NCBI RefSeq assembly: GCF_014084105.1
Contig: NZ_CP048289.1
Location: forward strand, 8,689,922-8,753,921
Length of the DNA stretch: 64,000 nt
Source: Streptacidiphilus sp. P02-A3a
Lineage (GTDB): Bacteria; Actinomycetota; Actinomycetes; Streptomycetales; Streptomycetaceae
Direction: 5' to 3'
Part shown: in pieces, positions 1 to 64,000 of the stretch
Layout of the letters: the number at the start of each line of letters is the position of its first letter
How positions within the stretch are numbered: position 1 is the stretch's first letter
Translations under genes and position numbers: made by a program
The notes under the pieces: model-generated
What the model saw: only the letters and a program-made list of their open reading frames with translations
Told to the model about the DNA's origin: nothing
The model's database searches: none

Positions 1-185
1 TCCAGCCGCGGCATCCGGACGTCCATCAGCACCACGTCGACCGGGGTCTCGGCCAGCACCTCCAGCGCCCGGGCGCCGTCGCCCGCCTCGGCGACCACCT
101 CGATGTCGCGCTGCGACTGGAGCACCATGCGGAAGCCGGTGCGCAGCAGCTCCTGGTCGTCGACGAGCATGACGCGGATGGGCAT
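1..185 (-). CDS. NarL-type response regulator, N-terminal part (cut by window edge)
   Basis: This is the first 61 residues of a receiver domain read leftwards off the window. It starts with ATG at 185 ([18 protein letters not shown]). The acidic pair VDDQ and the phosphorylation-site context VVLMDVRMP are both visible, so the receiver looks active. It lies 65 nt downstream of a HisKA_3 sensor kinase on the same strand, so the two should form one two-component system. NarL/FixJ regulators normally end in a LuxR-type helix-turn-helix, which would lie outside the window. The assignment to the NarL group rests on the receiver sequence and the partner kinase. The target genes are unknown. Confidence 0.93.
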
Positions 186-250
186 GGCACTCCTTGGCGA
201 AGCGGGCGGGCGCCTGGACGGGCCGGGCACCTGGTGGGGATGCGGGCCGG

Positions 251-1564
251 TCAGGCGCGGGGGAGGTGGGGGGCGAGGGCCGGGTCCGGCGTCGCGGCGG
301 GCTCCGGGGCCGACTCCGGCGGCGGGACGGGAGCGGGCTCGGGCCGCTTGCCCCGGGTGGGCTTGAGCGGGAGCCTGGCGTCGATCCGGAAGCCGCCGTT
401 GCTGCCGGGGCCGACGTTCAGCGTGCCGCCGACCATACCGACCCGCTCGCGCATCCCGATCAGCCCGTGGCCGAAACCGTCCTGGCCGCCGTCCCTGGCC
501 AGCTGCGCGGTGGCGCCCCGGCCGTCGTCCTCGATCAGCACGTCCACCCCCCGGTCGTCGAAGCGGATCCGCACCCGGGCGGCGGCCCGCGGGCCGCCGT
601 GCTTGCGGGCGTTGGTCAGCGCCTCCTGGACGATCCGGTACGCCGTCAGCTCCACGCCGCGCGGCAGCTCCCGGGGCTCGCCCTCGACCTCGAACACCAC
701 CGGCAGGCCCGCGTTGCGCACCTGGTCGAGCAGGTCAGGCAGCTGCTCCACGCCGGGCTGCGGCAGGTACTCGCCGCCGCTGTCGGCCGAGCGCAGCAGG
801 CCCAGCAGTCGGCGCATCTCCTCCAGGGCCTGGCGTCCGGTCCCGGCGATGGTCGCCAGTGCCTGCCTGGCCTGCTCGGGCGAGGAATCCATCACGAAGG
901 AGGCGCCGTCCGCCTGGACGATCATCACCGAGACGTTGTGGGCGACCACGTCGTGCAGCTCCCGGGCGATCCGGGCGCGCTCGGCGGCGACGGCGATCTT
1001 CGCCTGGGCGTCGCGCTCGCGCTCCAGCCGCGCGGCCCGGTCCTCCAGCTGCACGTAGTAGGCGCGGCGGATCCGGGTCAGCCGCCCGAGCACCCAGCAC
1101 AGCAGGAACGGCGTGGAGAAGACCACGCTCATGATCACGTCGATCCAGACGTGGTTGTCCGGCCGTCCGGGCGGGGGGTTGGGCGAGGCGTGCGCGCCGT
1201 AGAAGCGCAGCCAGGCCAGCGGCCCGGCGGCGAGCCCGGCGATCAGCGCCGCCCTGGACGTCCAGACGTGGGCGAAGGCGGCGGCCGTGTAGGCGAGCAG
1301 CAGCAGCGCGAAGTCGGCGACGTTCACCCGCGAGCCGCAGGCGACCTGCACCAGGCCGGTGCCGATGCCCACCCAGACCGCGAGGTCGGGACGGCTGCGG
1401 CGGATCACCAGCATCGAGCAGAGCACGACGGTGCTGACCATCAGCGCGAAGGCGAGCTGCCCGTTGTCCCAGTTGACCGCTATCACCAGCGCGCACAGCA
1501 GGAACAGCAAGGCCGCCCATGCGGCGTCAGCCACCATGGGATGCCTGCGGAACCAGCTGTACAT
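251..1564 (-). CDS. Sensor histidine kinase (HisKA_3 type), partner of the response regulator at 1-185
   Basis: A 437-residue membrane kinase. Five or so hydrophobic segments fill residues 10-160. The HisKA_3 box [13 protein letters not shown] carries the phospho-accepting His204, and an HATPase_c domain follows with N-box [11 protein letters not shown] and G-box IEDDGRG. The tail after about residue 400 is Pro/Ala-rich and looks unstructured. The ATG at 1564 was chosen because GGAGG sits 9 nt upstream; a GTG three codons earlier is only 1 nt from it. No extracellular sensor loop of any size is seen, so the signal is probably sensed within the membrane. It is transcribed together with the response regulator. 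Confidence 0.93.
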
Positions 1565-1659
1565 CGTCTGCACCCTCCAAGGGTAGGCAGCCCGCGGCGC
1601 CCCCGGGTCCACCGTCGGACTGAGCCGGGTGTCCTCCGCAGGTCGGAGTTGGTTGCCAT

Positions 1660-1682
1660 CACCACCCGCTGGGATGGTGGTG
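1660..1682 (+). promoter_or_regulatory. Inverted repeat over the ribosome-entry region of the methyltransferase gene
   Basis: Perfect 7-nt arms (caccacc at 1660-1666 and ggtggtg at 1676-1682, 9-nt loop) end 2 nt before the ATG at 1685. The gene has no good Shine-Dalgarno apart from this G-rich arm, so the hairpin could limit translation of the methyltransferase-nuoD pair. This is inference from base pairing only. Confidence 0.3.
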
Positions 1683-1684
1683 CC

Positions 1685-2776
1685 ATGGCGATGACCAGCT
1701 GGCGGGACGCGACCGAGACCGCGCTGTACGGGCCCGGCGGCTTCTTCCGGCAGCCGGTCGGCCCGGCCGGGCACTTCCGCACCTCGGTCCACGCGTCGCC
1801 GCTGTTCGCGACGGCGCTGCTGGAACTGGTGCGGTTGGTGGACGAGGGCTTGGGCCGTCCGGTGGAACTGGTGGTCACCGACGTGGGCGCGGGGCGCGGG
1901 GAGCTGCTGCTGGCGCTGGACGCGCAGGCCCGCGACCGGTACCCGGAGCTGGCCGGGCGGCTGCGGCTGCGGGGGGTGGAGCTGGCCGACCGGCCGCCGG
2001 GGCTGCCGGAGCGGATCGGCTGGGGCGCCCGGATCGAGCCCGCGGCGGCCGGGGTGCTGCTCGCCAACGAGTGGCTGGACAACGTCCCGGTGGACGTCGC
2101 CGAGGTGGACGAGGACGGCGTGGTCCGGCTGGTGCTGGTGGATCCGGCGACCGGCCGGGAGAGCCTGGGCGATCCGCTCGGCGGCCCGGCGGCGGACTGG
2201 CTGGAGCGGTGGTGGCCGCTGGCCGGGGGCGCCGCCGAGCCGGGCTTCCGCGCGGAGGTCGGGCTGCCCAGGGACGCCGCCTGGGCGGCGGCCGTCGGCT
2301 CGCTCGGCCGGGGCCTGGCGGTGGCGGTGGACTACGCCCACCACGCGGACGACCGGCCGCCCTTCGGCAGCCTCACCGGCTACCGCGAGGGGCGGGAGGT
2401 ACGCCCGGTCCCGGACGGCGGCTGCGACCTGACCTCGCGGGTCGCCCTGGACGCCTGCCTCGCGGCGGCCCGGTCCGCTCACGGCGAGCGGGTTGTCCAC
2501 AGCCTGTGGACAACCCAGCGCGAGGCCCTGCACCGGCTCGGCCTGAGCGGGGCCAGGCCACCGCTGAGCCTGGCCGCCACCGACCCGGCCGGATACCTGC
2601 GCGCGCTCGCGGCGGCCGGGGAGGCGGCCGAGCTGACCGGGCGCGGCGGCCTCGGCTCGTTCGTCTGGGCGGTGCAGGCGGTCGGAGCGCCGGTCCTGCC
2701 CGAGGAATGGCTGACTGCCCGAGGAATGGCCGCGGACGTCGGCGGATCAGCGGGGATGGCAGACTCTGGGCCATGA
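1685..2776 (+). CDS. MidA/NDUFAF7-family (DUF185) SAM-dependent protein arginine methyltransferase
   Basis: A 363-residue class I methyltransferase of the MidA (SAM_MT_MidA/DUF185) group. The N-terminus has the family's GPGGFF and [12 protein letters not shown] segments. The SAM-binding glycine motif is [15 protein letters not shown] near residue 65, and [13 protein letters not shown] is the acidic post-motif typical of MidA. In eukaryotes the orthologue NDUFAF7 dimethylates an arginine of complex I subunit NDUFS2, the NuoD homologue. The TGA stop at 2774-2776 overlaps the ATG of a nuoD-like gene (ATGA), so enzyme and probable substrate are translationally coupled. The last 15 or so residues are low-complexity. 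Activity on NuoD is inferred from the family and context. Confidence 0.85.
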
Positions 2777-3972
2777 CGAGTAGCGCGCCCATGACGAGCG
2801 GCAGGCCGGGCACCGGTCGGCGGGAGACGACGGTCGGCCTCGGCGCGGGCGCCGCCACCGAACTCGGCACCAGCGACATGGTGCTGAACATCGGCCCGCA
2901 GCACCCCTCCACCCACGGCGTGCTGCGGATCAGGCTGCACCTGGACGGCGAGCTGATCACCGCCGCCGAGCCGATCGTCGGCTACATGCACCGGGGCGCC
3001 GAGAAGCTGTTCGAGGCCCGGGACTACCGGCAGATCATCGTGCTGGCGAACCGGCACGACTGGCTCTCGGCCTTCGCCAACGAGCTGGGCGTGGTGCTCG
3101 CCGTCGAACGCATGCTCGGCATGGAGGTCCCGCTGCGGGCCACCTGGACCAGGACCCTGCTCGCCGAGCTCAACCGGGTGCTGAACCACCTGATGTTCCT
3201 CGGCTCCTACCCGCTGGAGCTGGGCGGGATCACCCCGGTCTTCCACGCCTTCCACGACCGCGAGCAGCTCCAGTCGCTGCTGGAGGAGGCCTCCGGCGGC
3301 CGGATGCACTTCATGTTCAACCGGGTCGGCGGCCTGAAGGAGGACCTCCCGGCCGGCTGGTACGAGCGGGCCCGGGCCGCGATCGCCACCGTACGCGGGC
3401 GCATGGGCACCTTCGACGACCTGGTCCTGGGCAACGACATCTTCCGCGCCCGCACCCGGGGCGTCGGCGTGCTGTCGGCCCGGGCGGTGCACGCGTACGG
3501 GGTGAGCGGGCCGATCGCCCGGGCCTCCGGCGTGGACTTCGACCTGCGCCGGGACGAGCCCTACCTGTCGTACGGCGAACTGGGCGACGTGCTGCGGGTG
3601 GTCACCCGGACCGACGGCGACTGCCTGGCCCGGTTCGAGTGCCTGCTGGAGCAGACCCACAACGCGCTCGACCTGGCCGACGCCTGCCTGGACCGGATCG
3701 CCGAGCTCGCGCCCGGACCGGTCAACCAGCGGCTGCCGAAGGTGCTGAAGGCCCCGGAGGGCCAGACCTACGCCTGGACCGAGAGCCCCCTCGGCGTCAA
3801 CGGCTACTACCTGGTCTCGCGCGGCGACAAGACCCCGTGGCGGCTGAAGCTGCGCTCGCCGTCCTTCAACAACATCCAGGCCCTGGGCGAACTGCTGCCG
3901 GGGACCCTGGTCGCGGACATGGTGGCGATCCTCGGCTCGCTGTTCTTCGTGGTCGGCGACATCGACAAGTAG
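2773..3972 (+). CDS. nuoD: Orphan NADH dehydrogenase subunit D-like protein (NuoD/49 kDa family)
   Basis: A 399-residue member of the complex I 49-kDa/NiFe-hydrogenase large-subunit family, outside any nuo operon. Family hallmarks are [12 protein letters not shown] (residues 39-50), [11 protein letters not shown] (71-81) and the C-terminal [19 protein letters not shown]. Arg74 in the HRG motif aligns with NDUFS2 Arg118 (Arg85 in mature numbering), the residue dimethylated by NDUFAF7. At the quinone-site tyrosine position (the DY of RLDY in NDUFS2) this protein has Trp97 (NRHDWLS), so normal quinone chemistry is doubtful. The first 30 residues are a Gly/Ser-rich extension, and a second in-frame ATG lies 6 codons in. 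Streptomyces genomes are known to carry an extra nuoD annotated nuoD2; this fits that type. It is coupled to the upstream MidA-like methyltransferase and followed by a strong terminator. Confidence 0.88.
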
Positions 3973-3987
3973 CCCCCGGCCACGGCC

Positions 3988-4027
3988 ACGACGAAGGGCC
4001 CGGTCCGCGGACCGGGCCCTTCGTCGT
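3988..4027. terminator. Perfect 40-nt palindromic terminator, bidirectional
   Basis: Two 20-nt arms (3988-4007 and 4008-4027) are exact reverse complements with acgacgaag at the outer ends. It sits between the convergent nuoD-like gene (ends 3972) and the coiled-coil gene (ends 4036), so it can serve both. It has no U-tract, as is usual for actinomycete terminators. Confidence 0.85.
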
Positions 4028-4035
4028 ACTCGCGG

Positions 4036-5283
4036 CTACAGGGCGCGCAGCACCCGGACGTCGATCGGCTCGGTCTCGTCCTCGGCGGTGAGGTCCACCA
4101 GGTCGTCGGCCGGGTCCTGCGCAGCGTCCGCAGACTCCTGCCGACCGGCCTCGGCGTCGGCCTCGGGCTCCGCACTGCGGTCGTGCGCGGCCGGGTCGAC
4201 GGCGGACTCGGCCGCGGCGGGCTCGACCGCCGCTCCGGTGGCGGTGGCGTACCGGTCCTGCTCGGCGGCGGCCTCGTCGCCGACCACGTCGGCCAGGTCG
4301 GCGGGGACCCGGCTGAGGTCGGTGGCGATCGCGCCCTCCTGGCGGCTGAAGAAGCTGAAGGTCCCGGCCGAGCTGCCCCGGGTGGCCTGCGAGCGGGTCG
4401 CCCCGCGCTGGAGCGTGGCCGGCAGGATGCTCACCGCCGGGCGCAGCGGCGGCAGCGCCGCCCGCGCCCAGGCCGGTCCTGGCACCACGATCGGCGCCTC
4501 GGCGGCAGGGTCGGCGGCAGCGGCCGCCGGTACCGCGGCGGGCTCGGGACGCGGCCGGGTCTGCGTCCGCGGCTGGGTCTGCGGCGGCTCGGCCTGCGGC
4601 TGGGTCTGCGGCTGGGTCTGCGGCTCGGCCTCGGCGGCGGGCTGCTGGACCGGCTGCGGGCGGGCGGGCTGCCGCGCCGGGGCGGGCTTGGCCAGCGTCA
4701 ATTCGACCGAGCCGACCGGGCCGGGGGCCGCACTCCGCTGCGCCTGGTCGGCCACCGCGCGACGCTCCAGGCCGCGCAGCACCGAGGCCGCCTTCAGGTA
4801 GGCGGTGGGCGTCGGCCGGACGCCGCGCTCGGCGGCCTCCCGGCGGAGGCCCTCCTCGGCGGCGCGCGCCGCGTGCTCGGCCGCGACCCGGGCCCGCTCG
4901 CGGAGCAGCCGCTGGATGTCGCCCTCGGCCCGGGCGAGCTGGCTACGCTGCGCGAGCAGCCGCCGCTCCAACCGCTTGGCCTGCTCCTCGGCGGTCTCGG
5001 CCTGGAACTCCAGCTCGGCGATCCGGTCCTCGAACCGGGCCTCGTCGCGGGCCCGGGCGGAGACCTCGGTCTCCAGTTCGACCTCACCGGCGCGGTCGCG
5101 CATCCGCAGCAGCACCGCCGCCGAGGCGGCGCCCACGGCGGTGGCCACGACCAGGACCCGCAGCAGGGCGAGATCGCTGGTGAGCGGGGCGGACACCAGC
5201 GCGGCGACCGCCAGTACTCCGCAGGCGATGGGTGGGAGCAGCCTGCTCAGAGGCGAGGTTTGGCGATGGCGACCACGTGGCAT
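4036..5283 (-). CDS. Membrane-anchored coiled-coil protein, function unknown
   Basis: A 415-residue protein with two hydrophobic segments (about residues 15-30 and 38-60). Then comes a charged Arg/Glu/Ala coiled coil (about 65-160) with a heptad-like ARDEARFEDRIAELEFQAE pattern, followed by a long disordered C-terminal half rich in Pro, Gln and Ala. That half includes a PQTQ-type repeat (about 215-245) and an acidic end (VDLTAEDETEPIDVRVLRAL). The layout suggests a membrane-tethered scaffold, but no known family was recognised. A near-consensus promoter places the transcription start at or next to the ATG, supporting ATG 5283 and a leaderless message. It is convergent with the orphan nuoD. 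Confidence 0.8.
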   Translation of the reverse strand: MPRGRHRQTSPLSRLLPPIACGVLAVAALVSAPLTSDLALLRVLVVATAVGAASAAVLLRMRDRAGEVELETEVSARARDEARFEDRIAELEFQAETAEEQAKRLERRLLAQRSQLARAEGDIQRLLRERARVAAEHAARAAEEGLRREAAERGVRPTPTAYLKAASVLRGLERRAVADQAQRSAAPGPVGSVELTLAKPAPARQPARPQPVQQPAAEAEPQTQPQTQPQAEPPQTQPRTQTRPRPEPAAVPAAAAADPAAEAPIVVPGPAWARAALPPLRPAVSILPATLQRGATRSQATRGSSAGTFSFFSRQEGAIATDLSRVPADLADVVGDEAAAEQDRYATATGAAVEPAAAESAVDPAAHDRSAEPEADAEAGRQESADAAQDPADDLVDLTAEDETEPIDVRVLRAL

Positions 5284-5290
5284 GGCCAGA

Positions 5291-5320
5291 AATCTAGCGT
5301 GATCGCTGGTGCTATGTCAG
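5291..5320 (-). promoter_or_regulatory. Housekeeping-type promoter for a leaderless transcript of the coiled-coil gene
   Basis: Read on the minus strand: -35 CTGACA (5320-5315), an 18-nt spacer, then -10 TAGATT (5296-5291). Only 7 nt separate the -10 from the ATG at 5283, so transcription should begin at the start codon itself. Both hexamers match the Streptomyces HrdB consensus closely. Confidence 0.7.
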
Positions 5321-5412
5321 GTGAGGTCCCAAAGACACCCTTGACAGGGATGTGATGTGACATTGGGTCAGCGCCAGGGCACCAGCGGTCACCGCATTAC
5401 AGCCAAATCCCG

Positions 5413-5889
5413 TCAGAGCGAGGCGGGGTCCATCCGCGTGGTCACCGCGATCCGGTTCCAGGCGTTGATGGTGAAGATCGTCGCGATCAGCTGCGCCAGC
5501 TCCGCCTCCTCGAAGTGCGCGGCCGCCCGCTGGTAGACCGCGTCCGGCACGAAGCCGTCGGTGAGCACGGTGACCGCCTCGGTCAGCGCCAGTGCGGCCT
5601 GCTCCTTCGGCGTGAAGAAGCCGCCCGACTCCTCCCAGGCGTGCAGCAGCTGGAGCCGCAGCTCGGTCTCCCCGGCCTTGCGGGCGTCACGGGTGTGCAT
5701 GGTGATACAGAACGCACAGTGGTTGATCTGCGAGGCCCGGACCTTGACCAGTTCCGCCAGGGTCGGATCCAGCCCCTGCTGGGCCGCCCGATCCAGCGCG
5801 ATCATCGCCTTGTAGACCTCGGGCGCAGCCTTCGCCAGATTCATCCGGGGGCCGTGCGTACCGTGCTCGTGCGTGCTCGTCGTCGTCAT
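5413..5889 (-). CDS. Carboxymuconolactone decarboxylase / AhpD-like alkylhydroperoxidase family protein
   Basis: 158 residues. The AhpD catalytic signature is intact: Cys58-x2-Cys61-x3-His65 in NHCAFCITMHTRDARKAG. These proteins are small helical thiol peroxidase-type enzymes that use the CxxC pair to reduce peroxides or act as protein disulfide reductants. ELVKVRASQINHC and the later AELAQLIATIFTINAWNRI are typical of the stand-alone CMD group. ATG 5889 starts a His/Thr-rich leader; ATG 5844 (MNLAKAAPEVYKAM) matches the usual family start and is possible. No partner peroxiredoxin or sigma factor lies next to it, so the physiological substrate is open. Confidence 0.88.
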   Translation of the reverse strand: MTTTSTHEHGTHGPRMNLAKAAPEVYKAMIALDRAAQQGLDPTLAELVKVRASQINHCAFCITMHTRDARKAGETELRLQLLHAWEESGGFFTPKEQAALALTEAVTVLTDGFVPDAVYQRAAAHFEEAELAQLIATIFTINAWNRIAVTTRMDPASL

Positions 5890-5999
5890 GACCACCACGC
5901 TACGTCCCGACCAGCCCACACCCATGGTCCATTCCCACCCCACTTCCCTGGGCCACTTCGCCCGGCACGCGGCCCGGGCCGTTCTGGTTGCCGTGCTGC

Positions 6000-6717
6000 T
6001 CAGTTCGGTGCGGGCAGTGGATTCGAGAGGTCATCGAGCCACGGTCGCTGTGTCCCGTCCGGCGTGACCGTCAGGCCGAAGCGGTCGAGCGCCGGCCCGG
6101 GGTACTCCCCTCGGAACCGGGTGTCGAAGCGCCCCCAGTCCAGCCGCTGATTCCTCAGCTTCATGAACTCGACCATCCGCAGAAACGGACCGGACGCGCT
6201 CCCGTCCGCGCTGACGGTGAGCCGAAGCAGCGCGTCCACGTTGTCGTAGTGCGTCCCCCACGGGCAGAGAATCAGCCCGCCTTCCCTGGTCTGCTCCAGC
6301 AGGGCCGGGGCGACCGGTGTCCCAGCCCGTGCCGGTGCCGATCAGCAGGACCCGCATGGGCGGCCGGACATCGGCGTCCCGCAGATACGCCGCGACCAGG
6401 CGCGGCTCCGAGGACGAACTGGTCGGGGTGCGGCCAGGACCGGGGCCCCCGTGCTCCCCGTCGTCCCACTGGGTGACGATCGGTACCCGGACGGATTCCG
6501 CGTACCGCTCCCAGGTATCCGGGTCGGTCAGCCGGTGAACGTAGCTGCTGCCGCCGGTCGTCATGTCGTGTGCCCAGATGTCATCGGGGAGGAACGCGGC
6601 CCGGGGCACAGCCTCGAACGCGTCCGCCCAATCGGGCGTCATGGAGCCGTCGTTGAGAAGGGACCGCACCAACGGATCAGCGCTGGTTCGGCCCCCCTGC
6701 TGCGGAGCGTCAGCCAT
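6000..6717 (-). pseudogene. Decayed PCMT-like methyltransferase of the ATP-grasp RiPP maturation type
   Basis: Two matching halves lie in different frames. The N-terminal half (6717 down to about 6318) reads VPRAAFLPDDIWAHDM, VTQWDDGEHGGPGPGR, TSSSSEPRLVAAYLRD and the SAM motif VLLIGTGTGW. This is the pattern of the isoaspartate-methyltransferase-like enzymes that accompany ATP-grasp peptide ligases (TgmC type). Directly after GTGTGWD the expected rest of the Rossmann fold is missing. The C-terminal half continues in another frame as LLEQTREGGLILCPWGTHYD through MKLRNQRLDWGRF to the TGA at 6000. About 80-100 codons therefore appear deleted near 6310-6320 with a frame change. The ATG overlaps the stop of the 42-codon ORF upstream (TAATG). 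No ATP-grasp ligase or classic precursor remains nearby. Confidence 0.75.
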
Positions 6718-6845
6718 TACTTGCGGCGGGTCCCGTCCCCGGGCGGCGTGTCGCCGTCGGGGCTCGGCGGTTCCGAGGGACCGGGCCAGGGCTGACCGGG
6801 GTGCCCGTCCCCGTCCTTGCCGTCGTTGTGGAGAATGCCGAGCAT
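6717..6845 (-). CDS. 42-residue Pro/Gly/Asp-rich small protein, coupled to the decayed methyltransferase
   Basis: MLGILHNDGK starts at 6845 behind an excellent ribosome site (GGAGG, 4 nt before ATG). The rest is Pro/Gly/Asp-rich (HPGQPWPGPSEPPSPDGD) and ends in TRRK. Its TAA shares bases with the ATG of the methyltransferase pseudogene (TAATG), so it was translated with that gene. It has no membrane segment, Cys or known precursor motif. It could be a relic RiPP-pathway peptide or an unrelated small protein; no family was recognised. Confidence 0.5.
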   Translation of the reverse strand: MLGILHNDGKDGDGHPGQPWPGPSEPPSPDGDTPPGDGTRRK

Positions 6846-6956
6846 GGGACCTCCTACGGTCGGGGCGCTCGATACCGCCCAGTGAGTCTTCCGGCCCCGC
6901 CCCGGAAATGGGCGGGAGTCAATGGGTGGGTCATGGTGCGTGGTGCTCCAGCCGGC

Positions 6957-7136
6957 TCAGGATCGGACCCGAAGCATCGGCCCATGCGGCACGAACCACG
7001 GGAACTCCCGCATCATCGCCGCGTCATACGCATCCGTCTCGCACGAGTCGCAACGCCGCGTACGGGCCAGCAGAACCGCCGCCCGGCCACAATGCGCGCA
7101 CGTCTCCGAACGAGCCGTACAGACCCAACCGCCCAC
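6957..7136 (-). CDS. 59-residue putative zinc-ribbon protein
   Basis: GTG at 7136 follows GGAG by 8 nt. The protein has Cys-x2-Cys pairs CAHC and CDSC, an extra Cys near the start (WVCTARSE), and ends FPWFVPHGPMLRVRS. The spacing suits a single zinc ribbon. A longer in-frame start at 7202 exists but lacks a good ribosome site. It sits between the XRE regulator and the 42-codon ORF on the same strand and may share their transcript. Function unknown. Confidence 0.5.
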   Translation of the reverse strand: MGGWVCTARSETCAHCGRAAVLLARTRRCDSCETDAYDAAMMREFPWFVPHGPMLRVRS

Positions 7137-7229
7137 GTCTCCCGCTCCCTCGTGCTGCTCCGTGCTCGACCTGTAACAGCACGATAGGAGAAGGGAACCC
7201 ACAGGGTTGGACCTGATTCGCGGATATTC

Positions 7230-8069
7230 TCACGCGCCCAGGGAGCGCTTTGCCCTGGTGACCAGCCGGTGAGCATCTGTGCCGTAGACGGCATTGCGGT
7301 TGAGCGCTTCCCAGGCGCGCATATGGAGTGCCACGTCTCCGGGGTCATCGAGCCACATCTCCGCATGCCACGTCTCCGTAATCACCAATTCGTCGTCATG
7401 GATGGAGAAACCGACGCCAGCGGGGACGTGCATGTCTGCTTCGAATGGGATGATGCCGACACGCACGTTCCCTGGCCCGAGTCGGGGAGCCAGGCGGTCA
7501 AGCTGTGTCGACAGGGCAGCCGAGGAGCAGGGGCGTGCGCGCAACGCGCCTTCCCAGATCAGGAAATGAAAGGCGCGGGTCGGGTCGCAGAGGATGTCCT
7601 GTCGCCCCATACGTGCCTGTACAGCGGCCTCGATGTCACGCGGGGCGGAATGGATGGCCGCGTATCGGGTGAGGACGGCACGGGCGTAGTCGGCGGTCTG
7701 CAAGAGCCCCGGAATCAGCGTCGGATCGAAGCTGCGCCGACACCGTGTCTTGCGAGCCTGCGCCCAGTGGGCCTCTTGTACGGGCCGGTACCCTCCGGCG
7801 AGCTGGCGCCGCCAGGACCGGTACTGAGTTTCCAGCCCACGAAGCCGACCGGTCAGTTCCGTAGTCGCATCCGGGCATCCGGTGCCCTTTGCCCATGCGG
7901 CCAAGTCGGCGATTGTCGGGGTCTGTTTGCCGTTCTCCAGCTTGCTGACCTTCGACTGGGTCCAGCCCAGACGGTCAGCGAGCTGCCGACCAGTAAGCCC
8001 GCCCTCGGCGCGCAGTTCTCGCAGTCGCACGCCGAGGGACAGTCGGGCCTGCTGGTAATCAGTGCTCAC
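7230..8069 (-). CDS. XRE-family regulator with DUF5753 domain
   Basis: 279 residues. An N-terminal helix-turn-helix (about 10-65, RQLADRLGWTQSKVSKLENG) is followed by the actinomycete DUF5753 region (about 90-275) with the usual IPGLLQTADYARAVL, RQDIL and LVITETWHAEMWLDDP blocks. Length is normal for the family. The GTG start at 8069 overlaps a TGA of the preceding DUF6879 gene as GTGA, so the two are coupled. Such pairs are common and numerous in Streptomyces; DUF5753 regulators usually control the small gene next to them. This copy appears intact, unlike its paralogue at 9014-9721. Confidence 0.9.
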   Translation of the reverse strand: MSTDYQQARLSLGVRLRELRAEGGLTGRQLADRLGWTQSKVSKLENGKQTPTIADLAAWAKGTGCPDATTELTGRLRGLETQYRSWRRQLAGGYRPVQEAHWAQARKTRCRRSFDPTLIPGLLQTADYARAVLTRYAAIHSAPRDIEAAVQARMGRQDILCDPTRAFHFLIWEGALRARPCSSAALSTQLDRLAPRLGPGNVRVGIIPFEADMHVPAGVGFSIHDDELVITETWHAEMWLDDPGDVALHMRAWEALNRNAVYGTDAHRLVTRAKRSLGA

Positions 8070-8820
8070 TCAGGGGAAGGTACCTGTGCCTTGAACGCGG
8101 CGTACTGCGTCGCGTGGTGCCAGGCCGCGTCGCGTACCTGGCAGGCGCGAAGGACTTCCGCCGGGCGGTGACCAACTCCATACCGATGGTGCGCTCCCCC
8201 TCGAAGTGGAAGCGGGCCACCGTACGCGAGTCGAACAGCCAGTAGTCCGACAGGTGGACCCCGTACCGCTCGGCATCGGCCCGCCACAGGTACCGGATGT
8301 CCTCGCCTGCCGCCACGTTGGTCCGGGCGCAGGCCAGCAGGTAGCGCTGACCGGTCGTCGGCGGGCTGTCCACCAGCCGCACGCGCTCGAAGCGCTTGCC
8401 GGAGGCGACCATGCGCCGCACGTTGTCGAACCACGGGTGACCGACCTCGCCCGCCGTATCGCCGGTCCGAAGGAACTCCTGATAGGACGGCATCTCCTGG
8501 TCCGACAGGTAACCAGTCCGGGTCTCCAGCCGCCAAGCGGTTTGCTCGAAGCCGTCGTTGATGAACTCGCTGATCTTCCTCTGCGGCACGAACTCAGGCA
8601 CGTGCTCTTCCGCCTCCCTGGGCGCGAAGTTGACGAGGAGCGCACGCGGGACGACGACGAAGCCCTCCCCGTCCTTGATGTGCCGCAGCTGCGCCACATC
8701 GTCAGGATCGATCACGGCTTCGCCCTGGACCAGGACTTCCTTGCTGTCCATGTCCTCGTAAAGCGTCGGGCAGTCACCCACCCCTGACGTACTGCCGAGC
8801 ACCCGCAAACGTCGTGCCAT
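8066..8820 (-). pseudogene. DUF6879-domain protein with an extra N-terminal domain, frameshifted near its C-terminus
   Basis: ATG 8820 has GGAG 5 nt upstream. Residues 1-70 (MARRLRVLGSTSG, CPTLYEDMDSKEVLVQGE, VVVPRALLVNFAPREAEE) form a separate module. Residues 80-230 are DUF6879 (TAWRLETRTGYLSD, LLACARTNVAAGEDIRYLWR, YWLFDSRTVARFHFEGE). After MELVT the frame is lost. One base missing at 8165-8166 would restore AEVLRACQVRDAAWHHATQY and a TGA at 8066-8068 that overlaps the XRE start (GTGA). As written, the frame instead runs on with unrelated residues to 8059 inside the XRE gene. It is either a genuine frameshift or a sequencing error. The fusion of the two N-terminal parts is itself notable. 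Confidence 0.75.
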
Positions 8821-9013
8821 GCTCACTCCCCTCTCACCTGACAGACCATGCCCACGATCGCCCCTCAACCGTCGCCCTGTCCGGGGTGATTCTCAGATAT
8901 TCGAACGCGCTGGACGCGAGCACGTCCACCCGGACGTCAGAGAGCCCCGATCCCAGTCCGGGCCCGATTGACCTGGGAGTGCGACGCCCGCTCAGCCTGC
9001 CGGTAACCGTCCT

Positions 9014-9721
9014 TCAGCACTCGCCCGGCGAGGTGACCGTGACGGCCGCAGTCAGCAGTTCCACGAAGACCCGCTCGGCGGCAGCGGGAATGACCCCGAT
9101 GGAGACGGAGGGCAGAGCCATCACGGCCAGCAGGTAACCCAGTTGACCGGCCATGACCTCGGCGTCGCCGACCCGGAAGTACAGCACCGGCTCTTCAACG
9201 ATGAGGCTGAATCTGTGGTCCCCCTCGCGGATCACGTGCGAGCGTGCCATGCGTGCCGCCACGGCCTCCGCCACGTCGTCCGGCGTGCCCTGGAACCGGG
9301 TGATGGACGACATGAGCGCCGACGCATAGCCGGGCGTCTGAACGAGCCCAGGCACCACGTTGGAGCAGTAGACGCGGAAGAGCCGGGTGCGCTCGTACAG
9401 GGGCACCACGCCCTCCTGCGCCCGCCGCATCCCGGTGCGGTGCGTCCGTCGCCACTCCAGGTACATGGAGTCAGCGGCACGGGAAGCCGCGATGACGTCA
9501 GGTGCGTGCTCCTCAGCGCCGCACGCACGGCACCATGCCCGAATGTCCTCATCACTCGGCGAGGCCTGCACGTTCTCGACACGGGAAGTCTTGGCCGGAT
9601 GCCGTCCGCACAGCACGGAGAGATCCCTGGACGACAGGCCGGCGTCCAAACGGAGCTCACGGAGACGGGTGGCAACGGCCTTGCGCGCTTCCCTGGCGGT
9701 GGAAGACGGTGACGTGGGCAT
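9014..9721 (-). CDS. XRE-DUF5753 regulator, shortened at its C-terminus
   Basis: 235 residues against about 275-285 for the family. The helix-turn-helix (about 15-70, LSSRDLSVLCGRHPAKTSRVE) and most of DUF5753 (VVPGLVQTPGYASALM, ARMARSHVI, FSLIVEEPVLYFRVG) are present. The segment that normally reads like WPxExFxIYD between GVIPAAAER and VFVELLTAAVTVTSP is missing in frame. The protein then stops at SPGEC, where relatives continue for some 35 residues with a helix (YAKAFxxL). It is probably a damaged regulator; whether it still binds DNA is unclear. It lies 27 nt after the DUF6879 gene at 9749-10276. The following 193 nt (8821-9013) hold no recognisable gene. Confidence 0.8.
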   Translation of the reverse strand: MPTSPSSTAREARKAVATRLRELRLDAGLSSRDLSVLCGRHPAKTSRVENVQASPSDEDIRAWCRACGAEEHAPDVIAASRAADSMYLEWRRTHRTGMRRAQEGVVPLYERTRLFRVYCSNVVPGLVQTPGYASALMSSITRFQGTPDDVAEAVAARMARSHVIREGDHRFSLIVEEPVLYFRVGDAEVMAGQLGYLLAVMALPSVSIGVIPAAAERVFVELLTAAVTVTSPGEC

Positions 9722-9748
9722 GGGTGCGCTGTTCTGCCGTTCGCCGTC

Positions 9749-10276
9749 TCAGACCTGGAACTCAGCGTGCGGAGTGGCACGCTCCCACACGGCTTCAAAA
9801 GCCGACGCACACAACGTCGCAACGGCAGGCTCATCGCGGACTTCCTGCCCGATCCACTCCCCGTCACCGGTGAAGTGCCCGAATCGAACCAACCGACTGT
9901 CGAACACCCAGAAGTCGGTACCCGGCAGCGCCAGATCGGCGGCAAGTCGGCGGGGCAGCCAACGCACGACCTCGCCGGCCGCGAGGTTGTTCACGGTCCC
10001 GGCATGCTCGAACCGGGCCGACTCGCTCAGCGGGACGGAGACCACATGGGCCCGCCGCACCACGACTCCGCGCCGGACCGCCGCACCCACCAGGTCGATC
10101 CACGGCTGCCAGTAGGTCGGGTTCTCCCACCGGCCGGTCTTCTGCCAGGCCTCGAAGTCCTGCTGCTCGTACGCCACGGCGTAGACGTCACGCGTCTCCA
10201 GGTGGAACGCCGAGTGCTCCGCCGCGCTCAGCAGATCCTCAAAGCTTCGCTCGCTCGGCCTGCTCGACAAGGTCAC
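9749..10276 (-). CDS. DUF6879 family protein
   Basis: 175 residues. Diagnostic blocks are FHLETRDVYAVAYEQQDFEAW, RRAHVVSVPLSESARFEHAG, AGEVVRWLPRR, DFWVFDSRLVRFGHFTGDGE and the final AFEAVWERATPHAEFQV. DUF6879 proteins have no proven function and are encoded next to XRE-DUF5753 regulators, as here. The GTG at 10276 has GGAGG 3 nt upstream, rather close, but no better in-frame start exists. Its start overlaps a short open frame (10239-10301) that may be the tail of a lost gene. Confidence 0.8.
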   Translation of the reverse strand: MTLSSRPSERSFEDLLSAAEHSAFHLETRDVYAVAYEQQDFEAWQKTGRWENPTYWQPWIDLVGAAVRRGVVVRRAHVVSVPLSESARFEHAGTVNNLAAGEVVRWLPRRLAADLALPGTDFWVFDSRLVRFGHFTGDGEWIGQEVRDEPAVATLCASAFEAVWERATPHAEFQV

Positions 10277-10373
10277 ACGCCTCCCTGATCATCTGCACCA
10301 TGTGGAAGGGAACCACGAACGAGGCGCATTCGGCTTCCAGGTCCGGGGACGGCTTCCACCCCTCGGCCCGGGC

Positions 10374-10387
10374 TAGGGTCGGTTTCC
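10374..10387 (+). promoter_or_regulatory. Likely -10 element of a leaderless mocR-type transcript
   Basis: TAGGGT at 10374-10379 lies 8 nt before the ATG at 10388, and there is no Shine-Dalgarno. This is the usual arrangement of leaderless Streptomyces messages. No clear -35 is seen, which would suit a gene that is activated or autoregulated. Confidence 0.4.
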
Positions 10388-11827
10388 ATGAGTGGTTCTG
10401 GGGCCGGTTCGCGACCGTCCGGGGCGTCCGGTGGGGGTAGTGATCTGCATCTTGATCTGGTGCTCACTGGCGCCGGTGGGGTTCGGGCGTCGTTGGTGCG
10501 GGCGTTGCGGGAGGCGGTGCGTGGGGGGCGGTTGGCGCCGGGGACCCGGTTGCCGTCGTCGCGGGGGTTGGCCGCCGATCTCGGGCTGGCGCGGAACACC
10601 GTGGCCGACGCCTACGGCGAGCTGATCGCCGAGGGGTGGCTGACCGCCCGGCAGGGGTCGGGGACGCGGGTGGCGCAGCGGCCCGCGCCCGGGCGGGCCA
10701 GCGCGCACCGGCCCAGCGTCCAGCGCCCGAGCGGGGGCCACAGCCTGTACCCGGGCTCCCCCGACGTCTCCGCCTTCCCGCGCGCCGCCTGGCTGGCCGC
10801 CGCCCGCCGGGCGGTCACCGCGGCGCCGAACGACGCCTTCGGCTACGGCGACCCGCTCGGTCGGCCGGAGCTGCGCCGGGCACTGGCCGACTACCTGGCC
10901 CGGGCCCGGGGCGTGCGCGCCGACCCGGACCAGATCATGGTCTGCGCCGGGTTCTCCCAGGGCCTGGCCGTGCTCAGCCGGGTACTGCGGAACGACGGCG
11001 TCCGGGGCCTGGCCGTGGAGTCCTACGGCCTGGCCCCGCACCGGAGCCTGGCCACCGCCGCCGGGCTGCGCACGCATCCGCTGACCGTCGACCAGCACGG
11101 CGTGGACCCGGCGGAGCTGCGGCGCCGCCAGGACCTGGGCGCGGTGCTGCTCACCCCGGCGCACCAGTTCCCGCTCGGCGTGCCGCTGCATCCGGACCGC
11201 CGGGCGGCCGTCGTCGACTGGGCCAGGGAGCGCGGCACGGTGGTCCTGGAGGACGACTACGACGGGGAGTTCCGGTACGACCGGCAGCCGGTCGGGGCGT
11301 TGCAGGGGCTCGATCCGGAGCACGTGGTCTACCTGGGCACCGCCAGCAAGAGCCTGGCGCCCGGGCTGCGGCTCGGCTGGATGGTGCTGCCCGGACGGCT
11401 GGTGGACCGGGTGCTGGCGGCGAAGACCGCCGCCGAACGCCACCCCGACAGCCTGTCGCAGCTCACCCTGGCCGAGTTCGTCACCTCGGGCGCGTACGAC
11501 CGGCAGATCCGGGCGATGCGGCTGCGCTACCGGCGGCGGCGCGACCGGCTGGTGCGGGCGCTCGCCGAGCGGGCACCGCAGGTGCGGGTCAGCGGGATCG
11601 CGGCCGGGCTGCACGCGGTGCTGCGACTGCCGCCGGGCACCGAGGCGCGGGCCCTGCACGGCGCCTCCTGGCTGGGCCTGGCGGTACAGGGCCTGGACGG
11701 CTTCCGCCACCCCGACCAACCGGCCGAACCGGGCGCGGACGCGCTGGTCGTCGGCTACGGCACGCCCGCCGAGCACGCCTTTCCGGCGGCGCTGGAGGCC
11801 CTCTGCCGGACCATCGAGGCGCTGTGA
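10388..11827 (+). CDS. MocR/PdxR-type transcriptional regulator (GntR wHTH fused to aminotransferase-like domain)
   Basis: 479 residues. A GntR winged helix (about 20-95: REAVRGGRLAPGTRLPSSRGLA, LARNTVADAYGELIAEGW) is joined by a Pro/Ala linker to a fold-type I aminotransferase domain (about 130-475). The PLP lysine is Lys321 in GTASKSLAPGLRLGW, and the Asp-containing LEDDYDGEFRYD block is intact. MocR proteins use PLP or a PLP-amino-acid adduct as effector; PdxR controls vitamin B6 synthesis, but no pdxS/pdxT lies beside it. The nearest co-directional gene is an SDR oxidoreductase 67 nt downstream, a plausible target. Confidence 0.93.
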   Translation: MSGSGAGSRPSGASGGGSDLHLDLVLTGAGGVRASLVRALREAVRGGRLAPGTRLPSSRGLAADLGLARNTVADAYGELIAEGWLTARQGSGTRVAQRPAPGRASAHRPSVQRPSGGHSLYPGSPDVSAFPRAAWLAAARRAVTAAPNDAFGYGDPLGRPELRRALADYLARARGVRADPDQIMVCAGFSQGLAVLSRVLRNDGVRGLAVESYGLAPHRSLATAAGLRTHPLTVDQHGVDPAELRRRQDLGAVLLTPAHQFPLGVPLHPDRRAAVVDWARERGTVVLEDDYDGEFRYDRQPVGALQGLDPEHVVYLGTASKSLAPGLRLGWMVLPGRLVDRVLAAKTAAERHPDSLSQLTLAEFVTSGAYDRQIRAMRLRYRRRRDRLVRALAERAPQVRVSGIAAGLHAVLRLPPGTEARALHGASWLGLAVQGLDGFRHPDQPAEPGADALVVGYGTPAEHAFPAALEALCRTIEAL

Positions 11828-11894
11828 CACCGAGGCGGCACAAGGGGGCTGAGAGACTGTCGACACCATCTCGCCCAGTAGCAGTGGAGGACTC

Positions 11895-12650
11895 GTGAGC
11901 AGCAGGAACGGCGTCGTCATCGTCACCGGCGGGGGTCGCGGCATCGGCGCGGCGACCGCGCGGCTGGCGGCCCGGCACGGCTACGCGGTCTGCCTCTCGT
12001 TCCGGGCGGACAGCGTGTCGGCCCACACCGTCGCCCGCGACATCGAGGCGGCCGGCGGGGTCGCCCTGCCGGTGCGCGCGGACGTCGCGGTGGAGGCGGA
12101 CGTGGAGCGGCTGTTCGCCGCCGCCGAGCGGGACCTCGGCACGCTGACCGCGCTGGTGAACAACGCGGGGGTGCTGGAGCGGCAGTGCCGGGTGGACGAG
12201 CTGACCGCCGACCGGCTACAGCGGGTGCTGACCACCAACGTGGCCGGTCCCTTCCTGTGCGCGCGGCAGGCCGTGCTGCGGATGTCCACCCGCTACGGCG
12301 GTGCGGGCGGGTCGATCGTGAACGTCTCCTCGGCCGCCTCCCGGCTGGGCTCCCCCGGCGAGTACGTCGACTACGCGGCGTCCAAGGGCGCGGTGGACAC
12401 GCTCACCACCGGGCTGGCGCTGGAGGTCGCGGGCGAGGGCATCCGGGTGAACTGCGTCCGGCCGGGGATCATCGACACCGAGATCCACGGCAGCGGCGGC
12501 GAGCCGGGCCGGGTGGACCGGATCGGCCCGACCCAGCCGCTGGGGCGCGCCGGGCGTGCGGAGGAGGTGGCCGAGGCGATCGTCTGGCTGCTGTCGGACG
12601 CCGCCTCGTACAGCACCGGAGCGTTCATCGACGTCTCCGGCGGGCGCTGA
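11895..12650 (+). CDS. SDR-family NAD(P)-dependent oxidoreductase
   Basis: 251 residues, classical short-chain dehydrogenase. The cofactor motif is TGGGRGIG (residues 11-18), the structural motif NNAG is at 89-92, Ser145/146 precede the catalytic Tyr160-x3-Lys164, and the C-terminal PGIIDTEIH loop is present. The GTG at 11895 has GGAGG 4 nt upstream. Such 250-residue FabG-like enzymes act on many carbonyl or alcohol substrates; nothing here fixes the substrate. It follows the MocR-type regulator and may be controlled by it. Confidence 0.92.
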   Translation: MSSRNGVVIVTGGGRGIGAATARLAARHGYAVCLSFRADSVSAHTVARDIEAAGGVALPVRADVAVEADVERLFAAAERDLGTLTALVNNAGVLERQCRVDELTADRLQRVLTTNVAGPFLCARQAVLRMSTRYGGAGGSIVNVSSAASRLGSPGEYVDYAASKGAVDTLTTGLALEVAGEGIRVNCVRPGIIDTEIHGSGGEPGRVDRIGPTQPLGRAGRAEEVAEAIVWLLSDAASYSTGAFIDVSGGR

Positions 12651-12851
12651 CGACCGGGTCCGGGAGAGTTCTTACAGACCTCGAACGGACGTGCGTGGGA
12701 GTGATTCTGACGGTGATTACCGGCTTAGTGTGACTGGCAGAGGTCGACGGCCGGAGCCGACGGACCGCTGATTCCGGCATTGCTTGCGGAGTCCCGATCC
12801 GGCCCGTCGAATATCCGCTGTTCTCGTCGTCCCACGCACCGGGGAGTTTCC

Positions 12852-14003
12852 ATGAAGACCACCCACCGCAGTATTCGGGCCGCGGCCGCCGGCGTCGTAC
12901 TGGCCGCCGCGGGGGCCCTGCTGGCCGCCGCCCCCGCCCAGGCCGCCACCACCGCCGTGCACGACGCCGGACCGGGCGTGGTGTTCGCGCAGAGCGACGA
13001 CACCGGCGGCAACACCGTCGTCGCCTACGACCGCGCGGCCGACGGCGCGCTCACCCAGGCCGGGGTCTACCCCACCGGCGGCCTCGGCGGCGTCCTTGAC
13101 GGCTCGGCCGTCGACCACCTCGCCTCCCAGCACTCGCTGGTCTACGACCAGGCGCACCACCTGCTGTACGCGGTGAACGCGGGCAGCAACACGGTCACCG
13201 TGTTCCAGGTGGACGGCGACCGGCTGACCCGTACCCAGGTCGTCGGCTCCGGCGGGGAGTTCCCGGTGAGCCTCGCGGTGCGCGGCGACCGCGTGTACGT
13301 GCTGAACGCGCTCGGCACCGGTTCGGTCCAGGGCTTCGTCCGCGAGGGCTGCAACCTGGTGCCGATCGCCGACTGGCACCGCGGCCTCGGCCTGACCCCG
13401 GTCACCGGCCCGATGCAGTTCACCCACACCCCGGCCCAGGTCTCGTTCACCCCGGACGGCTCGGCGCTGGTGGTCACCACCAAGGCCAACGGCAACAGCA
13501 TCGACGTCTTCCCGTTCGACCACCGGGGCACGCCCGCGGCGGCGCCGGTACAGAACGTCGAGCCGAACGCGGTGCCGTTCGGCTTCGCGTTCGACCCGGC
13601 CGGGCGACTGGTGGTCACCGAGGCCGGTCCGAACGCGGTCGCCACCTTCACCCTGACCCGGGACGGCAAGGCCACCCAGGTCTCCTCGGTCGCCACCGGA
13701 CAGGCCGCGACCTGCTGGATCGTCCGCGACGGGCACACGTACTACGCGTCCAACGCGGGCAGCGCCAGCCTCTCCGGCTTCCGCGAGGGCCGTCACGGCC
13801 TGCTCACCGCGCTGGGCAACACCACGACCGGCGCCGGCACCACCGACGCGACGGTCTCCCCCGACGGCCGCTACCTGTACGTGCAGACCGGCGCGGCGGG
13901 CGTGGTCGACGGCTTCCAGGTGCAGCGTGACGGCTCGCTCACCCCGGTCGGCTCGGTGACCGTGCCCGACGGCGTCGGCGGCGAGGGCATCGTGGCGGTC
14001 TGA
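12852..14003 (+). CDS. Secreted lactonase-family seven-bladed beta-propeller protein
   Basis: 383 residues with a clear Sec signal peptide (MKTTHRSIRAAAAG, cleavage after AQA near residue 36). The mature part is built of repeated blade motifs: VVAYDRAADGALTQAGVYPTGG, NTVTVFQVDGDRLTRTQVV, VATFTLTRDGKATQV and DGFQVQRDGSLTPVGS. This matches the 6-phosphogluconolactonase/YVTN-like group. In secreted forms enzymatic activity is uncertain. ATG 12852 follows GGGGAG by 5 nt. It is monocistronic, bounded by a hairpin terminator at 14041. Confidence 0.85.
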   Translation: MKTTHRSIRAAAAGVVLAAAGALLAAAPAQAATTAVHDAGPGVVFAQSDDTGGNTVVAYDRAADGALTQAGVYPTGGLGGVLDGSAVDHLASQHSLVYDQAHHLLYAVNAGSNTVTVFQVDGDRLTRTQVVGSGGEFPVSLAVRGDRVYVLNALGTGSVQGFVREGCNLVPIADWHRGLGLTPVTGPMQFTHTPAQVSFTPDGSALVVTTKANGNSIDVFPFDHRGTPAAAPVQNVEPNAVPFGFAFDPAGRLVVTEAGPNAVATFTLTRDGKATQVSSVATGQAATCWIVRDGHTYYASNAGSASLSGFREGRHGLLTALGNTTTGAGTTDATVSPDGRYLYVQTGAAGVVDGFQVQRDGSLTPVGSVTVPDGVGGEGIVAV

Positions 14004-14040
14004 CCCCTGCCCGCAGCCGACTGACTGCCCGCAGCCGACC

Positions 14041-14073
14041 GTGGGCCGCAGCGCCGGATGCGCTGCGGCCCAC
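14041..14073. terminator. Bidirectional hairpin terminator
   Basis: 14-nt perfect arms (14041-14054 and 14060-14073, gtgggccgcagcgc) enclose a 5-nt loop. It lies between the convergent beta-propeller gene (ends 14003) and the deacetylase-like gene (ends 14110). Confidence 0.85.
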
Positions 14074-14109
14074 GGGACGTCACCGGGTCACCGGATCCGG
14101 GTCACCGGT

Positions 14110-17100
14110 TCACAGGACGGTGGACAGGGTGAACGCCTGGGTGGCGGTGCCCGCCGCGCTGGTCGCGGTGAAGGTCAGCCGGTAGCTGCTGAGCAGTGCC
14201 AGCGTGTCGCCGGAGATGGTGGCGGTGCCGTTCGGCCCGGGTGTGAAGGTCAGCCCGGAGGGCAGCGCCCCCGACTCGCTCAGCACCGCCGCCGGGTAAC
14301 CGGTGGTCTGCACGGTGAAGCTGAACGGGACCAGCCCCAGCGCGGTGGCCGAGCCGGCGCTGGTGAACGCCGGGCGCTGGTCGACCGTCAGCGCCAGCGC
14401 CTGGGTGGTGCTGCCGACGGCGTTCTTCGCGGTCAGCACCAGCGGGTAGGCCCCGCCGTGGCCGGCCGCCGGGGTCCCGGACAGGGTCGCCGTACCGTTG
14501 CCGTTGTCCTTGAAGGTCACCCCGGACGGCAGCGCCCCGCCCTCGGTGATGGTGATCGGCGCGGTCCCGGTGGTGGTCACCGTGAACGTCCCGGCCGTAC
14601 CGGTGGTCAGCGTCAGTGTGTCGGCGCTGGTGAGCACCGGGCCGCTGGACTGGGTCACGGTGACCGTCAGCCCCAGGCTGCCGCTGCCGCCGGAGTTGGT
14701 GGCGGTCAGGGTGACCGGGTAGCTGCCCGCGGTCCCGGCGGCGGCGGTACCGGAGAGGGTGCCGGTGCCGTTGCCGTTGTCCTTGAACGCCAGCCCGGTG
14801 GGCAGCGCTCCGGTCTCGGTCAGCGCCGGGGCCGGATAGCCGCTGCTGGTCACCAGGTAGGACCCGGCGGTGCCGGTGCTGAACGCGGCCGTGGCGGCGC
14901 TGGTGACCGCCGGTGCCTGGGACACCGTCAGCGTGAACGCCTGGACCGCCGAGCCGGTGGCGTTGCTCGCGGTGATCGTCAGCGGATAGCTGCCGCCCGC
15001 CGCCGGGGTACCGGCCAGGGTCGCCGTGCCGTCGCCGTTGTCGGTGAAGGTGACGCCGCCGGGCAGCGCCCCGCTCTCCTTGAGCGCCGGGGCCGGGGCA
15101 CCGGTGCTGGTGACCGTGGTGGTGAAGGCCGTGCCCGCGGTCGCGGCGTAGGTCGCGGCGCTGGTGACCGTCGGCGCGGTGTTCTGCTGGAGCGTGGTCG
15201 AGCCGCTGCCCGCGACCTGGGTCCAGGCGGACAGGGTGCCGCCGTAGGCCTGGCCGAAGGCCGCGCCGTTGACGGTGGTCCCGCTCGGGGCGCTGATCGG
15301 CACCTCGACCGCGGCGGTACCGGAGTTGGCCACGGTGACCGCGCCGTCGGTCTCCGAGGCGGTGACCGAACCGGCGGCCAGCGCCGCGCTCCAGGCGGTC
15401 TGCTCGGCCAGGACCTGGCCGATCGCGCCCAGGGTCGGCTGCTGGTACGGCGTCAGGGCGCTGAAGTAGCTGTGGTACTCGGCCAGCAGCGGGTTCAGCA
15501 CCGAGTAGAGCAGGCCGTCGCCGGTGGTGTCCGCCGTGGTCGGCGGGGTCCCGCTGGTCGCCGGACCGGCCGGGGGCTGGCCCATGATGTTGGTCTGGTG
15601 CACGTAGCTCGGCCGCGGGTCGTTGCTGAGCAGGTTCTGCATCATCCCGGAGACCACGCTGTCCACGATGTCGGCGAAGGTCGCCGGGGCGGTCTCACAG
15701 GTGGTGGTGAAGCTGGCCACGCACTGGCCGCCCAGCGACGGCGGCTCGTACAGGGTGTTGTACTCGTCCACCTCCTGGGCCTCGGTGGAGGCGTTGTAGT
15801 AGATGTTGATCGGGTGCCGCGGCGCGACCTGGGCGGTGCCGTCGGTGAACGCCTGACTGGCGGCGTAGGTCGCCCCGGTGTAGTTCGCGCCGATGCCGAA
15901 CTGGTCGTCCGGCGGGTTCGGGTAGACCTTGGAGGCGTCGTCGCCGACGACCTTGATGCCGACCGCCTCCAGCGCCGGGGTGAAGTACGGGTTCTGCTCC
16001 CAGGGGCCCTCGACCGCGTTCTCCGTGGTCGGCGGCGTCCAACCGGGCTGCGCGGTCCCCGCGGTACCGGTGTCGGTCCAGCTCAGCTCCTTCTCGCCGC
16101 CGCCGGTGACGTCGGTGGTGGAGGTCGGGTCGCCGGAGCTGTTGTCCGGCAGCGTGGCCGAGGACGGGGTGGCGTAGGTGTCGACCAGCGACCAGTCGCC
16201 GCTGCCCGCGACCTCGCGGTAGATCTGGTAGTCGGCCGCGTGGCAGATGGCCTCCATCTGCAGCGTGACCGAGCCCCCGGCCGGGACGGCGATCGGCGCG
16301 GTGACGTAGGCCGCCGACTGGCCCGCGCTGGGCGAGTCGGTGAACTGGTCGGTGACCGCGTACTCGTAGCTGCCCGCCGCCAGCGTGCCGCCGCTGCCGC
16401 TGCCCGACGCCTGGTCCAGGTCGGGCGGGTCGACGGTGGCCGGGTTGCCGGGGACCAGGTCGGCGAAGCCCGAGTGGTTGCCGGGCACGAAGACCTGCGG
16501 GTTCTCGTAGCCGAGCGCCTGGCTCGGGTCGGTGCTGCTGGTGATCCCGAGGCCGCCGGTGCCCGGGGTGCCGCCCGGCTTGGACGCCGCCCAGCTGGTG
16601 TTCTCGTTCAGCTCCGCCTCGATGTAGTTCTGCGTCGCGCAGCCCACGTCCAGGTACGGGGTGTCATAGGTGTGGCTCAGCCAGCCGAAGTCGTCGGCGT
16701 AGGGCTTGCCGGTGGCCGGGTCGCTCTTCTGGAACTCCGCCAGCACCGGGTCGGTGCCGGAGTTGTTCTCCTGGTACTCGACGCTGCCGCCGCCGTTGAA
16801 CAGCTGCTCCATCCGGAAGCCGTTCGCCTGCGACCACGTGGCCGCGTAGTCGACGTCGGCGGCCCGCATCCGCAGCGCGTCGGCGTCGCTGTAGTCGATG
16901 GTGTGGTTGGCGGTGTCCCAGGCGTCGTCCGGGGTGAACGTGTCGTCGATGTCCATCTCGACGTAGTTGCGGTACAGCCCCAGGTGCATGCCCTGGGTGA
17001 CCCAGTCGATCAGGCCCGGGGCCAGCAGCAGCCACTGCGTCTGCGCGGCGTTGTAGTCGAAGCCCAGTGCCAGCTCGGCGACCCCGGCCTGCGGGTCGGT

Positions 17101-17733
17101 GCCCGGATGCTGGTAGACGGCGGCCAGGATGCCGCCCGCCGCGTTCTCCAGCCACGGGGTGACCGGGGCTCCGGCCACGGCCGAGGCCGGGTAGCCGTAC
17201 GAGCCGGTGCCGAACGGGACGGTGCCCTTGAGCGCCGGCAGCGCCAGCAGTCCGGCGGCGGTGAGCTGGCCGCTGGTGCCGTCCAGGGCGCCCGCGCCGG
17301 TGTCGGTCAGGCCCAGGGCCGGGTTCGGGTAGCTGTAGCCGTCGACCTGCCTGACCCCGAACGCGGCCTCGTAGCCGTCCAGCGCCGTCAGCTGCCCGGC
17401 CGCGAAGTCGGTGGGCGAGTCGGCGACGACCACGCCGTTGTAGTAGCCCTGCGTCCCGCTGGACAGCGCGGGCAGGGTGACCGTCTCACTGCCCGCCGTA
17501 CCGCTCGCGTCCACCTCGGTGTAGGGCACCCCCTCGGTGGTCAGCGCGGACGCCCAGGCCGCCGTCGTCGGATCGGCGGCACCGCCGCCCGCCCCGCCGA
17601 CCAGTAACACCTTCAGATCCAGCTGCGGCGGCGACCCGGCCGCCGCGGCCGTCCCCGGCACAGCGGCCCCCGCCGCCGCCAGCAGGGTGACCGCGGCCAA
17701 AGTGGCCAGCCACCCCTGTTTTCCTTGCCTCAT
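14110..17733 (-). CDS. Large secreted Agd3-like (CE18-type) polysaccharide deacetylase with C-terminal Ig-like repeats
   Basis: 1207 residues from ATG 17733, with GGGAGGG 7 nt upstream. A signal peptide (about 1-33) is followed by a domain starting LDLKVLLVGGAG and running through YEAAFGVRQVDGYSYPNP and the acidic metal-type motif EMDIDDTF (about 258-265). It continues through GWLSHTYDTPYLDVGC, FVPGNHSGF and HPINIYYNASTEAQEVDEYN. This order resembles Agd3, the fungal galactosaminogalactan deacetylase (CE18 with CBM87). From about residue 850 four copies of a roughly 90-residue putative-Ig (He_PIG) repeat follow (GALPSGVTFKDNGNGTATLSGTPAAG type). It is probably cell-wall or matrix-associated. 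The CE18 call comes from motif memory, not from a search. Confidence 0.65.
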   Translation of the reverse strand: MRQGKQGWLATLAAVTLLAAAGAAVPGTAAAAGSPPQLDLKVLLVGGAGGGAADPTTAAWASALTTEGVPYTEVDASGTAGSETVTLPALSSGTQGYYNGVVVADSPTDFAAGQLTALDGYEAAFGVRQVDGYSYPNPALGLTDTGAGALDGTSGQLTAAGLLALPALKGTVPFGTGSYGYPASAVAGAPVTPWLENAAGGILAAVYQHPGTDPQAGVAELALGFDYNAAQTQWLLLAPGLIDWVTQGMHLGLYRNYVEMDIDDTFTPDDAWDTANHTIDYSDADALRMRAADVDYAATWSQANGFRMEQLFNGGGSVEYQENNSGTDPVLAEFQKSDPATGKPYADDFGWLSHTYDTPYLDVGCATQNYIEAELNENTSWAASKPGGTPGTGGLGITSSTDPSQALGYENPQVFVPGNHSGFADLVPGNPATVDPPDLDQASGSGSGGTLAAGSYEYAVTDQFTDSPSAGQSAAYVTAPIAVPAGGSVTLQMEAICHAADYQIYREVAGSGDWSLVDTYATPSSATLPDNSSGDPTSTTDVTGGGEKELSWTDTGTAGTAQPGWTPPTTENAVEGPWEQNPYFTPALEAVGIKVVGDDASKVYPNPPDDQFGIGANYTGATYAASQAFTDGTAQVAPRHPINIYYNASTEAQEVDEYNTLYEPPSLGGQCVASFTTTCETAPATFADIVDSVVSGMMQNLLSNDPRPSYVHQTNIMGQPPAGPATSGTPPTTADTTGDGLLYSVLNPLLAEYHSYFSALTPYQQPTLGAIGQVLAEQTAWSAALAAGSVTASETDGAVTVANSGTAAVEVPISAPSGTTVNGAAFGQAYGGTLSAWTQVAGSGSTTLQQNTAPTVTSAATYAATAGTAFTTTVTSTGAPAPALKESGALPGGVTFTDNGDGTATLAGTPAAGGSYPLTITASNATGSAVQAFTLTVSQAPAVTSAATAAFSTGTAGSYLVTSSGYPAPALTETGALPTGLAFKDNGNGTGTLSGTAAAGTAGSYPVTLTATNSGGSGSLGLTVTVTQSSGPVLTSADTLTLTTGTAGTFTVTTTGTAPITITEGGALPSGVTFKDNGNGTATLSGTPAAGHGGAYPLVLTAKNAVGSTTQALALTVDQRPAFTSAGSATALGLVPFSFTVQTTGYPAAVLSESGALPSGLTFTPGPNGTATISGDTLALLSSYRLTFTATSAAGTATQAFTLSTVL

Positions 17734-17922
17734 TGCCTGACCCTCCCATGGCAAAAAACACCGCAGCCTGACTCGGCTGCGGCGTCAGAATGGCAGGCCG
17801 CGTGGGCAATGTATGGCGATTGCGGAGAGATTCAGCGAGAGGCCCCGGGATATACGAACATATGTTTTCCTGAACTCGTCGGTGTACGAGAAATGACAAC
17901 CCGTTCGAGTGATTATCCGGAA

Positions 17923-17959
17923 AGCGGCCCCGGACGACCGAGAGGTGTCCGGGGCCGCT
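17923..17959 (-). terminator. Hairpin terminator of the HtrA-type protease gene
   Basis: Perfect 13-nt arms (17923-17935 agcggccccggac, 17947-17959) with an 11-nt loop, placed 11 nt beyond the stop codon at 17970 on the minus strand. Confidence 0.8.
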
Positions 17960-17969
17960 CGCTGCCGGG

Positions 17970-19391
17970 TCAGTTCGCCGGGCCGCCGGCCAGGGTGAGG
18001 TTGACCGTGTGGCTGGCGCCGGAGCTGTCGGTGTAGCTGACCGCGACCTTGCCGCCGACGGTCTGCCCGGCCATCAGCGTGGTCAGCGCGTCCGGCGAGG
18101 CCACCGAGTGGCCGCCGACCGAGGTGATCAGGTCACCCTGGGCCAGGCCCGCCGAGGCGGCCGGGGAGTTCGGGATCACGCCGGAGACCAGGGCGCCGGA
18201 ACCGCTACCGGCACTGCTGGCGGTGGACACCTCGACGCCGATGAAGGCGGTGGCGCCGACGTGCACGGTGCTGCTGGCGGTACCCGCCTCGATCTGCTGG
18301 ACGATCGACTGCGCCGTGTCGATCGGTATCGCGAAGCCCTGCGTCGTCCCCGACTGCTGCTGGAAGCCGCTGGACGACGACTGCGATCCGGCCGTGTCCA
18401 TGCCGATCACCTGACCGGAGGAGTTGACCAGCGGGCCGCCCGAGTCGCCGGGCTGGATGTCCGCGTTCACCTGGATCATGCCGGACAGCTGCTCGGCGCT
18501 GCCGGTCACCTCGTCACTGGCGGTGACCGACTGGTTGACACCGGTCACGCTGCCCGATGCGGCCGTTGGAGTGAGTCCGGTGCCGCCCGCGTTGCCGATG
18601 CCGGTGACCGCGTCGCCGACGGTGACCTTGCCGGAGTCCCCCAGCGAGGCCGTCGCCAGGCCGGAGGCGTTCTTCAGCTGGAGCACCGCCATGTCGCCGG
18701 TGCGGTCGTAGCCGACCACGGTCGCGGTGTAGGTCCGGCCGTTGCCGATGTCGGTGGCGGTGATCGTGGTGGCCCCGGCGATCACGTGGTTGTTGGTCAG
18801 GATCTCGCCGTTGGAGGTCAGCACGATCCCGGTCCCGGCCGCCTGGACGTCCTGGTAGCCGAGGGTGGTGTTGATGTCCACCAGCTCCGGGTCCACCTTG
18901 GCGGCGACCCCGGTGGCGGCGGTACTGGTGCCACCGCCGGTACTGGTGCCACCGCCGGTCCCGGTCCCGCCACCGAAGCCGCTGCCGCCGCCGGTCCCGC
19001 CGCTACCGCCGGTCCCGCCGCCGAACTGGGGCGCGGTCTGGCCGTTGTTCGGCACGCTCGGGTTGGCGCTGCCGGCCGCGGCGGCCGACGCGGGCGAGTG
19101 CCAGACCTCGTGGCCGATGCCGACCCCGGCCGCGACCGAGGCGGCCACCAGCGCCAGCAGCGCCGCTCCGGTCCGCACCGGGTGCCGCCGCTTCGGCGGG
19201 GGCGGGGCGTAGCCGTAGTACGGGGGCGCCGGAGGGTACGGGGGCATCGGCGGCGGCATCGCCGCCGACGGCGGGATGGTCTGCGTGCCCGGGGGCGGCG
19301 GGGGCGGGGCCCAGCCACTGTCCAGGCGGTCGTGACCGCTGCCCGCGCCTGCGGCCCCGGTCGGCGTTCCTGCTCCGTAGTTTGTGCTCAT
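17970..19391 (-). CDS. Membrane-anchored S1C (HtrA/DegP-type) serine protease with PDZ domain
   Basis: 473 residues. A Pro-rich cytoplasmic N-terminus (about 25-68) leads to one transmembrane helix (74-94) and a Gly/Thr-rich linker (123-160) with GGTG repeats. The trypsin-like domain carries the triad His202 (ILTNNHVIAG), Asp233 (DRTGDMAVLQLK) and Ser317 (IQPGDSGGPLVN). One PDZ domain (about 375-465, GVIPNSPAASAGLAQGDLI) binds substrate C-termini. The family does extracytoplasmic protein quality control; here it sits among exported enzymes. It starts at ATG 19391 and diverges from the GH9 gene, sharing a 227-nt promoter region. Confidence 0.92.
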   Translation of the reverse strand: MSTNYGAGTPTGAAGAGSGHDRLDSGWAPPPPPPGTQTIPPSAAMPPPMPPYPPAPPYYGYAPPPPKRRHPVRTGAALLALVAASVAAGVGIGHEVWHSPASAAAAGSANPSVPNNGQTAPQFGGGTGGSGGTGGGSGFGGGTGTGGGTSTGGGTSTAATGVAAKVDPELVDINTTLGYQDVQAAGTGIVLTSNGEILTNNHVIAGATTITATDIGNGRTYTATVVGYDRTGDMAVLQLKNASGLATASLGDSGKVTVGDAVTGIGNAGGTGLTPTAASGSVTGVNQSVTASDEVTGSAEQLSGMIQVNADIQPGDSGGPLVNSSGQVIGMDTAGSQSSSSGFQQQSGTTQGFAIPIDTAQSIVQQIEAGTASSTVHVGATAFIGVEVSTASSAGSGSGALVSGVIPNSPAASAGLAQGDLITSVGGHSVASPDALTTLMAGQTVGGKVAVSYTDSSGASHTVNLTLAGGPAN

Positions 19392-19570
19392 GGCGGCCCC
19401 CAAAGAGTTCGGACCGGGCGAGCCCAACGGTGCTGCCCTCCCTCCATCATGCGAGCAATCATCGTTGAGGACCGTGAGGGCAGGATGAGAAAGGCCTTGA
19501 ACCAGGACGAGGCAAACGGGTCCGCACCCTTGACGGTCTCCGGTCGGCGCACTAGCGTGCCGAGCCAACA

Positions 19571-19595
19571 TGTAAGGAAAGTTAACTAATCATCT
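19571..19595 (+). promoter_or_regulatory. AT-rich possible operator upstream of the cellulase gene
   Basis: An unusually AT-rich stretch (taaggaaagttaactaatc) holds the 8-nt palindrome agttaact at 19580-19587, about 32 nt before the GTG of the GH9 gene. Similar ggaaagtt/taac elements precede secreted CAZyme genes in Streptomyces as I recall; the binding regulator is not known here. It does not resemble the CebR box. Confidence 0.3.
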
Positions 19596-19618
19596 TTGGA
19601 TGATCCAGGGAGTCCGCA

Positions 19619-21622
19619 GTGAGACCGTCGACGCGCGCCAGCAGCACCCCGAACCGCCGCCGCAGCGGACGGCGTCCGGACCGGCGGACGCTGCTGGCCC
19701 TGGCCGTGGGCACCGGACTGGTGGCCACGGCGGTGGTACCGCTGGCGTCCGCGCAGGCCGCGACCGCCGGCCAGCTGCGGGTGGACCAGTTGGGCTACGG
19801 CACCGGCGACACCAAGATCGGCTACCTGATGGCCGGCGGCAAGGTCAGCGGCGAGAGCTACCGGGTGGTCGACGCGGCCGGGAAGACCGTCGCCAGCGGC
19901 AAGGTCGGCGGCACCAGCCGGGGCTCCTGGAACTCGGCCTACCCGGACGTCTACCCGATCGACTTCTCCGCGCTGACCACCGCCGGGAGCTACCGCCTGG
20001 TGACCACCGGCCCGCTGAGCCTGACCTCGGACAGGTTCACCGTCGAGAACCCGGCCACCCTCTACCAGGGCCTGGTCACCGCCGGGGTGAACTTCTATCA
20101 GAACCAGCGCGACGGCTCGGATGTGATCGCCGGTCCGCTGAAGCGCAAGCCCGCGCACCTCAACGACGCCCACGCCACCGTCTACCAGACGCCGGACTTC
20201 ATCGCGAACAGCAACGGCGGTACCGGCGACGAGATCAGCGGCAACCTGAAGCCGGTCGCCGGGGCCAAGCCGGTGAACGTCGAGGGCGGCTGGTTCGACG
20301 CGGGCGACTACCTGAAGTTCACCTTCACCGCCTCCTACGGCGACGACCTGCTCTACGCCTCGGCCCGGGCACTCGGCGCGTCCGCCCCGGCCTCGCTCAC
20401 CACCGAGGCGCAGTACGGCACCAGCTGGCTCAACAAGATGTACAACCGGTCGACCAGGACGCTGTACCTCCAGGTCGGCATCGGCGAGGGCAACGAGACC
20501 AGCTACGGCGGCGACCACGACCTGTGGCGGCTGCCGCAGGCCGACGACTCGGACAAGTCGTCGTACGACGTGTACGCGGCGAAGAACCGGCCGGTGTTCG
20601 AGGCCGCCGCGCCGGGCGCCAAGATCGACCCGGACGTGGTCGGCCGGGTCGCCGCCGCCTTCGCCTTCGCCGCCCAGGCCGACGCCAAGGCCGGGCACAC
20701 CAAGGACGCCGCGGCCGAGCTAGCGAACGCCACCTCCCTCTACGCCCAGGCCAACACCAGCCCCAGCGGCACCCTGGAGACCGCCGACCCGGAGGCCTAC
20801 TACCCGGAGTCGATCTGGCACGACGCGATGGAACTCGGCGCCACCGAGATCGCCCTCGCCCAGCAGGCGCTCGGCGACTCCGCCGCCACCTCCAGGCCGT
20901 ACCTGACCCAGGCCGCCACCTGGGCCGCCGACTACATCAAGAAGGACTCGGGACAGGACACGCTGAACCTGTACGACGTCAGCGCGATCGCCCACGCCGA
21001 CCTGGTCACCGCGCTGAGGAACGCGGGCGACCCGAGCGGGCTGGCGGTCACCCCGGCGGCGCTGGTGGCCAACCTCAAGGCGCAGCTCGCCGGAGCGGTG
21101 AAGGCCTCGGCCGCCGACATCTTCCACGAGGGCGGTGACTACACCAACTTCGACGTGGACTCGCACACCTTCGGCTTCATCTCCACCGAGGCGCTCTACC
21201 AGAAGGCCAGCGGGGACACCGAGTACGCGGCCTTCGCCAACGAGCAGCGGGACTGGCTGCTCGGCGACAACGCCTGGGGTACCAGCTTCATGGTCGGCGA
21301 GGGCACCACCTTCCCGGACTGCATGGGCTCGCAGATCCCCAACATCTCCGGCTCCGGCAACGGCACCGGCGCGATCGACACCGGCGCCGTGGTCAACGGC
21401 CCCAACGGCACGGACAACTTCAGCGGCGGCCTGGGCGGCCTGCTGACCGGCATGGTGAAGTGCGAGAACGACTCGTTCACGGCCTTCACCGGGCACGGCG
21501 GCGAGTACGTGGACGACGTCCGCTCCTGGCAGAGCAGCGAGCCCGCGCTGGACATGAGCGGCAGCGCGATCCTGGCGGGCGCGCTGCAGGCCTCGCTGGG
21601 CGGGAAGTCAGCCGCGAAGTAA
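19619..21622 (+). CDS. Secreted glycoside hydrolase family 9 endoglucanase with N-terminal CelD-type Ig domain
   Basis: 667 residues. The GTG at 19619 has GGGAG 7 nt upstream. An Arg-rich signal peptide containing RRPDRRTLLALA runs to about residue 48 (AQAAT). An Ig-like cellulase domain (LRVDQLGYGTGDTKIGYL, about 52-142) precedes the (alpha/alpha)6 catalytic domain. Catalytic aspartates are Asp227 and Asp230 in EGGWFDAGDYLKF, and the proton donor is Glu641 in SSEPALD near the C-terminus. The enzyme cleaves beta-1,4-glucans outside the cell. No separate cellulose-binding module is attached. The last codon and stop run into a tandem repeat (21619-21670). Confidence 0.93.
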   Translation: MRPSTRASSTPNRRRSGRRPDRRTLLALAVGTGLVATAVVPLASAQAATAGQLRVDQLGYGTGDTKIGYLMAGGKVSGESYRVVDAAGKTVASGKVGGTSRGSWNSAYPDVYPIDFSALTTAGSYRLVTTGPLSLTSDRFTVENPATLYQGLVTAGVNFYQNQRDGSDVIAGPLKRKPAHLNDAHATVYQTPDFIANSNGGTGDEISGNLKPVAGAKPVNVEGGWFDAGDYLKFTFTASYGDDLLYASARALGASAPASLTTEAQYGTSWLNKMYNRSTRTLYLQVGIGEGNETSYGGDHDLWRLPQADDSDKSSYDVYAAKNRPVFEAAAPGAKIDPDVVGRVAAAFAFAAQADAKAGHTKDAAAELANATSLYAQANTSPSGTLETADPEAYYPESIWHDAMELGATEIALAQQALGDSAATSRPYLTQAATWAADYIKKDSGQDTLNLYDVSAIAHADLVTALRNAGDPSGLAVTPAALVANLKAQLAGAVKASAADIFHEGGDYTNFDVDSHTFGFISTEALYQKASGDTEYAAFANEQRDWLLGDNAWGTSFMVGEGTTFPDCMGSQIPNISGSGNGTGAIDTGAVVNGPNGTDNFSGGLGGLLTGMVKCENDSFTAFTGHGGEYVDDVRSWQSSEPALDMSGSAILAGALQASLGGKSAAK

Positions 21623-21670
21623 GGCAGCGACGTAAGGCAGGAACGTGAGGCAGGGACGTAAGGCAGGAAA
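21619..21670. repeat. Four tandem 13-nt repeats overlapping the GH9 stop codon
   Basis: Units gtaaggcagcgac, gtaaggcaggaac, gtgaggcagggac and gtaaggcaggaaa follow without gaps, then a partial gtaggcgggc. The TAA stop of the cellulase gene is inside the first unit, so the array looks like local slippage or duplication in the 3' untranslated region. Confidence 0.85.
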
Positions 21671-21686
21671 GTAGGCGGGCAAGCGG

Positions 21687-21720
21687 CGGCCGGAGCGGGG
21701 AGCTGTCCCCGGTCCGGCCG
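21687..21720. terminator. Hairpin terminator between convergent GH9 and HdeD-like genes
   Basis: 15-nt arms (21687-21701 cggccggagcgggga and 21706-21720) with one mismatch and a 4-nt loop. The right arm ends next to the stop codon at 21721. Confidence 0.75.
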
Positions 21721-22293
21721 TCAGCCCTTCGCCGACTCCCGGAGCCGGAAGGCGGTGTAGACCTCGAACAGGCCGAGCGCCAGCAGCCACCACCCGGCGA
21801 GCACGGCCAGCACCACGACGCTGGTGACCGGCGAGACGATCAGGACCATCCCGGCGATCACGCCGACGATCCCGAAGAAGACCATCCAGCCCCGGCCGGG
21901 CAGGTTGTGCACGGTCATCGCCGCCGCCAGCTCGGTGAACCCCCGGAACAGCCAGCCGATGCCGATCCACAGGCCGAGCAGCACCACCGACTGCTCCGCG
22001 CCCCGGAAGCAGAGCAGCCCCAGCATCACCGACAGCGTGCCGCTGGCGAACATCAGCACCCGCGTGCCGCCGCTGAAGCGGTGGCTGAACGCCTCCACGA
22101 ACTGCAGGACGCCGCTGATCAGCAGGTAGATGCCGAACAGCACGGCGACCACCACCACGGTCTTCCCCGGCCACACCAGGGCGCAGACGCCCAGCAGCAC
22201 GGTGGCGATGCCGAGGCCGAGCGCGACCGGCCAGGCGGCCTTGGTCAGCGCCGCGACGAAGGGGGGATCTTCCGGCGGGGCTCCATAGGACAT
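21721..22293 (-). CDS. HdeD/DUF308-family membrane protein
   Basis: 190 residues with six predicted membrane helices in three hairpin-like pairs (WPVALGLGIATVLLGVCALVWP, VAVLFGIYLLISGVLQFVEAF, GTLSVMLGLLCF, GLWIGIGWLFRGFTEL, and two more). The DUF308 fold repeats appear in E. coli HdeD, linked to acid resistance; in actinomycetes the role is unproven. ATG 22293 has AAGGA 6 nt upstream. It is divergent from an ArsR-type regulator with 141 nt between them, which may control it. Confidence 0.85.
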   Translation of the reverse strand: MSYGAPPEDPPFVAALTKAAWPVALGLGIATVLLGVCALVWPGKTVVVVAVLFGIYLLISGVLQFVEAFSHRFSGGTRVLMFASGTLSVMLGLLCFRGAEQSVVLLGLWIGIGWLFRGFTELAAAMTVHNLPGRGWMVFFGIVGVIAGMVLIVSPVTSVVVLAVLAGWWLLALGLFEVYTAFRLRESAKG

Positions 22294-22434
22294 GGCGGTT
22301 CCTTATGGTGAGGCACCAACGCAGACCGTGCAGGTTCGACCTTTATGTCATGATAAGAACCATTTCGCCATCCGAGAGCCCCTGTACACCTGCATAGTTG
22401 TTGATGTATTGGTGGGATGTGAGAAGGTGGTGGC

Positions 22435-22863
22435 ATGCATCTCGTGCCGGCCGAGCGGGCTCAGCAGCCGTCCATCGACGAGCACCGGGCCTGCGAGGCC
22501 ATCGAAGGGCTCGGCGACCCGCGGCAGGTGGCGGCCTGGGCCGCCCGCTTCTCGCTGCTGAGCGACCCCAACCGGCTGGCGCTGCTGCTCTGCATCCGGC
22601 ACGCCGGTCCGATCAGCGTCACCGACCTGGCGCTGGCCACCGGGATGAACGCCACCACCGTGTCCCAGGCGCTGCGGCTGCTGAAGACCGCCCAGGCGGT
22701 CGTCGGCATCCGCGACGGCCGGGTGATCCGGTACCAGCTGGCGGACCAGACCCTCGGCACCGCCCTGGCCCTCGCCGCCCCGGCTGTCCCGGCCGCCCCG
22801 GCTGTTCCGGCTGCCCCGGCTGTTCCGGCTGCCCCGCCTGGCGGGTCGCACCCGCGGCCGTAG
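22435..22863 (+). CDS. ArsR-family winged-helix regulator with repetitive Pro/Ala tail
   Basis: 142 residues. The core (about 25-110) has the ArsR wHTH: RFSLLSDPNRLALLLCIRHAGPISVTDLA, recognition helix NATTVSQALRLLKTAQAV and the wing VVGIRDGRVIRYQLAD. The opening MHLVPAERAQ and a Cys-Ala-Cys-poor context resemble small metal-sensing ArsR proteins, but no clear metal-ligand set is visible. The last 30 residues are PAVPAA repeats encoded by an 18-nt tandem repeat. The upstream 22340-22420 is AT-rich for this genome and probably carries its promoter and operator. Confidence 0.85.
   Translation: MHLVPAERAQQPSIDEHRACEAIEGLGDPRQVAAWAARFSLLSDPNRLALLLCIRHAGPISVTDLALATGMNATTVSQALRLLKTAQAVVGIRDGRVIRYQLADQTLGTALALAAPAVPAAPAVPAAPAVPAAPPGGSHPRP
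22783..22836 (+). repeat. Three tandem 18-nt repeats inside the ArsR-type gene
   Basis: Units of gctgttccggctgccccg (first copy with three substitutions) encode AVPAAP three times. This extends the regulator's C-terminus beyond the conserved domain. Confidence 0.85.
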
Positions 22864-22921
22864 CCGCTACTCGGTGCGCAGCGCGGTCGCGGTAGCGGTC
22901 CTCGCCTACCTCAACGCCTGA

Positions 22922-23701
22922 TCAGGCGGCGGGCCCGGGCCGCGACTCCGGCCCCGGTTCCAGCAGGCCGAAGGCGGCGGTCGCGTCGTCGTGGCGCTTG
23001 CCCTTGAAGGTCCCCGGCGGGTCGGCCAGCTCCGCCGCGCGGACCGCGCGCACGGCCGCCGCCGGGCCCTGCTGCTCCAGCGTGTCGAGCAGCCGCGGCC
23101 AGCTCCAGCCGTACCGCTCGACCAGCCGCGAGACGCCGTCGGTGACCAGCGCGAACCGCCGCACCCGGGACAGCGGTACGGCGGCGGTCAGCGCCCGGTC
23201 GGCGGCCTCGGGCCGGGTACTGGCCACCCAGAACCCCTGGTCGCTGTTGCGCAGCCGGGAGACCGCCTCCCGGCCGTAGGCGGGCAGGTGCGAGGTCCGG
23301 TCGTCGTTGAGCTCCCGCAGCTCGCCGTCGCGGGTCTGCACCACCAGCGGCGAGTCGGCCAGGACCAGGCAGTCCAGCGTCCCGGCGTGCGCGCGGACGA
23401 TGGCGACGGTGCTGGAGGGGCTGTTGGGGTTGTCCAGGTCGCACTCCGGGTGCAGCGCCCGGGTGGCGGTGATCCCCTGCCGCAGCGCCTCGCGCAGCGG
23501 CAGGTCCGGCCGCTCGACCAGCAGCTCCGCGAGCCGGCCGCCGAGCCGCCGGGCCAGCCAGGCCACGTCGTGCGCGCAGCCGTTGGGCAGTCCGCTGTCG
23601 GTGGCGCCGTCCAGCACCACCACGAACCGCTCCGAGGCGACCACGAAGTCCTCGTTGGCGGCGACGTCGGGACTGGCCTGGCACACGTAGCTGATCTGCA
23701 C
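22922..23701 (-). CDS. PP2C-like protein phosphatase domain protein
   Basis: 259 residues. PP2C landmarks in order: ANEDFVVASERFVVVLDGATDSG (metal-binding acid in the LDGAT motif), SSTVAIVRAHAGTLDCLVLADSP, RRFALVTDGVSRLVERYGW and the C-terminal RHDDATAAFGLLEPG. The domain is compact and lacks sensor or membrane parts, so it is likely a cytoplasmic Ser/Thr phosphatase. The GTG at 23701 has GAGGGA 6 nt upstream. No kinase gene is adjacent. Confidence 0.8.
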   Translation of the reverse strand: MQISYVCQASPDVAANEDFVVASERFVVVLDGATDSGLPNGCAHDVAWLARRLGGRLAELLVERPDLPLREALRQGITATRALHPECDLDNPNSPSSTVAIVRAHAGTLDCLVLADSPLVVQTRDGELRELNDDRTSHLPAYGREAVSRLRNSDQGFWVASTRPEAADRALTAAVPLSRVRRFALVTDGVSRLVERYGWSWPRLLDTLEQQGPAAAVRAVRAAELADPPGTFKGKRHDDATAAFGLLEPGPESRPGPAA

Positions 23702-24166
23702 GCTGGTTCCCTCGCTCGCTCGGGTCGGCCCCGATCGTACCCACACCGCCCCGGCCGCTCGGTTCTTCGCCGGGCTGTTCAGCTGACTGTTCACCGGGGC
23801 GCAGCGGAATCCCGATGTTCGACCTCTTTCATGAGGGAACTTGACGCGCACTATTCGAGATCTTATGGTCATCTGAGGATGTAGAGTAGTCCACAACCGG
23901 ACTGGAGGTGCCCGGTGCGTGGCGTGGCACAGGCGTCACGCATGGCCGCACCTTCGAACGCGTACCGGAGTTGCTCCGGATTCACTCGGTCGGCCCCCAC
24001 GCCGACCGGGTCAGCACCACGTCACCCCTCTCGCACCGCACCGCACCACCCGGCCGCCACGGCCTCTGCTGCTCTCCCGCTCGCCCCACCTCACCAGCGT
24101 CAACTCCGCTCTGTCCGGCCTGTGCTGCTCATCCGGCCCATCCAACTCGGCCAAGGAAAGCCTGAG
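23702..24166 (+). other. 465-nt intergenic region with promoter for the secreted ABM-domain gene
   Basis: It contains a strong housekeeping promoter on the plus strand: TTGACG at 23841-23846, 17-nt spacer, TATGGT at 23864-23869. A second -10-like TAGAGT lies at 23882-23887. That leaves a leader of nearly 290 nt before the ATG at 24167. Inside it GGAGG (23904-23908) and a GTG at 23915 open a frame continuous with the downstream gene, but its residues look non-coding (Pro/Arg/Ser/His-rich). No other gene or clear hairpin was seen; the long leader could carry regulation. Confidence 0.5.
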
Positions 24167-24973
24167 ATGAAGATCCGTAAGCTGCTGTTTCCGGTCGCCC
24201 TGGGCGCCTCGCTGCTGATGGCCGCCCCGTCAGCCATGGCGAGCACCACCGCGCCCTCCATCGAGCCGAACCGCGGTGACAGCGGCGTCTCCTTCAACGT
24301 CGTCACCTCCTACCAGGACATCCCGGCCGCCGCGCGCGCCGCGGTCGTCGCCGCCGCGCAGAAGGACGGCTACGAGTCGCTGAAGCACGAGCCGGGCACG
24401 CTGGCCTTCCACGTGATCCCGGACCCGGAGGACACGACCCGGATCGTGATCACCGAGACCTTCACCGACCGCCGCGCCTTCGAGTCCCACCTGCGCGGCG
24501 GCGCCGAGCACGCGTTCCGCGCCGTCGCGGCGCGCAGCGGCGTCAAGGGCCCCGACTACACCATCGCCGGTACCTCCCTGGAGCCGCTGAGCAGCGACGG
24601 CCGGACCGCGGCGTCGCACGGCGACGACGGCAGCGTCTACTCGGTCGTGGCCGTGGACGAGGTCCCGGTACAGGACCGCGCCCCGTTCGTGGCCAGCATC
24701 CAGGCGGACGCCTACGGCTCGCTGACCAACGAACCGGGCACCCTCGGCTTCCACTGCGTCCCCGACCCGACGGACCCCGGCCGCTTCGTCTTCCTGGAGA
24801 CCTTCACCAGCGTGGACGCGTTCAACGCCCACGTGAGCGACGGCCCGGCGAAGGCGTTCCTGGCCCTGGTCGCGCAGTTCAACGTGACCGCGACCTTCAC
24901 CATCACCAACGCCACGCTCTCCGGCAACGGATTCGGCGAGCCCGGCGGCTTCACCCTGCCCAACCAGCGCTGA
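24167..24973 (+). CDS. Secreted protein with two tandem antibiotic-biosynthesis-monooxygenase (ABM) domains
   Basis: 268 residues. A Sec signal peptide (MKIRKLLFPVALGASLLMAA, cleavage after AMA near 26) precedes two ferredoxin-like ABM repeats. Repeat one is about 45-135 (DGYESLKHEPGTLAFHVIPD, ITETFTDRRAFESHL) and repeat two about 155-250 (DAYGSLTNEPGTLGFHCVPD, LETFTSVDAFNAHV). ABM proteins usually work as cytoplasmic dimers on quinone-like or haem-like substrates. Here the dimer is covalently linked and exported, which is unusual. ATG 24167 has AAGGAAAG 6 nt upstream. A one-domain ABM gene follows after 71 nt. Confidence 0.8.
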   Translation: MKIRKLLFPVALGASLLMAAPSAMASTTAPSIEPNRGDSGVSFNVVTSYQDIPAAARAAVVAAAQKDGYESLKHEPGTLAFHVIPDPEDTTRIVITETFTDRRAFESHLRGGAEHAFRAVAARSGVKGPDYTIAGTSLEPLSSDGRTAASHGDDGSVYSVVAVDEVPVQDRAPFVASIQADAYGSLTNEPGTLGFHCVPDPTDPGRFVFLETFTSVDAFNAHVSDGPAKAFLALVAQFNVTATFTITNATLSGNGFGEPGGFTLPNQR

Positions 24974-25044
24974 GCGCCCCAGAGCCGACCGCCCCGCACC
25001 ACCCGTCCGACAACACCCTTCCGGAATCCAGAGAAGAGAGCCCC

Positions 25045-25344
25045 ATGTACCACATTGCCGTCAGCTTCGACGTCCCCGCCGACCGCCGCGAGGAGTTCAT
25101 CGCCGCCGCCCTGGAGGACGGCCGCGACTCCAACGCGAGCGAGCCGGGCACCCAGCGCTTCGAGCTGATCGTCGACAGCGAGAACCCCAACCGCTTCTAC
25201 CTGAACGAGGCGTACGACGACGAAGAGGCCTTCGACGTCCACTGCAAGGGCGAGCCGTTCGTGAAGTTCTTCGCGATCATCGACAAGTTCGCCGAGGGAC
25301 CGACCTGGCTGATCAAGGGCACCCGGGTCGAGGACAACGCCTGA
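25045..25344 (+). CDS. Single-domain ABM-family protein
   Basis: 99 residues covering one complete ABM domain (MYHIAVSFDVPADRREEFI, SEPGTQRFELIVDSENPNRFYLNEAYDDEEAFDVHC). It has no signal peptide, so it is cytoplasmic. It is clearly related to the two repeats of the upstream secreted protein, with shared EPGT, RF.L.E and AF..H positions, and probably shares its transcript, which ends at the hairpin at 25364-25410. The substrate is unknown; family members oxidise aromatic polyketides or act on reactive aldehydes and haem. Confidence 0.85.
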   Translation: MYHIAVSFDVPADRREEFIAAALEDGRDSNASEPGTQRFELIVDSENPNRFYLNEAYDDEEAFDVHCKGEPFVKFFAIIDKFAEGPTWLIKGTRVEDNA

Positions 25345-25363
25345 GTCGCCCCGCGGCGATCCG

Positions 25364-25410
25364 CCCCGCCGTCACCGTCCCCGGCCACCGCCGGGGCCGG
25401 GACGGCGGGG
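25364..25410 (+). terminator. Hairpin terminator of the ABM gene pair
   Basis: Outer 10-nt arms ccccgccgtc (25364-25373) and gacggcgggg (25401-25410) enclose an inner ccccggc/gccgggg stem. It lies 20 nt past the stop at 25344. Confidence 0.8.
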
Positions 25411-25586
25411 TTCGCGCGTTTCCGAGGGCGACGACGCCGGACCGGACCGGCGCCGACCCGGGGCGTCGTCGCCGCGACCGGTCGCCCCCGCTGTTCGCGA
25501 CCGGTCGCCACCGCTGTTACCGCGCTGTTAGGCCCGAACGGCGAGAGTGGCCGAGTCACTTCCTCGCACCATGATGGGGGCAGCTC

Positions 25587-26990
25587 ATGCCACCAGTGAG
25601 CGCACCCGCGAGCGGACGTCCCCGGCACCGTTCGGCGCCGCCGTCACCGCTCGCCGCGCTTCCCGCCGGATCACCCTGGTCGGCCGCGCTGCCGCTGGTG
25701 ATCTGCGCCGGTGTACCGCCGGTGCTGTTCCTCTGGTGGCAGAACACCATCGCCGGATCCCTGGGCAGCGCCTCCGCCTGCCTGATCGCGGCCGGGAGCG
25801 TCGCCGGGCTGCTCGCCGCGTACCTGCTGCTGGTGCTGGTCGCGCTGATGGCCCGGGTGCCCTGGCTGGAGAACCGGGTCGGCTCCGACGTGGTCGCCCG
25901 CTACCACCGCTCGCTCGGCGAGTACACCGTGGTCCTGGTCTGCGCGCACGCCCTGCTGCTGATCGTCGGCTACGCCTGGCAGAGCGGGACGAACCCGCTC
26001 GCGGAGACCGTCGGCGTCCTGGTGGACTACACCGACGTGTGGCTCTCCGCGATCGCCCTCGGACTGCTGCTGCTGGTCGGCGCGGTCTCGGCGCGCGCGG
26101 TGCGCCGCAAGCTGTCGTACGAGTCCTGGTACCACATCCACCTGCTGGTGTACCCGGCGATCGGCCTGGCCTTCGCGCACGAGTTCGCGGTCGGCACCGA
26201 GTTCTCCGCCTCGCTGCGCAACCGGGTGCTGTGGTCGGCCGCGCACGTCGTGGTCGGCGCCGCGGTGGTGCTGTTCCGGATCCTGCTGCCGCTGTGGCGC
26301 TCGCTGCGGCACCGGGTGCGGGTGGCCGCCGTCGTCCAGGAGGGGCCCGGTGTGGTCTCGCTGCACCTGACCGGCCGTGACCTGGACCTGCTGGACGCCG
26401 AGCCGGGGCAGTTCCTGCGCTGGCGCTTCCTGGCCCGGGGGCACTGGTGGCAGTCCCACCCGTACTCGCTGTCCGCCGCGCCGCAGCCGGACGGGCTGCG
26501 GATCACGGTCAAGGACCTCGGCGACAGCAGCTCCTCGCTCGCCCGGCTGCGCCCGGGAACCCGGGTCTGGTTCGAGGGCCCGTACGGGGCCTTCACCGCC
26601 CGCCGCAGCTCCCGCGGCCGACGCGTGCTGCTGATCGCGGGCGGCGTGGGAATCACCCCGATCCGGGCGCTCTACGAGTCGCTGCCGGGCCGCGGTTCGG
26701 ACCTGGTGCTGGTCTACCGCGCGTCGCGGCCCGAGGACCTGGTGCTCTACCGGGAGCTGGAGGCCATAGCCCGCCACCGGGGCCTGGGCCTGTTCGCCCG
26801 GACCGGCCCGCGCGGAGGTCCGCAGGAGGACCCGCTGCGCGCCACCGAGCTCCGCGCGATCGTTCCCGACCTGGCCGAACGCGAGGTCTACCTGTGCGGC
26901 CCGGCCGGGATGACACGGTCCGTCAGCGGCCAGCTGCGCGCCGCCGGAGTGCCCCGGCGGCGCATCCACATCGAAGCGTTCGAGCTCTAG
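25587..26990 (+). CDS. Ferric-reductase-like transmembrane flavocytochrome with FAD/NAD(P) module
   Basis: 467 residues. About six membrane helices (residues 30-250) form a ferric-reductase-like haem domain with histidines in RYHRSLGEYTVVLVCAHALLL, ESWYHIHLLVYPAIGLAFAHEF and nearby. A ferredoxin-reductase module follows: FAD motif SHPYSLSAAP, NAD-binding GGVGITPIRALYE and the C-terminal YLCGPAGM. It should move electrons from NAD(P)H across the membrane to haem and an outside acceptor. The stop is 11 nt from the FMN-binding gene, a standard pairing in actinomycetes, so the two probably act together. The usual ApbE flavin transferase is not in this window. Confidence 0.88.
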   Translation: MPPVSAPASGRPRHRSAPPSPLAALPAGSPWSAALPLVICAGVPPVLFLWWQNTIAGSLGSASACLIAAGSVAGLLAAYLLLVLVALMARVPWLENRVGSDVVARYHRSLGEYTVVLVCAHALLLIVGYAWQSGTNPLAETVGVLVDYTDVWLSAIALGLLLLVGAVSARAVRRKLSYESWYHIHLLVYPAIGLAFAHEFAVGTEFSASLRNRVLWSAAHVVVGAAVVLFRILLPLWRSLRHRVRVAAVVQEGPGVVSLHLTGRDLDLLDAEPGQFLRWRFLARGHWWQSHPYSLSAAPQPDGLRITVKDLGDSSSSLARLRPGTRVWFEGPYGAFTARRSSRGRRVLLIAGGVGITPIRALYESLPGRGSDLVLVYRASRPEDLVLYRELEAIARHRGLGLFARTGPRGGPQEDPLRATELRAIVPDLAEREVYLCGPAGMTRSVSGQLRAAGVPRRRIHIEAFEL

Positions 26991-27001
26991 GAGTCCGGCC
27001 C

Positions 27002-27460
27002 ATGCGCAGAATCACGGCGGGCCTGGCCGCCACCACCGCCGGTGTCGCGCTGCTGATCGGGGTCAAGGCCCACTCCGCGAGCGCCCCCCGCTCCGCCCTG
27101 GCCGGGTTGGGCGGCACCCGGCCGGTGGCGTCCGGTCCGTCGGCCCCGGCCGGGACCAGGCCGTCGCCGAGCCGGACCGCCACCGCGAACGGCGGCTTCG
27201 ACGGCAGCGTGATCCAGACCCAGTACGGGCCGGTGCAGGTGCAGGCGGTGTTCAGGGACGGCAGGCTCAGCAACGTCGTCGTGCTCCAGCGGACCAGCGG
27301 TGGCCGCAGCAGCCAGATCGACTCCTACGCGCTGCCGGTCCTCACCGCCGAGGCGCTGAAGGCCCAGAGCGCCGACATCGACGTCGTCTCCGGCGCCACC
27401 TTCACCTCCGACGGCTACGCCCAGTCCCTCCAAGCCGCCCTCGACGCCGCCGGACGCTGA
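27002..27460 (+). CDS. Exported FMN-binding domain protein
   Basis: 152 residues. An N-terminal signal/anchor (MRRITAGLAATTAGVALLIG) and a Ser/Pro linker lead to an FMN_bind domain (about 62-150, GSVIQTQYGPVQVQAVF). The covalent flavinylation motif is near the end, DVVSGATFTSDGY, where ApbE attaches FMN to the Thr. It likely receives electrons from the flavocytochrome encoded just upstream and passes them outside the membrane. AGGAG lies at the end of the upstream gene, giving ATG 27002. ApbE must be encoded elsewhere. Confidence 0.88.
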   Translation: MRRITAGLAATTAGVALLIGVKAHSASAPRSALAGLGGTRPVASGPSAPAGTRPSPSRTATANGGFDGSVIQTQYGPVQVQAVFRDGRLSNVVVLQRTSGGRSSQIDSYALPVLTAEALKAQSADIDVVSGATFTSDGYAQSLQAALDAAGR

Positions 27461-27532
27461 GTCCCGCCCGGTGGGGAGACGACGGCGCCCCGCCGACCGC
27501 TGCGGCAGGGGCCGGGATGCCGGTACCGCAGG

Positions 27533-28483
27533 TCAGACCCAGCCAGTGCGGTGCTGGACCCACCGGCGGCCGACAGCGGCCATCTCCGCCTGGTAGGGGC
27601 GCAGGTAGGGCACACCAGGTGGGCCGGGGTAGCGGGAGTTGCGCTCCCAGTAGCCAGTCAGCGCGATGGCGAATGAGGTGATCGCGGCGGCCGGTGCCTG
27701 GTGGAAGGCGGTGCCCGTGGCCATGGCCGCTTCGGCCTGCGCCGGGGTGTGCCCTGCGCGGATCAGGTGCGGCAGGAACATCGCCGGGTCGACCCAGGCG
27801 GCGCCCTGGTGCAGGTAGGCCCAGTCGATGACGACGTCGCCGTTGTCGGACAGCATCGTGTTGTCGGGGCGCAGGTCGGCGTGCAGCAGGGTGATTCCGT
27901 CGCCGTCGCTGTGCCAGGCGCGTTCGGTCACCGCGAGGCGTTCCAGGTGCCTGGTGGACCAGGGATCCAGGTCGGTGCCGGCGTCGGCCAGGATCTGCCA
28001 GCCCAGGAACTCGCGGCCCACGGCGTCGACGAAGCCGGGGGCGCCCGCGACGGGCGAGGGCGTGACGGTGGCGGGCAGGGCGTCCAGCAGGGCCAGGGCC
28101 CGGTCGGTGTCCGGGCTGTCCGGGGTGGTGTCGGGGTGGCGGCCGTCGACGTCCTGGAACGCCATCAGCAGCCAGTCCCCCGCTTCCCAGGAGCACAGTA
28201 GCCGCGGCACCGGCACGCTGGCGGGCAGGGCCTCGTTGATCGCGGCCTCTTCCCCGTAGCGGGGGAACAGGATGTGGTCGGTGGCGATGCCCTTGAGGAA
28301 CAGGCGGCTGCCGTCGGCGAAGGTGAGCCGGACGGCCAGGCCGGAGCTGAAGCCGCCGGTCTGGGTGTCCGCCCGCACGACGGGGTGTCCGGCGAAGGCT
28401 TCGACGGAGGCGCGGGCTTGCTCGGGCACGTCGGGCCAGGCGGGCCGGACGGATGTGCCGGTGACGCGGTCGGACGCGATCAC
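27533..28483 (-). CDS. APH-family (aminoglycoside phosphotransferase-like) kinase
   Basis: 316 residues from GTG 28483 (GGAGG 5 nt upstream). Kinase landmarks are GFSSGLAVRLTFADGSRLFLKGI, with the ATP-binding lysine, the catalytic loop LLHADLRPDNTML with Asp and Asn, and the metal site VVIDWAYLHQGAAWVDPA. The family phosphorylates small molecules, including antibiotics, homoserine or choline; nothing identifies the substrate. A TTG further upstream could extend it but lacks conserved sequence. It lies 76 nt downstream of a truncated gene on the same strand. Confidence 0.85.
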   Translation of the reverse strand: MIASDRVTGTSVRPAWPDVPEQARASVEAFAGHPVVRADTQTGGFSSGLAVRLTFADGSRLFLKGIATDHILFPRYGEEAAINEALPASVPVPRLLCSWEAGDWLLMAFQDVDGRHPDTTPDSPDTDRALALLDALPATVTPSPVAGAPGFVDAVGREFLGWQILADAGTDLDPWSTRHLERLAVTERAWHSDGDGITLLHADLRPDNTMLSDNGDVVIDWAYLHQGAAWVDPAMFLPHLIRAGHTPAQAEAAMATGTAFHQAPAAAITSFAIALTGYWERNSRYPGPPGVPYLRPYQAEMAAVGRRWVQHRTGWV

Positions 28484-28559
28484 GATGTCCTCCGTCTCTC
28501 CGGAAGGGGTTGCCGGGAATCTGATGGTATAGCTCAACTTGACTTGTTTTCCTGTGATT

Positions 28560-28940
28560 TCACTCGAACGGTGCCCATGGGGCCACGGTGTCGTAGACAC
28601 GCGCCCGCACCAGGTCGTGCAGGTACTCCAGCGCCCCCTTCCCGATGCACAGGGTGGCGAGCTGGGCTTCGGCGGCGCGGGCGAGCTGGACGGCCAGGGC
28701 TGCGGTGGCGGTGAACGCCGCGCGGATCGCGTCGGCCTGCTCCGGGGACGCCCGGTGGCCGCGGACGACGGTGGTGAGCGGATCATCCGGGTCCAGCCGC
28801 ACGGCGAGCTGGGTGAGCATGACGGTGCGGCGCAGCTGCCGGATCTCGCCGGGAGTGGTCTTGGTACCGCCGGTCAGGTTGCCGCCGAGGTCGTCGACGA
28901 TCTGGGAGGCGGTGCCGATGTCCTCCAGGGCGCGGCGCAC
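28560..28940 (-). CDS. Helical protein of unknown function, probably 5'-truncated
   Basis: About 126 residues if begun at GTG 28940, otherwise an open-ended fragment. The sequence is helical and well behaved: ALEDIGTASQIVDDLGGN, TTPGEIRQLRRTVMLTQLAVR, ASPEQADAIRAAFTATAALAVQLARA and a final VYDTVAPWAPFE. No family was recognised. The reading frame stays open upstream only until it meets the opposing GNAT fragment, and no convincing ribosome site precedes the GTG. Both genes seem to have lost their 5' ends at one junction near 28945-28960. Confidence 0.5.
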   Translation of the reverse strand: MRRALEDIGTASQIVDDLGGNLTGGTKTTPGEIRQLRRTVMLTQLAVRLDPDDPLTTVVRGHRASPEQADAIRAAFTATAALAVQLARAAEAQLATLCIGKGALEYLHDLVRARVYDTVAPWAPFE

Positions 28941-28955
28941 AGCCGGGCCTGCGGT

Positions 28956-29315
28956 GTCGCTGCCGCCGGGGTGCTCGTCGGCTTCGGCTACGCCTTCCCC
29001 TGCACCCCGAGCTACTGGTTCGGCGCCGAACTGCTGCCGAGAATCCCCGAACCGGCCCGCACCACCGAGCACCTGGTCGGACTGTGCGAGCTGGCGGTAC
29101 GCCCGGCTTGGCAGGACCGGGGCATCGGCTCACGCCTGCACCAGGCACTCGTCGACGCCCTCGCGCCCCGATACGTCAGCCTGCTGGCGATGCCCGGCAA
29201 CTCCGACAGCCAGCGGCTATACCGACGCCTCGGCTACAACTACGTCGGCCCCTACCGCAACACCCCGGGCGGCCCGGAGTTCGACCTGCTACTCCTGGAC
29301 CTGCACGAGCGATGA
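28956..29315 (+). pseudogene. GNAT acetyltransferase fragment lacking its N-terminus
   Basis: About 119 codons of a GCN5-type N-acetyltransferase: VGFGYAFPC, GLCELAVRPAWQDRGIGSRLH (acetyl-CoA loop R-x2-G-I-G), LVDALAPRYVSLLAMPGNSDSQRLYRRLGY and FDLLLLDLHER. The first strand and helices (roughly 50-60 residues) and any start codon are missing. The frame upstream of 28956 is only the antisense of the neighbouring gene. It is probably inactive. Confidence 0.7.
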
Positions 29316-29440
29316 CACAGGAGCGGCCACCTAGCCGATCTTGTAGTCCTCATGGGGCACGCCACGGGCCCAGACCGATGTCCGGGACTGGGCTGTCTCC
29401 GTCGGCCTGGGAACTGGTGTCGATCGGATCAGCTCACGCA

Positions 29441-29477
29441 CGGCGCCCCGCCGACCGCTCGGGTCGACGGGGCGCCG
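29441..29477 (-). terminator. Hairpin terminator of the sedolisin gene
   Basis: Arms cggcgccccgccgacc (29441-29456) and its near-complement (29461-29477) pair with one mismatch. It lies 28 nt beyond the stop at 29505 on the minus strand. Confidence 0.7.
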
Positions 29478-29504
29478 CTGTCGCGTGCGGGTGGCAGCTG
29501 GGGC

Positions 29505-32500
29505 CTACAGGTAGTAGCCGAAGACGTCGGCGATCACCTGGGTCGTGCTGTTGACGTACAGGTCGACCTTGCCGTCGGCGGCGACCGGGACGATCACCTG
29601 GTTGGGCACGGTCGCCTTCGCGCCGACCCAGTTCAGGTTGGACGTCGGCGGCTGGCCGCTGCCGTCGTCGGCCCCGGCGCTGAGGAAGCCGCTGCCGGTG
29701 GTGCCGGTGACGGTGATGTTCAGCACCACGGCCTTGATCCCGCTCGGGATCGTGATCTTGGGGTTGCCGGTGATCTGCAGCGTGACCATGTGGCCGGCGG
29801 CGACCGGGCTGGAACTACGGGTGTCCAGCAGCCGGGTGGGTGTGACGCCGGTGAACGACGCCCCGCCGGTACCGAGGGTGAAGTAGCCGAAGACGTCGGC
29901 GATGACCTGGGTGCTGCCGGCGACCTTGACGGAGATCTGCCCGTTCGTGCCCAGCGGCACGATGGCCAGCCCGGCGACGGTCGAGTTGCTCTGGTACCAG
30001 TCGACGTTGGAGACGCCGGGGAAGGCGGTGCCGGTGGGGTAGGCCGCGAAGTTGCCCGCCCCGGTGGTACCGGTCGCGGTCAGGTTGACCACGACGGCGG
30101 TGGCGTCGGCCGGGACCCCGCCCGGGGTGACCACGTTCAGGTTGATGGTGTTGTTGACGATCGGCGGGTTGGTGCCGCTGGTGCCGCGGCTGTCCAGGAT
30201 CCGGGTCGGGGACATCGTGGTGTAGGTCGACCCGGTGGTGTCCTTGGTGTAGTAGCCCTGGATGTCGCCGATGACCGCGGCGCTGCTGGTGATGTAGAAG
30301 TCCACGCCGCCGTCACCGGAGACCGGAACGGTCACCAGGTTGGCGACGGTCTGGCCCTTGCCGGTCCAGTTGACGTTGGACGTCTTGGGGCGGGTGGTGC
30401 CGTAGCCCCAGGCGGTCAGGTTGCCCGCGCCGGTGGTGCTGGTGACGGTGACGTTCATGACGACCGAGGTGACCCCGCTGCTGGGGATGTCCAGCTGGCT
30501 GATCGCCGGGTCGCCCTCGATCTGCACGCTGGTCATACCGCCGGAGGGCACCAGTTGCTTGCTGGGCCGGGTGTCCAGGATCCGGGTCGGGGTGACCGGG
30601 TGGTACGTCCCGGGCCCGGTGGCCGCGGCCGGGTCGTCCGCGCACAGGACGGGGATCAGGTTCGCGGCGTCGGGCTCGCCCAGGCCGCTGGCCAGGTCGT
30701 AGCCGGCCTTGGCCGAGTAGCCGACCTTGTTGTAGACGTTGTTGCCGGTGGTGACGTCCCGGTAGTTCGAGCTGTACCCGGTCTTCGCGGCCTGGTAGAG
30801 AGCGAAGTTCAGGAAGCCCAGGGGGCCGCTCGCCGAGCAGCCCGGCTGCGCGTCGGCGATGGCGGTCAGCGCCGCCCAGGTCGGCGTGGAGGCGCTGGTA
30901 CCGCCCCAGACGTGCCAGGCTCCGCCCGCGTAGATCGGGTAGCCCTCCTGCTCGTCCGCCAGCGCCGACACGTCCGGCAGCTGACGGCAGACACCCCCGC
31001 TGGGGGCGCTGCACTGGCTGGTGTACCCCGAGCCGGCGAAGCCCGTCTGGTAGTCGAACGACGGGCTCAGGTTCCAGGCGTTGGAGACGCCACCGCCACC
31101 GGCACCGCCACCGGCACCGTCGTTCCAGACCCAGTGGCTGGGCAGCGAGGTGCCGCCGACCGCGGTCACGAACGGCTGGGAGGCCGGGTCGTTGACCGAC
31201 GCGGCGTACTCGTACGTGAACTTCGACCCCAGCGGGGCGCAGTCCGTCCCGCCGTAGTCACCCGCGGCGGCGAAGATCGACTGCCCCTGGGCGGCCGCCT
31301 CCTGGGCGTAGTAGTCCTCCGCCACCAGGCTGCTGCCGCCGACGGCGTACTCGCAGTTCCCCCAGCTGATCGACAGCACCTGCGCGTCGTCGGCCGTCAC
31401 CATGGCCTGGAGGTCGGTCGGCAGCCCGGTGCCGGTTCTGGTGTTGGCGGTCTCGTAGTCGATGATCGACGCGCCGGGCGCGAGGCTCGCCAGGTCCTCC
31501 AGGTCGAGCAGGGACTCGGTGCCGATGTCGCTGCCGTAGTTCGGGGCGGCGGTCGGCGCGGGCTTCGTGGCGACCGTGCTCACCGTCACGTGGGTGCCGT
31601 AGCAGGCCTGGTAGGCGGCGAAGTCCGAGGGGGAGTAGTTCTCCAGCTCCAGCACGCCGATGGTCACCCCGGCACCGCTGGTGGCGGTGTGCGGCAGGTT
31701 GTAGGTGGACGCCAGCCGCGAGGCGCTGGTCCAGCCCGCGCCGTCGGTGCCGTACTTGGTCAGCGCGGTGGCCGCGGCGGAGCAGATCTGCGGGCCGCCG
31801 CCGGCGTCGGGGGTCGCCGCGGCGTGCGGCGTGCCACCGGTGGTGGCCGACCCGGCGCGGTTCGGCGTGGCCGGGACGAGGTCCGTGGAGCGCGCGGAGA
31901 GCGAGTCGAGTCCGATGACGCCGGACACCGTGCCCGCGACCGACTCAGGCAGTTCCGGCGCCTCGGTGTTGGCGAAGGCCTGGGCGCCGTTCGCCAGCTT
32001 GTACCCGGCGAAGCTGGTGCCGAACGCCTTCGCGGCGGTGGCCAGGTCGGTGGTGACCGGGATGGTCAGGCCGTCGGGGGTGACCGTGCCCGTCTTCAGG
32101 CCCCGGGCCCTGAGCGCGGCGACCACCCGGTTGACGGTGTCCTGGGTCGGGCCGAAGACCGCCCCGAACTGGCCCTTGGCGAGGTAGTGGTGGTACTCGC
32201 TGTTGCCCTTGGTGGACACGGCGGCGGCGTACGCCTTCAACGCCGCCGGTTGGCGTGGGTTCAGACCGACGCTCAGCTGCACGGTGGTGCTGCCGGACGG
32301 CGCGGTGGCGCGGACGGCCCCGGCCGGGATCTGCGGCGCGGTACCGATCCGTTGGGGTGCGTTGGCGGCCGCGGTGGCCGTGGCCGCGGCCGACAGCCCG
32401 GCGGCGTCGGCGGTGGCCGAGGTGGCGACCAGGGCCAGGGCAGCGGTGGACGCGGCGAACGCGACGCGCATCGCGTACCGCGAACCCCCGTTGGTGGTGC

Positions 32501-32561
32501 GGCGGCGGCCGGGTGCAGGGGCTATGGAACCCCCCGGCACCGCAGTGACCTTGTCGGTCAT
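29505..32561 (-). CDS. Secreted S53 (sedolisin/kumamolisin-type) serine-carboxyl peptidase with three C-terminal repeats
   Basis: 1018 residues. ATG 32561 has GAGGAGA 6 nt upstream. A signal segment ends near residue 54, and a pro-domain (about 95-230) follows. The catalytic domain has Glu349 and Asp353 (GTESLLDLEDLA), the oxyanion Asp435 (AAAGDYGGTD) and Ser556 (GGTSASTP). A C-terminal Asp-rich calcium site is expected in the family. After about residue 650 come three copies of a roughly 125-residue repeat opening TPTRILDTR and closing VIADVFGYY, common on exported actinomycete enzymes. S53 peptidases work at acid pH outside the cell. Confidence 0.9.
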   Translation of the reverse strand: MTDKVTAVPGGSIAPAPGRRRTTNGGSRYAMRVAFAASTAALALVATSATADAAGLSAAATATAAANAPQRIGTAPQIPAGAVRATAPSGSTTVQLSVGLNPRQPAALKAYAAAVSTKGNSEYHHYLAKGQFGAVFGPTQDTVNRVVAALRARGLKTGTVTPDGLTIPVTTDLATAAKAFGTSFAGYKLANGAQAFANTEAPELPESVAGTVSGVIGLDSLSARSTDLVPATPNRAGSATTGGTPHAAATPDAGGGPQICSAAATALTKYGTDGAGWTSASRLASTYNLPHTATSGAGVTIGVLELENYSPSDFAAYQACYGTHVTVSTVATKPAPTAAPNYGSDIGTESLLDLEDLASLAPGASIIDYETANTRTGTGLPTDLQAMVTADDAQVLSISWGNCEYAVGGSSLVAEDYYAQEAAAQGQSIFAAAGDYGGTDCAPLGSKFTYEYAASVNDPASQPFVTAVGGTSLPSHWVWNDGAGGGAGGGGVSNAWNLSPSFDYQTGFAGSGYTSQCSAPSGGVCRQLPDVSALADEQEGYPIYAGGAWHVWGGTSASTPTWAALTAIADAQPGCSASGPLGFLNFALYQAAKTGYSSNYRDVTTGNNVYNKVGYSAKAGYDLASGLGEPDAANLIPVLCADDPAAATGPGTYHPVTPTRILDTRPSKQLVPSGGMTSVQIEGDPAISQLDIPSSGVTSVVMNVTVTSTTGAGNLTAWGYGTTRPKTSNVNWTGKGQTVANLVTVPVSGDGGVDFYITSSAAVIGDIQGYYTKDTTGSTYTTMSPTRILDSRGTSGTNPPIVNNTINLNVVTPGGVPADATAVVVNLTATGTTGAGNFAAYPTGTAFPGVSNVDWYQSNSTVAGLAIVPLGTNGQISVKVAGSTQVIADVFGYFTLGTGGASFTGVTPTRLLDTRSSSPVAAGHMVTLQITGNPKITIPSGIKAVVLNITVTGTTGSGFLSAGADDGSGQPPTSNLNWVGAKATVPNQVIVPVAADGKVDLYVNSTTQVIADVFGYYL

Positions 32562-32888
32562 GCAGGCTCTCCTCGTGAGACTCGTGCAACGTCGACGCAG
32601 GGGTGTGTCCGAGACACAAGCGAACACAAAGTGCTTCTTGGCGCGCAGATGTGGCGCCAGAACAGCCCCCGGATATGACTGATGCAGAAATTCTTCTATC
32701 AGTTCGGGTCCACTGGTGTCGTTTGAGATTCGTGGGACCGGGGTTTCGTTATCACATCGACGCAGCGCCCGCTCGTCCGCTCCGCGCGGTCGTCAGCCGA
32801 TTCGGTCACGGGTTCACAACAAGCACACTGGGCCTTTTCATTACTGACACAATCTGTTCGCTGATCAACTTCCTTCTCCGGGGGTGCC
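32562..32888. other. 327-nt divergent promoter region
   Basis: This stretch is clearly less GC-rich than its surroundings (for example 32730-32760 and 32810-32880). It must contain promoters for the sedolisin gene (minus) and the membrane-anchored protein at 32889 (plus). An ggcgc/gcgcc inverted repeat lies near 32640-32656. No gene, repeat array or RNA structure was recognised, and no confident -35/-10 pair could be assigned. Confidence 0.45.
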
Positions 32889-33524
32889 ATGTCACAGGGT
32901 CCGTCTTGGTCGCCGCAGGGACCACCACCGCCCGGTCAGGTCCGGCGACAGCCGACGCCGCGCCCGCCGACGGCGCCGGACCTGCGGCCGCTCCACCGCC
33001 GCAAGCGGGTCTGGGTGGGCGGGGTCGGCCTGTTCGCCCTGGGCGCGGCCATCGTCACCAGCGGCGACCACAGCCAGCTCGCCCAGGCCGAGGCCCTGGT
33101 CAGGGCACGGCCGACGGTGTCGGCCGTGGCCACCGCCGACGCGCAGGTCACCGTGACCGCGAAGCCGTCGGCCGCGCCCAGGGTGACCGTCACCGCCACG
33201 GTCACGGTCACGGTCACCAGGACCGCGACGACGACGGTGACGGTGACGGCGACCGCAGCCGGTGACGCCGACTCGGGGTCCGACTCGTCCGACTCCGGCT
33301 CGTCCGACTCCGACTCCGGCTCCGACTCCGGCTCTTCCGGTTCGGGATCCGGCTCGACCAGCACCTCCGACGGCACCTGCAGCATCACCTCCAGCTCGGG
33401 AAGCTGCTACCGGGCCGGTGAGTTCTGCTCCGCCCACGACCTCGGCCTCAGCACCACCGACGCCGACGGCGACCCGATCAGCTGCGAGGCCGACAACGGC
33501 CGCAACCGCTGGATGGACGCCTGA
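32889..33524 (+). CDS. Membrane-anchored Val/Thr- and Ser/Asp-repeat protein with Excalibur-like C-terminal module
   Basis: 211 residues. A Pro-rich cytoplasmic start and one transmembrane helix (about 40-58, RVWVGGVGLFALGAAIV) lead to a VTVTATVTV-type Thr/Val tract (about 82-122). A Ser/Asp/Gly repeat (about 124-160) follows, then a small Cys-containing domain (CYRAGEFC, then DADGDPISCE). The DxDxDG..CE element resembles the Excalibur calcium-binding motif. It is probably a surface protein with a stalk. A related end-module occurs on the lipoprotein at 39467-40204. ATG 32889 follows a G-rich ribosome site. Confidence 0.75.
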   Translation: MSQGPSWSPQGPPPPGQVRRQPTPRPPTAPDLRPLHRRKRVWVGGVGLFALGAAIVTSGDHSQLAQAEALVRARPTVSAVATADAQVTVTAKPSAAPRVTVTATVTVTVTRTATTTVTVTATAAGDADSGSDSSDSGSSDSDSGSDSGSSGSGSGSTSTSDGTCSITSSSGSCYRAGEFCSAHDLGLSTTDADGDPISCEADNGRNRWMDA

Positions 33525-33534
33525 CCCGCGCGAA

Positions 33535-33564
33535 AGGGCCCAACCGCCGCTGCGGTTGGGCCCT
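33535..33564. terminator. Bidirectional hairpin terminator
   Basis: Perfect 13-nt arms (agggcccaaccgc, 33535-33547 and 33552-33564) with a 4-nt loop lie between convergent genes ending at 33524 and 33581. Confidence 0.85.
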
Positions 33565-33580
33565 CCGGGCGAGCTCCGGG

Positions 33581-34510
33581 TCAGGCGGTCCCGGCGCCGG
33601 TCGCGCTGCCCGCGAGCCACTGCGACCAGGACAGGTCGTAGTCCGCATAGCCGTTGTCACCCGCGGCCTTGCCACGCGGCGAGCCGGTGATGGTCACCGG
33701 GTCGCCTTCCTTGACGTTGTCGTAGTACCACTCGGCGTTCGCGTACGAGAGGTGGACGCACCCGTGCGAACCCTGGCCGTGGCCGGGGTTCGGGTCGCCG
33801 GTGGAGTAGTGCGCGTAGGTGCCCGAGTACGTCAGCTGGACGTCCCAGGGCAGCGTCAGGTCATAGTAGTTGGGGTTGCTCGGGTTGCAGGTGATGCCCA
33901 CGCTGCACGAGGTCATGGTCACCCAGCGCTGCTTGTCGATCACCGCCATGGTGCCGTCCCAGCTCGGGAACGCCGAGCTGCCCGCGTCGATCGGCATGGT
34001 CCGCACCACCCGGCCGTTGTGGGTGACCTTCATGGTGTGGCCGGGCGCGGAGACGGTGGTCTCGAAGTCCGAGCCGATGGTGAAGGTGTGCCGGTACGCG
34101 TGCACGCCACGGCGGCCGTGGCCGTCGGCGACCCCGGTCAGCTCGGCGTCCAGGGTGACCTTCGTCCCGGCCGACCAGTAGCCCTTGGGCCGCCAGTCGA
34201 CGCGGGTGTCGCTGAACCAGTGCCAGGCGCCGGTGACCGGCACCGACGTGGTCACCTTCAGGTGCCGCTCGATCCCGGCCCGCGCCGAGGCCGCCACCGG
34301 GTCGGTGAAGACCACCGAGATCGGCATGGCCACCCCGACGGTCGATCCGGTGGTCGGGGTGATCGTGTTCAGCAGCATCGGCTGGGCGGCAGCGGACGCG
34401 CTCGCCCCCGTGGCGGCAGCCGCCGTCGCACTGCCGCTGAACACTCCGCCGCCGACCAGCACCGCACCAGCCAGGACCGCCACCCCGACGCCGCGCTTGA
34501 TTCGTCGCAC
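33581..34510 (-). CDS. Secreted L,D-transpeptidase (YkuD) with N-terminal Ig-like domain
   Basis: 309 residues. A signal peptide (1-31) is followed by a Big-type Ig domain (about 45-145, ITPTTGSTVGVAMPISVVFTD). The YkuD catalytic domain (about 150-285) carries HGQGSHGCVHLS with His249 and Cys251. These enzymes make 3-3 cross-links in peptidoglycan and resist most beta-lactams. It is shorter than many Streptomyces Ldts, having one Ig domain rather than two. The GTG at 34510 has GGAG 6 nt upstream. It is divergent from the sigma-factor operon. Confidence 0.92.
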   Translation of the reverse strand: MRRIKRGVGVAVLAGAVLVGGGVFSGSATAAAATGASASAAAQPMLLNTITPTTGSTVGVAMPISVVFTDPVAASARAGIERHLKVTTSVPVTGAWHWFSDTRVDWRPKGYWSAGTKVTLDAELTGVADGHGRRGVHAYRHTFTIGSDFETTVSAPGHTMKVTHNGRVVRTMPIDAGSSAFPSWDGTMAVIDKQRWVTMTSCSVGITCNPSNPNYYDLTLPWDVQLTYSGTYAHYSTGDPNPGHGQGSHGCVHLSYANAEWYYDNVKEGDPVTITGSPRGKAAGDNGYADYDLSWSQWLAGSATGAGTA

Positions 34511-34823
34511 TTTTCGCTCCGCTCATGTCATGGACAGAGATACGCCATTGCCTGGATGACTCGTAACCCCGTGCCCGTGGTTGCGCCCGATCCCGGAGCG
34601 CGGGGCAGCACGGACGAGCGCACGCCGCCTGTCCCGGAGTTGGCGGCGCACCCCCGGGGTCACCTATTGCGTTCTTTCGCTCACGGACGACAGCGCACAA
34701 CCCCACCCCACCGCCTTCGAGTTGTTGCCCGCCGTCGCCGCCGTGCAACCTTTGCCGCCGCCGCGTGGTGAGAGAGGTGAGGGCCGTCGCCGGTGCGGCC
34801 CCGTCGCGCGGGGAGGGCAGGGC
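34511..34823. other. 313-nt divergent promoter region between L,D-transpeptidase and sigma-factor genes
   Basis: It must hold both promoters. A gcaacc element near 34744 followed by a G/T-rich stretch could be an ECF-type -35 for autoregulation of the sigma gene, but this is weak. Otherwise it is GC-rich with no small gene, repeat or stable hairpin that I could identify. Confidence 0.4.
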
Positions 34824-35384
34824 GTGGTGGCGGCGACAGTGATCGTGGGAAGTGCCGACACGCGGGCGGGGCTGGCGGAGGTCGACTTCGACGCCTTCGT
34901 GGCGGCGCGCTGGCAGCGGATGACGCGTACCGCGTACCTGCTGACCGGCGACCACCACGAGGCGGAGGACCTGGTGCAGGCCACGCTGGCGAAGGTCTAC
35001 CCGCACTGGGCCAGGATCAGGCAGCTGGACGCACCGGACGCCTACCTGCACCGGGCGATGGTGAACAACAGCTTCAGTCGGCAGCGCCGTCGCCGCGCCC
35101 GGCAGCTGCTGATGGCCTGGGTGCCCGAGCGGCCCCAGCCGTCGGCCACGGCGCAGGTCGAGCAGCGGTCCGTGCTGCTCCAGGCGCTGGACGAACTGCC
35201 GTCACGACAACGGGCGGTGGTGGTGCTGCGCTACTGGGAGGACCTCAGTGAGCAGCAGGTCGCCGAGGCCCTGGGGTGCTCCACCGGGAACGTCAAGAGC
35301 CAGGCCAGCAGGGGGCTGGCGAAGCTGCGGAACCACCGGGCACTGGCCGGGTACGCGGGTACCGGATCGATGGGTGAAGAGTGA
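34824..35384 (+). CDS. ECF sigma factor, SigE family (SigE-like sigma-70 group)
   Basis: 186 residues. Sigma region 2 (about 14-80) includes FVAARWQRMTRTAYLLTGDHHEAEDLVQATLAKVY, and region 4 (about 110-165) includes LLQALDELPSRQRAVVVLRYWEDLSEQQVAEALGCSTGNVKSQ. The GTG at 34824 has GGGAGGG 6 nt upstream; a second GTG follows directly. Its TGA overlaps the next gene's ATG (TGATG), and that gene encodes a single-pass membrane protein. This is the usual layout for an ECF factor with a regulatory or anti-sigma partner. Promoter targets unknown. Confidence 0.93.
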   Translation: MVAATVIVGSADTRAGLAEVDFDAFVAARWQRMTRTAYLLTGDHHEAEDLVQATLAKVYPHWARIRQLDAPDAYLHRAMVNNSFSRQRRRRARQLLMAWVPERPQPSATAQVEQRSVLLQALDELPSRQRAVVVLRYWEDLSEQQVAEALGCSTGNVKSQASRGLAKLRNHRALAGYAGTGSMGEE

Positions 35385-36172
35385 TGGGCCACCAGGACGA
35401 GGACATGGTGCGGCGGGCACTGGCGGATGAGGCCCTGGGATACCGGCCGTCGGCCTGGGCGGAGCAGGCCGCCGGAGTGCACGAGCGCGGCCTGCGGCGG
35501 CGGCGCCGGGCGCGGGGGGCGGTGGCGGTCGCCGTCGGGGCGGCGGCCGTGGCCGTGGCTCTGACCGGCACGCCGGACGGTACCCGGCGGGGCCCCACGA
35601 TCGCCGCACCGGCGCTGTCGCAGGCCCCCTCGGCCTCGGCCCGCCCGTCGGTCCACCCCACGGCTTCGGCCGCGCCGTCGGTCGCGGCGGTCCCGTGGCC
35701 GACGGTGCGCGTGGTCCCGGCGGGCCAGGACCTGGACTTCGGCCACCAGATCTGGATGCGGCTGACGGACGCCCGGGCCTGCGAGGGCATGGGACCCGCC
35801 GCGACCCGCGCCTACAGCTGCAACAGCGTCACCGACGGGAACCAGCCCCAGGGCACGGTGAGCATGCGGGAGTCCGGGGACGCCACCGGCACCCTTTACT
35901 CCCCCCTCTACCTGGGCCCGGGCGACGCGGCCAGAATGACGGTCACCGTCCACGGCGGGACCCACCGCGCCACCGTGGTCACCCTCGCCGGGCACCCCGG
36001 TTACGCGACCGGATACCTCTGGCTGCCCCTTGGGGCGCGGGGTGCCGGGGACAACGGTGCCGGGGACAACGGTGCCGGGGGCAGCGGGGTCGGGGGCAAC
36101 CCCACGGTGCAGGTCACGGTGTACGACGCCCAGGGCAACGCCCTGGCCGAAACGGAGGTGCCCGGGATGTAG
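35384..36172 (+). CDS. Single-pass membrane protein coupled to the ECF sigma factor
   Basis: 262 residues. A short cytoplasmic N-terminus (1-48, MGHQDEDMVRRALADEA) leads to a transmembrane helix (about 50-66, GAVAVAVGAAAVAVALTG). The extracytoplasmic part has an Ala/Ser/Pro linker and a beta-rich domain (VRVVPAGQDLDFGHQIWM, ATGYLWLPLG). A GAGDN-type Gly/Asn/Asp repeat sits near 225-240. No zinc-type anti-sigma motif (HxxxCxxC) is present, so an anti-sigma role is inferred from coupling alone. A GTG one codon earlier (35381) is an alternative start. Confidence 0.75.
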   Translation: MGHQDEDMVRRALADEALGYRPSAWAEQAAGVHERGLRRRRRARGAVAVAVGAAAVAVALTGTPDGTRRGPTIAAPALSQAPSASARPSVHPTASAAPSVAAVPWPTVRVVPAGQDLDFGHQIWMRLTDARACEGMGPAATRAYSCNSVTDGNQPQGTVSMRESGDATGTLYSPLYLGPGDAARMTVTVHGGTHRATVVTLAGHPGYATGYLWLPLGARGAGDNGAGDNGAGGSGVGGNPTVQVTVYDAQGNALAETEVPGM

Positions 36173-36240
36173 CCGCCACACCCCCAGGCCCTGTCGCCAG
36201 TCGTAGCCCCGTCACCGGTTCGTCCCGAAGGAATCCGCTC

Positions 36241-36837
36241 ATGCGTCCCACTCCGCGTCGCGCAACCGCCGCGACCCTCGCACTCGCCGCCGCGCTGGCG
36301 CTCAGCGCCTGCCGTTCGACCGGCACCGGCGGCAGCGCCGCCCCGGCCGCCTCCGCGGTCGGGGCGACGCCGAGCCCGGCCGCCTCCGCGGTCGGGGCGA
36401 CGCCGAGCCCGGCCGCCTCCGCACCTGCCTCCGCGCCCGCGTCCGCGCCCGCGCCCACCGCTTCGGCCGCGACGCCCTCCCCTGTCGCCACCGGCTGCGA
36501 GAACCTGGTGGCGACGGCCGCCGTCAAGGCCGCGGTCACCCGGGCCTACGGCGCGGTGGCCGACCTGGACCACATCCAGCCCAGGCCCGGCGGCTTCCGC
36601 TACGGCGAGTGCGCGGGCGTCGGGTACGCGGAGACCAGGTTCGTCCCCGCCGCCGGTGCGACCACGGACGAGCTGGTCGCCCTACAGGACGAGGGCAGCG
36701 CCCGGAAGTACTTCCGTCAGGGCTCCACCGGCGCCTGGACCTACCTCGGCACCGGTGGCTTCCCGGACACCGGCGGCTGCCTCAGCGCGGTCCCCGGCGC
36801 GCTGACCACGATCTGGGGCGACTGCTCCACCGGCTGA
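36241..36837 (+). CDS. Putative lipoprotein of unknown function, third gene of the sigma operon
   Basis: 198 residues. A lipobox-like LALSAC near residue 23 follows an Arg/Ala signal, so it is probably a lipoprotein. A low-complexity SAVGATPSPAA linker, encoded by a 33-nt repeat, precedes a small domain with three Cys (GCENLVATAAVKAAVTRAYG, YGECAGVGYAETRF, GGCLSAVPGALTTIWGDC). No family was recognised. It lies 68 nt after the membrane protein and ends 13 nt before a convergent gene. Confidence 0.75.
   Translation: MRPTPRRATAATLALAAALALSACRSTGTGGSAAPAASAVGATPSPAASAVGATPSPAASAPASAPASAPAPTASAATPSPVATGCENLVATAAVKAAVTRAYGAVADLDHIQPRPGGFRYGECAGVGYAETRFVPAAGATTDELVALQDEGSARKYFRQGSTGAWTYLGTGGFPDTGGCLSAVPGALTTIWGDCSTG
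36345..36410 (+). repeat. Two tandem 33-nt repeats inside the lipoprotein gene
   Basis: The unit opening ggccgcctccgcggtcgggg is repeated exactly at 36345-36377 and 36378-36410, with the first 11 nt present a third time. It encodes the linker AASAVGATPSP twice. Confidence 0.9.
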
Positions 36838-36850
36838 CCACGGACCGGTC

Positions 36851-37822
36851 CTACCTGTTCAGGTGGGCGACGACCAGGTTCGGGTCGGTGGCCGTGACGT
36901 ACGCGGCGCTGTCGACGTAGACGGTGTCGCCGCGCAGGGCGACGGAGGTGGGGTTTCGCAGGCCGTCGGCGGCGGTCAGCACGATGGAGTGGCTGCCGTC
37001 CGACTGGACGAGGGCGACCTCGCTGGGGCCGTTGAGGGCGGCCAGGAGCTGGTCGCCCCGGCCGGTGAAGGCGAAGTCGTCGATCCCGGACAGGCCGGTG
37101 GCCCGGGTCTGGACCGAGCCGGCGCGTCCGTCCGGGAGGATCGGGATGCGCAGGACGGTGCCCTTGTCGAGGTTGGTGGCCCACACCGCCCCGTCGTGGA
37201 TCTTCAGTCCGTTCGCGCCGAGGAACCCGGTGGAGGCCAGTTCCGGGGCGTTGGACCAGGCGGTGGGGGTGCCGCCGGTGACGGGCACGCTCCAGACCGT
37301 GCCGAGGACGGAGTCGGTGACGTAGAGGGTCCCGCTGCGCGCGTCCAGGGCCAGGCCGTTGGGCAGGCCGGTCGCGGGCAGCGCGGCGATGCGCTGCGGC
37401 ACGCCGCCGGGGCGCAGCCGCCACACGCCGGTCAGGTCGGCGGTACCGGTGGCGTACAGGAAGTACAGGGTGCCGTCGTGGGCGCGGACGATGCCGACGG
37501 TCAGCGGGAAGCCCAGGACCGGGGTGTGGACGCCGCCGTCGGCGGGCAGCGGCAGGGTGGCCAGCACCCGGATCGCCCCGTTCGCGGAGATCCGGGCGAC
37601 CTGGCGGGCCTCGGCGAAGGTGACGTACTCGCCGCCGCCGGGGGCGAGCGCGATGTTCTCCGGTGTCTGACCCTTCGCCATGTCGAAGTGCACGGCGATC
37701 CTGGCGTTGCTCAGCGGGGCGGAGGCAGCCGACGCCGAGGCGGGACTGACGGTCGCGATCCCGGCCGCGCTCAGGACGGCGACGGCGACGGCGACGGTGG
37801 TCTTGGACAGCTTCTTGAACAT
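36851..37822 (-). CDS. Secreted SMP-30/NHL-like beta-propeller (ScyD/ScyE-type) protein
   Basis: 323 residues from ATG 37822 (GAAGG 4 nt upstream). A signal peptide (about 1-33) is followed by six-bladed propeller repeats: ENIALAPGGGEYVTFAEARQV, GIVRAHDGTLYFLYATG, NGLALDARSGTLYVTDSVLG and TSVALRGDTVYVDSAAYV. The sequence resembles the ScyD/ScyE family of exported propellers, some of which bind small ligands; gluconolactonase activity is not established. It is downstream of, and on the same strand as, a helix-turn-helix regulator, but two hairpins separate them. Confidence 0.8.
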   Translation of the reverse strand: MFKKLSKTTVAVAVAVLSAAGIATVSPASASAASAPLSNARIAVHFDMAKGQTPENIALAPGGGEYVTFAEARQVARISANGAIRVLATLPLPADGGVHTPVLGFPLTVGIVRAHDGTLYFLYATGTADLTGVWRLRPGGVPQRIAALPATGLPNGLALDARSGTLYVTDSVLGTVWSVPVTGGTPTAWSNAPELASTGFLGANGLKIHDGAVWATNLDKGTVLRIPILPDGRAGSVQTRATGLSGIDDFAFTGRGDQLLAALNGPSEVALVQSDGSHSIVLTAADGLRNPTSVALRGDTVYVDSAAYVTATDPNLVVAHLNR

Positions 37823-37920
37823 GATGCCTTCACTGTTTTCGGGCATGCGCCGGCGATGCGTCGGCGCACGGGGTCGGATGGACGGCCCGGACCGGGACGC
37901 CGGGCGTCCGGGCCTGCTTC

Positions 37921-37948
37921 GGGCAGCGGCCGGACTCCGGCCGTGCCC
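37921..37948 (-). terminator. Terminator region downstream of the MmyB-type regulator
   Basis: gggcagcggccgga (37921-37934) pairs with tccggccgtgccc (37936-37948) with a single bulge. A second hairpin with 9-nt arms lies at 37884-37892/37906-37914. Both follow the stop at 37964 on the minus strand. Confidence 0.65.
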
Positions 37949-37963
37949 TGGTGGTGGGTCGGG

Positions 37964-38911
37964 TCAGGCGGCGTCGGCGCGGCCCCAGGCCCGGTCCTGG
38001 ACGCCGGGCGTGACGGCTGTAGCCGGGTTCCGGCTGCTGGTCCGGCTGCTGCTCCGACTGCTGGTCCGGGTTATGGCCCCGGCGAGCAGGGCGAGCGCGG
38101 TGCGCGAGGGCGAGTCGGCCTCCGTGGTGGCGATCACGATGTTCTGGTCGGGACCCTGGCTCCAGGTCTGCTGGGTGACGGTCAGCGGGCCGACCAGCGG
38201 ATGCCGCATCCGGTAGTCGGCGACCGCGCACGGCCGGATCCGGTGGTCGGCCCACATCGAGGCGAAGTCCGGGCTCTTCGCGCTCAGTTCACCCACCAGC
38301 GCGTGCAGCGCGGCATCGTCCGGGTACTGGCCCGCCACCAGCCGCAGGCTCCCCACCACCGCCCTGGCCTTGCTCGGCCAGTCCGCGTACAGGTCACGGG
38401 TGTGGGCGTCGAGGAACACCAGCCGGGCCATGTTGGGCCGTTCCCCGGGCCGGTCCGCGACAGCGGGGTCCAGGTGCCCGGCGAACAGGGCATGGCCCAG
38501 CCGGTTCCACGCCAGCACGTCGCTGCGACGGCCGACCACGATGGCCGGGACGTCCGCGAGTGCCTCCAGCACCTGACCGGTCGCCCGCGTCACCCGCTCC
38601 GGCGCCGGCCGCCGGGCACGGCCGGGGCCCTTGGCCGACCGGCTCAGGTTGTGCAGGTGCAGCCGCTCGGCCTCGTCCAGCCGCAGCGCCCGGGCGATCG
38701 CGTCCAGTACCTCCGGTGAGGCGTTCAGCGACTGCCCCTGCTCCAGCCGGGTGTAGTAGGAGGTGCTGACACCGGCCAGCAGCGCCAGCTCCTCGCGCCG
38801 CAGGCCCGGTACCCGCCGCCGCTCCTGATAGGTGGGCACATCGAGATCCTCGGGACGCAGCTGCGAGCGTCGCGTCTGTAGGAACTCTCCGAGCTGGCCT
38901 TTTGCGTTCAT
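37964..38911 (-). CDS. Helix-turn-helix regulator with MmyB-like ligand-binding domain
   Basis: 315 residues. An XRE helix-turn-helix (about 8-80, FLQTRRSQLRPEDL, GLRREELALLAGVSTSYYTRLEQG) is joined to an MmyB/PAS-like domain (about 105-280, VLEALADVPAIVVGRRSDVLAWNRLGHALF, DHRIRPCAVADYRMRHPLVG). The Ser/Thr/Arg tail (TRTSSRSSSRTSSR) is repetitive. Such regulators typically repress an adjacent SDR or oxidoreductase gene and sense a fatty-acid-like ligand. Here the neighbours are a propeller gene and a SARP relic, so the target is unclear. Confidence 0.88.
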   Translation of the reverse strand: MNAKGQLGEFLQTRRSQLRPEDLDVPTYQERRRVPGLRREELALLAGVSTSYYTRLEQGQSLNASPEVLDAIARALRLDEAERLHLHNLSRSAKGPGRARRPAPERVTRATGQVLEALADVPAIVVGRRSDVLAWNRLGHALFAGHLDPAVADRPGERPNMARLVFLDAHTRDLYADWPSKARAVVGSLRLVAGQYPDDAALHALVGELSAKSPDFASMWADHRIRPCAVADYRMRHPLVGPLTVTQQTWSQGPDQNIVIATTEADSPSRTALALLAGAITRTSSRSSSRTSSRNPATAVTPGVQDRAWGRADAA

Positions 38912-39067
38912 GGATCCGAGTATGGTCCGAGCCGGCCCACGCAGCCTGCCCCTGCCGGGGATAGGCACACGCGCCGCGGCGATCCGGCCCCGGGCGTCCT
39001 CGTGGGCGTTGGCGGCGGGCGGCACGGTGCCCGGTCCGACCGGGGACCGGGACGGGGGACGGCTGCC

Positions 39068-39378
39068 GTGCGGTTTGAGATCCTCGGGCCGGTACGTGTC
39101 GCCACGGACCAGGCCGTGGCCCAGCCGCTGACCGGCATTCCCGGCAGGATTCCGGGGACGCCGCTGCTGAGCCCGGACGCGGTGGTCTCCGGTGAGCGGT
39201 TGGCGCAGGTGGTCTGCTCCGAGGAGCGTCCGGCCACGGCGGCCCGACCCGCCCCGGCGACGGAACCCGGACACCGACCGGCCACCACCGGATCGCGGTT
39301 CCAACTACCCACGGAATCAAGCGCGTTCACCGGACGCTCGGTCGAACCGGGGCAGCTGCTGGAAGCCGCCGAACAGAC
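39068..39378 (+). pseudogene. Relic of a SARP/AfsR-type regulator gene
   Basis: GTG 39068, behind a G-rich ribosome site, opens VRFEILGPVRVATDQ, the standard first strand of SARP/AfsR DNA-binding domains. Pieces of the rest follow out of proportion: LTGIPGR and LLSPDAVVSGERLAQVVC (normally LANRVVSxDRLVDALW). Then, after a large loss, LPTESSAFTGRSVEPGQLLEA appears, which matches the LPxDxxAFTGR entry to the AfsR NTPase domain. Most of the transcriptional-activation domain and all of the NB-ARC and TPR parts are absent. The frame then runs into the antisense of the next gene. The ancestral gene would have been 600-1000 codons. Confidence 0.7.
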
Positions 39379-39466
39379 ACGGACCGACCGGAGCTTCGGC
39401 GCGGCACCGATCTGCAGCCGGATCGGAGCCGTCCCCGGGCGCTGGAAGCGCGTGGGGCGCGGCGCC

Positions 39467-40204
39467 TCAGTGCCAGTGGTACTGGCCGGACTCCAGGACG
39501 CAGGTGATCGTGTGGCCACTCGCGTCGACGGTCGAGCGGCCCGCGTCCCGCTCGGGGCAGTACTCGCCGGCGCGGTAGTAGCCGCCGTGCGGATCCGTGA
39601 TCGGCGCGCTGGGGGGCGCGGAGGTGGTCGGCGCGGTGGCCGGACCGCCGCCGGTCGGTGCCAGCTGGGCCGAGGTGATCTGTCCGCCGGTGACGGTGTA
39701 CGTACCGGAGTAGGTCTGGTCCGAGCCGTCGGACTGCGCGGCGTTCAGCGTGACCGAGACCGTGTCGCCCTGGCTCGCCGTGACGGTCAGCGAGTCGTGG
39801 CTGGTACCGGCGAAACCGTTGACGAAGGCGGTGTACGTGGGGTCGAGGTTGTCCCCGCCCAGGTCCCAGGCCGTCCGGTAGTCGCCCGCGTTGATCGCGG
39901 CGTAGTAGGCCCGCACCACACCCACGGCACTCGTCGTGCTCGCAGGCCCGACCGTGCTCGAAGGCCCGACCGTGTTCGCAGCGGACGGGCTCGCAGCGGA
40001 CGCGGGCGGCGTGGAAGCGGACGCGGGCGCAGCGGACGCGGGCGGCGTGGAACGAGCCCGGACGGGGCTGCTGGAAACGCGCGCCGCCGAGGCGGAAACC
40101 GTCACCGTGGCCGTCGGCCCCGACGCACTGTGGCCGGACGAGGCGCAACCGGCGACGACGGCAACGGCGCCGACCAGGACCAGGGCGGGAATGGCTTGGC
40201 GCAT
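39467..40204 (-). CDS. Lipoprotein with Cys-containing C-terminal module
   Basis: 245 residues. The lipobox VVAGC places the lipid-modified Cys near residue 20, so it is anchored outside the membrane. A Ser/Ala/Pro linker (about 22-95) leads to an NTF2-like/DUF4878-type domain (about 95-180: VRAYYAAINAGDYRTAWDLGGDN). The end module YYRAGEYCPERDAGRSTVDA resembles the one on the protein at 32889-33524 but lacks its DxDxDG acid series. ATG 40204 has GGAGG 8 nt upstream. Divergent from the gene at 40393. Confidence 0.8.
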   Translation of the reverse strand: MRQAIPALVLVGAVAVVAGCASSGHSASGPTATVTVSASAARVSSSPVRARSTPPASAAPASASTPPASAASPSAANTVGPSSTVGPASTTSAVGVVRAYYAAINAGDYRTAWDLGGDNLDPTYTAFVNGFAGTSHDSLTVTASQGDTVSVTLNAAQSDGSDQTYSGTYTVTGGQITSAQLAPTGGGPATAPTTSAPPSAPITDPHGGYYRAGEYCPERDAGRSTVDASGHTITCVLESGQYHWH

Positions 40205-40320
40205 GCGGGCGACCTCCAGCCGGCTGCGAGCCCTCGCAACGCTCTTCCTTCCCGGGCCGTCCCCACCCCCCGGGACAGCCCGCTCCTCTCGACGCTACGC
40301 CCGGCCCGCCCCGGCCGCGC

Positions 40321-40362
40321 GCCGTGGTCTTACCTGGTGGAGCCGTGGTCTTACCTGGTGGA
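40321..40362. repeat. Perfect 21-nt tandem direct repeat in the promoter region of the gamma-CA-like gene
   Basis: The same 21 nt (gccgtggtcttacctggtgg plus a) occurs at 40321-40341 and 40342-40362, 30 nt before the start codon and within the 188-nt divergent intergenic region. Two adjacent identical turns of DNA suggest paired binding sites for a regulator, or a recent duplication. Confidence 0.85.
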
Positions 40363-40392
40363 ACGGTGTGCGGTGGGCCCCGGGGCGAGGGC

Positions 40393-41007
40393 ATGATCGC
40401 GCCCATGCTGATTGAGCACGAGGGTTGCGCGCCGACGGTCCACCCCACCGCCTACGTCGCGCCGACGGCGACGCTCAGCGGGGACGTCCGGGTGGGCCCG
40501 GGATGCCGGGTGCTGTTCGGCGCGGTGCTCACCGCCGAGGGCGGCCCGGTGGAGCTGGGCGAGGGCAGCATCGTGATGGAGAACGCCGTGCTGCGCGGCA
40601 CCCGCCGCGACCCCCTGCGGGTGGGCCGACAGGTGCTGGTCGGACCGACTGCCTACCTGACCGGGTGCACGGTAGAGGACGAGGTGTTCCTGGCCACGGG
40701 CACCCGCGTGTTCAACGGGGCCCGGATCGGCACCCGCTCCGAGGTCCGCGTCAACGGCGTCGTGCACCTGCGCACCGTGCTGCCGGCCGACTCCATGGTC
40801 CCCATCGGCTGGGTGGCGGTGGGTGACCCGCTCCGGATCCTGCCCGCCGAGGACCACGAGGGGATCTGGGCCGCGCAGAGGGAACTGGACTTCCCCGGCT
40901 ACGTCTTCGGCCTGGACCGCCCGGCCGACGGCGAGAGCCTGATGCCGGGGATCTCCGATCGGTTCGGACGCGCGCTGGGCCGCCACAGCGACGACCGCCG
41001 GCTCTGA
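40393..41007 (+). CDS. Gamma-carbonic-anhydrase/PaaY-like left-handed beta-helix protein
   Basis: 204 residues made of hexapeptide turns: VHPTAYVAPTATLSGDVRVGPGCRVLFGAVL, VELGEGSIVMENAVLRG, VGPTAYLTGCTVEDEVFLATGTRVFNGARIG. A helical tail follows. The family includes gamma-class carbonic anhydrases, but the metal histidines are not clearly arranged (one in VNGVVHLRTVL), so enzymatic activity is doubtful. ATG 40393 has GGGG 7 nt upstream; ATG 40405 is an alternative closer to the usual family start. A HAD phosphatase follows after 28 nt. Confidence 0.82.
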   Translation: MIAPMLIEHEGCAPTVHPTAYVAPTATLSGDVRVGPGCRVLFGAVLTAEGGPVELGEGSIVMENAVLRGTRRDPLRVGRQVLVGPTAYLTGCTVEDEVFLATGTRVFNGARIGTRSEVRVNGVVHLRTVLPADSMVPIGWVAVGDPLRILPAEDHEGIWAAQRELDFPGYVFGLDRPADGESLMPGISDRFGRALGRHSDDRRL

Positions 41008-41035
41008 CCCGGCGGGCCGCTTGTAGCCTGCCGGG

Positions 41036-41686
41036 ATGACCTACACGATGGTGATCTTCGACAACGACGGGACGCTCGTCGACAGCGAGACCACGGCTCA
41101 CGGTGTGCTCTCCGGCTACCTCACGGAGCTCGGCTACCCGACGACGCTCGCGGAGTCGTTCCAGTACTTCCTCGGCAACGCCGGTCGCAACGTCCACACG
41201 GTGGTCGCCGACCGCTTCGGCGGCACCCTCCCCGAGGACTTCACCGAGCGTTGCCACGACCGGGTGTTCGCCGCGTTCCAGCGGGGTGTCGACGCCGCAC
41301 CCGGCGCCGCCGAACTGCTCGCGGAGCTGGAGCGCCGGGAGCTGCCCTACTGCCTGGCCTCCTCGTCGGACCACGCGTGGATAGACCTGACCCTGGAGCG
41401 CTCCGGCCTGCGCCGCTACCTGCCGGCCTCGGTGGTGTTCAGCGCCGAGGACGTCGCCGGCGTCGGCAAGCCGGCCCCGGACCTCTTCCTGCATGCCGCG
41501 CGGAGCATGGGCGTGGCCCCAGCGGACTGCCTGGTCGTCGAGGACAGTCCCAACGGCGTCCTCGCCGCTCGCGCGGCCGGGATGGACGTCCTCGGCTACA
41601 CCGCCCTGATGCCGGGGGACCGGCTGGCCTCGGCGGGGGCGACCGCGCTGATCAGTGAACTGAAGCAGCTGCTCAGCCACCTGTGA
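41036..41686 (+). CDS. HAD-superfamily hydrolase (phosphoglycolate/beta-phosphoglucomutase-like)
   Basis: 216 residues. HAD motif I FDNDGTLVDSE gives nucleophile Asp9 and Asp11. Motif II is CLASSSD, motif III lysine is in GVGKPAPDLF, and motif IV is VVEDSPNGVLAARAAGM. A helical cap (about 20-85) makes it a subclass I phosphatase for small sugar- or glycolate-type phosphates. It is co-directional with the beta-helix gene upstream. Its 3' end overlaps the convergent oxidoreductase gene by 14 nt. Confidence 0.92.
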   Translation: MTYTMVIFDNDGTLVDSETTAHGVLSGYLTELGYPTTLAESFQYFLGNAGRNVHTVVADRFGGTLPEDFTERCHDRVFAAFQRGVDAAPGAAELLAELERRELPYCLASSSDHAWIDLTLERSGLRRYLPASVVFSAEDVAGVGKPAPDLFLHAARSMGVAPADCLVVEDSPNGVLAARAAGMDVLGYTALMPGDRLASAGATALISELKQLLSHL

Positions 41687-42773
41687 GGTGCTGTCGATCC
41701 CCTTGCCGGTCGGAGGCCTTGATCGCGTCCAGCGTCCGGTGCATCGCGGCGGCGGTGTCGAAGTCCGGTTCGAGCGGTGCGCCGGTGCGGATGGCCTCGG
41801 CCAGGTCCGCGTAGACCTGGTGCACGTTGCTCACCGCCGGTGGCACACCCGTCAGCCGGGGCAGGTAGCGGTCCGGCAGCGGCAGCGGCGTCGGCTCGTC
41901 GTGCCCGTGGCCATGGAGCAGGGTGAGCCGGGGCCCGACCAGCGAATCGTCGTCGGCCAGCAGGAGCAGCCGACCCCGGCGGCCGTGGACCTCCAGGCGG
42001 TGGCCCGCGCCCCTCGGGCCGCCGGTCACCAGGTGGACGGAGGCCGCCGCTCCGGACTCCAGCACGCCGTGGACCGTGATCTGGTCGGGTGAGGTGACGG
42101 ACAGCTCCCGGTCGCTTCCTTCGATCGCGGCACGGGTGACGCGGGTGGTCAGCCGTGCCGAGAGTTCGGTGAAACCGCCGACGGCGTGGCGGAACATGTC
42201 CATCGAGTGGCCGCCGACGACGGCCAGGTGGTTGACGCCCTTCGTGGCGTCGAACAGCGCCGCGTACCGCTGCGGCCAGCGGTCCGGCGTCGACAGGGAG
42301 TAGCTCAGCGAGGCGGAGAGCACCTCGCCGACCCGCCCGTCGGCGACGAGGTCCCGCAGCTGCCGGACCGCGGGGTGGTGTCGGCTCTGCAGTCCGACCG
42401 CGTGGCGTACGCCCGCCCGGACCGCGCGGTCGCGGAACCGGGTCGCGGTGTCCGCGTCGATGGCCAGCGGCCACTCGCAGTAGACGTGCTTGCCCGCCGC
42501 GACCACGGCCTCGACCAGCCCGTCGCGCTGCGGCAGTTGCACCGCGACGGTCACCAGGTCGATCCCGGGGTCCGCGATCAGCTCGTAGGCGTCGGCGTAC
42601 GCGTGTCCCGCGCCCCACTGCCGGGCCGCTGCCCGGGCCTTGTCCGCCGTGGTGGCGGCAACCGCCACGATGTCGTACTGCGGCGACGCGGCCAGCGCGG
42701 GCAGGTGCACCGACCGGGCCCACCCCCGTTCCGCGCCCGCCCCGATCACGCCGATCCGGATCCTGTGCGGCAT
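41673..42773 (-). CDS. Gfo/Idh/MocA-family oxidoreductase
   Basis: 366 residues. The Rossmann domain (about 1-125) has GVIGAGAERGWARS and the lysine motif AAGKHVYCEWPLA (about 92-104; Glu replaces the usual Lys-Pro as CEWP). The C-terminal alpha/beta domain carries GGHSMDMFRHAVG. Members oxidise or reduce sugar or inositol substrates with NAD(P). The Lys of the canonical EKP motif is replaced here by Trp, which may change chemistry. ATG 42773 has GGAGG 7 nt upstream. It lies 57 nt downstream of the MFS transporter on the same strand, suggesting one operon. Confidence 0.88.
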   Translation of the reverse strand: MPHRIRIGVIGAGAERGWARSVHLPALAASPQYDIVAVAATTADKARAAARQWGAGHAYADAYELIADPGIDLVTVAVQLPQRDGLVEAVVAAGKHVYCEWPLAIDADTATRFRDRAVRAGVRHAVGLQSRHHPAVRQLRDLVADGRVGEVLSASLSYSLSTPDRWPQRYAALFDATKGVNHLAVVGGHSMDMFRHAVGGFTELSARLTTRVTRAAIEGSDRELSVTSPDQITVHGVLESGAAASVHLVTGGPRGAGHRLEVHGRRGRLLLLADDDSLVGPRLTLLHGHGHDEPTPLPLPDRYLPRLTGVPPAVSNVHQVYADLAEAIRTGAPLEPDFDTAAAMHRTLDAIKASDRQGDRQHLTGG

Positions 42774-42830
42774 GGCCTGCCCTCCTGCTGTGTGTCGGAA
42801 CCGCTGCGACTGCTCTGTCCGGTAGGGCCG

Positions 42831-44297
42831 TTACCGCTGGTCCGCGGCCACGCTCTCGCGGATGTCGGCGGGCCGGGCCGGTGCCCGGGTCGCGGGCTTC
42901 AGGACGACCAGGGCCACCAGGAACGCCGCGCAGACGAATCCGGCGGAGGCCAGGAAGGAGAGGCTGTAGCCGTCCCGCAGGGCCTGGATGCCGGGTACTC
43001 CGTGGCTGAGCCGGGCGTCGGTGCGCCGAACGGCCAGGGTGGCCAGCACCGCCAGTCCGACGGCGGCGCCGGCCTGCTGGGCGGTGCTGTTGAGGCCGGA
43101 GGCCAGTCCGGCGTCGCCCGGCTCGGCGCCGGACATGGCCAGCATCATCACGGCCGGGATCGCCAGGCCCATCCCGAGGCCCATCAGCAGCAGCGTCGGC
43201 AGGATGTCGGTGGCGTAGTGTCCGCCCACCGGCGCCCGGCTGAGCAGTGCCAGGCTGACCGCGATGGCCGCCAGCCCGGTCAACAGGACGGCGCGGGTGC
43301 CGAAGCGGGTGTTCAGCCCGGCGCTGAGGAAGAGCGAGACCACGCCGATGACGACCGGTCCCGGCAGGAAGGCGAGGCCGGTCCGCATCGAGCTGAAGCC
43401 CAGGATGTGTTGCAGGTAGAGCGCGTTGAGGAACTGGAAGCCGAAGCCGGCCGCGAACACCAGCACCACGACCAGGTTCGCGCCGGTGGTCTGCCGCTTG
43501 GCGAAGAGCCGCAGCGGCAGCATCGGCCTGGCCGCCGTGGCCTGGCGCACGACGAACCCGGCCAGCAGGGCCAGTGCGGCCGCCCCGCAGCCCAGCGTCC
43601 GTCCCGGGCCCACGCCGGACTGGCCCGACTGGACGATGGCGTAGACGCAGAGCGAGAGGCCGGCGGTGACCAGGACCGCGCCCAGCACGTCGGCTCCTTC
43701 GCCGAGCCCGATCCCACGGTCGGCGGCGAGCACGCGCACCGCGCAGACCAGCGCCGCGACGCCGATCGGCACATTGACCAGGAACGCCCAGTGCCAGCCG
43801 AGGGTCTGCGTGATGACGCCGCCGGCGATCAGGCCGACGGCGGCGCCACCGGCGGAGACGAAGCTGTAGATGCCCATCGCTCTGGCCTGTCCGGTCGGCT
43901 CCGGGTACAGGCGCACGATCATGCCCAGGATCACGGCGGAGGCCAGCGCCCCACCGGCCCCCTGGGCGAACCGCCCCGCGATCAGCAGGCCCCGGCTGTC
44001 GGCCACTCCGCAGAGCAGCGAGGCCGAGGTGAACAGCACCAGGCCCGCCAGGAACACCCGCCGACCGCCGAGCAGGTCGCCGAGCCGCCCGGAGAGCAGC
44101 AGCAGGCCGGCGAAGGCCAGGAGGTAGGCGTTCATGACCCAGGCCAGGCCGGACTGGGAGAAGCCCAGACTGTTCTGGACGGTCGGCAGGGCGACCGTGA
44201 CGATGGTCCCGTCCAGGACGACCATCAACTGCATCACGCAGAGCACGACGAGGGCGGGCCCGCGGGAACGGGGTGTCCCTGGAGCAGATCGGTTCAC
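42831..44297 (-). CDS. MFS multidrug-type transporter (DHA2, 14-helix family)
   Basis: 488 residues with 14 predicted membrane helices. The DHA2 start is MQLMVVLDGTIVTVALPTVQ (motif D1), motif A is LLSGRLGDLLGGRRVFLAG, and motif C is around GAAVGLIAGGVITQTLGWHWAFLVNVPIG. It is a proton-driven exporter for drugs or metabolites. GTG 44297. It is divergent from a TetR gene with only 55 nt between them, the usual repressor-efflux pair. The Gfo/Idh/MocA gene may be co-transcribed. Confidence 0.93.
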   Translation of the reverse strand: MNRSAPGTPRSRGPALVVLCVMQLMVVLDGTIVTVALPTVQNSLGFSQSGLAWVMNAYLLAFAGLLLLSGRLGDLLGGRRVFLAGLVLFTSASLLCGVADSRGLLIAGRFAQGAGGALASAVILGMIVRLYPEPTGQARAMGIYSFVSAGGAAVGLIAGGVITQTLGWHWAFLVNVPIGVAALVCAVRVLAADRGIGLGEGADVLGAVLVTAGLSLCVYAIVQSGQSGVGPGRTLGCGAAALALLAGFVVRQATAARPMLPLRLFAKRQTTGANLVVVLVFAAGFGFQFLNALYLQHILGFSSMRTGLAFLPGPVVIGVVSLFLSAGLNTRFGTRAVLLTGLAAIAVSLALLSRAPVGGHYATDILPTLLLMGLGMGLAIPAVMMLAMSGAEPGDAGLASGLNSTAQQAGAAVGLAVLATLAVRRTDARLSHGVPGIQALRDGYSLSFLASAGFVCAAFLVALVVLKPATRAPARPADIRESVAADQR

Positions 44298-44312
44298 GGC
44301 GCTTCTCTCTCC

Positions 44313-44338
44313 ACTAAGCGGTCTGTGGTTGCGTTAGT
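44313..44338. promoter_or_regulatory. Probable TetR operator/divergent promoter
   Basis: Inverted repeat actaa (44313-44317) and ttagt (44334-44338) lies in the 55-nt space between the MFS and TetR genes. The two starts are so close that a single bound dimer would cover both promoters. Confidence 0.4.
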
Positions 44339-44352
44339 GTGAGCCTGTCAGC

Positions 44353-45012
44353 ATGGAACGGATAATGCAACTGGAGTTTCATTTGGATGCGCGCGCTGTC
44401 CCCCGAACCGAGCGTCCCGGTGGCCGGACCGCGCGGACCGGCGCCGCGGTGCTGGAGGCCGCGCGGACCGAGTTCGCCGAGTCCGGCTACGCCGGAACGA
44501 CGGTCGAGCGGATCGCGCTGCGGGCCGGGGTCGCCAAGACCACGGTGTACCGGCGCTGGGGCGGCCTGGAGGGGATCGTGGTCGACCTGCTGGACGCGCT
44601 CGGCACCGTCGAGGTACCCGCGCCCGACACCGGTGACGTCGGGACCGATCTGCGCGAGCTGGCCCGGGAGATCTTCGTCCTCTACAAGGATCCGGTGCTG
44701 TGCGCGATGATCGAGGTCATGGCCACCGCGGCGGTCCACACCGCCTCGGCCAGGGAGTCCCTGACGGCGTTCTTCGCCAACCGCGCCCGCTCGACGGCGA
44801 CGGTCGTGGAACGGGCCGTCGAACGCGGGCAGTTCCCCGCGGGCACCGACCCCGCCGAGGTGATCCGCCTGCTGACCGCACCGTTCTACTACCGGCTGTT
44901 CCTGACCGGCGAACCGATCGACCGGAGCGTGGCCGACCGGGCCGCGGCCACCGCCGTCGCCGCCGCCCGGGCAGAGGTACTGGTCACCGGAGCGGCGGCC
45001 GCAGTCGTTTGA
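44353..45012 (+). CDS. TetR-family repressor, probable regulator of the MFS exporter
   Basis: 219 residues. The TetR helix-turn-helix (about 28-75) reads GAAVLEAARTEFAESGYAGTTVERIALRAGVAKTTVYRRW. The ligand-binding domain (about 90-205) belongs to the AcrR/TetR_C group with an FYYRLFLTGEPID helix. ATG 44353; ATG 44365 is an alternative. It is divergent from the DHA2 exporter, which fits induction of efflux by the exported compound. Confidence 0.92.
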   Translation: MERIMQLEFHLDARAVPRTERPGGRTARTGAAVLEAARTEFAESGYAGTTVERIALRAGVAKTTVYRRWGGLEGIVVDLLDALGTVEVPAPDTGDVGTDLRELAREIFVLYKDPVLCAMIEVMATAAVHTASARESLTAFFANRARSTATVVERAVERGQFPAGTDPAEVIRLLTAPFYYRLFLTGEPIDRSVADRAAATAVAAARAEVLVTGAAAAVV

Positions 45013-45039
45013 CGCATTCATCGCGCGGCTGCCGACCGC

Positions 45040-45051
45040 TATTTTTCCCTG
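45040..45051 (+). promoter_or_regulatory. Possible -10 of a leaderless transcript for the first LuxR-type gene
   Basis: TATTTT at 45040-45045 lies 6 nt before the GTG at 45052, in an otherwise GC-rich stretch and without a Shine-Dalgarno. No clear -35 is seen at the right spacing. Confidence 0.35.
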
Positions 45052-47607
45052 GTGACCAGTACATTGATCGGCCGGGACGCCGAGGTCCGGGCCCTGAAGG
45101 AGATGCTCGACCGGGTCTCCGGCCAAGGCCAGTGCCTCGTACTCCGCGGAGACCCCGGCATCGGCAAGACGGCCCTGCTGCGCGCCACCCGGGAGGTCGC
45201 GCGCGGCGCGGGCTTCCGGCTCCTGGCGGCGGTCGGGGTGCAGTCCGAGGCGCAGTTGCCGTTCGCCGGGCTGCACCAGGTGCTGCGCCCGCTGCTGCGC
45301 CCGGCGGTCGGCCTGCCTGACCAGCGGCGGCAGGCCCTGCTGACCGCGTTCGGCCTGGCCGAGGGCGAGCGGCCGGACATCTTCGGCATCGCGCTGGCGG
45401 CGGTGGACCTGCTCGCGGCGGCCGCCGCCGAGCGGCCCGTCGCGATCCTGGTCGACGACGTGCAGTGGCTGGACGCGCAGAGCCAGGAGGTGCTCACCTT
45501 CATCGCGCACCGCAGCGCGCCGCTCCGGATCGCCACCGTCGGGGCCGTCCGGACCGGGTATCCGGGGCCCTTCGTCTCCGCCGGGCTGCCCGAGTTGGAG
45601 GTCTCCGGCGTGGACGGCGACGCCGCCGAGGAGATCCTGCGGAGTCTGGCGGGCGTGCCGGGCGTGGCCGACCGGCGCCGCATCAGGGACCATGCCCGGG
45701 GGAACCCGCTGGCGCTGCTGGAACTGCCCGAGGCCCTCGCCGGGGCGACCTATCCGGAGTCCCAGGACTGGCAACCGCTCACCGCCAGACTGGAGCGGGC
45801 CTTCGGCAGCCGGGTGGCCGAACTGGACCCGGCCGCCCGCGACGCGCTGCTGATCGCGGCCGTCGACCCGGTCGACGACGTGGTCGAGATCCTTTCCGCC
45901 ACCGCGGTGCTGCGCGGGGCCCCGGTCGCCGCCGACGTCCTCCGTCCCGCGGTGGAGGTCGGCTTGGTCCGGGTCGAGCACGGTCGGCTGCTGCTGCGCC
46001 ACCCGCTGGTGCGCTCGGGCGTGCTGATGGCCGAGACGCTGGAGCGCAGGCACGCCGCCAACGCGGCGGTCGCCGCGGTGCTGGACGAGGATCCGTACCG
46101 GCGCGCCTGGCACCGGGGGCAGTCGATCGTCGGTCCCGACGACGGGATCGCCGACGAGCTGGAGGCGAACGCGGCGGTCGCCGTCGACCGGGGCGCGGTC
46201 ATGTCCGCGATCGACCTGCTCCAGCGGTCGGCGCAGCTGACCGGCGCCTCGGCCCAACGCGGGCACCGGCTGCTGGTGGCCGCGGAGCACGCCTTCAGCG
46301 TGGGCCGGCAGGACCAGGTCCGCATGCTGGTGACGGCCGCGGAGCGGAGCGACCTGTCCGAGCTCGACTGGGCACGGGCGCAGTGGCTGCGGGAGATCTT
46401 CAACGACGGGGTACCGGGCGACACCGTGCGGGTGCACCAGCTCTGCGACGTGGCGCGGCAGTCGAGCGCGGCAGGCGACCGTGAGCTGGCGCTGAACCTG
46501 CTGCTCGGGGCGGCGCTGCGGTGCTGGTGGGCCGATACCGGACCGGCCGCCCGGGCCGACGTGGTCTCCACCGCGAAGGCGCTGGTCGACGGCGTCGAGA
46601 TCACGCGCGACCACCGGTACGTGGCCACCCTCGCGCTCGCCGGGCCCGTGGTCGAATGCGGCGCCGTCGTGGACCTGCTGTCCGGGATCCGGCCGGAGGA
46701 GGTCGCCGACGGCGACGCGCTGCGGGTCTTCGGCATCGCCGCCACCGCGATCGGTGACCCCGTCCGCAGTCTGGCCTTCCTCGACCGGGCGGAGGCGCTG
46801 CTGCGGAGCCAGGGACGGCTGGCGCTGCTGTCACAGGTGCTCTCGCTCTGCGTGGTCAACCGGCTGGAGACCGGCGACTGGGAGGGCGCGCAGGCCGCCG
46901 CCGGGGAGGGGGAACGACTGGCGAAGGAGACCGGCCAGCCGATCTGGCGTACCGGTGCGCTCGCCTGCGACGCGCTGAGCAGCGCCTTCCGCGGCGACAC
47001 GGACCAGGCGCTCAGCTACGCGGCCGAGGTGGAGGCGGCGGCGAGCCGACAGCGGCTGAACCAGCTGCTGTCGATGGCGCAGCTCGCGAAGGGGGCCGCG
47101 CTGTCCGCCGCGGGGCGGCACGCCCAGGCGTACCGGGAACTGGCGCGGGCGTTCCTCGCCGACGATCCGAGCTTCCATCCGCGGGAGCGATTCGGCGCCG
47201 TGATGTTTCTCGCCGAGGCGGCGGTCGAGGCGGACCGCAGGGCCGACGCGAACGCCGTGGTGGCCGAGTTGTCGCAGGTAGCGGCCCGTACGCCGAGTCC
47301 GCTGCTGCTGACTCACCTGCGCTATGCTCGCGCCGTGCTCTGCGATGACGCCACCGCCGGTCCGCTCTACGCGGACATGATGAGCCAGGATTTCACCGGG
47401 TGGCCCTGGGGCAAAGCCTGCGCGGACCTCGCCCACGGCGGCTGGCTGCGCCGGCTCGGTCGGCACACGGAGGCGCTACCGGCGCTGCGGTCGGCCGTCG
47501 CGGAGCTCGATCGCATCGGTGCCAGGCCCTTGGGCCGACCGGGCGCGGGCCGAGCTCGGGGCAGCCGCGGACGGACGCTGAGGTGCCGGACGCATCCGGG
47601 CTCATAG
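45052..47607 (+). CDS. Large AAA-type (LuxR/LAL-like) ATPase regulator lacking the DNA-binding domain; frameshifted end
   Basis: 851 residues as read. The Walker A is GDPGIGKT (33-40) and the Walker B is VAILVDDVQWLD. A long TPR-like helical region fills 380-820. Its closest visible relative is the next gene, with which it shares AFSVGRQDQVRM, LREIFNDGVPGD and ALRCWWADTGPAARA. At about 47529 one extra T (CCCTTGGG for CCCTGGG) shifts the frame. Removing it gives PWADRARAELGAAADGR and a TGA at 47579-47581, 1 nt before the next gene's GTG. In neither frame is there a LuxR helix-turn-helix, so it cannot bind DNA like other LAL regulators. Confidence 0.85.
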   Translation: MTSTLIGRDAEVRALKEMLDRVSGQGQCLVLRGDPGIGKTALLRATREVARGAGFRLLAAVGVQSEAQLPFAGLHQVLRPLLRPAVGLPDQRRQALLTAFGLAEGERPDIFGIALAAVDLLAAAAAERPVAILVDDVQWLDAQSQEVLTFIAHRSAPLRIATVGAVRTGYPGPFVSAGLPELEVSGVDGDAAEEILRSLAGVPGVADRRRIRDHARGNPLALLELPEALAGATYPESQDWQPLTARLERAFGSRVAELDPAARDALLIAAVDPVDDVVEILSATAVLRGAPVAADVLRPAVEVGLVRVEHGRLLLRHPLVRSGVLMAETLERRHAANAAVAAVLDEDPYRRAWHRGQSIVGPDDGIADELEANAAVAVDRGAVMSAIDLLQRSAQLTGASAQRGHRLLVAAEHAFSVGRQDQVRMLVTAAERSDLSELDWARAQWLREIFNDGVPGDTVRVHQLCDVARQSSAAGDRELALNLLLGAALRCWWADTGPAARADVVSTAKALVDGVEITRDHRYVATLALAGPVVECGAVVDLLSGIRPEEVADGDALRVFGIAATAIGDPVRSLAFLDRAEALLRSQGRLALLSQVLSLCVVNRLETGDWEGAQAAAGEGERLAKETGQPIWRTGALACDALSSAFRGDTDQALSYAAEVEAAASRQRLNQLLSMAQLAKGAALSAAGRHAQAYRELARAFLADDPSFHPRERFGAVMFLAEAAVEADRRADANAVVAELSQVAARTPSPLLLTHLRYARAVLCDDATAGPLYADMMSQDFTGWPWGKACADLAHGGWLRRLGRHTEALPALRSAVAELDRIGARPLGRPGAGRARGSRGRTLRCRTHPGS

Positions 47608-50369
47608 GCAGGGACAGGGAGCTGCGGCTCCTCACCGACATGATCGACTCGGTGCGGGACGAGGGCGCGGCGCTCGTCGTCGTGGGCGATCCGGGCGTCG
47701 GGAAGACGTCCCTGCTACGCGCCGCCGCCGCCCACGGCAAGAGCGTCGGCAGCACCGTCCTGTCGGTCGTCGGCGTCGAGGCGGAGGTGCACCTCCCCTT
47801 CGCGGGCCTGCACCAGCTGCTGCGGCCGGTGCTGGCGGAGACCCACCGGCTGCCGACGCCGCAGCGTGACGCGCTGCACGCCGCGTTCGGCATGCGCCTC
47901 TCGGACGCCGCCGACGGCGGAGCGCCGGAGCTGTTCATGATCGGTCTGGCGACCCTGAACGTCCTGACGGATGTGGCGGCCCGGCAGCCGCTGCTCGTCG
48001 TCGTCGACGACGTGCAGTGGCTCGACCGCCCCACCCAGGACGTTCTCGGTTTCGTCGCACGTCGGATCGGCAGTGACCCCTGCGCACTGATCGGGGTGGT
48101 CCGCGCCGGGCACGACATCGCGTTCGCCGCCGCCGACCTGCCGCAGCTGAACCTCGGCCGCCTCGCCGAGCAGGACGCGCGCGAGCTGCTGCACAAGCAC
48201 GCCGCCGACCTGGGGTACGCCGACCGGGAGCGGATTCTGCGGGAGGCGGCGGGGAACCCGCTGGCCCTCACCGAGCTTCCGCTGGCCCTGCGCTCGGCCA
48301 GCCGGCTCGCGGCGGAGTACCGGGAGCGGCCGCCGCAGCGGCTCCAGCTGACGGCGCGACTGGAGCGCGCCTTCGCCGCGCGGCTGGGCGACCTGCCGCC
48401 GCTCTGCCAGGACGCGCTGCTCGTCGCGGCGGTGGACGACACCGACGACCTGCGGGAGATCATCGCGGGCGCCACGATCCTCGCCGGTCAGCCGGCCCGC
48501 ATCGCGGTGCTGGAGGACGCCGTCGCGGCCGGACTGATCCGGTTCGACGACTTCCACGCGCACTTCCGGCATCCGCTGGTGCGCGCGGCCATCATCAACA
48601 AGGAGTCCGTCGCCCGCAAGCAGGCGGCCCACGAGGCGCTGGCCGAGGTGCTCGCCGGTGAGCCCTACCGCCGGATCTGGCACCGGGCGCAGTCCGTCGA
48701 CGGGCAGGACGACGAGGTGGCCGACGAGATGGAGCGGGCGCACACCATCCCGTTGCGCCGCGGCTCGGTGTCCGAGGTCATCTGGGCCCTGGAACGATCC
48801 GCCGAGCTCACCACCGACTCGGCCACCCGAGGGCGGCGGCTGATGCTCGCCGCCGAGCACTCCTTCGGTCTCGGCCGCGCCGACCTGGTCGACCAGCTGT
48901 TGGAGCGCGCGGGCCGCACCTCGCTGTCCCGGCTCGACCAGGTCCGGATGCAGTGGCTCCGGGAGATCTTCCACGACGGCGTGCCCGGCGACGCCGGCCA
49001 TGTCCTGACGCTCTGCGAGGCGGCCCAGGAGGCGATCGACGCGGGCGACTCGACCCTCGCGCTGAACCTGCTCCAGGCAGCCGGGCTGCGCTGCTGGTGG
49101 GCCGACACCGGCCCGGCGGCGCGGGTCCGGGTCTGCGAAGTGGCGCGCCGGATCGAGCGCCCGCCCGGCGACGCCCAGCTCACGGCGATCTTCAGCATCG
49201 CCGACCCGCTCGGCGAGTACCGGACGGTGGCGGAAAGCCTGGCGGCCGTGCGGTTGGAGGGCATCAGCGACCCGGCCGAGCTGTGGCTGTACGGCATGGC
49301 CGCCGCCGCCACCGCCGACCCGGTGCGCTCGGTCGACTTCCTGGGCCGCGCGGAGATCGTGCTGCGCCAGCAGGGCAGGCTCGGCCTGCTGTCCCAGGTG
49401 CTGACGATGAGCGTGATCGACAGCATGGAGATCGGCGACTGGGAGCACGCCTGGGCCGCCAGCGAGGAGGGCCGCCGACTGGCCGTGGACACCGGGCAGG
49501 TGATCTGGGACGCCGGGTCGCAGGCCCTGTACGCCATGCTCCTGGCCTTGCGCGGCGACCACGAGCAGGCGCTGGCGATCGCCGCCGAGGTGGAGCGGTC
49601 GACCGCGGGCCGGAGGCTCAGCAACCTGCTGGCCTGCGGTCAGCTGGCACGCGGCTTCGCCCACCTGAGCGCGGGTCGGCACGCGGACGCCTACCGCGCG
49701 CTGCGGCGGCTGTTCGATCCGGACGACCCGGCCTTCCACGTGCACGAGCGGTTCCACGGCGTCAGCTTCCTCGCCGAGGCGGCGGTGCGCGCGGGCCGGG
49801 CCGACGAGGTCCGCACGGTGATCGCCGACCTGGAGGCGGAGGCCGTCACCGTCCGCTCGCCGATCCTGGTCAGGCAGCTCACCTACGCGCGGGCGGTGCT
49901 GGCCCCCGACGACACGGCCGAGGAGGCGTTCCTGGCCGCGCTCAGCGCCGACCTGACCCGCTGGCCGTGGTTGCAGGCCCGGCTCGAACTGGCCTTCGGG
50001 CAGTGGCTGCGCCGTCAGCGCCGGGTCGCCGAGGCGCGGCGGCCGCTGCACTCCGCCCAGCTCACCTTCGACCTGATCGGCGCGCGGAGCTGGAGCGAGG
50101 CCACCAGGATCGAGCTGCGCGCCGCCGGCGGGCGCTCCCCGGCGGCCGCCGAACAGCCCACCGGACTGGCCTCGCTGACGGCCCAGGAACTGCAGATCGC
50201 CCGGCTCGCCGCCCAGGGCCTGTCCAACAAGGAGATCGGCGAGCGGCTGTACCTGTCGCACCGCACGGTCGGCTCGCACCTGTACCGGATCTTCCCCAAG
50301 CTGGACGTCAGCACCCGGGCACAGCTCGCCACGTTGCTGGGCGCGCGGGAGGCCGCCGGCGGCGCTTGA
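47583..50369 (+). CDS. LAL-type (large ATP-binding) LuxR-family transcriptional regulator
   Basis: 928 residues. Walker A GDPGVGKT (35-42), Walker B LLVVVDDVQWLD, and a TPR-like middle. A C-terminal LuxR helix-turn-helix (about 862-920) reads LTAQELQIARLAAQGLSNKEIGERLYLSHRTVGSHLYRIFPKL. LAL proteins (MalT type) activate transcription on ligand and ATP binding; in Streptomyces many are pathway-specific. The GTG at 47583 starts inside the 3' end of its paralogue. Dimerisation with that DNA-binding-less paralogue is a possible control mechanism, which is inference. Confidence 0.92.
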   Translation: MPDASGLIGRDRELRLLTDMIDSVRDEGAALVVVGDPGVGKTSLLRAAAAHGKSVGSTVLSVVGVEAEVHLPFAGLHQLLRPVLAETHRLPTPQRDALHAAFGMRLSDAADGGAPELFMIGLATLNVLTDVAARQPLLVVVDDVQWLDRPTQDVLGFVARRIGSDPCALIGVVRAGHDIAFAAADLPQLNLGRLAEQDARELLHKHAADLGYADRERILREAAGNPLALTELPLALRSASRLAAEYRERPPQRLQLTARLERAFAARLGDLPPLCQDALLVAAVDDTDDLREIIAGATILAGQPARIAVLEDAVAAGLIRFDDFHAHFRHPLVRAAIINKESVARKQAAHEALAEVLAGEPYRRIWHRAQSVDGQDDEVADEMERAHTIPLRRGSVSEVIWALERSAELTTDSATRGRRLMLAAEHSFGLGRADLVDQLLERAGRTSLSRLDQVRMQWLREIFHDGVPGDAGHVLTLCEAAQEAIDAGDSTLALNLLQAAGLRCWWADTGPAARVRVCEVARRIERPPGDAQLTAIFSIADPLGEYRTVAESLAAVRLEGISDPAELWLYGMAAAATADPVRSVDFLGRAEIVLRQQGRLGLLSQVLTMSVIDSMEIGDWEHAWAASEEGRRLAVDTGQVIWDAGSQALYAMLLALRGDHEQALAIAAEVERSTAGRRLSNLLACGQLARGFAHLSAGRHADAYRALRRLFDPDDPAFHVHERFHGVSFLAEAAVRAGRADEVRTVIADLEAEAVTVRSPILVRQLTYARAVLAPDDTAEEAFLAALSADLTRWPWLQARLELAFGQWLRRQRRVAEARRPLHSAQLTFDLIGARSWSEATRIELRAAGGRSPAAAEQPTGLASLTAQELQIARLAAQGLSNKEIGERLYLSHRTVGSHLYRIFPKLDVSTRAQLATLLGAREAAGGA

Positions 50370-50528
50370 CCCGACCGGACGTCAGCACGATGACTGATCC
50401 ACGACCGCACCGGTACTCATGGATGACTGAGGATGATCACGGAGAGTACGGTCCGGTCGCCTTCGACGTGCGGCGGCGCGCGTCAGATGACCAGTCGAAT
50501 GCCGGACCCGCCCGGACACCCCGCTGCC

Positions 50529-50568
50529 TAGAGTTCGGCACTGTGAGCCACCGCCGGTCGGCAGTGCC
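50529..50568 (+). promoter_or_regulatory. Promoter -10 and 5'-leader hairpin of the kinase operon
   Basis: TAGAGT at 50529-50534 is a good -10. About 50 nt later the GTG at 50588 begins the kinase. Between them ggcactg (50537-50543) and cagtgcc (50562-50568) form a perfect inverted repeat that could be an operator or leader hairpin. The 50370-50528 stretch holds nothing else recognisable. Confidence 0.45.
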
Positions 50569-50587
50569 AGGAATCGAGGGGGAAGCC

Positions 50588-52165
50588 GTGCGTAGCCCCG
50601 CAGTGGCCCAGGTCGACGACAGGCCGGTGGACGGCCTGGGTTCCGCCGCGGATCTCGACGTTCGCTCCCTGACCGACGCGCTCGCCCGGGTCGAGGACGG
50701 GGTCGCCGTCGTCGACGCCCGAGGGCGGATCGCGTACGCCAATCCGGCGGTCTGCCGGATGACAGGTCTCCCGCTCGGCCTGCTCCGGGACCGCGACCTC
50801 GCCGAGAGCCTGCGGGAGGACGGTCAGCCGGTGCTGCCCTGGACCCGCGAGGACCCGGCCGCCCCGCACCGCTGCACCGTCCTGGCCCAGGACGGTGCCG
50901 CGCGTGAGGTCGTCTGCTCCGCCTTCACCACGGAGGTCGCCGGGAGCCCGCACTGGATCGTGATCCTCCGCGGCGCGGCCGGTGACCATCCCGCTGTTCG
51001 TACCGCGCTCTCGCTGGCGCAGACGACGACGAAGCTGGTCGGCGCGGCCACGATGCAGGAGGTCCTGCGCGGCATCTGCCGCCACGCGGCCGGGAACAGC
51101 ACGGCCGCCGCCTGCTGGATCGTGGTGTTCGGCGAGGACCGCCTGCTCGCGACCGCGGGGGCGTGCGGCTTCCCCCGGGCGGGCGACAGCATGACGGCGT
51201 GGACGAGCAACGCGGTCACCCTCGACAACCTGCCCGGCGGCGCCGAGGTCCTGGCGGGCAGGCCGATCTTCCTCCCCGACGCTCGATCCGCCCTGCTGGC
51301 CGCCCCGGCCACCACGGCCTTCGCCATCACCCTGGAGGAACTGGACTGGCAGAGCGGCTACTACGTCCCGCTGTCCTGGGAGGGCGAGGTCTTCGGCGTC
51401 TTCGCGGCCTACCTTCCCACGGGTGCCGGTGCCCCGACCGAAGAGGAACGTTCCTTCTACCAGGGGCTGGCCGGGCAGGCCGCTGTGGCGGTGACCAACG
51501 CCCAACTCGGCGCGACCCTGGAGCGCACCCGCCTGGCGCGCGAACTGCACGACTCGATCAGCCAGGCGCTGTTCTCGATGACCCTGCATGCCAAGGCCGC
51601 CCAACTCGCCATGGCCCAGGCCGGACTGGGCACCACCGGAGCGCTGGGCCGGTCCGTCGCCAGACTCGTGGAGTTGACCCGCGGCACGCTGGCCGAGATG
51701 CGCTCGCTCCTCTTCGAGCTCCGCCCCGGCTCCCTGGCCGAGGAGGGCCTGGTAGCGGCCGTGCGGAAGCAGTGCGCCGCGTTGACGGCCCGCGAGCAGG
51801 TGGCCATCACGGTGGACGGTCCCGAGCCGAGGCTGCACCTGGCGCCTGAGGTCGAGGAACACCTCTACCGCGTCACCTCCGAGGCGCTCAACAACGTGAT
51901 CAAGCACGCCCGCGCCGAACAGGTGTCGGTGGACATCTCGGCGACCCCAGGTGTCCTGCGGATCGTCGTGTGCGACGACGGCGTCGGCTTCGAGCCCGGA
52001 GCCGGGGCCGCCGGGCACCTCGGGCAGTCCAGCATGGCCGACCGGGCCCGGATGATCGGCGCCGAGCTGACCGTCGCCAGCCGTCCACGAGCCGGTACGA
52101 CCGTGACCCTGACGCTGGCCTACGACCCACCCGAACAAGGAGACCGCGTTCCCGATGCAGGCTGA
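50588..52165 (+). CDS. Soluble PAS-GAF sensor histidine kinase (HisKA_3)
   Basis: 525 residues from GTG 50588 (GAGGGGGA 4 nt upstream). A PAS domain (about 25-130, ALARVEDGVAVVDARGRIAYAN) is followed by a GAF domain (about 150-308) and HisKA_3 with His321 (LERTRLARELHDSISQALFSM). HATPase_c (about 420-515) has EALNNVIKHA and VCDDGVGF. There are no membrane helices, so it senses a cytoplasmic ligand, gas or redox cofactor. Cys175, Cys193 and other cysteines lie in the GAF region, but no known haem or iron-sulfur pattern is clear. The stop overlaps the response-regulator gene by 11 nt. Confidence 0.92.
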   Translation: MRSPAVAQVDDRPVDGLGSAADLDVRSLTDALARVEDGVAVVDARGRIAYANPAVCRMTGLPLGLLRDRDLAESLREDGQPVLPWTREDPAAPHRCTVLAQDGAAREVVCSAFTTEVAGSPHWIVILRGAAGDHPAVRTALSLAQTTTKLVGAATMQEVLRGICRHAAGNSTAAACWIVVFGEDRLLATAGACGFPRAGDSMTAWTSNAVTLDNLPGGAEVLAGRPIFLPDARSALLAAPATTAFAITLEELDWQSGYYVPLSWEGEVFGVFAAYLPTGAGAPTEEERSFYQGLAGQAAVAVTNAQLGATLERTRLARELHDSISQALFSMTLHAKAAQLAMAQAGLGTTGALGRSVARLVELTRGTLAEMRSLLFELRPGSLAEEGLVAAVRKQCAALTAREQVAITVDGPEPRLHLAPEVEEHLYRVTSEALNNVIKHARAEQVSVDISATPGVLRIVVCDDGVGFEPGAGAAGHLGQSSMADRARMIGAELTVASRPRAGTTVTLTLAYDPPEQGDRVPDAG

Positions 52166-52844
52166 TCAAGAGACCCCCGAGCCCATCCGCGTCTTCCTGG
52201 TCGACGACCACCGCGTGGTGCGCTGCGGTGTCGCGGCCTACCTGGAGCTGATCGAGGACATCGAGGTGGTCGGCGAGGCCAAGGACGGCCAGCAGGCCCT
52301 GGACGGCATCGCCGTGCTGGAGCCCCGCGGAGAACTGCCCGACGTCGTCCTCATGGACCTGCTGATGCCGGTCATGGACGGGGTGACCGCCACCCGCCGG
52401 ATCAAGCAGCGCTGGCCGACCGTCGAGATCGTCGCCGTGACCAGCTTCGTCGAGGAGGACAAGGTCCGCGGCGCGCTGGAGGCCGGAGCCGCGGGGTACC
52501 TGCTCAAGGACGCCGACGCCGACGAACTCTCCGGCGCGATCCGGGCCGCCCTCGCCGGACGGATGCACCTGGATCCCACCGTCGCCCGGCTCCTGGCCGA
52601 CTCGACGCACCGACGCCACCAGAATCCGGCGGAGATCCTGACCCCGCGGCAGACCGAGGTCCTGGTGCTGGTCGCCCAGGGGGCTTCGAACCGCCAGGTC
52701 GCCGACGCGCTGGACGTCGGCGAGCGAACCGCGCGCACACACGTGTCCGACATCCTCGACCGGCTGGGGCTGGTTTCCCGCACCCAGGCGGCTCTCTGGG
52801 CGATCAGGCAGGGCATCGTCCCCAGCCCGCGGGACTCCTCCTGA
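52155..52844 (+). CDS. NarL/FixJ response regulator, partner of the PAS-GAF kinase
   Basis: 229 residues. The receiver (about 10-128) has FLVDDHRVVR, phospho-acceptor Asp68 (VVLMDLLMPVMDG), VAVTSF and LLKDADADEL. The LuxR helix-turn-helix (about 160-220) reads LTPRQTEVLVLVAQGASNRQVADALDVGERTARTHVSDIL. ATG 52155 lies inside the kinase's last codons, with AAGGAG upstream, so the pair is translationally coupled and forms one two-component system. Confidence 0.94.
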   Translation: MQADQETPEPIRVFLVDDHRVVRCGVAAYLELIEDIEVVGEAKDGQQALDGIAVLEPRGELPDVVLMDLLMPVMDGVTATRRIKQRWPTVEIVAVTSFVEEDKVRGALEAGAAGYLLKDADADELSGAIRAALAGRMHLDPTVARLLADSTHRRHQNPAEILTPRQTEVLVLVAQGASNRQVADALDVGERTARTHVSDILDRLGLVSRTQAALWAIRQGIVPSPRDSS

Positions 52845-52887
52845 CGAGCGCCGCGAGGAGCAGGGTAGTCATTCGGCCGATGTCGGG

Positions 52888-52900
52888 AGCGGTAACCGCT
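52888..52900 (+). promoter_or_regulatory. 13-nt inverted repeat upstream of the stand-alone receiver gene
   Basis: agcggt-a-accgct (52888-52900) sits 15 nt before the ATG at 52915 in a 70-nt intergenic gap. It could be a binding site for the neighbouring NarL-type regulator; there is no second copy to support this. Confidence 0.35.
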
Positions 52901-52914
52901 ACGACAATGGTGCG

Positions 52915-53406
52915 ATGGAATGTCTTTCGTCCGCCCCCAAGGCCCTGGGTTCGAGTGACGACCCCTCGGCCGGGAACCCTGTCAGAGTGCTGCTGGTGGA
53001 CGGCGATGCCCGAGTACGCTCCGCGCTGCGCCACCTGATCGCGCTGGAGGGCGACCTGGTCGTGGTGGCCGACGCCGGCAGCGTGGACGGCGCACTGGTC
53101 GCGGCCGAGCGCACCTCACCGGCCGTGGCCCTGGTGGAACTACTGCTCCCCGATGCCGCCTCCGGTCTGGCGCTGGTCCGCGTCCTGGCCACCCGGCCCG
53201 ACTGCGCCATCGTGGCCATGAGCCTGCGCGGCGGCCTGGAGGAGGCGGCGGTCGGAGCCGGGGCCGTGCTCTTCGTCGACAAGGGCAACGGTTCCGTGCT
53301 GGACGCCGTTCGAACCGCTTCCCGTCGACACCGCGACCAGGACCGCGACGGTGACCAGGACCGCGACCGCGACGGCGACCAGGGCGAGGGCGACCGCGTC
53401 ATTTGA
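52915..53406 (+). CDS. Stand-alone receiver-like protein with Glu in place of the phospho-acceptor Asp
   Basis: 163 residues. It keeps the CheY-like fold pattern: RVLLVDGDARVRSALRHLI (residues 24-42), VALVELLLPDAASGLALV, AIVAMS (Ser103) and LFVDKGNG (Lys123). But the phosphorylation position holds Glu75 (VELLLP), and the acidic pair is split by Gly30 (VDGD). Such receivers cannot be phosphorylated in the normal way; Glu sometimes mimics the active state. No output domain follows, only a DQDRDGD-type charged repeat (about 140-158). It lies 70 nt behind the two-component pair and may modulate it. Confidence 0.78.
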   Translation: MECLSSAPKALGSSDDPSAGNPVRVLLVDGDARVRSALRHLIALEGDLVVVADAGSVDGALVAAERTSPAVALVELLLPDAASGLALVRVLATRPDCAIVAMSLRGGLEEAAVGAGAVLFVDKGNGSVLDAVRTASRRHRDQDRDGDQDRDRDGDQGEGDRVI

Positions 53407-53614
53407 CGCAGGCGCCCCGGCGCTTCGGCCGATGTTCGCCCGACGGCGCTGCGGCACTGTGGAGTTGCGCGAGGGGATCCGGAGCCGCGAGCCCCCTCGC
53501 TCCGCTCGCCCCACCGATACGCACAGTGATCCGCCCGCAGAACCGCGGTCGCGAAGTTATGACATGGCCATGCCATGAAACGCGCCCCGGCTGCCGTCCC
53601 CCTGGAGTTCCGAC

Positions 53615-54154
53615 ATGCTCTCTCAACTCACCCAAGCCATGGTCGTCAACGGCGTCGTGCTCGTCGCCGTCCTCGAAGGCGACCTCGGCCCGCACCGCAA
53701 GATCGGCGCGCTCCGCATCCTGCGCCCCGCGCTGACAGCCGCGGGAATCGTTCCGCTGTTCATCGACCAGCCGGTGACCCACGGCGCCGGGCTCGTGCTG
53801 GAGGTCGCCGGGGTCGTCGCCGGTTTCCTCGGCGGCATGGCCGCCCTCAGCGTGATGACCGTCTACCGCAGTCCGCGGACCGGAAAACCGGTCAGCCATG
53901 CCACGACCCCGTACGCACTGCTGTGGACCGCCGTCATCGGCGCGCGGGCCGCGTTCTCCTACGGCTCGTTCCACTGGTTCCCGCACCAGCTGGAGCACTG
54001 GTGCGTGACCAACCGGGTGACGGCCGCCGGCATCACCGACGCGCTGATCTTCATGGCTGTCGCCATGACCCTGACCCGCACCATCGGCCTGGGGACCAGG
54101 GCCGCCGCGCTGGCCCCGGCCACCAGGACCGCCCGGGTCCGCGCCACCGCCTGA
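53615..54154 (+). CDS. Small polytopic membrane protein, function unknown
   Basis: 179 residues with about five membrane helices (MVVNGVVLVAVLEG, LTAAGIVPLFI, GLVLEVAGVVAGFLGGMAALSV, ALLWTAVIGARAAF, GITDALIFMAVAMTLT). ATG 53615 has CTGGAG 7 nt upstream. It is followed after 45 nt by another membrane protein of similar style, and together they look like a two-gene unit. No family was recognised with confidence. Confidence 0.75.
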   Translation: MLSQLTQAMVVNGVVLVAVLEGDLGPHRKIGALRILRPALTAAGIVPLFIDQPVTHGAGLVLEVAGVVAGFLGGMAALSVMTVYRSPRTGKPVSHATTPYALLWTAVIGARAAFSYGSFHWFPHQLEHWCVTNRVTAAGITDALIFMAVAMTLTRTIGLGTRAAALAPATRTARVRATA

Positions 54155-54199
54155 CAACCCGGAACCCACACCGGTCCGACCCGAGAGGAAGTACGCACA

Positions 54200-54880
54200 G
54201 TGAGCGGAACCTTTGACAGCCTCCTGATCGTCGCCGCGGTGGGCTATGTGATGGCCCGCCGGGTGATCGGCGAACCCGCGCAGGGCAAACGCATGCTCCT
54301 GCTGCCCGTGGTACTGGTCGCCATGGGACTGTCGGACGTCTCCAAGGCCGGGCACGATCCGGCCGCCGTCGGCTACCTGATCGCCTCGGCCGCGGTCAGT
54401 GTCGTGCTCGGGGCGATGCGCGGGGCCAGCACCCGGCTGTCGGCCAAGGACGGCATCGTCTACGTCCACTACCGCGGGCTGACCATCCTGCTGTGGGCCG
54501 TGAACCTGGCCGTCAAGTTCGGCGCCAACGCCGCCTTCGAGCACCTCGACCGGACCGCCGCCACCGCCGCGGGCAACAGCCTGCTGCTCACCCTGGGCGC
54601 CGGCATGCTCTTCGAGGGACTGGTCACCCTCAGCCGCGCCCTGCGCACCGACCACCAGGTCATCTGGTCCAAGGGGAAAGACGGCCAGCCCCACCGGACC
54701 TCCCCGTTCCTGGACGGCATGCAGAGCCGTATGACCCACGACATGACCCACGACATGACCCACGACGGCTGGCCCCGGGACTCCCGCTCCGAGGGCACGC
54801 TCTCCGCCCTCACGAACGCCCTGCGCTCGGCCCGCAACCACGACTCGCCCAACGACAGCTGGTACGACCACGGGCACTGA
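54200..54880 (+). CDS. Polytopic membrane protein with His-rich repeat, function unknown
   Basis: 226 residues from GTG 54200. It has about five helices (FDSLLIVAAVGYVMA, MLLLPVVLVAMGLSDV, AVGYLIASAAVSVVLGAM, GLTILLWAVNLAVKFGA, LLLTLGAGMLFEGLVTL) and a cytoplasmic tail. The general pattern is reminiscent of DUF1453/CcdC-like proteins, but this is weak. The tail has MTHD three times in a row, coded by a 12-nt tandem repeat at 54731-54766; the clustered His could bind metal. Confidence 0.72.
   Translation: MSGTFDSLLIVAAVGYVMARRVIGEPAQGKRMLLLPVVLVAMGLSDVSKAGHDPAAVGYLIASAAVSVVLGAMRGASTRLSAKDGIVYVHYRGLTILLWAVNLAVKFGANAAFEHLDRTAATAAGNSLLLTLGAGMLFEGLVTLSRALRTDHQVIWSKGKDGQPHRTSPFLDGMQSRMTHDMTHDMTHDGWPRDSRSEGTLSALTNALRSARNHDSPNDSWYDHGH
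54731..54766 (+). repeat. Three perfect 12-nt tandem repeats inside the membrane-protein gene
   Basis: atgacccacgac occurs three times without interruption and encodes MTHD each time. Confidence 0.92.
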
Positions 54881-54960
54881 GGGCCGCCGCCCCGGAGCCG
54901 ACACGAGGAACCGCCCCAGCGTCCGCTCGACCACATTCCCTCCAGCAAAAGGAGTCAGTC

Positions 54961-55248
54961 GTGAGATCCCATGGCCTCGTCCCCCTGCTGGACCGCTGGC
55001 AGTGGCAAGCCGACGCTGCCTGTCGGGGGATGGCCTCCGCGGTGTTCTTCCCACCCAGCGGCGAACGCGGTCACGCCCGGCGACTTCGTGAACAGCGGGC
55101 CCTGCGCGTCTGCCGGAGCTGCCCGGTCCGCGAACAGTGCGCGAGCTTCGCCCAGTCGACCCAGCAGCCCTTCGGCATCTGGGGTGGCCTGACGGAACGT
55201 CAACTGGTGACCCACGCAACGACGCCGGACGCCCCCGACGCGTCGTGA
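54961..55248 (+). CDS. WhiB-family (Wbl) iron-sulfur transcription factor
   Basis: 95 residues. The four Cys that hold the 4Fe-4S cluster are present: one in ADAACRGM (near 20) and three in VCRSCPVREQC. The turn motif GIWGGLTERQ and preceding acidic/aromatic segment FFPPSGERG follow the family pattern. Wbl proteins bind sigma region 4 and control development or redox and antibiotic stress genes. GTG 54961 has AAGGAG 6 nt upstream. It lies 100 nt ahead of an MMPL transporter that it might control. Confidence 0.93.
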   Translation: MRSHGLVPLLDRWQWQADAACRGMASAVFFPPSGERGHARRLREQRALRVCRSCPVREQCASFAQSTQQPFGIWGGLTERQLVTHATTPDAPDAS

Positions 55249-55348
55249 CGACGCTCGGCGGAGCAGTCCGTCGGGACGCCGTCGACCCGTACGTCGAGTA
55301 CCGCGTCCGGCAACACCCCTGTCACGTAGACATCTTCGGAGGAACTCC

Positions 55349-57697
55349 ATGGTTCGCTTGGCTCGCTGGTGCTTCGAACACCGCAGGAGGGTCGTAGCCG
55401 GATGGCTGCTGGCACTCGTGGTCACGGTGGGGCTCAGCGGTTCGGTCGGCAGTAGCTTCAACTCCGACTTCAACCTCCCGAACACCGACTCGCAGGCGGC
55501 GGTCAGCCTGCTGACCGAGAACTTCCCGACCGCCTCCGGTGAGGGCGACCAGGTCGTGATCCAGACGACGCGGGGAAGCTCCGTGCGGTCCGCCGCGGTA
55601 CGGGCCGCCGCGGTCGCGGCGCTGGCCGAGGTGGCCGAGGTGCCCGGCGTCGAGGCCGTCGGCAGTCCCTACGGCCCCGCGGGCGCGGCACAGATCAGCC
55701 GTACCGGCACCGTCGCCTTCGCCACCGTCACCTGGGACAAGCCCGCCAACAAGGTGACCTCCGCCAACGCGAAGGCGCTGATCACGGCTGCCCGGTCGGC
55801 TGACAGCGCCACCGTGCGCGTCTCCCTCGCCGGACCGTCCATAGCGAACGAGGAGAGTGCGGGTCCCGGACTGTCGGTGGCCGTCGGTGTCGTCGCCGCC
55901 CTGGTCATCCTGCTGATCGTCTTCGGCGGGGCACTGTTCTCCTCGCTGATGCCGCTGCTCGCCGCCGTCCTCGCGCTGGTGATCGGCACCTCCCTGATCA
56001 GCCTGCTCACCCACGCCATGAACGTGGCCGACGTCTCCTCCGACCTCGCCGTCCTGATCGGCCTGGGCGTCGGCGTCGACTACGGGCTGTTCATCATCAG
56101 CCGCCACCGCAGCGCGGTGAAGGCCGGCCTCTCCTACCAGGACGCGGCCGCCCAGGCGGTGAACACCTCCGGCCGAACCGTCCTGTTCGCCGGCCTCACC
56201 GTCTGCATCGCCCTGCTCGGCCAGTTCGCCCTGGGAGTCAGCTTCCTGTACGGCCTGTCACTGTCCTCCGCCATCGCGGTGACCCTGACCATGGCCACCG
56301 CGCTGACCTTCCTGCCCGCCATGCTCGGCTTCCTCGGCCCCAAGGTCCTCTCCCGCCGCGAACGCGCCGCGCTGGCGACCCACGGGGCCGGCTCCGAGGA
56401 CGCCACGCGCTTCTGGTCGCGGTGGGCGGCGGTCGTGGAGACCCGCCGGGCGTTCGCGGCCGTCGCCGCTCTGGGTATCGTCGTCGTCATCGCCCTGCCG
56501 ATCCTCGGGCTGCGGTTGGGCTCGTCCGACGCCGGCACCGACCCGTCCGGCTACACCACGCACCAGGCCGACGCCGCCCTGTCCGCGGGCTTCGGGCCCG
56601 GGTTCAACGGACCGCTCGAACTGGTGGGCCAGGTCTCCTCAGCTGCCGACGTCACCGCGTTCGACCACTTCCTGAAGGCCGCGGCGGACACCCCTGGCGT
56701 GGCCTCGGTGACACCCGCGGTGACCTCACCCAACGGCAGGGTGGTGCTGGCGACCCTCTACCCGAGCAGCAGCCCGCAGACGAAGCAGACCGTCACCCTG
56801 GTCGACGACCTGCGCCAGAACGTCGTCCCGCACAGCGAGCAGGGCACCGCGCTGGACGTCCACGTCGGTGGAGTGACCGCCACCGACATCGACTTCTCCC
56901 ATGTGCTGGCCGACAAACTGCCGCTGTTCATCGCCGTGGTGGTCGTCCTGTCGTTCCTGCTGCTGACCGCCGTGTTCCGAAGCCTGCTGATCCCGCTGGT
57001 CGCCTCGGTGATGAACCTGGTGTCCATCGGCGCCGGCCTGGGGGCTCTGAACGCCGTCTTCAACTGGGGCTGGGGCGGCTCCCTGCTCGGACTGAACGGG
57101 ACCGCGCCGATCGACGCCTTCATCCCGGTCCTGATGTTCTCGGTGCTCTTCGGGCTCTCCACGGACTACGAGGTCTACCTGGTCTCCCGCATCCAGGAGG
57201 AGTGGGCCCATCGGCGCCGCGCCGATGACCAGCGGTCGGCACAGCCGCACTCGCCCAGCCCGCGCGACCGGGCGACCCGGCACAACCATGAGGCCATCAC
57301 CGTCGGCCAGGCCAAGAGCGGCCGGATCATCGTCGCCGCCGCCGTCATCATGGTCCTGGTCTTCGGATCGTTCCTGCTCAACGGCGAGCGCGTGCTCCAG
57401 GAGTTCGGCTTCGGCCTCGGCTTCTCGGTCCTCGTGGACGCCCTCCTGATCCGCAGCGTGCTGGTTCCGGCGATCATGCACCTGGCCGGGCCGTCGAACT
57501 GGGCATTGCCGGTCCTGCTGAACCGCGTCCTGCCGAACCTGTCCGTCGAGGCGGAGAGCGAGCCGACCGACGCCTCCGATGCCTCTCCGCTGTGGGTCAA
57601 CCTGGACCAGGAGGAGGCCCTCTGGCAGGAGGGCGCCGCCCGGCGAGCCGCCCTCGACTGGGCCGGACGCCGCTCCGGATCCGGCTACCGGCAGTGA
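55349..57697 (+). CDS. MMPL-family (RND-type) transporter
   Basis: 782 residues. It has two MMPL halves with some 11-12 helices. Proton-relay Asp-Tyr pairs are visible in IGLGVGVDYGLFIISRHR (about 245) and LFGLSTDYEVYLVSRIQEE (about 605). Soluble porter domains lie between helices 1-2 and 7-8. Actinomycete MMPL proteins export lipids, pigments or antibiotics. ATG 55349 has GGAGG 6 nt upstream. A terminator-like hairpin follows the gene at 57762-57789. Confidence 0.93.
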   Translation: MVRLARWCFEHRRRVVAGWLLALVVTVGLSGSVGSSFNSDFNLPNTDSQAAVSLLTENFPTASGEGDQVVIQTTRGSSVRSAAVRAAAVAALAEVAEVPGVEAVGSPYGPAGAAQISRTGTVAFATVTWDKPANKVTSANAKALITAARSADSATVRVSLAGPSIANEESAGPGLSVAVGVVAALVILLIVFGGALFSSLMPLLAAVLALVIGTSLISLLTHAMNVADVSSDLAVLIGLGVGVDYGLFIISRHRSAVKAGLSYQDAAAQAVNTSGRTVLFAGLTVCIALLGQFALGVSFLYGLSLSSAIAVTLTMATALTFLPAMLGFLGPKVLSRRERAALATHGAGSEDATRFWSRWAAVVETRRAFAAVAALGIVVVIALPILGLRLGSSDAGTDPSGYTTHQADAALSAGFGPGFNGPLELVGQVSSAADVTAFDHFLKAAADTPGVASVTPAVTSPNGRVVLATLYPSSSPQTKQTVTLVDDLRQNVVPHSEQGTALDVHVGGVTATDIDFSHVLADKLPLFIAVVVVLSFLLLTAVFRSLLIPLVASVMNLVSIGAGLGALNAVFNWGWGGSLLGLNGTAPIDAFIPVLMFSVLFGLSTDYEVYLVSRIQEEWAHRRRADDQRSAQPHSPSPRDRATRHNHEAITVGQAKSGRIIVAAAVIMVLVFGSFLLNGERVLQEFGFGLGFSVLVDALLIRSVLVPAIMHLAGPSNWALPVLLNRVLPNLSVEAESEPTDASDASPLWVNLDQEEALWQEGAARRAALDWAGRRSGSGYRQ

Positions 57698-57761
57698 GAC
57701 CGCGACGGACAGACCGAACCGCGCGGAACTGAGCGACGGAAAGCAGCCGGAGTCCTGGTGT

Positions 57762-57789
57762 CCCCGTCCCGCCGCCAGCAGGGACGGGG
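57762..57789 (+). terminator. Hairpin downstream of the MMPL gene
   Basis: Perfect 9-nt arms ccccgtccc (57762-57770) and gggacgggg (57781-57789) with a 10-nt loop, 64 nt after the MMPL stop and 50 nt before the next start. Confidence 0.65.
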
Positions 57790-57838
57790 CCCCGGCTGTG
57801 GTGTGCGTCGCGTCCGGAGGACGAAGGAGAAGAGACCG

Positions 57839-58531
57839 ATGAGCCTTGAAGGGTTCTTCGCCACGGCCGCGGGTGTGGCCGGCGCGTTGATCGGACTGCT
57901 GTTCGTCGCCATCTCCATGCTGCGGGAGCGACTGGCCGAACAGGAGGAGACCCAGCTCCACCGCGCGCAGACGGCCGCGACCCTCACGGCGTTCGTCAAC
58001 GCCCTCACCGTGTCACTGATGGCCCTCATCCCCGGCGACAAACTCGGCTGGGCAGCGGTGGTCGACGGCGTCCTCGGGCTCGGCGTGATCGTCGTCTGCC
58101 TGCTCTCGCTGGCCCTCGACCAGGGCCTGAACTGGCGAGACCTGCCGGACCTGTTGTTCCTGTTCATCCTCGCCGCGACCTTCGGCACCCAACTCGTCTC
58201 CGGAATCCAGGTGCTCGCCGACCCCGGCGGAACCAGTGCGATCCGCACCATCGCCGCGCTCCTCGTCGCCTGCTTCCTGGTCGGGATCTCGCGCGCATGG
58301 GAACTCGTCGGCGGCCCCTCCATCGGACTCGGGCATCAGCTCGCCGAGCTCATCCGCCCCCTCGCCCAGCACCAGCGGAAACCCCGGGCCACAGCGGCGG
58401 ATCACGGGTACCGGTCACCACCGGGAACAACGGAGGTCCCACCCCACCCCGACCGAAGCGGGCCAGGCGGTACCCCGCCGGCCCACGAGGGCACCGCACG
58501 ATCGGCCAGGCCGATACCCGACACGACCTGA
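57839..58531 (+). CDS. Integral membrane protein of unknown function
   Basis: 230 residues from ATG 57839 (AAGGAG 9 nt upstream). About five helices (GFFATAAGVAGALIGLLFVAISM, AATLTAFVNALTVSLMALI, VVDGVLGLGVIVVCLLSLAL, LLFLFILAATFGTQLVSG, RTIAALLVACFLVGISRAWEL) are followed by a Pro/Gly-rich disordered tail from about residue 185. No family was recognised. It is separated from the ABC operon by 143 nt. Confidence 0.75.
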   Translation: MSLEGFFATAAGVAGALIGLLFVAISMLRERLAEQEETQLHRAQTAATLTAFVNALTVSLMALIPGDKLGWAAVVDGVLGLGVIVVCLLSLALDQGLNWRDLPDLLFLFILAATFGTQLVSGIQVLADPGGTSAIRTIAALLVACFLVGISRAWELVGGPSIGLGHQLAELIRPLAQHQRKPRATAADHGYRSPPGTTEVPPHPDRSGPGGTPPAHEGTARSARPIPDTT

Positions 58532-58674
58532 GTGGAGCTGGCTCCACCCCTGGCTACGTACCTGTGCTGTCTCAACCACGGGTACTGGCAGGCTCCTCGC
58601 TCATTCCTGCGTTCCCTAGCGTCATAGGCGGTGGTTTCGGCCGCCTGGCGTGGGACAGAGCGAGCGAGGGAGCT

Positions 58675-59448
58675 ATGGGAGAGATCAAGTGGCGGAGCGG
58701 CGGCCCTGCCGTGGCGGTCACGGCCGAGTCGGGGGACGCGTTGACCCTCGACAGGGTCAGCCGAAGGTACGGGAAGGTCGCGCCCGCGCTGGACGAGGTG
58801 AGCCTGAATGTGCCGCGCGGCGGCTTTCTCGCGGTGATGGGCAGGTCGGGTTCGGGTAAGTCCACGCTGCTGCAGTGCGCCGCCGGTCTCGAACGGCCCA
58901 CCAGCGGAACGGTGCGGCTCGGGGGGACCGATCTCGCGGGGCTCAAGGAGACCGCGCTCAGTCGGCTGCGGCGGGACCGGATCGGCTTCGTCTTCCAATC
59001 CCTCAACCTGGTGCCGTCGTTGACGGTGCTGGAGAACACCGTGCTGCCGCTGATGCTGGCGGGAGCGGCACGGCTGGAGCGGGGGCTGGCCGCACTGGCG
59101 TCGGTGGGCCTGGCCGACCGCGCGCAGGACATCCCGGCCACGCTGTCCGGTGGGCAGCAGCAGCGGGTGGCGATCGCACGGGCCCTGGTCACCGAACCGG
59201 AGGTGATCTTCGCTGACGAGCCGACGGCCGCGCTCGACCCGGTGACCGCCGATGAGGTCCTGTCGCTGCTGCGCACGGCGGTGGATCGGCGGGGCCGAAC
59301 GGTCGTCCTGGTCACCCATGACCCCATGGCCGCGCAGTGGGCCGATGAGGCGATCTTCCTCGACACGGGCAGGATCGTGGGCCGCCTGGCACATCCGCAG
59401 GCCGGCGACGTCCGACAAGCACTTCGCGGACTGGGACGGCAGCGATGA
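58675..59448 (+). CDS. ABC transporter ATP-binding protein (MacB/LolD type)
   Basis: 257 residues. Walker [11 protein letters not shown]-loop [16 protein letters not shown], signature [15 protein letters not shown], Walker [13 protein letters not shown] and H-loop VLVTHDP are all intact. The first 20 residues are an extension before the usual [12 protein letters not shown] start. ATG 58675 follows GAGGGAG. Its stop overlaps the permease start (ATGA), so the two form one exporter. Confidence 0.95.
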
Positions 59449-62078
59449 AAGCGGCGGGGAAGCGCACGGCGGACAAGCGCGTCGCCAGGCCGCGGGTGCG
59501 GTGGCAGGAGGGCCGCGCGGCCACGCGCCTGCTCGCCTCGCGTGCGCTGAAGACCCACCGCAGGGCATGGGCGTCCCTGTTCGTGGCGCTAGCGATGGTC
59601 TCGGCGCTGCTCGGCGGCGTGGGCCTGGCGATCGGCTCGGCCGCGCTCGGCCACGCCTCCGTGGACCGGTACGCCGCGGCACCGGTGGTGGTGACCGGCA
59701 ACCAGTCCACGCAATACACGACGAAGCCCTGGGGCGACCCGCCCACGACGGCGACGGCTCCGCTCACCGAAAGGGTCGGCGTGCCGATCGGCGCGGTCGG
59801 CCTGTTGCGCTCGCTGCCGGATGTGGGGTCCGTGGTCGCGGACGACGTCTTCACTGTGCCCGGGGTGCGCGCGGACAGCGGGACGGTGACCTCGGGAACG
59901 GTGGATCAGAACCAGAACCAGAACCAGGTCCAGGAGCAGCCGGTGGCCGGACGGCCCTGGCCGGCCGCCGCGTTGGCACCGTACGGACTTCATGACGGAC
60001 GGGCCCCGGAGCAGCCCGACCAGGTGGTCGCGAGTACCGGCCTCGGTCTGCGAACCGGGCAGGAGGTCACGACGGCGACCGACGGCAGCTACCGGGTCGT
60101 CGGGGTGGCGGACGGTCCTCCGGCGCTCTACTTCACCCAGGACCGCGCGCAGGAGCTCGCGGGTCACCCGGCCTCGGTCGACGCCATCGGGGTGCTGCCC
60201 GCCTCCGGGGTCTCGGCACGGCAGCTGTACACCGAGGTGCGGCACGCCCTGGACGCCGCCCACCTGCAGGACATGAGTGCGGGTCGGCGGGCTCCTGGGG
60301 ACTCCTCGTCGCTGCGGGTGCTGACAGGTGACGGTCGCGGGAATGCCGAGTATCTGGCGACCACACCCGTCCAGGGCGAGTTGTTGGGGATGCTGGCCAC
60401 GGTCTCCGGGCTGGTTCTCGTGATCGCACTGCTGGTTCTCTCCTCCCTGGTGGCCCAGGCACTCCAACAGCGCTCTGGTGAACTGGCCCTGCTGCGCGCG
60501 GTCGGAATGACGCCGCGCCAGCTGCGCTCCTCGGTCGGGAGGGAGGTCGTGCGGATCGGCATGTGGGCCGCACTTGTCGGCGCGATCGCCGCGGTCCCGG
60601 CCTTCCTGGGACTGTGGCACCTGCTACGGGCCGAGGGGGCGCTGCCGGACGGCCTCGAACTGCCCACCCCGGCTTGGCTGTTCACCGTGGTCCTGGTCAC
60701 GGCAGGGCTGACGGTCGGCGCCGCGCGGGCGGTCGTCCCGTTCGCCTGCGGCCGACCGACCGGGCGCCCTGCGGAACCGGGGACGGCCCGGCGGATCACC
60801 GGTCTGGTCCTGCTGTTCTGCGGGGTGAGCGCGGCGGGTGCCGCGACCCTGCAGAGCAGTGACACCGCCGCGGCTGAGGCGGGGACGGCGGCCGTGACCA
60901 TGGTCGCCGCCTGCGCGCTGCTCGGCCCGTGGATCGCTCGCGGTGCGCTGCGCGTCCTGGGTGGACCGATGCGGCATCTGGGTGGAGCGTCCGGCAGGCT
61001 CGCGGCCGCCGCCTGCTCGTCGGACACCCGTCGACTGGGCGCGGCGATCACCCCGATCGTGCTGGTGATCGCCTTTGCCGCGGTCCAGTTCTCGGCGGGC
61101 GCGACGATGGTCCACGCGGGTGCCGCGCAGGCCGATCGGGCGATGCGCGCCGAGTTCTCGGTGTCGGGTGCCGGGATCACGGCGCAGCAGGCTCTCAGGG
61201 TGCCGGGGGTCGCGGCGGCCACGGACATCCTGCCGGGCACGGTGATCCTGCCGCACACCTCGGCGGGCAGCCCGCTGCTGGACCGACTGCCCGTACTCGG
61301 GGTCACCCCCGGGGGACTGACCGGCACTCTGGATCCAGGGGTGACCGACGGCAGTCTCACCGATCTCGGACAGCCCGGCACCGTGGCGGTGGGCGCCGAC
61401 CGCGCCAAGTCCCTCGACGTCAGGGTCGGTTCGACGGTGACTCTGCGCTTCGACGACGGGGAGCAGCAGCGGTTGCGGGTGGTTGCGGTCTACGACCGCT
61501 CGCTGGCCCTGGGCGACTTCATGCTGGCGCGGGACGAACTGGCTCGGCACATGTCCGCGCCGGCAGCTCAGCAAGTCCTGGTGGCAATAGTCCCGGGCAC
61601 GGACCCGGGCGGCGTCCGGCTCGCGCTCCAGCGTCTCGACCACGGCGCAGGGGCACAGGTCCAGTCACCACCCGCGCCGATACAGCTCGCCGTCGAGGGC
61701 GCGCAGCTGAACAGCACCATGTCGACGGTGCTGATGGCCGCGATCGCCGCTCTCACCGTCATCGCGGTGTTCAGCACACTCGCGCTGATCACGGTCGGCC
61801 GCTGTCCCGAACTGGCCCTGCTGCGCCGCCTGGGCGCGAGCCGGGGACAGCTGCGCCGGATGCTGCGGGTGGAGGCGGCAGCGGTCACCGCGACCGGCCT
61901 GGTGGTGGGTGCGGCCGTCGCCGCGTTCCCTCTGCTGGCCTTCACCCTGACGGTCGCCCACAGCCTGCCCTACCTGCCGCCGCCCGAGCTGGGCCTGATG
62001 GTGGCGGTCCCGGTGCTCACCGGCTTCGCGGGCGTGCTCGCCCCGGCCCGCCGGGTGCTGCGCCGCCGCACCACCTGA
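59445..62078 (+). CDS. ABC transporter FtsX-like permease
   Basis: 877 residues with the layout of actinomycete FtsX/MacB-type permeases. There is one N-terminal helix (about 42-66) and a large extracytoplasmic domain (about 70-300, including an NQNQNQ stretch). Three helices (about 310-430), a second helical set (450-560), another outside domain, and three C-terminal helices (about 755-870) complete it. Motifs [28 protein letters not shown] and [25 protein letters not shown] are the paired FtsX signatures. It probably exports a peptide, lipid or antibiotic under control of the convergent two-component system. Confidence 0.93.
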
Positions 62079-62105
62079 CCCGGAAGGGCTCAGGAATGCA
62101 GGGGT

Positions 62106-62747
62106 TCAGGAGTTGAGGAAGGCGAGCACCGCCAGCACCCTGCGGTGCCCGGTGTCGCTCGGAGGCAGGCCAAGCTTCGCGAAGACGTTGCTGATGTGCT
62201 TGTGCACCGAGCGCTCCGTGATCACCAGCGCCTTCGCGATCGACGCGTTGTCCTGGCCCTGCGCCATCAGGCCCAGGACCTCGCGCTCCCTGGGGGTGAG
62301 GCCGTCCAACGGATGGTCGCGGCGGCGCTGCATCAGTTCCGTCACCACCTCCGGGTCCAGGGCTGTACCGCCCGTCGCCACCCGCTCCAATGCGTCGAGG
62401 AACTCGTCGACCCGGCCCACCCGGTCCTTCAGCAGATAGCCGACACCCTGGGCGCCACCGCTGAGCAGCTCGGCGGCGTAGGTCTCCTCGACGTACTGGG
62501 ACAGGACCAGGACCGGCAGGTCCGGCAGCTGCTCGCGGGCAGCGAGGGCCGCCCGCAGCCCCTCGTCGCGGAAGGCGGGCGGCATCCGGACGTCCAGCAC
62601 GGCGACATCCGGACGGTGCTCCAGCAGCAGTGGCAGTACCTCCGGACCGGTGGAGGCCACACCCACCACCTCGTGCCCCGAGGACGAGAGGAGCAGTTGC
62701 AACCCCTCCCGCAGCAGGACGTTGTCCTCGGCGATCACTACCCGCAC
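62106..62747 (-). CDS. NarL/FixJ response regulator
   Basis: 213 residues. The receiver has VVIAEDNVLLREGL, phospho-acceptor Asp52 (VAVLDVRMPP), VLVLSQYVEETYA and YLLKDRVG. The LuxR helix-turn-helix (about 150-205) reads LTPREREVLGLMAQGQDNASIAKALVITERSVHKHISNVFAKL. GTG 62747. It lies 42 nt downstream of its kinase and ends 27 nt from the convergent ABC permease, so this system probably controls the exporter. Confidence 0.94.
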   Translation of the reverse strand: MRVVIAEDNVLLREGLQLLLSSSGHEVVGVASTGPEVLPLLLEHRPDVAVLDVRMPPAFRDEGLRAALAAREQLPDLPVLVLSQYVEETYAAELLSGGAQGVGYLLKDRVGRVDEFLDALERVATGGTALDPEVVTELMQRRRDHPLDGLTPREREVLGLMAQGQDNASIAKALVITERSVHKHISNVFAKLGLPPSDTGHRRVLAVLAFLNS

Positions 62748-62789
62748 GACGGTTCCCCTCGGAGACGGTCTACCTCTGAACCTGAGTGG

Positions 62790-63947
62790 TCACCACGCGC
62801 ACGGCAGCTCCACAGTGATCACAGTAGGGCCTCCCACCGGGCTGGTGATGCCCACGGTTCCGTCGAGCGCCGCCACCCGGCGACGCAATCCGAGCAGCCC
62901 CGAGCCGTCACCGCTCGCCAGGGCTCCGCCGCGCCCCTCGTCCCGCACCGAGATGCGGAGCATCCCGGGCGACCGGACCAGTTCCACCCGGGCCTGGTCG
63001 GAGCCGCTGTGCTTGGCGGCATTGGTCAATGCCTCCGCCACCGCGAAGTACGCCGCCGCCTCGACCGCCGCGGGTGCGCGCGGCCCGTCCTCGACGCCGC
63101 CGGTCTCGACGTCGACGGCTAGCCCGCTGCCCGCCGCCAGCGCACGGATAGCCCCCGCCAGTCCGCGGTCGGTCAGGATCGGCGGGTGAATGCCGCGCAC
63201 GACATGGCGCAGCTCGGTCAGGGCCGTCTCGGCCTGGTCCTGTGCCTCCTCCAGCAGCCGTCGCGCGGTCGCCGGGTCGGAGTCGTACGCCCGACGGGCC
63301 AGGCCCAGCCGCATGGAAAGCGCCACCAGGTGCGCCTGCGCCCCGTCGTGCAGGTCCCGCTCGATCCGGCGCAGCTCCGCGCCGTGGGCGGCCACCGCCC
63401 CCGCCCTGGTGACGGTCAGCTGCTCGATCCGGTCGGCCGTATCGGCGTCCGGGGAGGGCTGCAGCAGCAGGTGCGACCAGGACGCCTCCAGGTCGGCGAG
63501 CCGCCCGATCACCGGCAGCAGCACCGCATCGTTCCCGGCCGCGCCGCACCAGACAGCGTCCACCAGTAGCGCGGGCACCCACAGCAGCAGCGCCGCACTC
63601 ATCAGCGCCATGCCGTAGACGAGGTCCGCGGCCATCCACAACAGGTCGCGCGCTGTACCGGGATCACTGGCTGCCGTCCGCAACCGCGCTGTCAGCGAGC
63701 CGGCCAGGGGCATATACGCCTCCGGCAGCGGTTCCCCGGTCCACTCGGAGGTACGGCGGCGCTGAAAGCCCGCGAGCCGGCGCAGCGTGAGTACGCCCTC
63801 GGGCAGCAGACCGGCGCCGATCACGGTCAGCGAAAGGACCGTGGTGACCATCAGCATGCCGAGCAGCAGATAGCAGGCCACGCTGACTCCCGCTCCGACC
63901 AGCAGCTGGACCGAAGCCCTTCCCGCTCTACGGACCGGTTCGCGCAT
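62790..63947 (-). CDS. Sensor histidine kinase (HisKA_3) with membrane sensor domain
   Basis: 385 residues. An N-terminal membrane sensor region (about 12-160) has helices around 15-45 and 105-135; it resembles the 'putative sensor' domain of actinomycete kinases beside ABC exporters. HisKA_3 follows with His200 (LRRIERDLHDGAQAHLVALSMR), and HATPase_c ends the protein (EALTNAAKHSG, VRDEGRGG, GSGLLGLRRRV). ATG 63947. It forms an operon with the response regulator 62106-62747. Confidence 0.94.
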   Translation of the reverse strand: MREPVRRAGRASVQLLVGAGVSVACYLLLGMLMVTTVLSLTVIGAGLLPEGVLTLRRLAGFQRRRTSEWTGEPLPEAYMPLAGSLTARLRTAASDPGTARDLLWMAADLVYGMALMSAALLLWVPALLVDAVWCGAAGNDAVLLPVIGRLADLEASWSHLLLQPSPDADTADRIEQLTVTRAGAVAAHGAELRRIERDLHDGAQAHLVALSMRLGLARRAYDSDPATARRLLEEAQDQAETALTELRHVVRGIHPPILTDRGLAGAIRALAAGSGLAVDVETGGVEDGPRAPAAVEAAAYFAVAEALTNAAKHSGSDQARVELVRSPGMLRISVRDEGRGGALASGDGSGLLGLRRRVAALDGTVGITSPVGGPTVITVELPCAW

Positions 63948-63981
63948 ACGGATCAGGCTAAGCGACCCGCGCGGGGAGCGG

Positions 63982-63999
63982 GGTGTAGCGGGCTACACC
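63982..63999 (-). promoter_or_regulatory. 18-nt palindrome upstream of the kinase/response-regulator operon
   Basis: ggtgtagc-gg-gctacacc is a perfect 8-2-8 inverted repeat 35 nt before the kinase ATG (63947). A -10-like TAGCCT lies between them on the minus strand (around 63955-63961). The position suits an operator, for example for autoregulation by the NarL-type regulator. Confidence 0.5.
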
Positions 64000-64000
64000 A

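Follow-up and report, generated by a model that had tools for sequence, protein, structure and literature searches.

The D (49-kDa) subunit of complex I carries in its HRGxE motif an arginine that, according to passages of PMC8042128, lies 3.7 A from cluster N2 and whose loss removes N2; the same passages describe for Thermus a threonine at this position in D and a reverse arginine in NuoB (Arg83) that fills the same space. The HRG arginine is reported as dimethylated in bovine, human, Pichia and Paracoccus complex I and as unmodified in E. coli (passages of PMC3750175), and NDUFAF7 is the human enzyme that targets it (passages of PMC3829151), as the preliminary description of the locus studied here had also held. 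For prokaryotes, a passage of PMC12455994 states that MidA function had until then been inferred only in silico. A second complex-I-like cluster, nuo2, is known from Streptomyces (SCO4599-4608 in S. coelicolor); a passage of PMC9239103 calls its function unclear and says that it lacks C, D, E, F, G and L, and nuoD2 has been named as a nuo2 member not contiguous with the cluster in passages of PMC3765725 (2013) and PMC8388888 (2021) that mention neither MidA nor an Arg/Thr difference. Finally, there are 11-subunit, EFG-less complex-I-like enzymes (e.g., in Desulfitobacterium) whose electron donor is debated, with ferredoxin among the candidates (passages of PMC11238625).

The present locus, midA followed by nuoD2, resembles the human NDUFAF7 and Dictyostelium MidA systems in its PF02636 family, in a fold match to 5ztz and in the presence of the same HRGxE arginine in the D/49-kDa subunit. 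It differs from NDUFAF7 or Dictyostelium MidA acting on NDUFS2 Arg85 in being bacterial, single-copy and gene-linked to its putative substrate, and in that the cell has two NuoD, just one of them with the arginine; similarity is low, and the system is known here from sequence. The source genome has the same nuo2 set with detached nuoD2 as S. coelicolor, although its cluster includes C2 and L2, unlike nuo2 as described in the cited passage of PMC9239103. The 11-subunit enzymes are alike in having subunits A-D and H-N and no N-module; here, in contrast, D is encoded apart with a methyltransferase, Trp replaces the quinone-site Tyr in every D2 read, and some families show only B, C and I together, with D apart. 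The canonical complex I of the source genome is in the state of Thermus-type complex I (Nqo4 Thr/Nqo6 Arg83), with Thr in D and Arg in B, whereas its nuo2 is in the opposite, mitochondrial state, with Arg in D and Thr in B.

We put at roughly three in four (0.76) the probability that the pair consists of a dedicated assembly methyltransferase (MidA) and the protein it modifies (NuoD2), such that MidA would dimethylate Arg74 of NuoD2, the D subunit of nuo2, and not canonical NuoD, building or tuning N2 at the NuoD2-NuoB2 interface. Sequence comparison shows the pair itself, the D missing from nuo2, the D2 clade, co-presence and co-absence, and the Arg/Thr states of D and B. That nuoD2 is a detached member of nuo2 was known already; the new element, on our best reading, is a predicted MidA dedicated to the nuo2 D subunit. 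Among open-licence full texts no link between MidA/DUF185 and nuoD2 was found in print.

The midA-nuoD2 locus and its two products

The window, i.e., the whole stretch of 64,000 nucleotides that was analysed (G000:C1:8689922-8753921), comes from a genome of 9.33 Mb on a single contig, whose nearest named relatives are Streptacidiphilus and Streptomyces. midA (1685-2776, + strand, 363 aa, PF02636 match) and nuoD2 (2773-3972, + strand, 399 aa, PF00346 match; the putative D (49-kDa) subunit of nuo2) are open reading frames that share an ATGA at 2773-2776 (+ strand), in which the nuoD2 start overlaps the midA stop, as first described. A promoter scan found none. Divergent from midA lies a NarL-type sensor histidine kinase gene (251-1552, - strand), and the gene of its response regulator (L005:8427-9152) straddles the window's left border, reaching about base 230. 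At 12 loci of the same genus an in-frame nuoD start precedes the midA end, and the ATGA-type overlap is consistent in the genus and sporadic outside it; of the 28 tandem loci of named relatives, 15 could be sorted, and of these 3 overlap (including a Streptomyces locus, L104, likewise by 4 bases) and 12 have a gap of at least 13 bases.

The MidA protein is a member of the MidA/NDUFAF7 family (DUF185, COG1565, PF02636) and a predicted SAM-dependent methyltransferase, and a profile search finds midA as the one PF02636 gene of the source genome. Its match to this catalytic-domain profile has an E value of 8e-15 and 55.4 bits against a cut-off of 23.3; a sequence search matched PDB entry 1zkd (E 1.2e-7, 26% identity), and the NCBIfam families gave no match. 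The AlphaFold model (pLDDT 88) has the COG1565/MidA fold, its top six PDB matches being 1zkd (two chains), 4f3n, 5ztz, 4g67 and 5zu0, with E values of at most 1.1e-17 and TM scores of 0.68-0.71 by query length. Conserved motifs are D66-x-G68-x-G70, E129-x-L131-D132 and D248-x-T250; D66, G68, G70, E129, L131 and D132 are invariant in 14 aligned rows, and 99 relatives retain D66 in 93, G70 in 93, E129 in 96 and G68 in 69 (Ala in 27). We take the D66-x-G68-x-G70 and E129 region to be the SAM loop and acidic motif.

The source genome encodes two NuoD, one canonical and one NuoD2. The latter has the family profile and fold of NuoD (PF00346, E 1.1e-67; matches to NuoD/49-kDa PDB chains); it falls short of the curated TIGR01962 (NuoD) cut-off and exceeds that of NF004739. 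Its motif reads GYMHRGAEK, and the arginine, residue 74 (codon 2992-2994, + strand, counted from the nuoD2 start at 2773; the proposed methylation site), aligns with the HRG Arg of mitochondrial 49-kDa chains, as had been supposed. The expectation that the main Streptomyces NuoD has HTG here proved accurate for the source genome, whose canonical NuoD, in a complete nuo operon at G000:C1:~892 kb, reads YLHTGIEK; with Thr at that position, only the NuoD copy beside midA could be modified there, as the preliminary description had reasoned. NuoD2 departs from canonical NuoD in having HRG rather than HTG and in lying outside any nuo operon. It retains the HRGxE motif (HRGAEK) and the beta1-beta2-loop His (HPSTHG). 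His48, by counting against the human sequence, is presumably the quinone-site His (human His59). The quinone-site Tyr of other NuoD (Thermus Tyr87, Yarrowia Tyr144) is absent, Trp97 (codon 3061-3063, + strand) standing in its place. In the NuoD2 model the HRG loop (residues 71-82) is below 50 in confidence, so no distances are claimed from it.

Each of the 80 named relatives keeps both Arg74 and Trp97. Across 138 NuoD from 99 genomes three classes can be told apart: 65 have Arg+Trp, the combination by which D2 is defined and which all 65 D2 rows of the phylum sample accordingly carry, 43 have Thr+Tyr (canonical) and 30 have Arg+Tyr; 37 genomes carry both an Arg+Trp and a Thr+Tyr NuoD.

A proposed D subunit for nuo2

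A NuoB search of the source genome found a second strong NuoB at ~8.42 Mb, and the surrounding region (~8.41-8.42 Mb) is nuo2, with Pfam matches to A, B, C, H, I, J, K, L, M and N. Within this 20-kb stretch Pfam found no D between C and H and no E, F or G, and the only non-canonical D of the genome is nuoD2 at the midA locus, ~270 kb away. A lone NuoD working alone was therefore rejected as a candidate, nuo2 being present on the same chromosome and missing exactly D. Elsewhere in the phylum, in other classes, the slot between C and H is filled by an Arg+Trp D at 34 loci (41 loci less seven with Arg+Tyr: L257, L258, L259, L261, L262, L268 and L269), again with no E/F/G match in the stretch; 24 of these 34 genomes are MidA-positive, and in 7 of the 34 loci midA directly follows N. 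A quick NuoD tree of 95 rows, drawn from 151 NuoD by random thinning under a fixed seed, a few rows being retained deliberately, separates all 45 D2 rows, streptomycete and operon-resident, from canonical NuoD by a branch with SH-aLRT 99, with a warning for long rows (L351 among D2). By gene content and tree, nuo2, the second complex-I-like set and one that is EFG-less, would have NuoD2 as its D subunit. Calling this NuoD an orphan thus fits its position but not its partner cluster on the same chromosome, and the view that it works outside canonical complex I is inexact, in that NuoD2 is no lone subunit there.

Two further lines, the B/D residue switch and co-presence, support membership in nuo2. 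In an alignment of 69 NuoB rows, an Arg-type D of either class is accompanied by Thr in B in 45 of 45 rows, and a Thr-type D by Arg in B in 4 of 4 (3 genomes, two rows being the same gene of the source genome); B2 without a D nearby has Thr in 20 of 20 rows, two of which are the one B2 of the source genome. The source genome thus has the switch in both of its states, NuoB2 matching NuoD2. On our best reading, nuo2 would be an enzyme whose D subunit is supplied from the midA locus, and MidA would symmetrically dimethylate Arg74 of NuoD2 before this subunit joins NuoB2; we infer both the transfer and its timing. The ~270 kb between nuoD2 and nuo2 count against this reading. The methylated arginine would pack in the second shell of N2 against the NuoB2 Thr and stabilise or tune the cluster. 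In canonical complex I the arginine comes from canonical NuoB instead, and canonical NuoD, having Thr at the HRG position, cannot be methylated there. More tentatively, nuo2 might take its electrons from ferredoxin, korAB being neighbours in some relatives.

Conservation and co-occurrence of midA and nuoD2

A survey of how well the pair is conserved had been set beforehand as a possible refutation, and the proposal came through it: midA and nuoD2 lie within 20 kb on one contig in 119 of the 120 family genomes with nuoD2 (118 of 119 by Pfam listing, plus G071, in which Pfam missed midA and tblastn places it beside nuoD2). The exception is G010, where midA is ~100 bases from the end of another contig. 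Among all 121 family genomes, midA was found in 120 (119 by Pfam, G071 by tblastn), nuoD2 in 120 (79-100% identical, best match per genome; in two pieces in G004) and nuoH2 in 120 (74-100%); G015 alone is without midA, nuoD2 and nuoH2 and also has a single NuoB, with canonical nuo retained. In 89 of 119 genomes the two genes are adjacent, with fewer than 700 bases between match ends. Of 80 named loci, midA was found in 76, being adjacent in 71 (upstream in tandem in 28, downstream and convergent in 43) and within 5.6 kb in 5; the four without it each have a contig end at most 150 bases from nuoD2 on one side. The idea that the pair is rare was rejected on these counts (120 of 121 family genomes, 76 of 80 named loci). 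The pair sits among housekeeping genes whose order is old, with folate genes and ftsH on one side and panC-panD-nadB on the other, so adjacency alone is weak evidence. Reading the ATGA overlap as the mark of a universal enzyme-substrate operon is weakened, because outside the genus the overlap loses its consistency and at 43 of the 80 named loci the genes are convergent; the enzyme-substrate part of the original proposal stands as our best reading, the pair being near-universal in the family and canonical NuoD having Thr.

In the class (148 genomes; raw counts, kinship ignored), midA and D2 occur together in 58 genomes, midA only in 7, D2 only in 5 and neither in 78, i.e., 12 are discordant; D2 presence was set by hand from E-values (~1e-99 or better, plus the fragment of G358), and the weaker second NuoD of G331, G316, G375 and G394 were excluded, those of G331 and G316 adjoining MidA. 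Four of the seven midA-only genomes are 72-80% complete, two (G316 and G331) have the diverged second NuoD beside midA, and one (G334, 94% complete, MidA-positive, no D2) is a plain exception; of the five D2-only genomes, three are 70-78% complete and G292 and G385 are near-complete (95 and 98%). D2 is present in 39 of the 41 class genomes with nuoH2, the other two being 72 and 80% complete. Joint presence occurs alongside joint absence within four families (f1, f5, f50 and f62). One class genome, G386, has nuo2, D2 and MidA and gave no match to canonical NuoD, NuoB or NuoH.

In the phylum sample, 51 of 52 MidA-positive genomes have an Arg-type NuoD, Arg+Trp in 46 of them (exception: G211). 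An Arg+Trp D2 is kept in 17 genomes without PF02636-detected MidA (a list of 19 corrected for G071 and G010, which do have midA), and among MidA-negative genomes whose NuoD were read a further 23 have an Arg+Tyr NuoD. Some of the genomes with D2 and no MidA may be false negatives, because the PF02636 profile missed MidA in G071 and G386. Because the arginine is kept in D2 without detected MidA, its conservation is not proof of methylation, and the arginine therefore has a role of its own; the reading that it is kept because it is methylated is weakened accordingly.

Reduced sets, alternative readings and meaning

In 19 of the 148 class genomes midA and D2 are present with no NuoH2 match. A NuoB2 search of 31 chosen genomes, which took in 18 of these 19 (all but G326), found at least two NuoB in 25 of the 26 D2-positive genomes, G386 having B2 only; each of the 18 NuoH2-less genomes thus has a second NuoB. 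Of the five genomes without D2, four have one NuoB and one (G157) has two, beside two canonical NuoD. The stretches of 16 of the 19 were read (G326, G332 and G357 falling outside the survey): 13 have a B2-C2-I2 arrangement (G284, G286, G299, G302, G306, G315, G321, G330, G343, G354, G365, G369 and G379, all MidA-positive), G181 is eroded, with H2 in two pieces, and in G289 and G335 the cluster runs off contig ends. G385, in which MidA was not detected, has the same arrangement. In the stretches fetched from the 13 genomes and G385, A, H and J-N were not seen beside B2-C2-I2, the genome-wide search being for NuoH2. Canonical nuo is often near these clusters.

B2 of the reduced sets has the four N2 cysteines in 13 of 14, the remaining match being too short to show two, and I2 has both 4Fe-4S motifs in 14 of 14. 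HRGAEKL and RHDW are retained in D2 of all 13 NuoH2-less genomes read (12 of the 13 B2-C2-I2 genomes, G343 not among them, plus G357). Compared with 10 "full" rows (among them G289 and G335, where contig ends cut the cluster), mean D2 conservation in these 13 falls from 0.86 to 0.27 at residues 151-160 and from 0.86 to 0.69 overall, with residues 71-100 holding at 0.85-0.95; part of the lower value is divergence, because the 13 rows span more families. KorA/KorB homologues (the TIGR03710 match clears its cut-off, the PorB_KorB match does not) adjoin B2, divergently, at 10 of the 19 Actinomycetes loci and were seen neither in the 20-kb nuo2 stretch of the source genome nor in any of the 34 in-operon loci. 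Because korAB neighbours B2 in some relatives, ferredoxin is suggested as the donor in some lineages, and the sets suggest a core without need of a membrane arm. We would tentatively go further, at well below even odds: the actinobacterial D2 line may be a complex I branch that has given up the familiar use of quinone, its core B2-C2-D2-I2 being an Fe-S enzyme fed by ferredoxin, with the membrane arm dropped in several lineages to leave a free four-subunit enzyme with its own MidA methylating Arg74 by N2. Evidence for this comes from the Trp at the quinone-Tyr position of every D2 read, from the B2-C2-I2 clusters lacking membrane genes beside them, from their intact Fe-S ligands where these could be read, and from the contrast between D2 residues 71-100 and 151-160.

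The dedicated-methyltransferase reading has to be weighed against others. The two genes could be neighbours by retained old gene order, MidA methylating another protein or DNA and Arg74 being an ancestral residue. The conserved housekeeping synteny around the pair, the persistence of Arg in D2 where MidA went undetected, the unmodified Arg of E. coli (PMC3750175) and a Wolbachia paper that in the cited passage tests MidA for DNA methylation (PMC12455994) all suit this explanation, yet it leaves unaccounted for the class counts (58 both, 78 neither, 12 discordant among 148), the midA found also at the end of 7 nuo2 operons from other classes, a proximity that outlasts re-arrangement (tandem or convergent) and a MidA family whose known substrate is the HRG arginine itself; we regard it as unlikely.

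Alternatively, NuoD2 could be an exchangeable subunit of canonical complex I, giving hybrids with altered N2 or quinone behaviour that MidA marks. Both nuo sets are present in nearly all family genomes, and mixed nuo2/nuo assembly in Streptomyces has been proposed (passages of PMC9239103 and PMC3765725); however, such a hybrid would bring the D2 Arg and the canonical NuoB Arg into one pocket, whereas B2 has a matching Thr, and G386 keeps nuo2 and D2 without a canonical NuoD, B or H match, while in G015 D2 and nuo2 are absent together and canonical nuo stays, so that we consider hybrids quite improbable. A third reading, in which NuoD2 is a decayed paralogue that has no redox role and is retained for some other purpose (e.g., regulation) and MidA is a relic, is very improbable: the detachment of nuoD2 from its operon, the change of the quinone Tyr to Trp and the decayed segment 151-160 in genomes without NuoH2 could be read in this way, but NuoD2 is 79-100% identical in 120 genomes, Arg and Trp occur in every D2 read (80 named, 65 others), and the cluster-binding cysteines of B2 and I2 are intact even in reduced sets.

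If the membrane-free B-C-D-I sets are working enzymes, they would show that the part of complex I that transfers electrons can do without the pump. Streptomycetes, with one methyltransferase and two D subunits per cell, one carrying the target Arg and the other having the reverse Arg in its partner, would offer a natural control, and the role of Arg dimethylation at N2 and the function of nuo2 would therefore be testable by deletion in standard laboratory strains.

Regulatory genes near midA

A NarL-type two-component pair lies divergent from midA (window ~1-230 and 251-1552, minus strand; L005, a stretch overlapping the window's left edge, 8427-9152). Among 81 loci, a kinase cluster recurs in 73; a neighbouring 224-aa protein, by its size a putative regulator, is present in 63. 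The window also encodes an HTH and DUF5753 regulator (7230-8069, minus strand), a common type among streptomycetes.

Subunit content of the second nuo genes

Whereas PMC9239103 describes the S. coelicolor nuo2 (the second complex-I-like cluster) as being without NuoC, that of the source genome (L229) has a NuoC-family gene (PF00329; 8096-9043, minus strand). Other actinomycetes with midA-nuoD2 carry minimal nuoB-nuoC-nuoI clusters with no membrane-arm genes alongside (L362-L367, L369-L374, L377, L378), retaining the Fe-S ligands wherever these are visible; for most of these genomes the midA-nuoD2 locus lies in one of the stretches L340-L344 and L346-L352, and in one genome, G385 (L377), MidA was sought and not found. 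Divergent from the second nuo genes in L360, L361, L367, L369-L374, and L378 is korA-korB, encoding 2-oxoacid:ferredoxin oxidoreductase homologues, followed in several loci by htpX and yajQ-like (DUF520) genes.

Single-genome variants

The nuo2 of the complete genome G181 (L359:9604-11858) is an eroding cluster: A2-B2-C2 and I2 are present, H2 matches in two pieces, and L/M/N have no match within the stretch. The draft genome G386, from the class of the source organism (60 contigs, 100% complete), yielded no match to canonical NuoD, NuoB, or NuoH; it carries nuo2 and midA-nuoD2 (L375, L376), and this organism apparently lives on nuo2 alone.
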